A DNA stretch of 33,802 bases from Candidatus Nitrosopumilus sp. (GTDB taxonomy: Archaea > Thermoproteota > Nitrososphaeria > Nitrososphaerales > Nitrosopumilaceae), in the NCBI GenBank assembly GCA_029863275.1, contig JAOTVS010000016.1:1-33802 (forward strand), given 5' to 3'. How positions within the stretch are numbered: the stretch's first letter is position 1; every line of letters starts with the position of its first letter. The translations under genes and the position numbers were made by a program. The notes under the pieces were generated by a model that saw nothing but the letters and a program-made list of their open reading frames with translations, made no database searches and was not told the DNA's origin. Below, piece after piece: positions 1 through 33,802 of this stretch.

Positions 1-998
1 TAGCATTTGGAATAGGTACAAGTGATGTAGAACATGTGTTAGCATCGCAAACCATTTGGTTAGAAAAACCAAAATCTTTTGAAATTAGAGTTGAAGGTAA
101 AAGAAAAAATCCTCATGCAGTAACTGCAAAGGATATCATCTTATCAATTATTAAAAACATTGGTACTTCCGGAGGCACTGGTACTGTTGTAGAATATAGG
201 GGAAAAGGAATAACTGACCTCTCTATGGAGGAGAGAATGACTGTTTGTAATATGTCCATTGAGGGAGGGGCAAGAGCAGGGCTTGTTGCACCAGATGAAA
301 AGACCTTTGATTACCTTCGAGGTAGACAATACACCCCAAAAAATTATGAATCCCTTGTCCAATATTGGAGGAAAAATCTTAAAACAGATTCTGATGCAAA
401 ATTTGACAAAACCTTTACTTTACATATTGACAACATTGCTCCTCAAGTAAGCTGGGGTACAAATCCTGGAATGACTTGTGATGTCACTGAAACCATCCCT
501 ACCCCTGAGGTTTTTTCAAAAGGTGATCCAAATCAAGAAAGCGCAGTTGAGAAAGCCCTTGAATACATGGACCTAAAATCAGGTACTCCAATCACTGAAA
601 TTAAAATAGATAGAGTGTTTATTGGATCATGTACTAATGCTAGATTGGAGGATCTAATCGAGGCCTCTAAAGTTATCAAAGGTCAAACAATATCCAAAAA
701 TGTTAGGGCTATGGTAGTGCCAGGATCTCAAATGGTAAAAAAACAAGCAGAAGAAATGGGCATTGATAAAATATTTATCAATGCCAATTTTGAATGGAGA
801 GAAGCTGGATGTAGTATGTGCCTTGGAATGAATCCTGATGTTTTATCACCTGGGGAGAGATGTGCTAGCACCTCAAATCGAAATTTTGAAGGAAGACAAG
901 GAGTAGGTGGCAGAACTCATTTGGTTAGTCCTGTGATGGCAGCTGCTGCAGCCATAGAAGGACATTTTGTGGACGTTAGGAAACTGGAATTGAATTAA
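1..998 (+). CDS. leuC: 3-isopropylmalate dehydratase large subunit LeuC, 5' truncated
   Basis: Large subunit of isopropylmalate isomerase in leucine biosynthesis, an aconitase-family enzyme carrying a 4Fe-4S cluster. The reading frame is open to the window edge (first full codon at 3), so about 331 C-terminal residues are present and the N-terminal part, roughly a third of a usual LeuC, is outside. The cluster ligands are visible: the Cys of FIGSCTNAR and the CxxC of [12 protein letters not shown], followed by the conserved [17 protein letters not shown] and a family-typical C-terminus. The internal GTG at 36 lies within the conserved domain and is not the start. leuD follows after one base, so the two subunits are co-transcribed. 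Related homoaconitase-type activity cannot be excluded from sequence alone. Confidence 0.95.
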
Positions 999-999
999 T

Positions 1000-1584
1000 A
1001 TGGAGAAATTTAAAAAAATCAAAACAATTGTCACTCCCTTAGATAAAATAAATATAGATACTGACCAAATTGTCCCAAAACAATTTCTAAAATTGGTCCA
1101 AAAGTCTGGTTTTGGGAAATATCTGTTTTTCAATTGGCGGTATGATGAAAAGGAAAATCAAAAACCCAATTTTGTTTTAAATGACAAAAAATACCAAAAC
1201 TCTCAGGTTCTTGTAACGGGAGATAACTTTGGATGCGGTTCGAGCAGAGAGCATGCCGTATGGGCCTTAAAGGATTATGGATTCCTAGTCATAATTGCTC
1301 ATTCGTTTGCAGATATTTTTTATAGCAATTGCTTCAAAAACGGAATTCTGCCCATTACCTTAGATGAAGAAATTATAGAAAAATTAAAACAAGAAACAGG
1401 GGAAGTTGAAGTAGATTTAGAAAACCAGATCTTAAAGACGAGTTCGGACCTAATTTCATTTGACATTGATTCTCATAATAAGAAAATTCTTTTAGAAGGA
1501 TTAGATGATATTTCTCAAACGTTGCATTTTGAAGATAGGATCTCTGAATTTGAAAAGCACTCTAAAATCCCATCTGTTTTATGA
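1000..1584 (+). CDS. leuD: 3-isopropylmalate dehydratase small subunit LeuD
   Basis: Swivel-domain subunit that pairs with LeuC to convert 2-isopropylmalate to 3-isopropylmalate. The 194-residue length is normal for a small subunit of the bacterial-like type. The signature GDNFGCGSSREHA lies at about residues 74-86, followed by the HSFADIFYSNCFKNGILPI stretch. The N-terminus contains the usual DTDQIVPKQF segment. The ATG comes one base after the leuC stop with no strong Shine-Dalgarno, which suggests translational coupling. The 3' end overlaps the converging nucleotidyltransferase gene by 23 bases. Confidence 0.95.
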   Translation: MEKFKKIKTIVTPLDKINIDTDQIVPKQFLKLVQKSGFGKYLFFNWRYDEKENQKPNFVLNDKKYQNSQVLVTGDNFGCGSSREHAVWALKDYGFLVIIAHSFADIFYSNCFKNGILPITLDEEIIEKLKQETGEVEVDLENQILKTSSDLISFDIDSHNKKILLEGLDDISQTLHFEDRISEFEKHSKIPSVL

Positions 1585-2290
1585 TCTTTTTTACTTCTAG
1601 TTGGTTTCTCTCTAATGCCATTGGGGATTGTGCATCAATCCATTGAGTATGCCCGATGTCAAAAGCACTGATTCTCCCACTTCTTGACATTTCTTGTAAA
1701 ATATCAAATGACAAGTTAATCTCTTTTAACTTGGATTTTGCCTTTATCATTTTAATTACATCTTGCCCTAAAATGTAGATTCCTAAACATTCTGACATTG
1801 GTAATTTCATAACAGGTTTTTCCTTGAATTCCTTTATTATTCCGTTTTCTACAATGGCAAATCCAGTTTCTTCTTTTCTTTTTGTTCTAGTTGCAATACA
1901 TGCTCTACTCTTTGTTTCTATGAAATATTCGTGCATTTTTTTGAGATCTATTGCACACAAATTATCTACAAACCATAAAATAAATTCTGTTTCTCTGTCT
2001 AACTTTTTTCCAATGTGTAAAAGATCTCCCCCAGTTCCACTTTGAGAGTCTTGAACAAAAGAAATTTTTTTGCTAATTATTGAATTCTGAAAATAATTTT
2101 TAATTTGACCACCTAATCCCTCAAAATTAGAAATTATGATTATCTCATTAATGAAACTAAAGGAGTTTAGGTACCTCACAATGTACTCGATCAAAGGCTT
2201 TTCGTTAATTGGAGTCATGGCCTTTGGAAAATACTCTGTATATGGTTTCCCTCTTGTTCCCTTTCCACCAGCTAGAATTATTGCTTTCAC
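1562..2290 (-). CDS. Sugar nucleotidyltransferase (RmlA/GlmU-like NTP_transferase)
   Basis: Probable nucleotide-sugar pyrophosphorylase supplying activated sugars for cell-surface glycans or protein glycosylation. The 242-residue protein starts with LAGGKGTRGKPYTEYFPKAM, the nucleotide-binding GGxGTR loop and the PKAM/PK motif of this family, followed by PLIEYIVRYL. A FVDN segment near residue 106 occupies the metal-binding Asp position, where a GDN is more usual. There is no left-handed beta-helix acyltransferase domain. The start is GTG, three bases after the rps9 stop, so it is probably read from the ribosomal-protein transcript. The specific sugar and nucleotide cannot be told. A MobA-like cytidylyl or guanylyl role is less likely. 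Confidence 0.8.
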   Translation of the reverse strand: MKAIILAGGKGTRGKPYTEYFPKAMTPINEKPLIEYIVRYLNSFSFINEIIIISNFEGLGGQIKNYFQNSIISKKISFVQDSQSGTGGDLLHIGKKLDRETEFILWFVDNLCAIDLKKMHEYFIETKSRACIATRTKRKEETGFAIVENGIIKEFKEKPVMKLPMSECLGIYILGQDVIKMIKAKSKLKEINLSFDILQEMSRSGRISAFDIGHTQWIDAQSPMALERNQLEVKKIIKQMGF

Positions 2291-2293
2291 AGT

Positions 2294-2743
2294 CTAACGA
2301 TATGATTTCTGTTTTCTTCTTCTTGCGCCAGGACCTCCAAATTTCTTTGGTTCCTTTCTTCTTGCATCCCCACTTATCAGATATTTGTCAAAATCTACAA
2401 TTCTTTGTCTGAGATCCTCTCTAATTGACTTTGGAAAGGGATGATCCTTTGGTTCTTTTTTGGATTTTGTCCATCCAATTAATGCTCTTGCAATTCCTAC
2501 AGATATCGCATTTGCTTGACCCATAATACCACCACCTCTAACTCTAATTGAAATGTCGATTTTATCTCGCAAGTCTCCACTAATTTCAAGTGGAGCTAAA
2601 ATTACTTCTCGTGCTGTCTCTTGTGGAAGCATCTCTACTGGAACGTTATTTATTCGTACTTTACCTTTACCTTTAGTAATGTACACATGAGCACTGGCAG
2701 TTTTTCTTGTAGCAAAATAGATTTCTGTCTTTGGTACGGTCAT
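2294..2743 (-). CDS. rps9: Small ribosomal subunit protein uS9
   Basis: Component of the 30S head whose C-terminal tail reaches the P-site tRNA. The 149 residues contain TRKTASAHVYITKGKGKVRI at the N-terminus, the GGGIMGQANAISVGIARAL core and the basic tail ending KQKSYR, typical of archaeal uS9. The ATG overlaps the rpl13 stop as ATGA, so translation is coupled. In many archaea rpoN and rpoK follow this gene; here a nucleotidyltransferase follows directly. Confidence 0.97.
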   Translation of the reverse strand: MTVPKTEIYFATRKTASAHVYITKGKGKVRINNVPVEMLPQETAREVILAPLEISGDLRDKIDISIRVRGGGIMGQANAISVGIARALIGWTKSKKEPKDHPFPKSIREDLRQRIVDFDKYLISGDARRKEPKKFGGPGARRRKQKSYR

Positions 2744-3201
2744 TCAGTCCACCCTATCGTTCTTCCAAGTTCTGCCATGGTTGTATAGTTTGATGATGGC
2801 TTTTTTATTATTGCATTCTCAAATCTAATTTTTTTAAACGATCTTACTTCCTTTGGACTTCCAATAAATGTACGAAGTCTTTTATGAGCTGCAATCCCTG
2901 ACGGTTTTTCTTTTGGCAACATTCCTCGGATCATTCGTTTCATAATGGTATCTGGTCTTCGCGGATGTTTTGGTCCGTGTTTCCAATGGTTGATACTGTT
3001 AATCTCTAAAAATTCTTGATATTCTCCAATAATGTTACTTCTTGTTCCGCTAATCATTATCTTATCACAGTTTACTACTGATACTCTATTTCCCTTTAGA
3101 AGCAACTTTGCAACATTAGATGATAATCTACCTGCAATGTGATCTGTGGCATCAACTACAATTGGCCTGTCAATTGAAACGACGTTTTCTTGACTAGCCA
3201 A
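2740..3201 (-). CDS. rpl13: Large ribosomal subunit protein uL13
   Basis: Core 50S protein. The body shows PIVVDATDHIAGRLSSNVAK and VVNCDKIMISGTR near the N-terminus, HPRRPDTIMKRMIRGMLP in the middle and an RTIGWTE end, all standard for archaeal uL13. The frame extends upstream to a TTG at 3237, but a TTG at 3201 is preferred. It has an AAGGAG nine bases upstream (3211-3216), and it overlaps the rpl18e stop as TTGGCTAG, an arrangement that fits translational coupling. The longer start would add 12 residues without family support. The stop overlaps the rps9 start. Confidence 0.95.
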   Translation of the reverse strand: MASQENVVSIDRPIVVDATDHIAGRLSSNVAKLLLKGNRVSVVNCDKIMISGTRSNIIGEYQEFLEINSINHWKHGPKHPRRPDTIMKRMIRGMLPKEKPSGIAAHKRLRTFIGSPKEVRSFKKIRFENAIIKKPSSNYTTMAELGRTIGWTE

Positions 3202-3541
3202 GGAAAACAACTCCTTTTCCTGTGGGGTTTTTTGCAATTAAATCCGAAAATGAGATTAACTTTCCACCACTTTTTGTAATTTTATCTGCAGCTGATTCTG
3301 AAATGGAAAATGAGGATATTGTAATTTTATGTGGTAAGCTACCAGTTCCGAGAATTTTTCCAGGAAAAACTATGGTATCATTATCTTTAGTTAACTGACC
3401 AATCTTGTAGAGATTAATTTTTCTTCTGGCAACTGAAGGCTTAAGCGCATATTGGGCCAATTTTGCCCATATTGGAGCATTATTTTTCAAAGAGGCCTTC
3501 TTTAGATCTTTTGCCATTTGTATTACTACTTGACTAGTCAT
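3194..3541 (-). CDS. rpl18e: Large ribosomal subunit protein eL18
   Basis: Archaeal/eukaryotic 50S protein, here 115 residues as usual for archaea. The segments WAKLAQYALKPSVARRKINL, TIVFPGKILGTGSLPHKITI and a glycine-containing C-terminus match the family. ATG at 3541 is the upstream start; a second ATG at residue 9 (MAKDLKKA) is possible. It heads the rpl18e-rpl13-rps9 string, with a 45-base gap from rpo3. The order rpo3-rpl18e-rpl13-rps9 is a conserved archaeal cluster. Confidence 0.95.
   Translation of the reverse strand: MTSQVVIQMAKDLKKASLKNNAPIWAKLAQYALKPSVARRKINLYKIGQLTKDNDTIVFPGKILGTGSLPHKITISSFSISESAADKITKSGGKLISFSDLIAKNPTGKGVVFLG
3211..3216 (-). promoter_or_regulatory. Shine-Dalgarno AAGGAG for rpl13
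   Basis: Reads AAGGAG on the minus strand, nine bases before the TTG at 3201, inside the 3' end of rpl18e. It is what decides the uL13 start over the more distant in-frame TTG at 3237. Confidence 0.6.
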
Positions 3542-3586
3542 GTGAATAATTCGTTTTTAGACCCAAATATAATGTGTATGCTTGAT

Positions 3587-4228
3587 TTATCCTACTTTTA
3601 ATTGCTCAATCATATCTTTGAATTCCACAACCCCATTTCGAAGTTCTTCTACTCCTCTAAGAATAATATCTTCAGGGTTTAAAGCACCAGTTGATTCTAC
3701 TGTGAGAATTCGTTCGTTTTCTTTGTCAGTTTCAACAAGAGTTGAAATATTAGCAGCATTCCATTTTGCATGTTCACGTCCACGTCCAAGTCTAGCATAA
3801 CATTCAACTTTTACTCTTTGACCAGGTGCTAGTTGAACGATAGGAATTTTATCAGAAACTGGTTTAATAGAATCATCCTCTGATGTTAATTCCTCAGTTA
3901 CGATAGTTTTGGTAACATCTGTGTCTCCTGAATCTAAAACTAGCATTACTTTACAATTTGTACAACCAGTTTCACTTTGACAGTCACATTTTGCGGGCTC
4001 ATTAAATCGGGCCAAATCTGTTTTTAGCGGCACCAAACCTAATCTATGAGCTAAGCCTTCATCAGGAAGAACTGATGAATTTTCTATAATATCAACTGTG
4101 TCGATTGCGAAAACAGGAACTCCATTTAGACACAGTCTTCTTAGAGCGTTTGCGTATTGTAAAGGAACATCTGTTAGCTTGACTGACATTTTACTCTCAT
4201 CTTTTGAAATAACCTCTAAAGAAGACAA
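3587..4228 (-). CDS. rpo3: DNA-directed RNA polymerase subunit Rpo3 (RpoD)
   Basis: Assembly-platform subunit of archaeal RNA polymerase, homologous to Rpb3 and bacterial alpha; it dimerises with Rpo11. The 213 residues show VPLQYANALRRLCLNGVPVF, then SVLPDEGLAHRLGLVPL, the classical alpha-motif regions. A cysteine loop (CDC, five residues, CTNC) at about residues 79-90 corresponds to the zinc loop of Rpb3. The separate ferredoxin-like CxxCxxCxxxCP site seen in Sulfolobus Rpo3 is absent. The start is TTG; the first strand (LEVISKDE) aligns with the family and supports it. One TATA-like sequence would instead favour the ATG at residue 14. Confidence 0.95.
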   Translation of the reverse strand: MSSLEVISKDESKMSVKLTDVPLQYANALRRLCLNGVPVFAIDTVDIIENSSVLPDEGLAHRLGLVPLKTDLARFNEPAKCDCQSETGCTNCKVMLVLDSGDTDVTKTIVTEELTSEDDSIKPVSDKIPIVQLAPGQRVKVECYARLGRGREHAKWNAANISTLVETDKENERILTVESTGALNPEDIILRGVEELRNGVVEFKDMIEQLKVG

Positions 4229-4317
4229 ATCTTAATATAAAATTTTTGAGATCCAAATAAAAATCTAGCTGGTTTCACGCATAGATAAATACCTACACTA
4301 CTTACTTTATTTCATAA
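4229..4317. promoter_or_regulatory. Divergent promoter region rpo3 / SBDS
   Basis: 89 bases between two outward-reading operons. For SBDS (plus), ATAGATAAAT at 4281-4290 lies about 30 bases before the ATG. For rpo3 (minus), two AT-rich boxes are possible: TTTTTATTTGG about 25-35 bases before the TTG, and TTTTATATTAAG only about 5-15 bases before it. The second would place transcription initiation inside the annotated gene. Confidence 0.5.
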
Positions 4318-5004
4318 ATGGCCGATGTTACGGTGGTAAAGTATTCCTATGAGGGCGAAAAATTTGAGTTATTGGTAAAACCTGACCCTGCACTAGATTA
4401 CAAACTGGGGAAGAAAAAAGACTTATCATCGGTGTTAGTCTCTGATGATATCTATACTGATTCAAGTAAAGGGACAAAGCCATCCTCTGAAAAATTACTA
4501 AAAGCCTTCAAAACAGAGGATACGACTGAGATTGCTCAGATTATCCTTCAAAAAGGGGATCTTAATCTTACAACTGAACAAAGGCGAAAAATGATAGAAG
4601 AAAAAAGGAGGCAACTTGTAGAATTTATTTCAAAAACTTACGTTGATCCTAGAACTCATTTGCCCCATCCTCCATTAAGAATAGAGCAGGCAATGAAAGA
4701 TGCAAGAATTTCAGTCGAACCACAAAAAAATATCGATGAACAAGTAAAGGATATTGTAGAAAAGTTGCGTTCTATAATTCCGTTAAAGTCCGAAAGCGTA
4801 TCTCTTGAAATTACAATTCCTGCTCAATTTGCATCACAATCTTATGCAGTTTTAAAATCGGTAGGTTCTTTGAAAAATGAAGAATGGCAAAATAATGGTT
4901 CATTAAAAGCAATACTTGAAATACCCGCTGCAGCAAGGCCAAACGTGATTGATAGACTAGGTTCTATAACCAAGGGTTCTGCTTCAGTTGAGGTAATGAA
5001 GTGA
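4318..5004 (+). CDS. sbds: SBDS-family ribosome maturation protein
   Basis: Archaeal orthologue of Shwachman-Bodian-Diamond protein/Sdo1, which works with EF-2-like GTPase to free aIF6 from the 50S subunit. The 228-residue length is standard. Residues 1-90 form the FYSH domain, with the conserved VLVSDDIYTDSSKGTKPS segment. The helical middle domain has LTTEQRRKMIEEKRRQLVEF, ISKTYVDPRTHLPHPP and RIEQAMKDARISVEP. The C-terminal domain is ferredoxin-like. It opens the exosome superoperon, and its stop overlaps the rrp4 start as TGATG. Confidence 0.95.
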   Translation: MADVTVVKYSYEGEKFELLVKPDPALDYKLGKKKDLSSVLVSDDIYTDSSKGTKPSSEKLLKAFKTEDTTEIAQIILQKGDLNLTTEQRRKMIEEKRRQLVEFISKTYVDPRTHLPHPPLRIEQAMKDARISVEPQKNIDEQVKDIVEKLRSIIPLKSESVSLEITIPAQFASQSYAVLKSVGSLKNEEWQNNGSLKAILEIPAAARPNVIDRLGSITKGSASVEVMK

Positions 5005-5684
5005 TGGATAATAAAAGAAAATATGTTATTCCAGGTGATGTAATTACCACAGGTCCATACAGACCGGAGCAAAACGTAATTCTTGAAGGGAATAAGATTA
5101 TTTCAACTACCATTGGCATTTCTGAAATATATGATGACTCTGCAAAAGTAATTTCTTTAACTGGAAAATATCTTCCAAAAATAAATGATTTAGTAATAGG
5201 AAAAGTAATTTCTCATTCTTCTTTATCATGGGAACTTGATATCAACTCTTGCTATGTTGGATTTTTACCAGCTCAGGATGTTTTTGGTCGTGATTTTTCA
5301 GCCCATGCTGATGAGTTAACTTCACGATTAAAATCAGGCGATTTAGTAGCAGCTCGAATTGCAAATTCTGATAGAACTCGTGATCCATTAATTACCATCG
5401 CTGATAGGGATCTAGGAAAAATAGATTCTGGAGACTTGGTTGAAATCTCACCAAGTAAAGTTCCAAGATTAATAGGGAAAAAAGGGACAATGATTCAGAC
5501 TATAGAGAATGCAACTGATGCTATAATAACAATTGGACAAAATGGGTGGGTAGTAGTCTCATGTGATAACCCAGAGGGATTATTAAAGGCTAAAAAAGCA
5601 ATACAAATGGTCAATGAACAGGCACATGTTGCAAATTTGACTGATCAAGTGAAAGATATGTTAGAATCAAAAGGTGAATCATAA
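5004..5684 (+). CDS. rrp4: Exosome complex RNA-binding subunit Rrp4
   Basis: Cap subunit of the archaeal exosome that recruits RNA to the Rrp41-Rrp42 ring. The N-terminal domain (KYVIPGDVITTGPYRPEQN) is followed by an S1 domain at about residues 60-135 (INDLVIGKVISHSSLSWELD) and a KH domain at about 150-205 with the loop PRLIGKKGTMIQTIE. A GTG at 5001 directly precedes the ATG at 5004; the ATG is chosen because it makes the usual one-base TGATG overlap with SBDS. It overlaps rrp41 as TAATG. Confidence 0.96.
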   Translation: MDNKRKYVIPGDVITTGPYRPEQNVILEGNKIISTTIGISEIYDDSAKVISLTGKYLPKINDLVIGKVISHSSLSWELDINSCYVGFLPAQDVFGRDFSAHADELTSRLKSGDLVAARIANSDRTRDPLITIADRDLGKIDSGDLVEISPSKVPRLIGKKGTMIQTIENATDAIITIGQNGWVVVSCDNPEGLLKAKKAIQMVNEQAHVANLTDQVKDMLESKGES

Positions 5685-6421
5685 TGGGTGGAAGAGAAAG
5701 TACTCTAGTATTGTTAGATGAAAATGGAATTCGTTGTGATGGAAGAAAAGTGGATGAACCTAGACGAATAATGATTAAAGCCGGGGGGCTGAAAAATGCT
5801 GATGGATCAGCATATATCGAATTTGGAGATAACAAAATTCTAGTAGGAGTTTTTGGTCCAAGAGACGTTCATCCCAAACACATGTCTAATACAGATACGG
5901 GAATTTTACGAGTACGATATCATATGGAGCCATTCTCTGTAGGTGAAAGAAAAAACCCAGCTCCTTCTAGAAGGGAAATTGAAATTTCTAAAGTAATCAA
6001 AGAAGCATTATTGCCTGCGGTCATACTAGATAAATTCCCAAGAACTGCAGTAGATGTTTTCATTGAAGTTTTGCAGGCCGATGGGGGAACTCGATGTGCT
6101 GCATTAGCTGCAGCATCTGTTGCATTAGCTGATGCAGGTATTCCCATGAGGGATATGGTAGCAGCTTGCGCTGCTGGAAAAGCTGCTGATACCATTATTC
6201 TTGATGTAAATAATGAAGAGGACCAAGCAGGCCAAGCAGATATGCCAGTCGGATATATGCCAAATCTTGACAAAATAACTCTGTTACAATTAGATGGTGT
6301 TCTCAGCCCTGAGGAATTTAAGAAATGTGTCAAAGTCGGAGTAGATGGATGCAAGTTAGTTTATGAACTTCAAAAGAAGGCGCTACACGAAAAATATTTT
6401 CAAAATGGGGGAGACCAATAA
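5684..6421 (+). CDS. rrp41: Exosome complex catalytic exonuclease Rrp41
   Basis: Phosphorolytic RNase PH-fold subunit carrying the active site of the archaeal exosome (3'-5' RNA decay and tailing). The 245 residues show IRCDGRKVDEPRRIMIKAG, the arginine-rich RNA/phosphate region with GERKNPAPSRREIEISK, and the acidic catalytic patch VNNEEDQAGQADMPVGYMP. Those Asp residues separate it from inactive Rrp42. A GGTGA Shine-Dalgarno lies about seven bases before the ATG. It is in the middle of the superoperon and immediately followed by rrp42. Confidence 0.97.
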   Translation: MGGRESTLVLLDENGIRCDGRKVDEPRRIMIKAGGLKNADGSAYIEFGDNKILVGVFGPRDVHPKHMSNTDTGILRVRYHMEPFSVGERKNPAPSRREIEISKVIKEALLPAVILDKFPRTAVDVFIEVLQADGGTRCAALAAASVALADAGIPMRDMVAACAAGKAADTIILDVNNEEDQAGQADMPVGYMPNLDKITLLQLDGVLSPEEFKKCVKVGVDGCKLVYELQKKALHEKYFQNGGDQ

Positions 6422-7237
6422 TTGGCACAACATAGCGTTATAGACGATCTCAAAAAATCAAAAATTTTAGAATTACTAGACCAAGGGAAAAGAATGGATG
6501 GTAGAGGGTTAGACGAACCAAGAAAAGTAACCGTAGAGGTAAATGCAATTCCCAAAGCCAATGGCTCAGCAAGAGTAAAACTTGGAGACACTGAAACAAT
6601 ATGTGGAGTAAAAATACAACCTGATAGACCTTTTCCTGATATGGGAGATAAAGGAATTTTTATTTGCACTGCGGAACTTTTACCTTTGTCTCATCCAAGC
6701 GTTGAAACTGGACCACCAAACCCAGATGTTATTGAATTAGCTCGGGTGGTTGATAGAGGTGTTAGAGAAAGCCATATGGTAGATGTATCTGAGTTAGTAA
6801 TTGAAAAAAATAAATCAGTTGTGGGAGTTTTTGCTGATATAGTAGTTGTTGATTACGATGGGAATCTTTTTGATGCCTGCTCTTATGCTGCAACAGCGGC
6901 TCTTTTAAACACAAAAATGCCCAAATGGGAAATGACGGATGATGGTCCAACACTTGTAGAAGGAGCAGAATCAGATTTGCCAACAACTACAATTCCTGTA
7001 TCTATCACTATGGCAAAGATTGGTAATCATATTGTCGTTGATCCTAATGGAGATGAATGGGCCAGCATGGATTGTAGAGTAACAATCACCACTGATTCTG
7101 ATGGAAATATAGTTGCAATGCAAAAAGGTGGTGAGGATGGATTTACTCTGGATGAAATTATCAAATGTGGTGATCTTTCAATTAAAGCTGGGACTCAAAT
7201 TAGAGAAACTTTAAAAAATGCTGTAAAAGCCGGTTAA
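6422..7237 (+). CDS. rrp42: Exosome complex non-catalytic subunit Rrp42
   Basis: RNase PH-fold partner that alternates with Rrp41 in the hexameric ring and contributes to RNA binding. The 271-residue length fits. Family segments include KRMDGRGLDEPRKVTVEV, SHPSVETGPPNPDVIELARV, the VVDRGVRES stretch and DPNGDEWASMDCRVTI. The acidic triad of Rrp41 is not present, as expected. The start is TTG directly after the rrp41 TAA, preceded by a GGGGGAG Shine-Dalgarno within the rrp41 end. Confidence 0.96.
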   Translation: MAQHSVIDDLKKSKILELLDQGKRMDGRGLDEPRKVTVEVNAIPKANGSARVKLGDTETICGVKIQPDRPFPDMGDKGIFICTAELLPLSHPSVETGPPNPDVIELARVVDRGVRESHMVDVSELVIEKNKSVVGVFADIVVVDYDGNLFDACSYAATAALLNTKMPKWEMTDDGPTLVEGAESDLPTTTIPVSITMAKIGNHIVVDPNGDEWASMDCRVTITTDSDGNIVAMQKGGEDGFTLDEIIKCGDLSIKAGTQIRETLKNAVKAG

Positions 7238-7241
7238 TAAA

Positions 7242-7451
7242 ATGGCAAAGAAAAAATCTCTAAAAGGACTTGGAGCTAGATATGGAATTAAACCCAGAAA
7301 GCAATATACAAAAATTCATCTCCAATTAAAAGAAAAGAGAACCTGTCCTGATTGCGGCTCTAAACAATTTGGTAGAGATGCCGTAGGAATTTGGTCGTGC
7401 AAAAAATGTAATTTCAAGATTGCCGGATTAGCATATGATGTCAAACTTTAG
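7242..7451 (+). CDS. rpl37ae: Large ribosomal subunit protein eL43 (L37Ae)
   Basis: Small zinc-ribbon 50S protein, 69 residues. LKGLGARYGIKPRKQ at the start is typical, and the zinc ligands are C35xxC38 and C53xxC56 (CPDC, CKKC). It follows rrp42 by four bases, in the conserved exosome-superoperon order. The rpoP gene often found after it in other archaea is not seen; pcc1 overlaps its 3' end. Confidence 0.96.
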   Translation: MAKKKSLKGLGARYGIKPRKQYTKIHLQLKEKRTCPDCGSKQFGRDAVGIWSCKKCNFKIAGLAYDVKL

Positions 7452-7680
7452 TGCAAAAATTATTGTTAATGCCAAAGATAAAACCAAAGCAATATTTGAT
7501 TCAATAAACACGGATAACAAGTTTTATCCTGAAAATCCAACAAACACAAACATGAAATTTACAGATAAAATAATTATATCCATTGAATCAGATCATATTC
7601 CTCATCTTCGAGCTAATCTAAATTCAAGCCTACGATTAATTCAAGCAAGTTATGATGCAATTGAGTCAGTCGAAAAATAA
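7435..7680 (+). CDS. pcc1: KEOPS complex subunit Pcc1
   Basis: Dimerisation subunit of the KEOPS complex that makes t6A37 on ANN-decoding tRNAs. The 81-residue length, the strand-rich N-terminus (FSAKIIVNAKDKTKAIFDSI) and the helical end with LRANLNSSLRLIQASYDAIE match archaeal Pcc1. Two consecutive ATGs (7435 and 7438) are both possible starts. It overlaps rpl37ae by 14-17 bases. Its place after rrp42-rpl37ae is the usual archaeal location and supports the call despite weak sequence conservation in this family. Confidence 0.85.
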   Translation: MMSNFSAKIIVNAKDKTKAIFDSINTDNKFYPENPTNTNMKFTDKIIISIESDHIPHLRANLNSSLRLIQASYDAIESVEK

Positions 7681-7743
7681 TTTTTGAAAAGTGATTTTTA
7701 AAATTTAATAAAACTATTATCTAAAAATAATCGAGTAAAAATA

Positions 7744-8412
7744 ATGGCAAACTTTAATCATATTCCCGTCAATTTCACACAATCCGAACTTATCGAAAAG
7801 GATGACGGACATTATTATCAGACCCCAAGTGGAATAATATATCCGTCAATTACGACAATGCTACAAAAAACTCAGACTATAGAAAAACAACAAAGCTTAC
7901 AAAACTGGAGAGACCAGGAAATTGCTTCAGACTATATAACTCAACAAGCTGCAATTATTGGTTCTGAAACTCACAAATTAATTGAAAATTATTTAAACGG
8001 AATCGAAATTTCTGAGAAATTCCATCTTTTATCTGAGGCCCATTTTTATAATCTTCTTCCACTAGTAGATAAAATTAATGATATTCATGGTATTGAACTA
8101 AGATTATACAGCGACAAAATGAAACTAGCGGGAACTTCGGACTGTATTGCACAATATGACGGAAAATTATCCATAATTGATTACAAGACTAAACGAAGCA
8201 ATCAGCGAGAAGAATGGCTTATAGATCATTTTATCCAGGCCACATCATATGGGGAAATGTTTAGGGAACTTACAGGAATTAAAGTAGAGCAAATTGTAAT
8301 TCTCATTTCAAGCGAAAAAAATACTCGAGTTGAATTCATCAAAAACCCTGATGAATACCATGATTTACTTGAGCAACGAATAGATCAATTTTATTCGCAA
8401 TATTCGATATAA
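7744..8412 (+). CDS. PD-(D/E)XK exonuclease, MGME1-like
   Basis: Predicted DNA exonuclease of the RecB/Cas4-type PD-(D/E)XK fold. The 222 residues contain YPSITTMLQKTQTIEKQQ near the N-terminus, reminiscent of the PSVT segment of mitochondrial MGME1. Next come GSETHKLIE (about 73-81), AGTSDCIAQ with D133, the IIDYKTK motif with D146 and K148, and a QATSY (QxxxY) motif at 165-169. All catalytic positions are therefore present. It lies between pcc1 and prefoldin beta with its own AT-rich upstream region. A role in single-stranded DNA end processing during replication or repair is inferred. No 4Fe-4S Cys cluster of the Cas4/AddB type is seen. Confidence 0.8.
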   Translation: MANFNHIPVNFTQSELIEKDDGHYYQTPSGIIYPSITTMLQKTQTIEKQQSLQNWRDQEIASDYITQQAAIIGSETHKLIENYLNGIEISEKFHLLSEAHFYNLLPLVDKINDIHGIELRLYSDKMKLAGTSDCIAQYDGKLSIIDYKTKRSNQREEWLIDHFIQATSYGEMFRELTGIKVEQIVILISSEKNTRVEFIKNPDEYHDLLEQRIDQFYSQYSI

Positions 8413-8423
8413 AATCCGGTAAA

Positions 8424-8431
8424 GATATAAT
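8424..8431 (+). promoter_or_regulatory. TATA-like box of the prefoldin gene
   Basis: GATATAAT centred about 27 bases before the ATG at 8455, preceded by a purine stretch (GGTAAA) that could act as BRE. Spacing implies a leaderless transcript. Confidence 0.5.
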
Positions 8432-8454
8432 GAAATTAAACTCTCTCAAATAAC

Positions 8455-8859
8455 ATGTCATCTGGACAAATGCCACCATGGCTTCAAGAGCAATTAATGA
8501 AAATGCAACAATCTCAACAAAATCTACAAGCAATAATGCAACAAAAACAACAAATCGAAATGGAGAAAATTGAAATTGAAAAATCCCTTGAAGAACTAAA
8601 AAAGGCACTAGATGAAGATATCGTGTATAAACATGCAGGTTCTATTTTGCTAAAATCTACTAAAAAAGAACTCATTGAAGAACTTGAAGAGAGAGGAGAG
8701 CTTACTAAAACTCGTTCAACAGTTCTTGAAAAGCAAGAAAATAGACTAAAGGAGACTCTAAAAGAACAAGAAACTAAAATAACAGAAATGATGAAAAGTG
8801 GAACTCCAGGTTCACCTCCAAATACTGAGGTAAGTACTTCTGATAACCCAAGAAAATAG
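8455..8859 (+). CDS. pfdB: Prefoldin beta subunit
   Basis: Small coiled-coil chaperone subunit that forms the alpha2-beta4 hexamer and passes unfolded proteins to the thermosome. The 134 residues have two long helices flanking a beta hairpin with the family signature DIVYKHAGSILLKSTKKE at about 56-73. Both helices are rich in Gln, Glu and Lys heptads. The C-terminal 20 residues are a Pro/Ser/Thr-rich tail, longer than in many prefoldins. A prefoldin beta gene belongs to the archaeal exosome superoperon; here an exonuclease gene separates it from pcc1. Confidence 0.9.
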   Translation: MSSGQMPPWLQEQLMKMQQSQQNLQAIMQQKQQIEMEKIEIEKSLEELKKALDEDIVYKHAGSILLKSTKKELIEELEERGELTKTRSTVLEKQENRLKETLKEQETKITEMMKSGTPGSPPNTEVSTSDNPRK

Positions 8860-8882
8860 AGGAATCAAAATTTCAAATAAGA

Positions 8883-8892
8883 TATTAATAAA
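8883..8892 (+). promoter_or_regulatory. TATA-like box of the XPF-type nuclease gene
   Basis: TATTAATAAA is centred 23-24 bases before the GTG at 8911. This spacing favours a leaderless message starting at or near the GTG rather than the TTG three bases earlier. Confidence 0.5.
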
Positions 8893-8910
8893 TTCCTGGA
8901 AATAGATTTG

Positions 8911-9594
8911 GTGAAATTAGAAAATTTGCGAATAGTTGTTGATGAAAGAGAAAGGAAAAGTGGAATACCTGATCTCCTCAAATCAATCGGATTGAATGTA
9001 GAAATGAAGACTCTTCCAATTGGGGATTATATCGTAGCTCCTGAAACCATAGTTGAAAGAAAAAGTATTCCTGACCTATTATCATCTATCTTTGATGGGA
9101 GATTATTTGACCAATGCACCAGACTAAAGGAAAATTTTGAATTTCCTGTAGTTCTGATGGAGGGAAATGTAGATGAAATCGAAGAGATAGCTGAAAATCC
9201 ATTGGTATTCTATGGCGCTTTATCGACTGTAGTTATTGATTTTAAAATTCCTATAATTCCTACTCCGAGTGCTGCACATACTGCAAAATTACTTTTATCG
9301 ATGTGTTCAAGAAAAGAATCGCCAAAAGGTCCCTTCTTGAAAAAAATTAGGAAATCCAATGATTTAGAGAAACAACAGTTGTCGTCTCTTTGTAGTCTTC
9401 CTGGAATAGGGGAAAAATTTGCCACCCGAATGTTAGAAAAGTTCGGATCTCCAATAAAGGCACTTAATGCTACGACCTCTGAACTTGCCAAAGTTGAGGG
9501 TCTTGGCGAAGCTCGCTCAAAAAAAATTAAGAAAATTCTTGAATCTCAAAGTAAATTCCTAAAAAAATCAAATCAAAAAACATTAGACTCTTGA
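8911..9594 (+). CDS. ERCC4/XPF-type structure-specific endonuclease
   Basis: Nuclease without the helicase part, of the crenarchaeal short-XPF type, expected to cut 3'-flap and fork structures with PCNA. Residues 8-130 hold the ERCC4 nuclease domain: VDERERKSGIPDLL, GDYIV and the ERKSIPDLLSS signature (ERKxxxD). Residues 155-215 hold a tandem helix-hairpin-helix, visible as LCSLPGIGEKFATRMLEKF and KVEGLGEARSKKI. The start is GTG (8911) or TTG (8908). No terminal PCNA-interacting peptide of clear QxxLxxFF type is visible. Confidence 0.93.
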   Translation: MKLENLRIVVDERERKSGIPDLLKSIGLNVEMKTLPIGDYIVAPETIVERKSIPDLLSSIFDGRLFDQCTRLKENFEFPVVLMEGNVDEIEEIAENPLVFYGALSTVVIDFKIPIIPTPSAAHTAKLLLSMCSRKESPKGPFLKKIRKSNDLEKQQLSSLCSLPGIGEKFATRMLEKFGSPIKALNATTSELAKVEGLGEARSKKIKKILESQSKFLKKSNQKTLDS

Positions 9595-9627
9595 TACCAT
9601 TAAATAAATTAAAAAATTCTAGTCTAT

Positions 9628-10386
9628 GTGCTAGTTTCAATTGAATGGTTAAAAAAAAATCAAAGTAATCCAGATCTTATAATTTTAGATACACGGCCAA
9701 AGACAATGTTTCTTAATGGACACTTACCAAATTCACAATCATTAACCATAGAACAAGTAATCAAATTTGATCAATACGGCTCCAATTTAGTGGATGATGA
9801 AGACAAGTTGTCTTCACTTTTTGGTTCACTAGGAATCGATGACACAAAAACTGTAATTGTCATCGGGGATTCTATGGATCCTTCTGTTGCTAGAATTACG
9901 TGGACTCTTCTTTATTTGGGTCACAAAAATACTCTTATCCTTGACTCAAACATTTCTGGATTGCAAGGAAAAGGTTTCGAATTTACAAAAAAAACATTCT
10001 CTCCAAAACCTTTGTCTTTTTCTCCAAATATCAACTTAAAAATTCGAATAGAATCAAAACATCTTAATGAAAATTTAAACAACTTTGTCATACTGGATGC
10101 TCGTACTCCCCAAGAATTCATGATGGGTCATTTGCCTAACTCAATTTTAATTCCATTTACTGAGGGTATTAGCTTTACTGGAAATTTATTTCAAGAAAAA
10201 GATTTTCTGGAAAATATTTTTTCAAAAAATAATGTTTCTAAAGAATCGGAAATTGTGTGCTACTGTATGCACGGACATAGAGCATCAAGTCTTTTAGTGC
10301 AACTTTTCATTGCAGGCTATGAAAAGGTAAAACTCTATGATGGCTCATTTGTGGAGTGGCATGGTAGAGGTTTGCCTCTTGAGTAA
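9628..10386 (+). CDS. Tandem rhodanese-domain sulfurtransferase
   Basis: Thiosulfate or mercaptopyruvate sulfurtransferase-like protein of 252 residues with two rhodanese domains. Domain 1 (about 5-110) has LIILDTRPKTMFLNGHLPNS but no catalytic Cys (its loop is VIGDSMDPS). Domain 2 (about 130-250) has VILDARTPQEFMMGHLPNS and the active-site loop CMHGHRA with C213, followed by LYDGSFVEW. This matches the normal inactive/active pairing. The start is GTG with an AT-rich box (attaaataaatt) about 25 bases upstream, so probably leaderless. The 3' end overlaps nob1 by 42 bases on the opposite strand. Confidence 0.9.
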   Translation: MLVSIEWLKKNQSNPDLIILDTRPKTMFLNGHLPNSQSLTIEQVIKFDQYGSNLVDDEDKLSSLFGSLGIDDTKTVIVIGDSMDPSVARITWTLLYLGHKNTLILDSNISGLQGKGFEFTKKTFSPKPLSFSPNINLKIRIESKHLNENLNNFVILDARTPQEFMMGHLPNSILIPFTEGISFTGNLFQEKDFLENIFSKNNVSKESEIVCYCMHGHRASSLLVQLFIAGYEKVKLYDGSFVEWHGRGLPLE

Positions 10387-10851
10387 TTTTTTTTTAAGAG
10401 GTGTACCACACATTGGACACTCTTTGCCATTTTTATGATTTGAGCGACAACCTGGACAATAATGTACCCATCTTCCAACGTCTTTGATACCTGAAGTCAT
10501 TATGGGGGAAATCTTAAGGCCTAAATTTTTAGCCACATTAGAAATTGAAAAATCATCCGTAATTATTTGACCTTCAAGATCTATACACAGTGCAATAATT
10601 GATAAATCCTGTTTTGAAAGCTGTTGAAAATCCCCGGTATTTTTAGAAGCCTTGATAGCTAAATTTACGGTCTCTGGATTTGGTTCTCTGATTTTTAGTC
10701 GATTGGTTGCCAATAATGTTTCTAAAACTTCCTGATTTTTTTTAATGTGTTTTATTTCATCATACACCATAGAGGTAGTATAGCAATCATTGGAACTCCC
10801 AAACGGAATTCCAGCATAAAATGCACTTGCATCAAGAATTCTAAAATCCAA
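10345..10851 (-). CDS. nob1: Endoribonuclease Nob1 (PIN domain plus zinc ribbon)
   Basis: Archaeal Nob1 cleaves pre-16S rRNA at its 3' end in late small-subunit maturation. Residues 1-120 are a PIN domain with candidate acidic residues D7 (ILDASAF), E32, D82 (LSKQDLSIIAL) and D99/D100 (ITDDFSISNVA). Residues 130-150 form the zinc ribbon, C132xxC135 and C145xxC148 (CPGC, CPMC), followed by a basic tail. The start is TTG, overlapping the end of nadK by 11 bases, so the two are coupled. The 3' end runs 42 bases into the convergent sulfurtransferase gene. Confidence 0.92.
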   Translation of the reverse strand: MDFRILDASAFYAGIPFGSSNDCYTTSMVYDEIKHIKKNQEVLETLLATNRLKIREPNPETVNLAIKASKNTGDFQQLSKQDLSIIALCIDLEGQIITDDFSISNVAKNLGLKISPIMTSGIKDVGRWVHYCPGCRSNHKNGKECPMCGTPLKKKLLKRQTSTMPLHK

Positions 10852-11656
10852 GTTTACTCATCTGTCTCAGTCCTTTTTTCTTTAATCTAATAAAGACTGC
10901 AGGTTTTTTGTATTTTTTTATTGTGATGGGCTCTCCATAGCCAGCCGATTTTACAACCTGTGCATCCATAACTATATGGCAATCATGGGAAGATATTATT
11001 TCTATTTTTTCATCAGGAACCACAATTGATTCTAATCTGTATACTGGGGCTACAGGAGTAATAATCAACACATCTAGGCTTTCATGAAGTATTGGTCCAC
11101 CTAATGAAAATGAATGACCTGTAGAACCACTAGGAGTTGCAATAATTACACCATCCATTTTTTGCATGACTGTGTCGTTTTGGAATTTAATTTCGATTTC
11201 GGCTGTTTTAGTAAGATTAGTTCTATTGATGTAAATTTCATTTAAAGCTGGAGGAAATTCCTTACCTCCACAAGATGCTACTACTCTAATCCTTTTATCT
11301 AAAAAGAATTTACCTTTTAAAATTTGGTTTATTGCATAATCTAACTCTTCTATAGTGATCTCTGCAAGTATTCCTCTATTTCCTCCTACGTTAATTGTAA
11401 GAATCGGTGTTTCATTTTCCAAGTTTCGAAATACTCTAAGAGTTGTTCCATCTCCTCCAAGAGTTACTACTAGATCTAAATTTTCTTTTTTTAGTTCTTC
11501 AAGTGATTCGATCTTTTGTGCGCCTTCAACTTCAATTGGCGCAATAGTATAAACTTTAGATTTTTTAGCAAGAAATTTTTTTGCAACATTTTTTGCTGCA
11601 TCTTCAGATTCCTTTGATCCTACCTTGCTTACGATTGCAACTTTGTTTAATTTCAA
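10841..11656 (-). CDS. nadK: NAD kinase
   Basis: Phosphorylates NAD to NADP using ATP or polyphosphate. The 271 residues show the diphosphate-binding GGDGTTLRV at 67-75, INVGGNRGILAEI, the NEIYINR motif and DGVIIATPSGSTGHSFSLGG, together the full active site. The start is TTG; an AT-rich box (minus-strand TAAGTAAATAAAAACC) is centred about 22 bases upstream. It is co-directional and overlapping with nob1, a pairing of housekeeping genes with no obvious pathway link. Confidence 0.95.
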   Translation of the reverse strand: MKLNKVAIVSKVGSKESEDAAKNVAKKFLAKKSKVYTIAPIEVEGAQKIESLEELKKENLDLVVTLGGDGTTLRVFRNLENETPILTINVGGNRGILAEITIEELDYAINQILKGKFFLDKRIRVVASCGGKEFPPALNEIYINRTNLTKTAEIEIKFQNDTVMQKMDGVIIATPSGSTGHSFSLGGPILHESLDVLIITPVAPVYRLESIVVPDEKIEIISSHDCHIVMDAQVVKSAGYGEPITIKKYKKPAVFIRLKKKGLRQMSKLGF

Positions 11657-11747
11657 CCACTTTTTCTGGTTTTTATTTACTTAAAAATGATATTTTTAGG
11701 ATATCTTAGAAAAACAATTAAGTATGAAACGAAATTGATGAAATATC

Positions 11748-12593
11748 ATGAGTTACGCACACCCTGAAGTGCTAGTGGATACTGATTGGATGTCTAAAAA
11801 CCCACCAAATGGAAATAGAAAATTAGTTGAAGTCGATTATGATCCAGTAAACGGATATCAGAAGGGACACATCAAAGGCGCCAGTTTAATCTGGTGGAAG
11901 CGAGATATCAATGATCCTATAACCAGAGATATCATTAGTAAAAGACAATTTGAGGAATTGATGGCAAAAAATGGAATTACTGCTGATACTGAAGTAATTC
12001 TTTATGGTGATTTTAACAACTGGTTTGCAGCATTTGTCTTTTGGGTTTTCAAAATTTACGGACATAAAGATCTCAAAATTATGGATGGGGGAAGAAAAAA
12101 ATGGGAATTAGAAAACAGAGAATATACTATAGAAGAACCTAGATTCGAATCTACCAAATATATTTCACAACCACCTGATGAGGGACTCAGAGCTTACTTG
12201 TTTGATGTTAGCAGAGCACTGGATAAAGAAGATACTGTTATGGTTGATGTAAGATCTCCTTCAGAATTCACAGGAGCAATAACGGCGCCCCCAGAATATC
12301 CCATGGAGCATGCTCAACGAGGTGGACATATCCCTGGAGCAAATAATATTCCATGGGCAACTGCAGTAAATGATGCAGATGGCACTTTCAAATCTGTAGA
12401 GGAGCTAAAACAAAATTATGAGCCAAAAGGAGTAACTCCAGATAAAGATGTAATATGCTATTGCAGAATTGGAGAAAGGTCTTCTCATAGTTGGTTTGTC
12501 CTAAAGTATTTGCTTGGTTACCCCCAAGTTAGAAACTATGATGGTTCATGGACTGAATGGGGTAACATGATAGGAAATCCTGTGGAAAAATAA
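11748..12593 (+). CDS. Sulfurtransferase, tandem rhodanese domains
   Basis: SseA-like thiosulfate/3-mercaptopyruvate sulfurtransferase, 281 residues. Domain 1 (about 8-115) has KLVEVDYDPVNGYQKGHIKG but no Cys in its loop (ILYGDFNNWF). Domain 2 (about 155-275) has VMVDVRSPSEFTGAI, GGHIPGANNIPW and the active loop CRIGERSS with C239, then YDGSWTEWG. It is a second such enzyme within 2 kb of the one at 9628 but belongs to a different subtype (CRIGER versus CMHGHR). An AT-rich box, acaattaagt, lies about 25 bases before the ATG. A small unknown gene follows one base after the stop. Confidence 0.93.
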   Translation: MSYAHPEVLVDTDWMSKNPPNGNRKLVEVDYDPVNGYQKGHIKGASLIWWKRDINDPITRDIISKRQFEELMAKNGITADTEVILYGDFNNWFAAFVFWVFKIYGHKDLKIMDGGRKKWELENREYTIEEPRFESTKYISQPPDEGLRAYLFDVSRALDKEDTVMVDVRSPSEFTGAITAPPEYPMEHAQRGGHIPGANNIPWATAVNDADGTFKSVEELKQNYEPKGVTPDKDVICYCRIGERSSHSWFVLKYLLGYPQVRNYDGSWTEWGNMIGNPVEK

Positions 12594-12594
12594 A

Positions 12595-12903
12595 TTGCTT
12601 TTAGACCTTCCTATTTTAAAGAGAGGTTCGTTTTACTTTATCAAAGACGGATCTTCTGAAATAATTTTGGAGGATAAAACCAAAAGAGGTCTCACCGTAA
12701 AGGAAACATCCGTAGATGAAAAATTAAAAGTCAAGGCTGATAAGGGCATGATTCATGATATGGAAGGTATTGGTCATTGGGTTCCAATTCGTTGGTACTT
12801 TTCGAAAAACCAATTTAATTTAAACCAAGTCTCAGAATACGCTGAGGCCATGGAAAAAAAATACACGGAACTTAGGGAACTTACTTGTCCTGACGACGAC
12901 TAG
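12595..12903 (+). CDS. Conserved-looking small protein of unknown function
   Basis: Not recognised. A 102-residue soluble protein, starting at TTG one base after the sulfurtransferase stop, so almost certainly in the same transcript. The N-terminal half is strand-rich (GSFYFIKDGSSEIILED), followed by a segment with GHWVPIRWYF and a charged helix ending in TCPDDD. There are no signal peptide, membrane segments or clear metal motif; the only Cys is near the C-terminus. Its tight linkage suggests that it assists the sulfurtransferase or acts in the same pathway, which is inference only. Confidence 0.65.
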   Translation: MLLDLPILKRGSFYFIKDGSSEIILEDKTKRGLTVKETSVDEKLKVKADKGMIHDMEGIGHWVPIRWYFSKNQFNLNQVSEYAEAMEKKYTELRELTCPDDD

Positions 12904-12909
12904 ATAACC

Positions 12910-12917
12910 TTTTTAAA
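12910..12917 (+). promoter_or_regulatory. TATA-like box of the ferredoxin gene
   Basis: TTTTTAAA is centred about 27 bases before the ATG at 12941, which predicts a leaderless transcript separate from the upstream sulfurtransferase unit. Confidence 0.55.
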
Positions 12918-12940
12918 GAAAACTAATGTAATGAAATCAA

Positions 12941-13888
12941 ATGTCCTTACTCCTAAAAGATCGTGTTTGGTCAATGGAGGCACCCACTGCAAAGCGTGGA
13001 GTCTATCCTCTACATGGTTTCAAATTGGGACTTTATAGATTACCAATCAATCTCGAAGATCCAGACGAAATAAAATCTGTACACGATGGTATGAAAAAGG
13101 TATTTGAAATGGATGCATATGCTGATAGACTCTTTGCTACCTATCGTTGGAAGGAACAAAATATGGATGATCCTGACGCTAAAGGATACGAAGAAGTTGA
13201 ATTATCTATAACAGTTGAAATCGTTACAGGAGAAGTTGTTGATATTATTTATCAAATATTTCCAATTGAAAAATTTGGAGATCCTCAATGGGTAAAAGAT
13301 TATAGAAAAAAAGCAGATTATTTTGCAAAGATGATTATTGATACTATTTTACGAAATACTATTTTGGCAGACAAGATGATTGACTTTTTAATTAAAGATG
13401 AAAAAATAACTGAACTTAATGCCATTCAAAAATTAGAAGAAATGACTCCCCTAGCAAAAATAGTTCTTGATGCCAAACCAAAACCAAAACCAGTAGAAGA
13501 AATAGCAAGCGATGATGGTGGTCCAGAAATCCCTGTCCTTGATGGTCCAAAATCTGGCCCAATTGATGTTGAGTTTAAATCAAAAATGAAAGCAACATCT
13601 CCATACAATGCTTCTGGATATCCCATCAAAACATGGGGACGACGTGGTGGCGACAATAAGCAAATGGGAATTTGGGGAGAGTTTGTATCAGTAGATTATG
13701 ATATTTGTATTGCAGATGGTGGGTGCATCGAAGCATGTCCTGTTGGAGTTTATGAGTGGTTTGATACACCAGGAAATGTTGCATCTGATAAAAAACCATT
13801 AATGTCAAAAGAACCTGATTGTATTTTTTGCCTTGCTTGTGAAGGTGTGTGTCCACCATCAGCTATCAAGATCTTTGAGCAAAAATAG
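12941..13888 (+). CDS. Zinc-ferredoxin-like 3Fe/4Fe ferredoxin with long N-terminal extension
   Basis: Electron carrier of 315 residues. The last about 95 residues resemble Sulfolobus/Thermoplasma-type ferredoxins. Site I is C256-IADGG-C262-IEA-C266-P, with Asp where a fourth Cys would be, as in proteins with a 3Fe-4S cluster. Site II is C294xxC297xxC300xxxC304P, a complete 4Fe-4S set. The segment before them (PYNASGYPIKTWGRRGGDNK) is typical of the family. Residues 1-180 are an additional soluble helical domain that I do not recognise, joined by a Pro/Lys/Asp-rich linker (about 178-210). The extension may bind a partner oxidoreductase. Family ferredoxins are usually only about 100 residues. 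Confidence 0.88.
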   Translation: MSLLLKDRVWSMEAPTAKRGVYPLHGFKLGLYRLPINLEDPDEIKSVHDGMKKVFEMDAYADRLFATYRWKEQNMDDPDAKGYEEVELSITVEIVTGEVVDIIYQIFPIEKFGDPQWVKDYRKKADYFAKMIIDTILRNTILADKMIDFLIKDEKITELNAIQKLEEMTPLAKIVLDAKPKPKPVEEIASDDGGPEIPVLDGPKSGPIDVEFKSKMKATSPYNASGYPIKTWGRRGGDNKQMGIWGEFVSVDYDICIADGGCIEACPVGVYEWFDTPGNVASDKKPLMSKEPDCIFCLACEGVCPPSAIKIFEQK

Positions 13889-13941
13889 ATTACAAAGTTT
13901 GCAAGTATAAATAGCCAACAAACAACTTGAAAACCTAGAGT

Positions 13942-16011
13942 ATGGCAGTTAATCCTTTTACGGCATTTGTGTTTGATTTATTCATTATCTCTGCCATAAT
14001 TATCACAGCATATACTGTCAACTTTTACTATCTGACTTTTCTCTCAGTCAGAAGAAAAGAAGTGTTTCCCATAACTGATTTAGGAACTCCGTCTGTTACA
14101 GTTCAGCTTCCAATTTATAATGAAAAATATGTTGCCAAACGCTTGGTTGATTCGGTATGTGGGCTAGATTATCCTCAAGAAAAAATGAAAATTATGGTCT
14201 TAGATGATTCTGATGATGATACAGTTGATCTTTTAGCTGATATAGTAAAGGATTACAAAAAAAAAGGATTTCAAATCGAACACATAAGACGAGGAACTAG
14301 AAAAGGCTACAAGGCCGGAGCCCTCAAATATGCAATGCAAATTACGGATACCGAATATGTTGCAATCTTTGATGCAGACTTTATCCCACCTGAGTGGTTT
14401 CTTAAACGTGCCATTCCACATTTTTCCAGACCAAACATCGGACTAGTTCAATGTAGGTGGGGGCATGTCAATGAAAACTATTCAGCAATTACCAAAGCTC
14501 AGGCCCTAAGTCTTGACTTTCATTTTTTAATCGAACAAACAGCAAAAAGTAATTCTCATTTGTTCATGAATTTTAATGGAACAGCGGGAATTTGGAGGCG
14601 TGATTGCATTGATGATTCCGGTGGGTGGCATACTGCCACGCTTGTAGAAGATTTGGATTTGAGTTATAGAGCACAAATGAAAGGATGGAAATGTGTTTTC
14701 ATACCAGATATTGTAGTTGACGCAGAATTACCAGTTCAAATGAATGGCGCAAAACGACAACAATTTCGATGGGCTAAAGGATCAATACAATGTGCAATCA
14801 AACTACTTGGAGGAATTGCTATCAAAAGAAAAGTTGCAGTCGAAGCAAAAATCCAAGCCTTTATTCAATTAACACGACATGTGGTTTATCCATTAATGCT
14901 AATTCAATTTTTGGCTTTACCTATTCTTTTAGCTGGTGATATGAATCTCTATGTGGTTAGTTTTATCCCTGCTTTAACTATCGCAACATATCTTGCCATG
15001 GGTCCTGGTGCATATCTTCTGATAATGCAAAAAATGTATCACAAATCTTGGAAATCAAAAGCTAAAATCTTACCATCATTACTTATCTACAATGCTGGAA
15101 TGTCAGTGAATAATACTGTGGCAGTCTTTGATGCCGTATTGGGAAAAAAGAATGAATTTTTACGGACTCCAAAATATGGAATAATAAACAAACAAGATAA
15201 CTGGAGAGATAAAGCATATAATTTACCATTTACCAAAACTACTCTATTAGAGATTTTTTTTGGAGTTTATGGGATGATGGGAATTTTGATTGCTATTTTT
15301 TCCAATAATCCTATCTTTGTGCCAATTATAGGATTACAAACAATAGGGTTTTTCTTTATTGCATTCATGAGTTTTTCTCATACTAGATTTAAAAGAAATA
15401 AATCAACCCATCCACGATCCCTTACCAAGGAAGAAAAAATGGCAAATAAAATTTATACTCTTTCAATGGTTGGTATTTTTGCAATTATTTTATTTGGAGG
15501 TTTTATGGCAATTTATGGTTACAGTGTAGATATTTACCCTCTTGATAGAATACGAGGTCATATGGATTCAATAGTGGGTTCTTCAGATACAGTGGCAATT
15601 CAATCCCACCTAAATGAGATAAAAAAAGATTTGGCAATAGTGATGGAAAACTTGGAGACTACGGATTTGAATAATGATGGGGTTGTAGAGAAAAATCCTG
15701 TTTGGATATTTCCAACAGAATCAACTAATTTTCTTAGAATAGAAAAAGCTGTAGATTCTATGATTGTAACTAATGAAAAGATTTCTGTTGTTCCCAAAGA
15801 CAGTTCTGCTTTTCATACTGGAATTTTAGATATCAATGCACAAGCAAAGATCCTCAAGGAAAACATTATGGATGCAACACCTTACATGTACGTAAGTGTT
15901 TCCAATATTGTTTTTAGTACGATGTGGATTGCAGTGATAATAGGCATTTTTGCGATTCTTAAACGAAAGAAAGATCAACTAACTATCGTCGATGAGACAT
16001 CTGGTGTTTAA
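13942..16011 (+). CDS. Membrane glycosyltransferase family 2 (cellulose-synthase-like)
   Basis: Processive or glucomannan-synthase-like GT2 that uses nucleotide sugars on the cytoplasmic face. One N-terminal membrane helix (8-34) is followed by the catalytic domain with VLDDSDDDTV (88-90), FDADF (144-146), LVEDLDLSYR (D237) and the QQFRWAKG motif (273-280). Several membrane helices follow between about 305 and 475, another at about 503-525, and a last one near 658-680. Residues about 526-657 between the last two helices form a non-membrane domain with many Asp, Ser and Thr and an EF-hand-like stretch (TDLNNDGVVEKN). The length of 689 exceeds the simple family. A TATA-like box, aagtataaatag, lies about 35 bases upstream. 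Confidence 0.9.
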   Translation: MAVNPFTAFVFDLFIISAIIITAYTVNFYYLTFLSVRRKEVFPITDLGTPSVTVQLPIYNEKYVAKRLVDSVCGLDYPQEKMKIMVLDDSDDDTVDLLADIVKDYKKKGFQIEHIRRGTRKGYKAGALKYAMQITDTEYVAIFDADFIPPEWFLKRAIPHFSRPNIGLVQCRWGHVNENYSAITKAQALSLDFHFLIEQTAKSNSHLFMNFNGTAGIWRRDCIDDSGGWHTATLVEDLDLSYRAQMKGWKCVFIPDIVVDAELPVQMNGAKRQQFRWAKGSIQCAIKLLGGIAIKRKVAVEAKIQAFIQLTRHVVYPLMLIQFLALPILLAGDMNLYVVSFIPALTIATYLAMGPGAYLLIMQKMYHKSWKSKAKILPSLLIYNAGMSVNNTVAVFDAVLGKKNEFLRTPKYGIINKQDNWRDKAYNLPFTKTTLLEIFFGVYGMMGILIAIFSNNPIFVPIIGLQTIGFFFIAFMSFSHTRFKRNKSTHPRSLTKEEKMANKIYTLSMVGIFAIILFGGFMAIYGYSVDIYPLDRIRGHMDSIVGSSDTVAIQSHLNEIKKDLAIVMENLETTDLNNDGVVEKNPVWIFPTESTNFLRIEKAVDSMIVTNEKISVVPKDSSAFHTGILDINAQAKILKENIMDATPYMYVSVSNIVFSTMWIAVIIGIFAILKRKKDQLTIVDETSGV

Positions 16012-17600
16012 GAAATATTCAATTCTTTTCTGATTTCATCTACTGCCCTAATTCCATAAATGTCTCTTATTTGTTGGATTCTGATTGATTCTTTTAGAAG
16101 ATCCCTTCCGATTGAATCATTCAAAATTGAAAAAACATCACTAAATCGTATTTCCCATTTATCTGCACAATCAAGAATCTTACCTACTGCCCACTTTCTC
16201 ACTTCATGAGGTAGTGGAATTTTGTCACCTGCTTCTATAGATAATCTATCAAAGAGGTTAATGATATTGGCTGTCTGAGTTGCCATACTTTCAAGATCTT
16301 TTTCTTCTCCGTACTTTGATTCTGCTTGCATTCTAATGTTGGATTGATATTCTGAGAGTTTTAACAAGGCCATCATTTCTTTTGAGGTGTCAGAAGATAC
16401 CTTATTTGTAACATTTTTGACTGATTGTAACTCTTGAAAAACTTTGTCTGTTTTTTTATGAAACTCTGACGATAATGCATCTTGCGTTTTTAACATTTCA
16501 TTAATTGATGATACCTTTTGTTCAATCGTGTTTGTTTTATCAAAAACGTTGTTCTTAAAATCTACAAAATCTTCTTGAACTGATTTTAATCCTTCTCCTA
16601 CAAATGCAGTCGCATCTGCTCTATGAGAAAGGGTGCCTAATTCGGCTTGAATTTTGTCAATTTTTCCACCAAAATCGGAAATCCCTTGAGTTTTTCCTGA
16701 AAGTGCATTTATTTCATTCTTAATCGATTCTAGTTCTGAACTCAAACTAACTATTGAATTTGTTTTTGCCGACACTGTGTCAAACTGTAATTTTAATCCG
16801 TCAATAACACCTCCTAACGAATCAATTCTTTCGGCTTTTCCTGAAATTCCATCGATGGTAGTTTTTATTGCCTCAAGATCTGTATTCAAATTAGAAAAGG
16901 ATTCAGTCCTTCCAACAATCCTATCAAACTCCTTTCTTAGATTAGAAATGGCGATTGATGATGATTCAATCTTGTCAGTTTTTCCAGAAATAGATTGAAT
17001 GGCATTCTTTAAACCATCAACCTCTTTGCTAATATCTAATACCGAATCTGTTTTACCTGAAATATTTCGAAGATCATCTCTTACCTCATCGATCCGTTGG
17101 GCAATCTTGATGATCATCTGTGAGTTATTTCGAATTGAACTCATACTTTCTTCTACTTGCTGCGATAATTCTTCTGGTTTAGGACCTGATTTTTGTATTT
17201 GATTTATTTTATTTACTTCTTCTTGGAGTTTGGATGTTTGATCATTTATTTTTGTAATTAAATTTGATTGATTTCTCACCTGATTCAATCCTGCGTATAG
17301 TTTTTGAGTATCATCTTCAATTATGTTTAGTCTACTTGATTGTTTTTGGATGTTTTCTAGTGTGGAGGTAAGAACATCAATCATACCTTTCATGGAGACC
17401 AAAACTTTTTGATTATCTCCAAAAATCTTGGACATTGCTTTAATCTCTTTTTGTAAGGCTTTAGTGGAGTCTGAAATTCCAGCTACTTTTTTTAGGACAG
17501 CGGCCGGAGTAGGTTCCCTTTTCACTGTTTTTGACTTACTAGATGTTTTAACTGTTTGACTAGGTAATTTTTTAATCTTAGTTGATGGTTTTTTTACCAT
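16008..17600 (-). CDS. Coiled-coil protein with seven 24-residue repeats
   Basis: Unknown function. The 530-residue soluble protein has a Lys/Ser/Thr-rich basic N-terminus (1-35) and a long helical region (45-170). An exact tandem array of 24-residue units follows, with the I-S-G-K-T-D-like motif starting at residues 180, 204, 228, 252, 276, 300 and 324. More coiled coil runs to about 430, and a compact C-terminal domain (about 435-530, with KWAVGKILDCADKWEIRFSD) completes it. No ATPase, membrane or kinase motif is visible. It resembles cytoskeletal, adhesion or chemoreceptor-type stalks only in general style. It converges on the GT2 gene with a 4-base overlap. An A/T-rich box is centred about 22 bases upstream of the ATG. 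Confidence 0.85.
   Translation of the reverse strand: MVKKPSTKIKKLPSQTVKTSSKSKTVKREPTPAAVLKKVAGISDSTKALQKEIKAMSKIFGDNQKVLVSMKGMIDVLTSTLENIQKQSSRLNIIEDDTQKLYAGLNQVRNQSNLITKINDQTSKLQEEVNKINQIQKSGPKPEELSQQVEESMSSIRNNSQMIIKIAQRIDEVRDDLRNISGKTDSVLDISKEVDGLKNAIQSISGKTDKIESSSIAISNLRKEFDRIVGRTESFSNLNTDLEAIKTTIDGISGKAERIDSLGGVIDGLKLQFDTVSAKTNSIVSLSSELESIKNEINALSGKTQGISDFGGKIDKIQAELGTLSHRADATAFVGEGLKSVQEDFVDFKNNVFDKTNTIEQKVSSINEMLKTQDALSSEFHKKTDKVFQELQSVKNVTNKVSSDTSKEMMALLKLSEYQSNIRMQAESKYGEEKDLESMATQTANIINLFDRLSIEAGDKIPLPHEVRKWAVGKILDCADKWEIRFSDVFSILNDSIGRDLLKESIRIQQIRDIYGIRAVDEIRKELNIS
16560..17063 (-). repeat. Seven 72-bp coding units (24-residue protein repeats)
   Basis: Encodes residues 180-347 of the coiled-coil protein. 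Each unit begins with a variant of ISGKTD (ISGKTD, ISGKTD, IVGRTE, ISGKAE, VSAKTN, LSGKTQ, LSHRAD) and continues with a helix of the type LxxELExIKxxID. The period is exactly 24 residues in all six intervals. The DNA units have diverged, so the conservation is at protein level. Confidence 0.85.
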
Positions 17601-17661
17601 ATCTTTTGAAATGAAAATATTATGATAAAAAAGTTAGGTCTAAAATAAAAAATGTAAAGAG

Positions 17662-17769
17662 TTACTTATTGACAACATTTGGAGCATGTAGTAACTCGTG
17701 GAAGGTCTTTTCGGCAAGACCGTTTGCCGTTTCAATAAATCCCTTGGGACAATATTCGCATTGAATCAT
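17662..17769 (-). CDS. C2H2-type zinc-finger microprotein (35 aa)
   Basis: A 35-codon gene starting at ATG 17769. The peptide has C4xxC7 (CEYC), a hydrophobic F11 and L18, and H24xxxH28 (HELLH), giving CxxC-x16-HxxxH. This is a slightly stretched single C2H2 zinc finger and little else. A TATA-like box (17791-17800) is centred about 26 bases upstream, fitting a leaderless message, and a near-palindrome with direct repeats lies between box and start. It is likely a DNA-binding or adaptor microprotein, possibly self-regulating; that is inference. Similar one-finger proteins occur in archaea. Its shortness is the main doubt. Confidence 0.65.
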   Translation of the reverse strand: MIQCEYCPKGFIETANGLAEKTFHELLHAPNVVNK

Positions 17770-17770
17770 A

Positions 17771-17793
17771 TAGTACCGTATGGTACCGTACTA
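17771..17793. promoter_or_regulatory. Operator-like near-palindrome with 10-bp direct repeat
   Basis: The 23-bp site is framed by TAGTAC and GTACTA and is symmetric except around the centre and one base per arm. It also contains GTACCGTA twice, 10 bp apart (one helical turn). It occupies the space between the predicted TATA box and the start of the zinc microprotein gene, the place for a repressor. Confidence 0.5.
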
Positions 17794-17800
17794 TTAATAC
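17791..17800 (-). promoter_or_regulatory. TATA-like box of the zinc microprotein
   Basis: On the minus strand it reads GTATTAATAG, centred about 26 bases before the ATG at 17769; it overlaps the edge of the operator-like palindrome. Confidence 0.45.
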
Positions 17801-17803
17801 TTA

Positions 17804-18029
17804 GGTAATCTGATAATTACCATATTTGCAGTCAGATACCCCAGGTCATTTTTCCACATACTTTTCAGCTGACCTACTCATCATTCTACGCTTAAACAAT
17901 AATGGTTGGGAATAAAGACCTTCAAATTTTTGGCAGAATTTAAAAAATCACACTTTCTTTTTTATCTAGTTTTTAATTTGTGAAAATGATTCTTGCCAAA
18001 ACTAAATAATCATTTTAGAAGCACAACTG
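17804..18029. other. Non-coding stretch before the antiporter gene
   Basis: About 225 bases with no convincing gene. AGGTCA at 17843-17848 is repeated in inverted form as TGACCT about 22 bases later, a weak dyad. A minus-strand frame ending at 17846 reads protein-like for some 33 codons but has no usable start at its beginning. Confidence 0.4.
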
Positions 18030-18037
18030 TTTTTAAA
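18030..18037 (+). promoter_or_regulatory. TATA-like box of the antiporter gene
   Basis: TTTTTAAA is centred about 24-25 bases before the ATG at 18058. It lies too close to the alternative TTG at 18043 for that to be the start of a leaderless mRNA. Confidence 0.6.
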
Positions 18038-18057
18038 CAAATTTGTTCAATCATATC

Positions 18058-19380
18058 ATGCAAAATTTTGCTTTACAAATTGTCTCTAATGATACTCAAA
18101 CCTTGAGTCAAACAGTGTCTAGTCTAATTGAGCAAATTACTCCTGAACTTCCTCATACTACATTTGTAACTGATTTGGCTTTTATAATGATAATAGGAGC
18201 TATAGTAACACTTGCGTTCTTTAAAATTAAACAACCATTGATAATTGGTTATCTTTTTGCAGGGATGTTGATAGGTCCATTATCTCCACTTTGGGCATGG
18301 ATATTACCACAGGGTGGTCCAGGTGCTGATAGCGGAGGAGTTGTTGGAATTTTATCTGACATTTCTAGTCTAAATCTGTTTGCAGAAATTGGTGTAATTT
18401 TATTACTTTTTGTAATTGGAATAGAGTTTCCATATGCCAAAATCAAAAGCATTGGCAGAGTCGCAATCGGAGTTGGTACCATTGGATTGATATCTACACT
18501 GGGAGTAGTGTTCTATACATCTACTGCTCTTGGATTGAACTTTATGGATGCATTATTCATATCTGCTGCACTTTCAATTTCTAGTACTGCAATAATTGTT
18601 AAAATATTTGAGGAGATGGGAATAATCAAAAAAGAATCCTCTATTCTTGTTTTAGGAATTTTAATTGTAGAGGATGTCATTGCTGTAATTTTAATTTCAT
18701 CATTACAATCTATAGCTTTAGTAGGATCTGTTTCAATAGAGTCTGTTTTAGTTGTAGTTTTAGTAGCCGCTGGATTGATTATAGGAACCTTTACTATTGG
18801 AACTAGAATTATTCCCCCATTAATTGATAGAGTAGCTGCGTCAGAACATCGTGAAATTCTTCTACTAAGTGTTCTAGGTGTTTGCTTTGGCTATGCACTT
18901 TTAGCTAATGTAGTAGGTTTGTCAGTGGCAATTGGAGCATTCCTTGCAGGGGTCCTTGTTGCAGAATCAAAATCAGCCGAGGTGGCAAAAATTCTGTCTA
19001 GTCCAATTAAAGATATGTTTGTTGCAATCTTCTTTATTTCTGTGGGTGCGTTAATGGATGTTTCACAAATCGGAAATTATATCTATATTGCTATAGCATT
19101 AATTATAGTTGCAACTGGAATGAAATTTGGTGGAAACATGATTGGAAATTTCCTGTTTCAGCAAAAACGAGGAAAATCACTTCATTCTGCCTTTGCTTTG
19201 GCAGCCCCTAGAGGAGAATTCTCAATTGTAATAATTAAAACTGGAGTAGATATTGGAGCTGTAAGTGCCTTTTTGTTTCCATTAATCGGTGTTATTTCAA
19301 TAGTAACAGCTTTTCTCTCGCCATTTTTGGTTAAAGTAAGTGACAAAATTGTTCCAATAATAGAAGAAAAAGATGTCTGA
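18058..19380 (+). CDS. CPA2-family cation:proton antiporter (KefB/NapA-like)
   Basis: Membrane Na+ or K+/H+ exchanger, 440 residues with about 12-13 helices. Family landmarks are KIKQPLIIGYLFAGMLIGPL, FAEIGVILLLFVIGIEF, the unwound-helix region ALSISSTAIIVKIFEEMG, and LIVEDVIAV, where Glu-Asp holds the ion-binding carboxylates. GLSVAIGAFLAGVLVAES follows. No C-terminal TrkA-N/RCK domain is present, unlike KefB/KefC. A TTG at 18043 would add five residues, but the TATA spacing favours ATG 18058. The next gene overlaps its stop by 8 bases. Confidence 0.9.
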   Translation: MQNFALQIVSNDTQTLSQTVSSLIEQITPELPHTTFVTDLAFIMIIGAIVTLAFFKIKQPLIIGYLFAGMLIGPLSPLWAWILPQGGPGADSGGVVGILSDISSLNLFAEIGVILLLFVIGIEFPYAKIKSIGRVAIGVGTIGLISTLGVVFYTSTALGLNFMDALFISAALSISSTAIIVKIFEEMGIIKKESSILVLGILIVEDVIAVILISSLQSIALVGSVSIESVLVVVLVAAGLIIGTFTIGTRIIPPLIDRVAASEHREILLLSVLGVCFGYALLANVVGLSVAIGAFLAGVLVAESKSAEVAKILSSPIKDMFVAIFFISVGALMDVSQIGNYIYIAIALIIVATGMKFGGNMIGNFLFQQKRGKSLHSAFALAAPRGEFSIVIIKTGVDIGAVSAFLFPLIGVISIVTAFLSPFLVKVSDKIVPIIEEKDV

Positions 19381-19804
19381 AGAACTCCAAAAATTACTAG
19401 ATCAGGTTCATCAAGGAATTACTATTTTCGATTTTGATGGTAAACCTGTACCGTGTATTATTTTTGAAGAAAAAAAATATGATGAATTACTTTCAAAAAT
19501 TTCTGGAAAATCCCTTTCGGTAAACACTGATTTGAATATATTGCAAGATGGGCTGGGTCATGTTTTTGTAGAGGTTATGCTTGCTTTTTCTCAAGGGGGA
19601 CTGGTTGAAAAAATTCTAGTATATGCAAATAAGGATATTTTATTTTTTGAATCACTTGCAAAAACATCCATGATTGCCATATCTTCCCCAAAATCCTCAT
19701 ATGGAAAAGACAACGTGTTTATGATTCAATTACCAAAACCTGAAAAGGCTGCGGATGCACTTGAAATCATCCAAAATGGATTAAAACAAACTAGTGATAG
19801 ATAA
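19373..19804 (+). CDS. Small soluble protein coupled to the antiporter, unknown
   Basis: Not recognised. The 143-residue acidic protein has no signal or membrane segment. It starts at an ATG overlapping the antiporter stop by 8 bases, so the two are translationally coupled. A short helix (EELQKLLDQVHQGITI) leads into alternating strands and helices (GLGHVFVEVMLAFSQGGLVE, LVYANKDILFFESLAK). The antiporter has no regulatory cytosolic domain, and this partner may supply one; that is an inference from coupling only. The gene ends two bases before the tRNA-Gly CCA-like sequence. Confidence 0.7.
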   Translation: MSEELQKLLDQVHQGITIFDFDGKPVPCIIFEEKKYDELLSKISGKSLSVNTDLNILQDGLGHVFVEVMLAFSQGGLVEKILVYANKDILFFESLAKTSMIAISSPKSSYGKDNVFMIQLPKPEKAADALEIIQNGLKQTSDR

Positions 19805-19808
19805 GTGG

Positions 19809-19882
19809 TGCAGTTACCGGGATTTGAACCCGGGTCACGTACTTGGCAAGCACGAGTACTAACCAGACTGTACTATAACTGC
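19809..19882 (-). tRNA. tRNA-Gly (anticodon GCC)
   Basis: A complete 74-nt cloverleaf on the minus strand: acceptor GCAGTTA/TAACTGC (7 bp) with discriminator A, D-stem GTAC/GTAC with GG in the loop, anticodon stem CGTGC/GTACG (one G-T), loop TTGCCAA with GCC (19845-19847), and T-stem CCGGG/CCCGG with loop TTCAAAT. There is no intron. The next three bases on the transcript are CCA (19806-19808), so CCA may be encoded. The variable loop is only four bases. Confidence 0.97.
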
Positions 19883-19907
19883 AACAATCATGAGAAACGG
19901 ATTTGAC

Positions 19908-19914
19908 TATTAAA
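19908..19914 (-). promoter_or_regulatory. TATA-like box of tRNA-Gly
   Basis: TTTAATA on the minus strand, centred about 29 bases before the mature 5' end, leaving room for a few-nucleotide leader. It lies next to the oppositely directed box at 19918-19925. Confidence 0.5.
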
Positions 19915-19917
19915 CTG

Positions 19918-19925
19918 TTTTTAAC
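19918..19925 (+). promoter_or_regulatory. TATA-like box of the 87-aa gene
   Basis: TTTTTAAC is centred 24-25 bases before ATG 19946, giving a leaderless start. It forms a back-to-back promoter pair with the tRNA-Gly box. Confidence 0.5.
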
Positions 19926-19945
19926 TATTTCATTCAATTAAAGAC

Positions 19946-20209
19946 ATGGATGAAAAAATAAAAAATAAAATCGAAGAAAAAATCCAAGAAACCATCTCAA
20001 ACAAAAAAGAGATTAAACAAATAATTCTTTCACTTTCAAATATTGATGATTCAAAATCATTTATTCTAGGGATTATCGTGGGGAGAATTTATAATTCATT
20101 TTACTACCAATCAAAAAGGTTTCTAAATCGTGAACCTACTGAGGAGGAATTTCAGGAATTTGTAGAATTTATAAAAAGCAAAAAATCTAGGTTGGAAAAT
20201 CTATGGTGA
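19946..20209 (+). CDS. Small helical protein of unknown function
   Basis: Not recognised. The 87-residue, highly charged, mostly helical protein has an amphipathic Lys/Glu-rich first helix (KIKNKIEEKIQETISNKKEI). A second helix region contains SKSFILGIIVGRIYNSFYY, and an acidic segment with EPTEEEFQEFVEFIKSKK ends it. There are no Cys residues, and the hydrophobic stretch is too short to be a confident membrane helix. It has its own leaderless-type promoter. It converges on the uL16 gene with a 9-base overlap. It could be a small nucleic-acid or ribosome-associated protein; nothing in it proves this. Confidence 0.65.
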   Translation: MDEKIKNKIEEKIQETISNKKEIKQIILSLSNIDDSKSFILGIIVGRIYNSFYYQSKRFLNREPTEEEFQEFVEFIKSKKSRLENLW

Positions 20210-20707
20210 TGACTTTCCGTGTTTGAGTACTATTACCTTGGGTGTACCTGGTAATTTTACACATGATCCTTTCAGTGCTTTTTTTGCAGCATCAACGTGT
20301 TGAGAATTAACATATAGTTCCATAATGGGTTGTCCTGCTTTGACTCTAGCTCCTAAACTGACGGCCTTACCCCATGCTCTTCTCATTCCCTCTTGAAGTC
20401 TATCTGCACCTGCTGCTGCAATCATTTTATTTTCTCTAAGAAGATTATGTGGATAAATCCTTAGCCTTGAATAATATCCTGACTCTCCAGTAGTTTTTTC
20501 TAATGTTTTATTTGCTGCTAATCTACACGCTTCAATAGCCATATGTCTAATCTGAATTTTTTCATTTAAGAGTAATTGAACACAAAATTCGTAAGTGCCC
20601 TTTTTCCCACCTTGGAATTTTGCAATTTTAATTTGTGGTTTACCTTTGATGTACTTTTTTCTTGTAAATGGTTGCCCTGCTCCATCTCGATAGTTTGCAC
20701 CATGCAT
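20201..20707 (-). CDS. rpl10e: Large ribosomal subunit protein uL16 (L10e)
   Basis: 50S protein at the base of the P-stalk and A-site tRNA region. The 168 residues include MHGANYRDGAGQPFTRKKYI, EKIQIRHMAIEACRLAANKT, YYSRLRIYPHNLLRENKM and AAGADRLQEGMRRAWGKAV, unmistakable archaeal L10e. A minus-strand TATA-like TTAAAATAT (about 20730-20738) lies some 26 bases before the ATG, so the message is probably leaderless. It stands alone rather than in a ribosomal operon. Confidence 0.97.
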   Translation of the reverse strand: MHGANYRDGAGQPFTRKKYIKGKPQIKIAKFQGGKKGTYEFCVQLLLNEKIQIRHMAIEACRLAANKTLEKTTGESGYYSRLRIYPHNLLRENKMIAAAGADRLQEGMRRAWGKAVSLGARVKAGQPIMELYVNSQHVDAAKKALKGSCVKLPGTPKVIVLKHGKSSP

Positions 20708-20844
20708 GATATCCTAAAACAAAAAGGCCCATATTTTAACGGTTAGACCACCAAAATCGCAAAGATCTGGCAGAATTATGACTATTTTTACATCTTCAAA
20801 TATATTGACTTTATGGTCCTTTTTAGACTGGGCGATGAGTCAAT

Positions 20845-21120
20845 ATGAAAGATGATGTTTGTGATTTTTGTAAAGGAGATGGAAAATCTCCATCTTATGT
20901 TTGTGTTTATTGTAATGGAACAGGTGAATGGAACTCAGCTGCTCAGGCTTATATGAAAAACCATATTTGTCAATGCATAGTTTTGGATAGAAAATTTTGC
21001 CCCATATGTAACAAAGTTTGTCACCATGATACAACTCTAAATCCAAAACAAAAGATAGATCCAGGAAACGGGGGGATTTCATCACCCGAAGCTTACAAAC
21101 CAGAGATTATTATCGCATGA
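20845..21120 (+). CDS. Small zinc-binding protein with DnaJ-like CxxCxGxG motifs
   Basis: A 91-residue Cys-rich protein. It begins with two DnaJ-type knuckles, CDFCKGDG and CVYCNGTG, followed by HICQCIVLDRKFCPICNKVCHHD, enough ligands for two zinc sites. The C-terminal third is Pro/Gly-rich and probably disordered. It has no J-domain, signal peptide or membrane segment. Such knuckles bind unfolded protein in DnaJ or RNA in other families, so a chaperone accessory or RNA-binding role is possible, unproven. A TATA-like box (aatatattg) lies about 43 bases upstream, giving a leader of some 18 nt. Confidence 0.75.
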   Translation: MKDDVCDFCKGDGKSPSYVCVYCNGTGEWNSAAQAYMKNHICQCIVLDRKFCPICNKVCHHDTTLNPKQKIDPGNGGISSPEAYKPEIIIA

Positions 21121-21222
21121 TTTTACCAAATTTGATATAAACTAGGCTCTGTTCCATTGATAAATTTAGAAAACCACAATCCCTTGTCAACATAAATATG
21201 GAAACCACATCATTTTATCTTC

Positions 21223-21786
21223 ATGGATGACCCTCCTCTAGTTGAAGGTAAATTAATTTCTAATCATACTCAAATTTCTAATAAAGAAATGATTCATGAA
21301 CTTCAAATCAAGGGATATGGGGAAATTGAGAATGACAAATTATTGTTAAAATTTTTTGAATCTTTGTATTTACTTTATTCAGATAGGTTAATTCTAAAAA
21401 AAGGAAAGACGCAAATTGGATTTGATGATTTGCTGTCTATTAATCAGAAACAAGATTCAGAATCTCTTACAAAATTCTTGATTTATAGAGATTTGAGGAA
21501 TAGAGGATATGTGGTAAAAGATGGATTTGGGTTTGGTTCTGACTTTCGAGTTTATGAAAGAGGTAACTTTGGCGAAAAAGGTGCCAAATTCTTAATCTTT
21601 GGCCTTAATGAGGGTCAACAAGAAAAGATGGGATCTCTTCAGAAAAAAATTGAGCAGATTACTCAAATGGGAAAGGAACCGATTATTGCTGTAATTGAGA
21701 GAAGAGGAGAGGTAATCTATTACAAGATCAACCGAATGAATTTTTATGAAAACAAATCCCGAATAGAAGAATCTTTTAAGATCTAG
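21223..21786 (+). CDS. endA: tRNA-splicing endonuclease subunit, catalytic His missing
   Basis: Archaeal tRNA-intron endonuclease family, 187 residues. The N-terminal domain is at about 5-75 and the catalytic-type C-terminal domain at about 80-175, with LTKFLIYRDLRNRGYVVKDG, GFGSDFRVYERG (Y111) and IAVIERRGEVIYYKINR (K168). The family His, normally in an H-S/A-K/E-Y-L segment, is replaced: the aligned stretch is GEKGAKFLIF, with G120 at that position. Tyr and Lys are kept. In (alpha-beta)2 enzymes one subunit is structural and lacks catalytic residues, so this may be the structural partner of a second EndA elsewhere. A TATA-like ataaatatgg about 27 bases upstream suggests a leaderless mRNA. 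Confidence 0.85.
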   Translation: MDDPPLVEGKLISNHTQISNKEMIHELQIKGYGEIENDKLLLKFFESLYLLYSDRLILKKGKTQIGFDDLLSINQKQDSESLTKFLIYRDLRNRGYVVKDGFGFGSDFRVYERGNFGEKGAKFLIFGLNEGQQEKMGSLQKKIEQITQMGKEPIIAVIERRGEVIYYKINRMNFYENKSRIEESFKI

Positions 21787-22439
21787 ACATTGAAAGCCCA
21801 TTCTGATGAAAATTTTAACAAGCTATTTTCTTCAGCGTATAGAAAATCGTAAACCTCAACGTACTTGGTTTTGTTTTCCCAAAGTTCTTCAAAATCTTTT
21901 CGTTTCCTATCCACTCTTGATTTGTCATTCCAAGAAGTAAAAACATCTACTGATTCAAAATCACGAGTTTGTGTAGAGAAGGACTCTTTTGATGTACCAG
22001 TAAAGGCAACCATTTGATCGTTGTCGTCTAAAAATAACCCAATTCTCTCAGAAAATGAATTTGTAATTTGCTCTGAATTGGGAATGGCAACTTTAATCTC
22101 AATTTGACCATTATTTACAATATCTTGTAGTTTTTGAATTTTAGTGTCTCGAATTAGCTTTCCATCAAATCTTTTGGTATATTTTTCAGAAAAAAGTTTA
22201 GTCAAAATATTAAGGTCCAAGATCTTAAATCTATGACCTGTCACCATTCGGAGCTTTGCCTTTCCTGAAGAAAAATTATCAAATGCCATTGCAATCGTGG
22301 CTAATGTTTGAATTGATAAAAAATCTACACACCTATCGTATTCGATACACTGACTAAGGCATGGAAAGAAAAACTCTGCTACAATATCATCTCTATCTGA
22401 ACGATATTCATCTTTTAGTCCAATATCTCTCAAGCCCAA
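21783..22439 (-). CDS. Solitary PLD-like domain of the helicase-associated type, HKD degenerate
   Basis: The 218 residues resemble the phospholipase D-like domain that normally sits at the N-terminus of large SF2 helicases in defence/restriction-type systems: LKDEYRSDRDDIVAEFF, YDRCVDFLSIQTLA, VAFTGTSKESF, FESVDVFTSW and FEELWENK. No helicase follows; the frame ends in a normal stop and overlaps endA by 4 bases. At the usual HxK...D site the sequence is S130-E-R132-IGLFL-D138, so His and Lys are lost and only Asp stays. It may bind rather than cut DNA. The start is TTG, with TTTAAATAA centred about 26 bases upstream. Confidence 0.7.
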   Translation of the reverse strand: MGLRDIGLKDEYRSDRDDIVAEFFFPCLSQCIEYDRCVDFLSIQTLATIAMAFDNFSSGKAKLRMVTGHRFKILDLNILTKLFSEKYTKRFDGKLIRDTKIQKLQDIVNNGQIEIKVAIPNSEQITNSFSERIGLFLDDNDQMVAFTGTSKESFSTQTRDFESVDVFTSWNDKSRVDRKRKDFEELWENKTKYVEVYDFLYAEENSLLKFSSEWAFNV

Positions 22440-22460
22440 TGTTAGGTGATAACGATTTTG

Positions 22461-22469
22461 TTATTTAAA
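22461..22469 (-). promoter_or_regulatory. TATA-like box of the PLD-like gene
   Basis: Minus-strand TTTAAATAA centred about 26 bases before the TTG at 22439. It supports that non-ATG start and a leaderless mRNA. Confidence 0.5.
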
Positions 22470-22564
22470 GAAACAATTTTTTTACAAAAACAATGACATT
22501 GAGTAGTATAAACAGAAAAAATTAACAAAACTGATTTTAATCTAGTTTATTTAAAAAAACCCAA

Positions 22565-23323
22565 ATGGAGTCAGGACTGAATCCAAAAAATGAAAGAATT
22601 CTCTTAATTGATTCCATTCAATATAGATTATTTTACGCCGAAATTAACCTGGATAAAATACCTACGTCGATTCCTTTGGATATCTTCACTAAAGATAAAA
22701 TTGCAACTGAGATTGCTATTGATGGATTTCTATTCTATGTAAATGGAGCTTTGGATTTGATTTTTACAGAAATAAATAAAAAATTAAATTTAAAATTGAC
22801 TTCTAATCAAGTTAAAAATACACAATATCTTATTGACACACTTGAGACTTTAGATACTGGTGAATCAAAAATCATATTAGATGAATTTCAAAAATATTTC
22901 CAAAAACCAATTCATGAAGAAAAGATAATATCTGATGAAGAATTTAATGAAGGTCTAAACCGATACGGATATGATGTCATTGGTTTTCATGCTGAATATG
23001 AAACTCGCGGTCAGGTAAAATATCAACACTTTTGGAATCGTGTAAGTAGTAGGCTGTGGGAGATTAGGAATCAGCAGAATTTGGAAACTTATGACTCTCT
23101 TTTAAAAAATGCAGGAAAAAAAGGGAAGGATAAACCTCGAAGCTATTTGAGAGTAAAAATTTCAAATGATGATCAACCAACAGTTTATTGGGATTCTGCT
23201 CATTACGAAAACCCAAAAAGATATTTTACAAATATTTTATCCCTTGTAAGACAATTCATTGATAGAATTCTTGAAATTTTAGAGCCAAGATATGCTGTAG
23301 ATTTTAATATTGGATCAAAGTAG
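22565..23323 (+). CDS. Unrecognised 252-aa soluble protein
   Basis: Not recognised. It is transcribed divergently from the PLD-like gene across a 125-base gap. Residues 45-78 form a helical stretch (IAIDGFLFYVNGALDLIFTE), and about 155-180 another (FWNRVSSRLWEIRNQQNLET). The layout recalls HEPN-type helical proteins, but there is no His after the R-N pair, so the RNase motif Rx4-6H is not present. The C-terminal part contains basic Lys/Gly residues and a long final helix. No signal or membrane segment is seen. The TATA-like gattttaatc is centred about 27 bases upstream, a leaderless arrangement. Confidence 0.7.
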   Translation: MESGLNPKNERILLIDSIQYRLFYAEINLDKIPTSIPLDIFTKDKIATEIAIDGFLFYVNGALDLIFTEINKKLNLKLTSNQVKNTQYLIDTLETLDTGESKIILDEFQKYFQKPIHEEKIISDEEFNEGLNRYGYDVIGFHAEYETRGQVKYQHFWNRVSSRLWEIRNQQNLETYDSLLKNAGKKGKDKPRSYLRVKISNDDQPTVYWDSAHYENPKRYFTNILSLVRQFIDRILEILEPRYAVDFNIGSK

Positions 23324-23464
23324 ATCGTCTGTTTTTTGGCTTATTAGATCGCACCCTTTATTTTTTTAATATTAAAAGGTGGAACTATTTTTTGATTTTA
23401 CCCTTGGTTTGTTCATCAGTTTCATAGTAAATGTTAAAAGAGAAAATAAATCAGAATTTATTAC

Positions 23465-23809
23465 ATGAAGATGCCTTTATTCTTGATTCCATTACTATTG
23501 GTAAGTGTGGGTATGGCTTATGCTGAGCCATTGGAAAATGTTCAAACATCTGTATTGGATTTTACAAATAACACGGCCACGGTTCAAATAACATGGGATG
23601 CAGATGAAGAAACGTCTTCTTACAAAATTGGTTGTGTTAGCTGTTTTCCAAATACAGTAAAATCTGTAACTGAGAATAGTGTGATTATTGGCAACGTTAC
23701 TAGCTTGCCAAATAGCTCAATAGCTATGCTTTATGGCCTAGCTTATGATTTAGAAAATAATCTTTTGACTGCTGTTCAAATTTTTGTTAATTTGGCACCA
23801 ATAATGTAA
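23465..23809 (+). CDS. Small secreted beta-rich protein
   Basis: A 114-residue protein with a signal peptide (MKMPLFLIPLLLVSVGMAYA, probable cleavage after AYA at residue 20). The mature part is beta-strand-rich, with a pattern like a fibronectin type III or Ig-like fold: NNTATVQITWDADEETSSYK, then a CVSC pair that could form a disulfide or bind metal, and NVTSLPNSSIAMLYGLAYD. Several NxT/NxS sequons are present. It is expected outside the membrane, at the S-layer or pseudoperiplasm. The SRPBCC gene follows after two bases, so they are co-transcribed, although that product is cytoplasmic. Confidence 0.75.
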   Translation: MKMPLFLIPLLLVSVGMAYAEPLENVQTSVLDFTNNTATVQITWDADEETSSYKIGCVSCFPNTVKSVTENSVIIGNVTSLPNSSIAMLYGLAYDLENNLLTAVQIFVNLAPIM

Positions 23810-23811
23810 AA

Positions 23812-24261
23812 ATGTCATCAAAGCAAATCAAGCAAGTAGTCGAGCTTGATTCGTCGCAAGAGGATGCATTTAAGGCAATTTCTAATCCATTAGAAATAAT
23901 CAAATGGTTTTCTGATGCAGCTATATTAGAACCCAAAGTGGGAGGCAAATTCAAAATCACATTTTTAAAAGATTCCAAAAAACCTAAAATGAAAATGAAT
24001 ATGGATTTTATTAACGAAGGAAAAATCTTGGAAATAATTCCAAATAAAAAACTTGTACATACTTGGAAATGGAATCAATTTTCTGACTTTCCTGAAACCA
24101 TAGTAACATGGGAATTAGAATCTGTATTTGACGGGAAAACTAGGTTAACCCTGACACATACGGGATTTACAGGTAAAGAAGAAGGACCTGCAAGCTTGGA
24201 AGAACACACCAAAGGGTGGACGTTCTTTCTCAATGAGCTGATTTCATATTGTAAAAATTAG
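23812..24261 (+). CDS. SRPBCC/AHSA1-domain protein
   Basis: 149 residues of the START/Bet v1-like fold, AHSA1 branch. Landmarks are FKAISNPLEIIKWFSDAA, VGGKFKITFL, EGKILEIIPNKKLVHTWKW, TIVTWELES and TRLTLTHTGFTG, with a final amphipathic helix (HTKGWTFFLNELISYC). Such proteins bind hydrophobic ligands or assist protein folding; the ligand cannot be predicted. It is two bases downstream of the secreted-protein gene. It probably ends the unit, since 122 bases of AT-rich sequence follow. Confidence 0.88.
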   Translation: MSSKQIKQVVELDSSQEDAFKAISNPLEIIKWFSDAAILEPKVGGKFKITFLKDSKKPKMKMNMDFINEGKILEIIPNKKLVHTWKWNQFSDFPETIVTWELESVFDGKTRLTLTHTGFTGKEEGPASLEEHTKGWTFFLNELISYCKN

Positions 24262-24383
24262 TCTATCCATATATTTTATCTGATATTCATTTGGTACATT
24301 GTAAATTAATGTATTTACTCTATATTTTATTGCAGTTTTCACAATTTAAAATCAATTAAAACATCACAACGCACTAGTTATTT

Positions 24384-25463
24384 ATGAAAGAAAAAATGAA
24401 AAATATGGAAAACAGCTCTGATTATTTTGAAATTTCACCATCAGAGTGGTTATCATTAAATCAATTTCTTAACGAAGTAAAGCAGATCAACTCTGAATGT
24501 GTTTCTGTTTATTATCCCTATGGTAAAGGAAAAGATACTATAGAATTACTTGAAAATACACGGAGAAACAAATCGTTTGAAAAAATTGAATTAAAAATTG
24601 AAAAAAAAATTGCAGAATTAAAAAAAAATCCTATCTCTGTAGGAAAGTATACAAAAACTCTGTGTATTTTTGGATGGATAGAAAATGGAAAAGTAAAAAT
24701 CAAAAATATAGGAACCTCTAAAAAATTACCTTACATATACCTGGCAAGCAAAAAACCATATATCAAACCATTTGGAGATGTTCTCAAAACCAACTATGAT
24801 GTTTTGTTAATTACTCTTGATCAAAAATCTGCAAGACTCCAAAAATTTCATGGAAGCCAGATAACTCAAGAGACTAAACTTCGAATTGATTTACAAGGAC
24901 GACATAAAAAAGGTGGTCAAAGTCAAGGAAGATTCCTAAGGGCAAGGCAAACCAAAATTCATGTGTTCTTTAAAAAAATTGCATCCAAAGTTAAAGAAAT
25001 GAATTCAAACTCTGAATTAATATTATTAGGAGGAGTTGGGCCTGCAAAAACTGAATTTTATAATGAACTTGATTCAGAATTGATAAAAAAATGTCGATTT
25101 GTTGAAAATTTATCTTTTTCAACGTCAATTGTTGATATTCACAAGAAACTGATTCGTCATTTATACGAGTATAGAAGACAATATGTCGCAGAGCTTGTTG
25201 AGAAATACGAAAAACTAGTCAAAGAAGGACTTACAGCAAAAAGAAATGATGCAATCTATGAGGCATTAAAAAATGGAGCTGTTGATACCTTAATTGTATC
25301 TGCAGATTACCACACAAGTTCTCAATTCAAAAAAATAATGAAAATGGTTGAGATGGCAAAAAACACTTCATCTAAAATAGAGTTTGCAGTTTCTCCAAAA
25401 ATAATCAAAAAACTCAACATCGATAATTCGGTATTAGCAATATTGCGATACCAGATAAAATAA
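24384..25463 (+). CDS. aRF1/eRF1-family GGQ protein with degenerate decoding motifs
   Basis: Paralogue of archaeal release factor 1, 359 residues instead of about 410-420. The peptidyl-tRNA hydrolysis loop is intact: RHKKGGQSQGRFLRAR with GGQ at 177-179. The stop-codon reading motifs of the N-domain are altered: the NIKS position reads RNKS (61-64), and the YxCxxxF position reads YLASKKP (119-125). The C-terminal domain lacks the minidomain and ends in AILRYQIK. This pattern suggests codon-independent hydrolysis, such as ribosome rescue, or relaxed recognition. It would be the main aRF1 only if no full-length copy exists elsewhere. A TATA-like aatttaaaatc lies about 38 bases upstream. Confidence 0.8.
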   Translation: MKEKMKNMENSSDYFEISPSEWLSLNQFLNEVKQINSECVSVYYPYGKGKDTIELLENTRRNKSFEKIELKIEKKIAELKKNPISVGKYTKTLCIFGWIENGKVKIKNIGTSKKLPYIYLASKKPYIKPFGDVLKTNYDVLLITLDQKSARLQKFHGSQITQETKLRIDLQGRHKKGGQSQGRFLRARQTKIHVFFKKIASKVKEMNSNSELILLGGVGPAKTEFYNELDSELIKKCRFVENLSFSTSIVDIHKKLIRHLYEYRRQYVAELVEKYEKLVKEGLTAKRNDAIYEALKNGAVDTLIVSADYHTSSQFKKIMKMVEMAKNTSSKIEFAVSPKIIKKLNIDNSVLAILRYQIK

Positions 25464-25498
25464 TTTTAAATTTGACTATTGATTATCAAAATTTATTC

Positions 25499-27061
25499 TT
25501 ATTCACTTGCTTCTCTTATCAAATCAGATAATTGTCTTCCTCTTCCTTGAGGCAATGCGGTTATACCTCCATTCAGACTCTCCGTTACAACTCCTTTACC
25601 TGCAAGAACATTGACTGCCATTAACGAAGTGTTTCCAGCCATACACACCAATAACGATTTGCCTTTAGTCCCTTGCAGATCCTTACTTAGCTCTTCTGGA
25701 ATTTGCTGTGTGGCCAATAACTGTTCTACAGTCCTTGCCTTTGGAACAGAAATTTTTGTTTTATCAACCCCCAGTGATTTTGCAATCAACTCAATCCCCT
25801 CTTCTAGTGGAGTATACTGAGTATGAATCCAAATTATTTTATCATAATCATCTACGTTTGAGGCGGCTTCTTCAAGGGAGACCCTAGTACGTTTTTGTTT
25901 CTTTGACATTGACTCTAGATTCTTTTTGTATTTTTGTATCCCGTCAGCCACAATTACGACAAACCTTCCACCTCCACCAAAGTTTGCCATTTGTATTGCA
26001 GCATAAAGCGCAAGAGCACTACTTTCACCAATATCATAACCCTTATCCACAAAAAACTTTAGCAGTGGTTTTACCTGCTCAAAATCTACTTCATGTTGCC
26101 CTGCATATGTTTCAGGCCGGTATAATTTCAAGCCAGTTGCCTTGTCTTTGGTTCTAATCCCTGCAACATCCTGTCCAGCTGATGGAAAAACAATATGAAC
26201 CGATTTTTTTGAATATTTTTCCGATACATATGTGCTCAAACCTCCAGATGTACCACCAGTACCAAAGGTACAAACAAGTTTAAAGTTTGAAAGTGAATCT
26301 CCCCTCTCCTGCAACTGCTGGTCAATTTCTACTGCAGTAACAGTCCTATGAACATCAATGTTTAATTCATTATCATACTGCTCAGGACAAAAACATCCAT
26401 AAATCTTGGCAAGAAATTTGGCCAAATTAATGATATCTTGACTTGCTAAAAGAGATTGTATCTCAGCACTTGAATTATCGAAAATCTTCGGATCAAATCC
26501 AAGTTCGAATAATTGCGAGCGAATGTTAGCTGCGGTTGCTTTTGCTGCCAAAAGATTTGGACTATCTTTCATTCCTGGGGCAGGACAGATATCCATATCT
26601 AAATCTATGATACGTATGTTTTCATTTCTCAACTCCTCGAAAACTCCTTCCTGGAGCCTTCTAGAAACAAGAGCTACTACATTTAATCCAAGTTTTGATA
26701 ACTTACCAAGAGCAATCCCAAAGTTGCCAGATGTGGCCTCAATGATTGTCTCCCCACTCTTTAATTTCCCCGAAGTAATTGCGTCATTAATAATGTGAAC
26801 TGCGGGTCTCACTTTAATCGATCCTGTGGGCAAGTTTGAATCAAATTTTCCAAAAACTTTTAGATCTGCATCATCTAAATTAAGATTGTAAACATTTTTG
26901 GCACATACTTTCAAATCTGCAGTAAGATCAATGAGAGGTGTGGCGTTTACGACCTTTGTTTTTCCCTGATCATCTTCTAGATGAGGGACTTTATTCCATA
27001 TCTCTTGTTGAAACTTTTCAAGTAGATTACTGTCAACAACATTTTCTTTGGTTAATTCCAT
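25499..27061 (-). CDS. Cysteine synthase-like PLP enzyme fused to a rhodanese domain
   Basis: 520 residues. Residues about 40-385 are a fold-type II PLP enzyme of the CysK/CBS family: LPTGSIKVRPA (PLP lysine K83), EATSGNFGIALG (108-119) and TFGTGGTSGGLSTYV, with an insertion around 155-235 containing ICPAPGMKDSPNLLAAKA. Residues about 400-515 are a rhodanese domain with loop C473-MAGNTSL and SLNGGITALPQGRGRQ. Joining a sulfur carrier domain to a cysteine-forming enzyme suggests that sulfur is handed on internally as persulfide. The exact sulfur and amino-acid substrates are unknown. The ATG is preceded by GAGGAG at eight bases, a clear Shine-Dalgarno, in contrast to the many leaderless genes here. 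Confidence 0.88.
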   Translation of the reverse strand: MELTKENVVDSNLLEKFQQEIWNKVPHLEDDQGKTKVVNATPLIDLTADLKVCAKNVYNLNLDDADLKVFGKFDSNLPTGSIKVRPAVHIINDAITSGKLKSGETIIEATSGNFGIALGKLSKLGLNVVALVSRRLQEGVFEELRNENIRIIDLDMDICPAPGMKDSPNLLAAKATAANIRSQLFELGFDPKIFDNSSAEIQSLLASQDIINLAKFLAKIYGCFCPEQYDNELNIDVHRTVTAVEIDQQLQERGDSLSNFKLVCTFGTGGTSGGLSTYVSEKYSKKSVHIVFPSAGQDVAGIRTKDKATGLKLYRPETYAGQHEVDFEQVKPLLKFFVDKGYDIGESSALALYAAIQMANFGGGGRFVVIVADGIQKYKKNLESMSKKQKRTRVSLEEAASNVDDYDKIIWIHTQYTPLEEGIELIAKSLGVDKTKISVPKARTVEQLLATQQIPEELSKDLQGTKGKSLLVCMAGNTSLMAVNVLAGKGVVTESLNGGITALPQGRGRQLSDLIREASE

Positions 27062-27069
27062 AATCTTCT

Positions 27070-27075
27070 CTCCTC
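27070..27075 (-). promoter_or_regulatory. Shine-Dalgarno GAGGAG of the cysteine synthase fusion
   Basis: Eight bases before the ATG at 27061; one of the few strong ribosome-binding sites in the window at the head of a gene, showing this mRNA has a leader. Confidence 0.7.
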
Positions 27076-27097
27076 TTTACAACCCGATTACAATCTC

Positions 27098-27105
27098 ATA
27101 TAAAA
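27098..27105. promoter_or_regulatory. TATA-like box, readable in both directions
   Basis: ATATAAAA on plus, TTTTATAT on minus. On minus it predicts initiation near 27077 and a leader of about 16 nt that includes the GAGGAG. On plus it could start a transcript near 27127, just before the hairpin at 27157-27208. Confidence 0.45.
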
Positions 27106-27156
27106 TATCTGGTAATCTCCACTCAGCCTACTTTTTTTACCCTTTCTATCTTGTAA

Positions 27157-27208
27157 AAAATAGATGGTGTGAGGTCAATATGGGAAGAACCTCCAACCTA
27201 TCTATTTT
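27157..27208 (+). ncRNA. Candidate structured RNA or terminator-like hairpin 1
   Basis: A long inverted repeat: AAAATAGAT pairs with ATCTATTTT (9 bp), then after a one-base bulge GGT pairs with ACC, then after a 2x2 mismatch GAGGT pairs with ACCTC, around a 13-nt loop. T-rich sequence follows on both strands (ATTTTTT to the right on plus; TTTTTTACAAG on minus). It lies between two outward-facing promoters, where neither neighbouring gene needs a terminator. It could be a small RNA, a regulatory element, or a remnant of a small mobile element. Confidence 0.4.
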
Positions 27209-27303
27209 ATTTTTTAATTGTATTTGTGAATAAAAGGAGATAGTAGAAATCGTTCATTCAAATGATTAGAATATGCTAAATACTAAATTTCTAAACTGAA
27301 ATC

Positions 27304-27353
27304 AATTGGAACTCTCACCAGGTAACAATAGTTGTTGGTCTTAAGTTCCAATT
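27304..27353. repeat. Nested inverted repeat, hairpin 2
   Basis: AATTGGAACT (27304-27313) pairs perfectly with AGTTCCAATT (27344-27353). Inside, ACC...GGT and AACAA-TAG-TTGTT extend the structure into a long stem-loop. It sits just upstream of the AT-rich promoter of the 27390 gene. No similar copy was found elsewhere in the window. Confidence 0.5.
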
Positions 27354-27389
27354 AAAAAAATTTAAATCATATATTTAAAGGACTACGAT

Positions 27390-27719
27390 ATGAAAATTTT
27401 GTATACTGATAGATATTTTCAAATTTATGAGGATAAAATAAATTTCAAGTCGTGGGTTTTGCCTTGGGGTAAAAAAGAAGTAAAAATAGGGCACATTAAA
27501 AAAATATCTGAGAAAAGGATGGGAATTTTTTCTGGAAAAAACAGAGTTTCCGGTACCGGAAACTTTCGAGATTGGTTCCATTTTGATATGGAAAGATCTA
27601 AAAAAGATAAAGCTATTGTTTTGGAAACTGATTTTAGAATATATAAAAAACTATGGTTAACCCCAGAAAGATACACCGAGGCATTGAATGTTTTGAATAA
27701 AATTATCTTAAAAAAATAA
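27390..27719 (+). CDS. Unknown 109-aa protein, possibly PH-like fold
   Basis: Not firmly recognised. The small soluble, basic protein alternates predicted strands (YFQIYEDKINFKSWVLPWG, EVKIGHIKKISEKRMGIFSG, AIVLETDFRIYKKLWL) and ends in one amphipathic helix (PERYTEALNVLNKIILKK). Seven strands and a C-terminal helix is the pattern of bacterial/archaeal PH-like domains, but no sequence motif proves it. There is no signal peptide. A tttaaat box is centred about 27 bases before the ATG. A perfect 20-bp palindrome lies inside the gene. Confidence 0.65.
   Translation: MKILYTDRYFQIYEDKINFKSWVLPWGKKEVKIGHIKKISEKRMGIFSGKNRVSGTGNFRDWFHFDMERSKKDKAIVLETDFRIYKKLWLTPERYTEALNVLNKIILKK
27545..27564. repeat. 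Perfect 20-bp palindrome within a coding region
   Basis: AGTTTCCGGTACCGGAAACT is its own reverse complement across all 20 bases and contains the core CCGGTACCGG. It encodes part of the V-S-G-T-G-N stretch of the 109-aa protein. It is a protein-binding-site-like element or chance. Confidence 0.6.
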
Positions 27720-27955
27720 AAAAAAGTTAAAGAACTGAGATTGATTTTTTCTTGGAAACCGTGGTTAGGCTTGATTTTGAAAAATACTGTTTAGAACTAA
27801 AGATAAGTTTAGCTTTTACTTTTCCTAAAATCATGTTTTCAGATAAAGGTAAGGCGCTATATTTGCAAGTAAATTATTCTTAAAAATGAATCGTTTGTAG
27901 CCTTCACAACGCCTAATCCATTAAACGTAAATAATTACTTTCTGCAAATCAAAAC
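27720..27955. other. Non-coding stretch before the ATP-grasp gene
   Basis: 236 bases with no supportable gene. A small AACC-GT-GGTT dyad occurs near 27758-27767. The AT-rich segment attaaacgtaaataatt (about 27920-27936) is the likely promoter of the following gene, 25-30 bases before its ATG. Confidence 0.4.
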
Positions 27956-29023
27956 ATGGTCAAATACGCAAATGTACTAGTTACAGGTGCTGGCAGTATA
28001 TTGGGACAAGGGATAATAAAATGTCTGAATCTCAATAACGAGAAAAAAAATAAAAAAGTTACGTACAAAACTATTGGTGTTGATATGAGTATAGAGGCCA
28101 TTGGTCTTTATCGTAGTGATTTGGGTCTAGTTGTTCCCGCAGCTTCTTCTATTGATTACATTGATTCGATAATTAAAATTTGCAAAGAAAACAAAATTGA
28201 GGCCATTTTTGTTGGGACTGACCAAGAATTACTTCCACTTGCCAATGCAAAAAAGCTGATAGAGACTGAGTCAGACGCATTAGTGATTAGTAATCCGCCT
28301 GAAGTCATTTCGACATGTAGGGATAAGTGGACCACATTTGAATTTCTAAAAAAAAATAATCTGAATTGTGCTGAATCTTCTTTGGTCGAAAATAAAGAAA
28401 ATTTCATTAAAGAATTTAATTTTCCTATAGTGGTAAAACCTAGAGAGGGATATGGGTCATTGCATTTCTATATAGTTAGGGATGAAGATGAACTAAATAA
28501 GGCAATATCTGAAATTGAAAAAGTAGGTTGGAGACCGATTTTACAGGAATATCTTGATGCTATAGATTCAGAATTTACTACAGGCGTCACAATGGATAAA
28601 GGGGCAAAGAAAATAATGTCTTCGATCTCACTGAAGAGAATTTTAAAAAATGGACAAACCAACAAAGCATTTGTAGATGATTATGATATTGTTAGAGAAT
28701 CAGCAAAAGAGGCTGCAATAAAATTAGGTTGTATTGGTGCAACTAATATTCAGGCAATACAAGTAAATGATCAGGTAAAAATATTTGAAATTAATCCACG
28801 ATTTTCTGCATCAGTTCCTATTCGTGCAGTCGCAGGAGTAAATGAACCTGATATTATTTTTAGAAATAATGTATTGGGTGAAGAAATAATTGTTAATGAC
28901 TATAAAAAACTGGTCTGCATGAGGTACTTGAATGAAATGTATGTTCCGCTTTCTAATTTTAAATTATCAAAAGATAACAACAAGGTGGAAAATTCTAGCT
29001 CCTTTACAGAATCTTATTTTTAA
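27956..29023 (+). CDS. ATP-grasp ligase, carbamoyl-phosphate-synthase-like
   Basis: 355 residues. A Rossmann-like pre-ATP-grasp domain (VLVTGAGSILGQGIIKCL, then VDMSIEAIGLYRSDLG) is followed by the ATP-grasp domain: CRDKWTTFEFLKKNNL, FPIVVKPREGYGS, ILQEYLDAIDSEFT and the metal-binding end IFEINPRFSASVPIRAVAG (E and N). This subtype ligates a carboxylate to an amine or similar and is often found in polysaccharide or small-peptide biosynthesis loci. The substrate is unknown. The neighbours WbqC and PHP support a role in surface-sugar modification. Confidence 0.85.
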   Translation: MVKYANVLVTGAGSILGQGIIKCLNLNNEKKNKKVTYKTIGVDMSIEAIGLYRSDLGLVVPAASSIDYIDSIIKICKENKIEAIFVGTDQELLPLANAKKLIETESDALVISNPPEVISTCRDKWTTFEFLKKNNLNCAESSLVENKENFIKEFNFPIVVKPREGYGSLHFYIVRDEDELNKAISEIEKVGWRPILQEYLDAIDSEFTTGVTMDKGAKKIMSSISLKRILKNGQTNKAFVDDYDIVRESAKEAAIKLGCIGATNIQAIQVNDQVKIFEINPRFSASVPIRAVAGVNEPDIIFRNNVLGEEIIVNDYKKLVCMRYLNEMYVPLSNFKLSKDNNKVENSSSFTESYF

Positions 29024-29083
29024 TTATTATTTCTCATGTATCTGAGATGATTTTCTCTATTCATTTACATTATTGTGAATTTT

Positions 29084-29791
29084 TTAAATTTCTTCAAAAC
29101 TTTTTTCAGAATTATTGTCTTTGATTAATTGTAAACTTTTTGGACCAACATTGAATAACATATCTAAGATAGAAAGATCAGGTAAAAATATTTTTGAAAA
29201 TCTCTGGGGATAACTTGTTGGAGAATATGTCTGGTAAACTAATTTTATTTGATTGTCTTGAAATAACTTTTCATCCACATAATTTTTGCCTCCTACTCCG
29301 GAAATATAAGTATCTGCACCAACAGACTTACAGACATTTACCAACCTTTGAGTGGATTCTCCCTTTACATCCAGCTCTGATTCTCTAATGATCTCGGTTT
29401 TGATATTGAGCCATTCCATTGTTTTTTTTAGGGTTTCAAAGTTTAAATCAAAAAGTAAGTTCCATTCTTTTTTATACAAATCATCAAAGTAGTCCTTATA
29501 ATCACCAAAAAATGGGGTTTTTCCGTATGAGCTATGAATTTTTTTCAAATGATCATTTTTCCAAGATGTTTGATTATTAATTTCTACTACCATATTTGGT
29601 GAGAATTTTTGAGTTTTGTTTATTGGAATTGTGAGCCAAATCCAACCATTAGTAGATTCAATTCTGGTTCGATTTGTAAATCGTTTATCATATTGTACAT
29701 CATCCATTATTACAAAACAATCCGCTAATGACAATTTGTGGAAAAATCCGGGATAAGGAAAAAACTGAGGTTGATGAATTACTACTTTCAA
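29084..29791 (-). CDS. WbqC-family protein
   Basis: 235 residues with the family hallmark VVIHQPQFFPYPGFFHKL at the N-terminus, ADCFVIMDDVQYDKR, NRTRI, WLTIPI, and a conserved ISGVGGKNYVDEKLF region, ending near SILDMLFNVGP. WbqC-like proteins are found in O-antigen and surface-polysaccharide clusters, and their biochemical reaction is poorly defined. TTAATTAACAAT on the minus strand is centred about 25 bases before the ATG, so the mRNA is probably leaderless. It converges on the ATP-grasp gene with 60 bases between stops. Confidence 0.9.
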   Translation of the reverse strand: MKVVIHQPQFFPYPGFFHKLSLADCFVIMDDVQYDKRFTNRTRIESTNGWIWLTIPINKTQKFSPNMVVEINNQTSWKNDHLKKIHSSYGKTPFFGDYKDYFDDLYKKEWNLLFDLNFETLKKTMEWLNIKTEIIRESELDVKGESTQRLVNVCKSVGADTYISGVGGKNYVDEKLFQDNQIKLVYQTYSPTSYPQRFSKIFLPDLSILDMLFNVGPKSLQLIKDNNSEKSFEEI

Positions 29792-29884
29792 GGATACGTT
29801 TGAATATTATTGTTAATTAAAAGGTTTAACGCTTATTTGTAAATTCTAATTTGACACTTAAAAAAAGTTAATTAGCATACAAAT

Positions 29885-30532
29885 ATGGAAACTTCGATGA
29901 CTAGTCTTCCAATGTTAAATACCAGAGAGGATTATCATGTTCATGCAAATTTTAATGATCATTCGCCATCGAATCTATCTATTGAAAATATTGTAAAGCG
30001 CGCAGAGAAATTGAAATTAAATAAAATTGCAATAACAGAACACGTAAGAAAAAGCTCAGATTGGATTGAAGATTATTTAAATCAAATAGAAACATATGGT
30101 AACAAAAAAATTATTACAGGATTTGAAGCCAGAATTTTGCCTGACGGTACTCCTAATTGTTTAATGAAATATCAAAAAAAATACTTCATCATTGCCAGTT
30201 TTCACAATCTATTTCACGATAAAAAAAAATGGATGCAAGCCCTTGAGAAAATTATCTGTAATTCCAATGTTGATGTAATCGGGCATTTAGGTCCTTGGCA
30301 CGATGAAGATATTAAAATAACTGACGAGGAACTAAATTATCTCTCAAATCTAATGGCTGATCAGGAAAAAATTATAGAAATTAATGCAAAATATAGATGG
30401 CCAAAAAAAAATTGGATAAAGATTTTCAAAAAAAATGGAGTAAAATTTCATCTTGGAAGTGATGCTCATAAACTAAAGGATATTGGACAATTTGATAGAA
30501 TTTCAGATCTTATCAACCTGGTAAATAAATAG
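29885..30532 (+). CDS. PHP-domain metal-dependent phosphoesterase
   Basis: 215 residues of the polymerase-and-histidinol-phosphatase superfamily. Metal ligands are seen in order: DYHVHANFNDHS, ITEHVRK, TGFEARIL, ASFHNLFHD, DVIGHLGPWH and LGSDAHKL. A TIM-like barrel with a trinuclear site is expected. Possible substrates include histidinol phosphate, other phosphomonoesters or a nucleotide. The length is below the HisK type (about 260), so a general phosphoesterase is the safer call. The second ATG (residue 5) and a third (residue 10) are alternative starts. Confidence 0.87.
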   Translation: METSMTSLPMLNTREDYHVHANFNDHSPSNLSIENIVKRAEKLKLNKIAITEHVRKSSDWIEDYLNQIETYGNKKIITGFEARILPDGTPNCLMKYQKKYFIIASFHNLFHDKKKWMQALEKIICNSNVDVIGHLGPWHDEDIKITDEELNYLSNLMADQEKIIEINAKYRWPKKNWIKIFKKNGVKFHLGSDAHKLKDIGQFDRISDLINLVNK

Positions 30533-30700
30533 TAAAACTAATCATCACAGATTGAATATATTCATGATGACATATGATTAGAATTATTGTAAAGAAATTA
30601 CTTGCTAATTTTTAATGAATAAATCAACAGGATGGAAATATGGTGGATTGAATGGAAATTAGTATAACGTTCATTAGACTCAGCCTTGGTAAAACCCCAT

Positions 30701-31840
30701 ATGTCTAAAAAGGCAATTTCCTTTCATAAAAAATTAAAAGGCAAAATCTTCATTGAAAGTAAAATTTCTAAAATAACTGATGAAAATCTTCAGTTAATCT
30801 ATACTCCTGGTGTGGCAGCAGTTTGTAAAGAAATTTTCAATAAACCCGCATCAAGATATGACTTGACCTCAAAAGGAAACAATGTCGCAATTGTAACTGA
30901 TGGTACTAGGATTCTGGGTTTAGGTAACATTGGTCCTGATGCTGCACTACCTGTTATGGAAGGAAAATCCGTTTTGTATAGAAAATATGGGAAAATAAAC
31001 GCATTTCCAATATGTCTAAACACTACAGATAAGAAAAAAATTATTGATACTATCTTGGCAATTGAACCAATGTTTGGAGCAATTAATCTTGAGGATATCG
31101 AATCACCAAAAGTGTTAGACATTTCATATGATCTTTTAAAAAAATTATCTATACCAGTTTTTCATGATGATAGGCATGGAACAGCCGTAGTAGTTTTGGC
31201 TGCTCTTTTAAATTCCCTAACACTTGTTGGAAAAAAGATATCTGAAATTAAAGTGGTTATAGCAGGAGCTGGCTCTGCAGGTTATTGTATAGCAAAATTG
31301 TTGAATTTTTCTGGATGTAAAAATATTATAGTAATTGATTCCAAAGGTGCAATATACAAGCAAAGAAAGATTAACTTAGACAAGTACAAACGACAACTAG
31401 CTGAATTTACAAATCAAAACGAAAAAGGACAACTTTCTGACGTGATAAAACAATCTGATGTCTTTATTGGGGTTTCTGGAATCAAGAATCTACTAAAACC
31501 AAAAATGATTATGACAATGAATGAAAATCCAATTGTTTTTGCCCTTACAAATCCTGATCCCGAGATCGATCCTTTGGTGGCAAAAAAATCAGGTGCGCGA
31601 ATAGTTGCCACTGGAAGTTTCAAGTATGAAAACAAGGTAAACAATGCTTTAGTTTTTCCCTATTTGATGAGGGCAATACTAGATTTGAAAATACAAAGGG
31701 TGACCATGGAAATCCTTTATGCCACAGCAGTTGCAATTGCAAACATTATTCCTAAAAAGAAAATTTCAGAGAAATATATTATTCCTTCAATCAATAACAA
31801 GAATTTACAGAAACAAATTACAAAAGCTTTGATTAAATAA
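30701..31840 (+). CDS. Malic enzyme (NAD(P)-dependent malate dehydrogenase, decarboxylating)
   Basis: Converts malate to pyruvate and CO2, linking the C4 pool to pyruvate. The 379 residues include LIYTPGVAAVCKEIF, IVTDGTRILGLGNIGPDAAL, INLEDIESPKVLDI, PVFHDDRHGTAVVVLAALL (metal and substrate site), the nucleotide loop IAGAGSAGYCIAKLL, and ALTNPDPEIDP followed by ATGSFKYENKVNNALVFPYL. The length is that of the short bacterial/archaeal form without a phosphotransacetylase domain. The frame extends to a TTG at 30686; ATG 30701 is preferred because homologues begin near this helix (KKAISFHKKLKGKI). A box (agtataac) lies about 22 bases before the TTG, so the longer start is not excluded. Confidence 0.93.
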   Translation: MSKKAISFHKKLKGKIFIESKISKITDENLQLIYTPGVAAVCKEIFNKPASRYDLTSKGNNVAIVTDGTRILGLGNIGPDAALPVMEGKSVLYRKYGKINAFPICLNTTDKKKIIDTILAIEPMFGAINLEDIESPKVLDISYDLLKKLSIPVFHDDRHGTAVVVLAALLNSLTLVGKKISEIKVVIAGAGSAGYCIAKLLNFSGCKNIIVIDSKGAIYKQRKINLDKYKRQLAEFTNQNEKGQLSDVIKQSDVFIGVSGIKNLLKPKMIMTMNENPIVFALTNPDPEIDPLVAKKSGARIVATGSFKYENKVNNALVFPYLMRAILDLKIQRVTMEILYATAVAIANIIPKKKISEKYIIPSINNKNLQKQITKALIK

Positions 31841-31904
31841 AACAATTCAGACAATCTTCTCCATTTATCCACCCTTCCAGGATTGCTATTGCTTTTACAG
31901 TCAT
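31833..31904 (-). CDS. Possible 23-aa microprotein with CxxC
   Basis: A 23-codon ORF, ATG at 31904, whose product contains GWINGEDCLNCF with a CxxC pair. It overlaps the malic-enzyme stop by 8 bases in convergent orientation. A minus-strand A-rich box, AATAAAAAGA, is centred about 28 bases before the ATG. It lies downstream of the Cys-rich microprotein in the same direction. It is too short to judge by coding statistics; chance is quite possible. Confidence 0.25.
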   Translation of the reverse strand: MTVKAIAILEGWINGEDCLNCFI

Positions 31905-31943
31905 TAAGAATAGTTTGTGTTTAGAATCTTTTTATTCTTGAAA

Positions 31944-32039
31944 TTACCGCCAACGGTTTTCATGGCAATCACAAACACATCCAGAGTCACAGTTCATTCG
32001 TTTGCAATCGTCGCATGATTTTTCCCTTAGTTGGCTCAT
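31944..32039 (-). CDS. Cys-rich metal-binding microprotein (31 aa)
   Basis: A 31-codon gene, ATG at 32039. Six of its residues are Cys, and a His adjoins the last: C9xxC12, C17, C21xC23xC25-H26, as in metallothionein-like or zinc/copper microproteins. There is no signal peptide, so it is cytoplasmic. TTTAAA is centred about 32 bases upstream on the minus strand. It follows, in the same direction, a Met-rich secreted protein and a copper-storage-type protein, so copper or zinc buffering is likely. The high Cys density makes chance unlikely. Confidence 0.65.
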   Translation of the reverse strand: MSQLREKSCDDCKRMNCDSGCVCDCHENRWR

Positions 32040-32181
32040 TTTTACAGCAATAATGGCACGATTAATCATTTAAAGTGCACGTGGTTTTGAAGCCAACCGT
32101 CGTTTCCAACTAATTTCTTAATCTTTTACTCTTGGGGGATAAAATGAAGACTTTACTCTTGTAGTCAAACTAGGATTTTCA
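32040..32181. other. Intergenic region of the metal island
   Basis: Contains the promoter of the 31-aa gene. It also holds TTTACTCTTG twice in direct orientation (32125-32134 and 32152-32161), 27 bases apart and just downstream of the Met-rich gene. No open frame worth calling. Confidence 0.4.
32069..32074 (-). promoter_or_regulatory. TATA-like box of the 31-aa Cys-rich gene
   Basis: TTTAAA about 32 bases before the ATG at 32039, flanked by GCAC and GTGC arms (a short dyad), predicting a leader of only a few bases. Confidence 0.45.
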
Positions 32182-33231
32182 CTAATTATTCATCTGTTGC
32201 ATATAGGTCTGATTTTGCATCCACTGTTGCATCATCTGTGGATGGTTCATCATGTGGTTCATCATTTGCTGTTGCATTTGAGGATCATTCATCAGGTGGT
32301 TCATCATTGGTTGCATCATGCCACTCATCATACTATGCATGTGTTGTGGATTTTGCATCATCATTCCATGCATTGTCTGCATAGATTGAGGATCATTCAT
32401 CATGTGGTTCATCATATTTTGCATGTGTTGTGGATTTTGCATCATCCATCCAGGGCTTGTAGTGGAAGATTTGTTAGTAGTTGAACTTTGCATGTGTTGT
32501 TCCATCATCATTCCTTGATTCATCATTCCATGACCCATATTATCTTGACACCAAGCACACCCTACACCCATCATACTTTGCTTCATTGAATCTTGCATGA
32601 ATGGGCACCAAGGACAATTCATAGTACTGTTCATCATTATTCCATGATACATTCCATCACTCATCATTGGACCTCCATGGATCATTCCCATCCATTGTTG
32701 ATTTGATTGCATACTTTGCATCATTTGTGGATTCATCATCATGTGACTCATCATTTGCTGTCTAAGTTCTGGATCATTCATAATTGGTCCCATCATGTTC
32801 ATCATCCATTGGTCATTTTGCATCATTTGTGGCATCCAATTATTCATCATGGTTTGCATGTGTTGAGGATTATCTCTCATCCAATCATGCATGTGTTGAG
32901 ACATTTGAGGATGATTAATCATAGCACCCATTACTCCATGCATATGGTTTTGATTTTGTGCTAAAAGTTCAATATCAAAAGTTCCCCAAGCTCTATCTGC
33001 TAATCTCCAATAAGTTAAAGGACTAACACATGCTGGATTTCCACTTGAACCCTTCATCATCAAGATCATGCCATCTCTGCATGTTACTTGTGTCGGATCA
33101 TTCATCATTTGCATTTGATGATTTGGACTCTTGTAAGGAGTCATTTGGGCAAAAACTGATTCAGAAAATAGTGAAAATGAGATCGTGATAATAGATGCCA
33201 TTATGATTCCAATTATTACAGTATTTTTCAA
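32182..33231 (-). CDS. Secreted Met/Gln/His-rich protein, probable copper binder
   Basis: 349 residues. The N-terminal signal peptide has cleavage after SVFA (about residue 28). A small domain at about 50-85 (VTCRDGMILMMKGSSGNPAC then VSPLTYWRLADRAW) is of a kind seen in other exported thaumarchaeal proteins. The rest is low-complexity: by my count about 81 of some 320 mature residues are Met, in degenerate repeats such as NPQHMQNMMNHMMNDPQ. Two CxxC motifs (CPWC, CAWC) sit in the middle near 215 and 233. Met-rich clusters bind Cu(I) in extracytoplasmic copper proteins. The start is TTG, chosen because it gives the signal peptide a positive charge (K2); an ATG at 33201 is the alternative. Confidence 0.8.
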   Translation of the reverse strand: MKNTVIIGIIMASIITISFSLFSESVFAQMTPYKSPNHQMQMMNDPTQVTCRDGMILMMKGSSGNPACVSPLTYWRLADRAWGTFDIELLAQNQNHMHGVMGAMINHPQMSQHMHDWMRDNPQHMQTMMNNWMPQMMQNDQWMMNMMGPIMNDPELRQQMMSHMMMNPQMMQSMQSNQQWMGMIHGGPMMSDGMYHGIMMNSTMNCPWCPFMQDSMKQSMMGVGCAWCQDNMGHGMMNQGMMMEQHMQSSTTNKSSTTSPGWMMQNPQHMQNMMNHMMNDPQSMQTMHGMMMQNPQHMHSMMSGMMQPMMNHLMNDPQMQQQMMNHMMNHPQMMQQWMQNQTYMQQMNN

Positions 33232-33233
33232 TC

Positions 33234-33243
33234 AAAACGTTTT
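33234..33243. promoter_or_regulatory. Palindrome AAAACGTTTT at the predicted start of the Met-rich mRNA
   Basis: A perfect 10-bp palindrome three bases before the TTG start and about 15-25 bases past the TATA-like box, where a metal-responsive repressor could act. No second copy was seen near the other metal genes. Confidence 0.35.
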
Positions 33244-33255
33244 ATTTTTTCAAGG

Positions 33256-33261
33256 TTTAAA
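33256..33261. promoter_or_regulatory. TATA-like box of the Met-rich gene
   Basis: TTTAAA is centred about 27 bases before the TTG at 33231; a leaderless transcript starting at TTG or a roughly 30-nt leader to ATG 33201 would both fit. Confidence 0.5.
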
Positions 33262-33302
33262 CTAGTTGAAGATTTTCAGAATTGATTTTCTATTATTTCA
33301 TA

Positions 33303-33623
33303 CTAGTTTGTATTTCTACATTCCTGGGCACATTTCTTGCAGGATTCTGCACATCTAATACAATCTTTATCATCAGTATGTTTTTCACATTCCATTGCAC
33401 ATTCATTACATATTTTTTCACAAAGGTCAGAAAGCATACTGGAAAATTTACTATTTCTAGACATGAATTGTGAGCAAACTCTACAAATATCAGCACAGTC
33501 ATTGCATGATTTTATACATTGTATCCTGGTTTTTACATCATTATCTTCAAAACATGATGATATACATTTCTCACAATCATTAATACAGGAATTACAAGCG
33601 TCAATACAATTTTGATTTGACAT
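33303..33623 (-). CDS. csp: Cys-rich four-helix-bundle copper-storage-type protein (Csp/DUF326)
   Basis: 106 residues with 20 Cys by my count, arranged in helical CxxxCxxCxxxC patterns: CIDACNSCINDCEKC, CIKSCNDCADICRVC, LCEKICNECAMEC and DCIRCAESCKKCAQEC. This is the layout of copper-storage proteins Csp1/Csp3, in which Cys residues line the core of a four-helix bundle and bind many Cu(I) ions. With no signal peptide it is of the cytosolic Csp3 type. ATAATTTAAT-like sequence (33645-33654) is centred about 26 bases before the ATG. It is the first gene of the minus-strand metal island. Confidence 0.9.
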   Translation of the reverse strand: MSNQNCIDACNSCINDCEKCISSCFEDNDVKTRIQCIKSCNDCADICRVCSQFMSRNSKFSSMLSDLCEKICNECAMECEKHTDDKDCIRCAESCKKCAQECRNTN

Positions 33624-33644
33624 ATAGAGAAAAGGGAGGTTAGG

Positions 33645-33654
33645 AAAATTAAAT
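33645..33654 (-). promoter_or_regulatory. TATA-like box of the copper-storage gene
   Basis: Minus-strand ATTTAATTTT centred about 26 bases before ATG 33623, indicating a leaderless message. Confidence 0.5.
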
Positions 33655-33755
33655 CAAGTTATGATTTTCAATGTTGATTCTCTAAAATGCGATCAAATTA
33701 ATTTAGTTCTAAATTCCAATTTTAGCTATAGTTTTCATTAACAGTCAAATGGGAG

Positions 33756-33772
33756 GGGGTTGTCTATACCCC
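33756..33772. other. GC-rich hairpin beside the truncated tRNA
   Basis: GGGGT and ACCCC form a 5-bp stem around a 7-nt loop. On the minus strand it lies 10 bases downstream of the tRNA 3' end, with a TTTT run between them. It may help terminate or process the tRNA transcript. Confidence 0.35.
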
Positions 33773-33782
33773 AAAATTGTAA

Positions 33783-33802
33783 TGCTCCCATCGGGATTTG
33801 AA
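33783..33802 (-). tRNA. Truncated tRNA 3' end at window edge
   Basis: The last bases read, on the minus strand, as a T-loop (TTCAAAT), the 3' strand of a T-stem (CCCGA), an acceptor 3' strand (TGGGAGC) and discriminator A. The layout is the same as in the complete tRNA-Gly at 19809-19882. The rest lies outside the window, so the amino acid cannot be assigned. CCA is not encoded. Confidence 0.6.

Follow-up and report, generated by a model that had tools for sequence, protein, structure and literature searches.

A csp gene and a gene for an exported methionine-rich protein lie side by side in a Nitrosopumilaceae genome, and the pair is best read as a putative module that buffers Cu(I) inside and outside the cell, a reading to which we assign a probability of roughly 0.55. 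In the proposed mechanism, the Csp would store thiolate-bound Cu(I) within a cytosolic four-helix bundle, its fold being predicted and its metal assigned by family, and the exported Met-repeat protein would carry short amphipathic helices whose Met thioethers bind Cu(I) outside the membrane. Between them, the two proteins would hold copper both inside and outside the membrane of a host that needs the metal for ammonia oxidation and has no recognisable CopA exporter, and the module may serve either to supply copper when it is scarce or to protect the cell when it is in excess. The 31-aa microprotein encoded by the next gene would be a separate, family-wide Cys6His protein that merely adjoins the pair. 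A preliminary description of this DNA had already proposed a copper buffer; that proposal is supported for csp and the Met-rich gene, with cupredoxin fusions, copper-ATPase neighbours and recurrence in a second genome, has the microprotein as no more than a candidate, and falls for a 23-aa ORF that it had included.

The energy metabolism of ammonia-oxidising archaea is largely run by copper, and to our knowledge little is known of how these organisms hold and move the metal. The linkage of csp to a Met-repeat/cupredoxin gene offers two candidate copper carriers, one for each side of the membrane. The Met-repeat and Cys6His microprotein families are both widespread in Nitrosopumilaceae and both directly testable, and, with CopA absent from most of these genomes, a copper economy built on buffering becomes a concrete hypothesis. 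What is newest is the microprotein family, which is lineage-specific and matches no family model; next comes the recurrence of the csp/Met-repeat pair in genomes that lack CopA.

Gene content of the window

The window spans one whole contig (G000:C87, 33,802 bp). Its source genome belongs to Nitrosopumilaceae and has a completeness of 98.95% and a contamination of 0.34%. The view upstream of csp is limited to the 179 bp between its start codon and the end of the contig. Contamination is an unlikely source of the island, since the contig carries genes that we take to be archaeal-type uS9/uL13-like and exosome-like and the contamination of the genome is low. Three consecutive genes are confirmed, all on the minus strand: csp, the Met-rich gene and the 31-aa microprotein gene (Table 1). 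In 30 shuffles of the window, no ORF of at least 100 aa with 20 Cys or more than 20% Met was found.

Table 1. Features of the island, with positions in the window and the evidence for each
Feature	Position	Strand	Evidence
csp, 106 aa, ATG start	33303..33623	-	DUF326, BsCsp3 phmmer, AF2/Foldseek
Exported WING-49/Met-rich protein, 349 aa, TTG start	32182..33231	-	ORF, WING-49 match, 77% relative in G041
WING-49 domain, residues 36-83, conserved Cys51/Cys68	32983..33126	-	Domain match; invariant columns of alignment A2
C-terminal Met-helix repeats, residues 263-347	32191..32445	-	72% identity over 76 aa to csp-adjacent Met protein of G287
Cys6His microprotein, 31 aa, MSQLREKSCDDCKRMNCDSGCVCDCHENRWR	31944..32039	-	136/250 family genomes, dN/dS, conserved start and box
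TATA-like box TTTAATTT, -30 of csp	33646..33653	-	AT-rich sequence, weak alone
TATA-like box TTTAAACC, -30 of Met-rich gene	33254..33261	-	TTTAA-type box
TATA-like box TTTAAATG, -35 of 31-aa microprotein ATG	32067..32074	-	Conserved in G378 and G095
23-aa CxxC ORF, judged spurious	31833..31904	-	Overlaps malic enzyme stop at 31840

The preliminary description had listed a cytosolic Cys bundle with 20 Cys in 106 aa, an exported protein with about 25% Met and two CxxC motifs and a 31-aa peptide with six Cys plus His, and all of these are borne out, the last as a real gene by its conservation across the family. The 23-aa CxxC peptide that it had added with a 'perhaps' is rejected as spurious, as the ORF overlaps the end of the malic enzyme gene and has neither an upstream box nor a family match. 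Its assignment of a separate TATA-like box to each main gene agrees with the TTTAA-type boxes located before the three start codons. The spacing of these boxes fits leaderless promoters and, in DNA of 34% GC, is suggestive only. The copper-responsive promoter motif of Nitrososphaera viennensis (PMC7785015) is matched in the window only with 3-4 mismatches and at the rate of the window as a whole.

The Csp and its Met-rich neighbour

The identification of a Csp-type protein in the preliminary description is upheld by profile, sequence and fold. The product (20 Cys, 1 His) scores over the cut-off of Pfam DUF326 (34.2 bits), and its closest PDB sequence is Bacillus subtilis Csp3 (BsCsp3; phmmer E=4.7e-13; 36% identity). 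AF2 yields a confident four-helix bundle (pLDDT 94) for which the best PDB structure match is the Cu(I)-loaded BsCsp3 entry 6wkt (Foldseek TM 0.93, rmsd 1.0). The core Cys pattern is kept, as seen in the invariant Cys columns of alignment A1 and in alignments to 5fig and 6ei0. An export signal is absent, and the chain (MSNQNCIDACN) opens directly in helix 1. The score against the Csp1 family TIGR04401 is 43.7 bits, below the curated cut-off of 100 bits. The alpha3-alpha4 loop reads KHTDDKDC, with a single His, whereas that of BsCsp3 reads KHDHDHC, and the classical Csp3 mouth motif carries three His (PMC10155185). Because of this difference in His number the protein is not filed as a classical Csp3; it is a Csp3 by fold and compartment that stands outside the classical subgroup, with copper binding inferred from its family.

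Within Nitrosopumilaceae csp is rare (5 of 250 genomes), and it is frequent in one other family of ammonia-oxidising archaea of the same order (f3); named matches in such archaea outside Nitrosopumilaceae include Nitrosocosmicus. The gain of csp has been placed in the ancestor of Nitrososphaerales (PMC7554672), and the Csp of N. viennensis is upregulated under copper limitation (PMC7785015). In a tree built from a short alignment with few columns, and with 32 open forks, the window Csp groups with those of Nitrosopumilus sp. ECS24A2 (G287; 76-77% identity) and G427 and stays separate from the f3 Csps; the Csps of G067 and G141 fall within an f3 subclade. This split suggests that csp was acquired more than once. 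A derivation of the window csp from that of the f3 family is rejected in that the tree, within the same limits, keeps the two apart. Viral carriage is likewise rejected, with no relative in viral contigs under exact-peptide patterns that reach close relatives only. Bacterial plasmids commonly carry csp, but at less than 60% identity to the window gene.

The 349-aa neighbour begins with a Sec-type signal peptide (residues 1-29), and its 82 Met make up 25% of the mature chain. Its CxxC motifs are at residues 206 and 225, and a further Cys pair, 51/68, which the preliminary description had missed, sits in a WING-49 domain (NCBIfam NF058652; 56.5 bits against a cut-off of 22). In the AF2 prediction the Met-rich repeats form short helices of low to moderate confidence, and the model as a whole (pLDDT 58) is too weak for a fold search. 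Canonical WING/Met-rich proteins, about 300 aa long, are widespread in Nitrosopumilaceae, where divergent, more Met-rich relatives also occur. The closest relative of the 349-aa protein, in G041, is 77% identical and has a C-terminal extension, a plastocyanin-type domain (PF00127 over cut-off); a cupredoxin domain is absent from the window protein and present in its relatives in G041 and ECS24A2. Genes for a CDF (cation-efflux) transporter, an ArsR regulator or a P-type ATPase lie within a few genes of 8 of 18 non-canonical Met-rich loci, which were taken from the best search matches rather than at random, and of 0 of 10 canonical loci. Two ATPases scanned beside Met-rich relatives both exceed the copper-ATPase cut-off TIGR01511. 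A link between the Met-rich family and copper is therefore supported by sequence context, through the cupredoxin fusions and the copper-ATPase, CDF and ArsR neighbours, although the canonical paralogue, whose conserved neighbourhood contains no metal genes, counts against a copper reading. No description of the Met-repeat family was found in the literature searched.

The pairing recurs in ECS24A2, the only other genome with this close csp subtype. The gene after csp there, on the same strand and 35 bp downstream, encodes an anchored Met-repeat protein of 320 aa with a cupredoxin domain at its end (PF13473 over cut-off). The same-strand order of csp and a Met-repeat gene is found in these two genomes, which belong to two genera, and the flanks differ, with malic enzyme in the window and, in ECS24A2, the pst operon for phosphate transport upstream and a gene for a DM13 protein downstream. 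Within ECS24A2, the csp-adjacent repeat is the one that best matches the window repeat, with 72% identity over 76 aa. Since each of the two genomes has just two proteins with the Met repeat, the probability of a chance adjacency is estimated at about 0.1-0.5%. The small number of genomes with the pair, two, counts against the pairing, as does the architecture of the partners, which is secreted with WING-49 in the window and anchored with a cupredoxin domain in ECS24A2; the two are not full-length orthologues, and the recurring element is csp plus a Met-repeat protein. Further points against a csp/Met-rich copper module are that G041 has its 77% identical relative and no csp, and that the window Csp has one of the three His of the classical mouth motif.

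At the other csp loci inspected (G067, G141, G427 and Nitrososphaeraceae-type genomes), no Met-rich neighbour is present within flanks of up to 1.5 kb, some of them shorter at contig ends. The preliminary description had proposed a comparison of gene order around csp in Nitrososphaerota, and on this evidence the order is not conserved. In the same-genus genome G095, malic enzyme is directly followed by an NDH-2-like gene, and csp and the Met-rich gene are absent at this site, so the island appears to be an insertion or a loss-prone locus and not a family-wide conserved unit. A conserved four-gene island was not found in relatives. The joint unit of three or four genes proposed earlier is thus reduced to the csp/Met-rich adjacency, with the microprotein orthologues located elsewhere and the 23-aa ORF discarded.

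Microprotein family and copper export

The microprotein family, with the motif CxDCKRMxCxxGCxCDCH, occurs in 136 of the 250 Nitrosopumilaceae genomes, which cover 16 of 22 genera, and multiple copies are common; outside Nitrosopumilaceae it is nearly absent (four marginal matches, E 1e-3 to 1e-2). Six Cys and one His are invariant in the aligned copies. Ten 36-aa copies, most of them beside CBS-domain and purB-like genes, have a median dN/dS of 0.05, and the window copy differs from its G378 orthologue by a dN of 0.04 and a dS of 0.89; these values identify the family as real and strongly conserved protein-coding genes. The 31-aa start is preferred over a 41-aa ORF because the TATA-like box and the ATG are conserved in two relatives (G378 and G095), and the 41-aa reading is rejected in that the box would fall within a few nucleotides of its start. 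Neither the 41-aa ORF nor the canonical 36-aa copy is matched by any Pfam or NCBIfam model, and no metallothionein model matches. The invariant Cys6His set would suit a metal site, and the microprotein probably binds metal. The distribution of the family across Nitrosopumilaceae does not follow that of csp, and the position of the window copy next to the csp/Met-rich pair is probably incidental, since the closest orthologues (G378, G095) adjoin a glyoxalase-like gene and not csp.

No copper-ATPase over the TIGR01511 cut-off is found in the window genome, its 9 congeners or ECS24A2 (85% complete). ATPases at this level occur in 60 of the 250 family genomes and, among the control genomes, in 13 of 14, and CopA-type matches are present in the other csp-bearing genomes, G067, G141 and G427. 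The missing CopA fits a reliance on copper sequestration and is no proof of it. A wider and rather speculative proposal is that Nitrosopumilaceae without CopA manage copper by sequestration and not by export, combining a gained csp, exported Met-repeat/cupredoxin proteins and the microprotein, which would carry or buffer Cu(I) in the manner of a metallothionein. This proposal takes csp as horizontally gained, and the microprotein as carried by roughly half of the family or more, under strong purifying selection.

Competing explanations and known systems

The most direct alternative to the two-sided copper buffer is coincidence, in which a horizontally gained csp landed beside Met-rich and microprotein genes with no shared function. 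The restriction of csp to so few family genomes, the G095 site where malic enzyme meets the NDH-2-like gene and the csp loci that lack a Met-rich neighbour are all in its favour, as is the possibility that each gene has its own promoter. Recurrence of the same order in an unrelated setting in ECS24A2 speaks against it, the more so with no more than two proteins there carrying the repeat, and coincidence is regarded as a realistic but unlikely account.

Two other explanations keep the proteins and change their task. The Met-rich and Cys-rich proteins may buffer or detoxify other soft or divalent metals (Zn, Cd, Ag, Hg), or metals generally; the CDF and ArsR neighbours of the Met-rich relatives would also fit Zn, Cd or other metals, and Cys/His microproteins often bind zinc. 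Copper is instead indicated by the cupredoxin fusions, by the Csp fold and by the copper ATPases next to Met-rich relatives, and a different metal is improbable. Still less probable is that the exported protein is an oxidant scavenger or surface protein, with Met as oxidisable padding and WING-49 as an attachment module. Such a role would agree with the roughly 20 ORFs of the window genome that carry WING-49, with the non-metal setting of the canonical paralogue and with the low confidence of much of the AF2 model, but the copper-domain fusions and metal-transport neighbours of the divergent paralogues argue against it.

With metallothioneins and small zinc microproteins the microprotein shares its small size (31 aa), its 6 Cys and 1 His and the lack of a large hydrophobic core; it differs in matching no known family and in a motif essentially confined to Nitrosopumilaceae. 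PcoE, SilE and CopM are bacterial Met-rich exported binders of copper or silver. The 349-aa protein has their exported, Met/His-rich, flexible or helical metal-sponge design, and differs in its WING-49 domain, its CxxC motifs and its membership of a Nitrosopumilaceae family, with no Pfam or NCBIfam match to families of this kind. It shares the domain match with WING-49 proteins (NF058652), a name that covers the domain only, whereas the Met-rich helical repeats and cupredoxin fusions are features seen here. Like the Csp3 proteins (BsCsp3 5fig/6wkt, MtCsp3, SlCsp3; PMC5171941), the window Csp has no signal peptide, a four-helix bundle and 20 Cys on the Csp pattern; unlike them, it has one loop His and belongs to a subclade of ammonia-oxidising archaea apart from their other Csps. 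The presence of a Csp in an ammonia-oxidising archaeon is shared with NVIE_028200 of N. viennensis and the csp gain in Nitrososphaerales (PMC7785015, PMC7554672), but the window Csp lies in a different subclade, with about 45% identity to f3 Csps in the genomes searched, and its gene is rare in its own family and paired with a Met-repeat gene.

Cysteine-rich families

The Cys6His microprotein family, that of the 31-aa gene in the window, comprises at least two subtypes across the Nitrosopumilaceae, one with the motif CSDCKRMxCQKGCLCDCHQLRDR and another with CSDCKRxxCxKGCNCDCHWEP. Many more copies exist besides the three examples tabulated, and many canonical copies are adjoined by CBS-domain, universal-stress and purB-like genes. 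A subclade of the copper-storage proteins (Csp) carries ~16-22% Met on top of ~20 Cys, lacks the classical loop His motif and is common to one AOA family of the same order (f3) and two Nitrosopumilaceae genomes (G067 and G141).

Features located in the window and in other loci (L, local coordinates; G000, genome of the window; G287, Nitrosopumilus sp. ECS24A2; G041, genome with a 77% relative of the window Met-rich protein)
Feature	Location	Strand	Genome:contig
Cys6His microprotein	L190:1486-1596		G287:C3
Cys6His microprotein	L260:3100-3210		G000:C23
Cys6His microprotein	L261:2178-2288		G041:C96
Csp subclade with ~16-22% Met	L062-L065, L075, L082, L002, L003		
Ycf48-like BNR/PSII_BNR repeat protein	L206:1114-2049		
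Ycf48-like BNR/PSII_BNR repeat protein	L207:3518-4444		
Ycf48-like BNR/PSII_BNR repeat protein	L227:6064-7002		
Ycf48-like BNR/PSII_BNR repeat protein	L230:3057-3995		
Membrane-anchored Met-repeat protein, terminal cupredoxin domain	L211:4792-5628		
Membrane-anchored Met-repeat protein, terminal cupredoxin domain	L056:1851-2813		
tRNA-Gly (gcc)	window 19806-19882	minus	

The tRNA-Gly is the sole tRNA found within the window.

Met-rich proteins and the WING-49 family

WING-49 domain ORFs form a large, unexplored family in G000, a single archaeal genome, with ~20 ORFs at 21 places, most of 190-660 aa. The neighbours of Met-rich genes recurrently include a Ycf48-like protein with BNR/PSII_BNR repeats, accompanied by genes of the CDF, ArsR or copper-ATPase kind. 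Two membrane-anchored Met-repeat proteins (L211 and L056) have a terminal cupredoxin domain (FYCGLPYNPDKLYCDPDHNMM), and the L211 protein weakly resembles the NosZ C-terminal and nitrosocyanin models.
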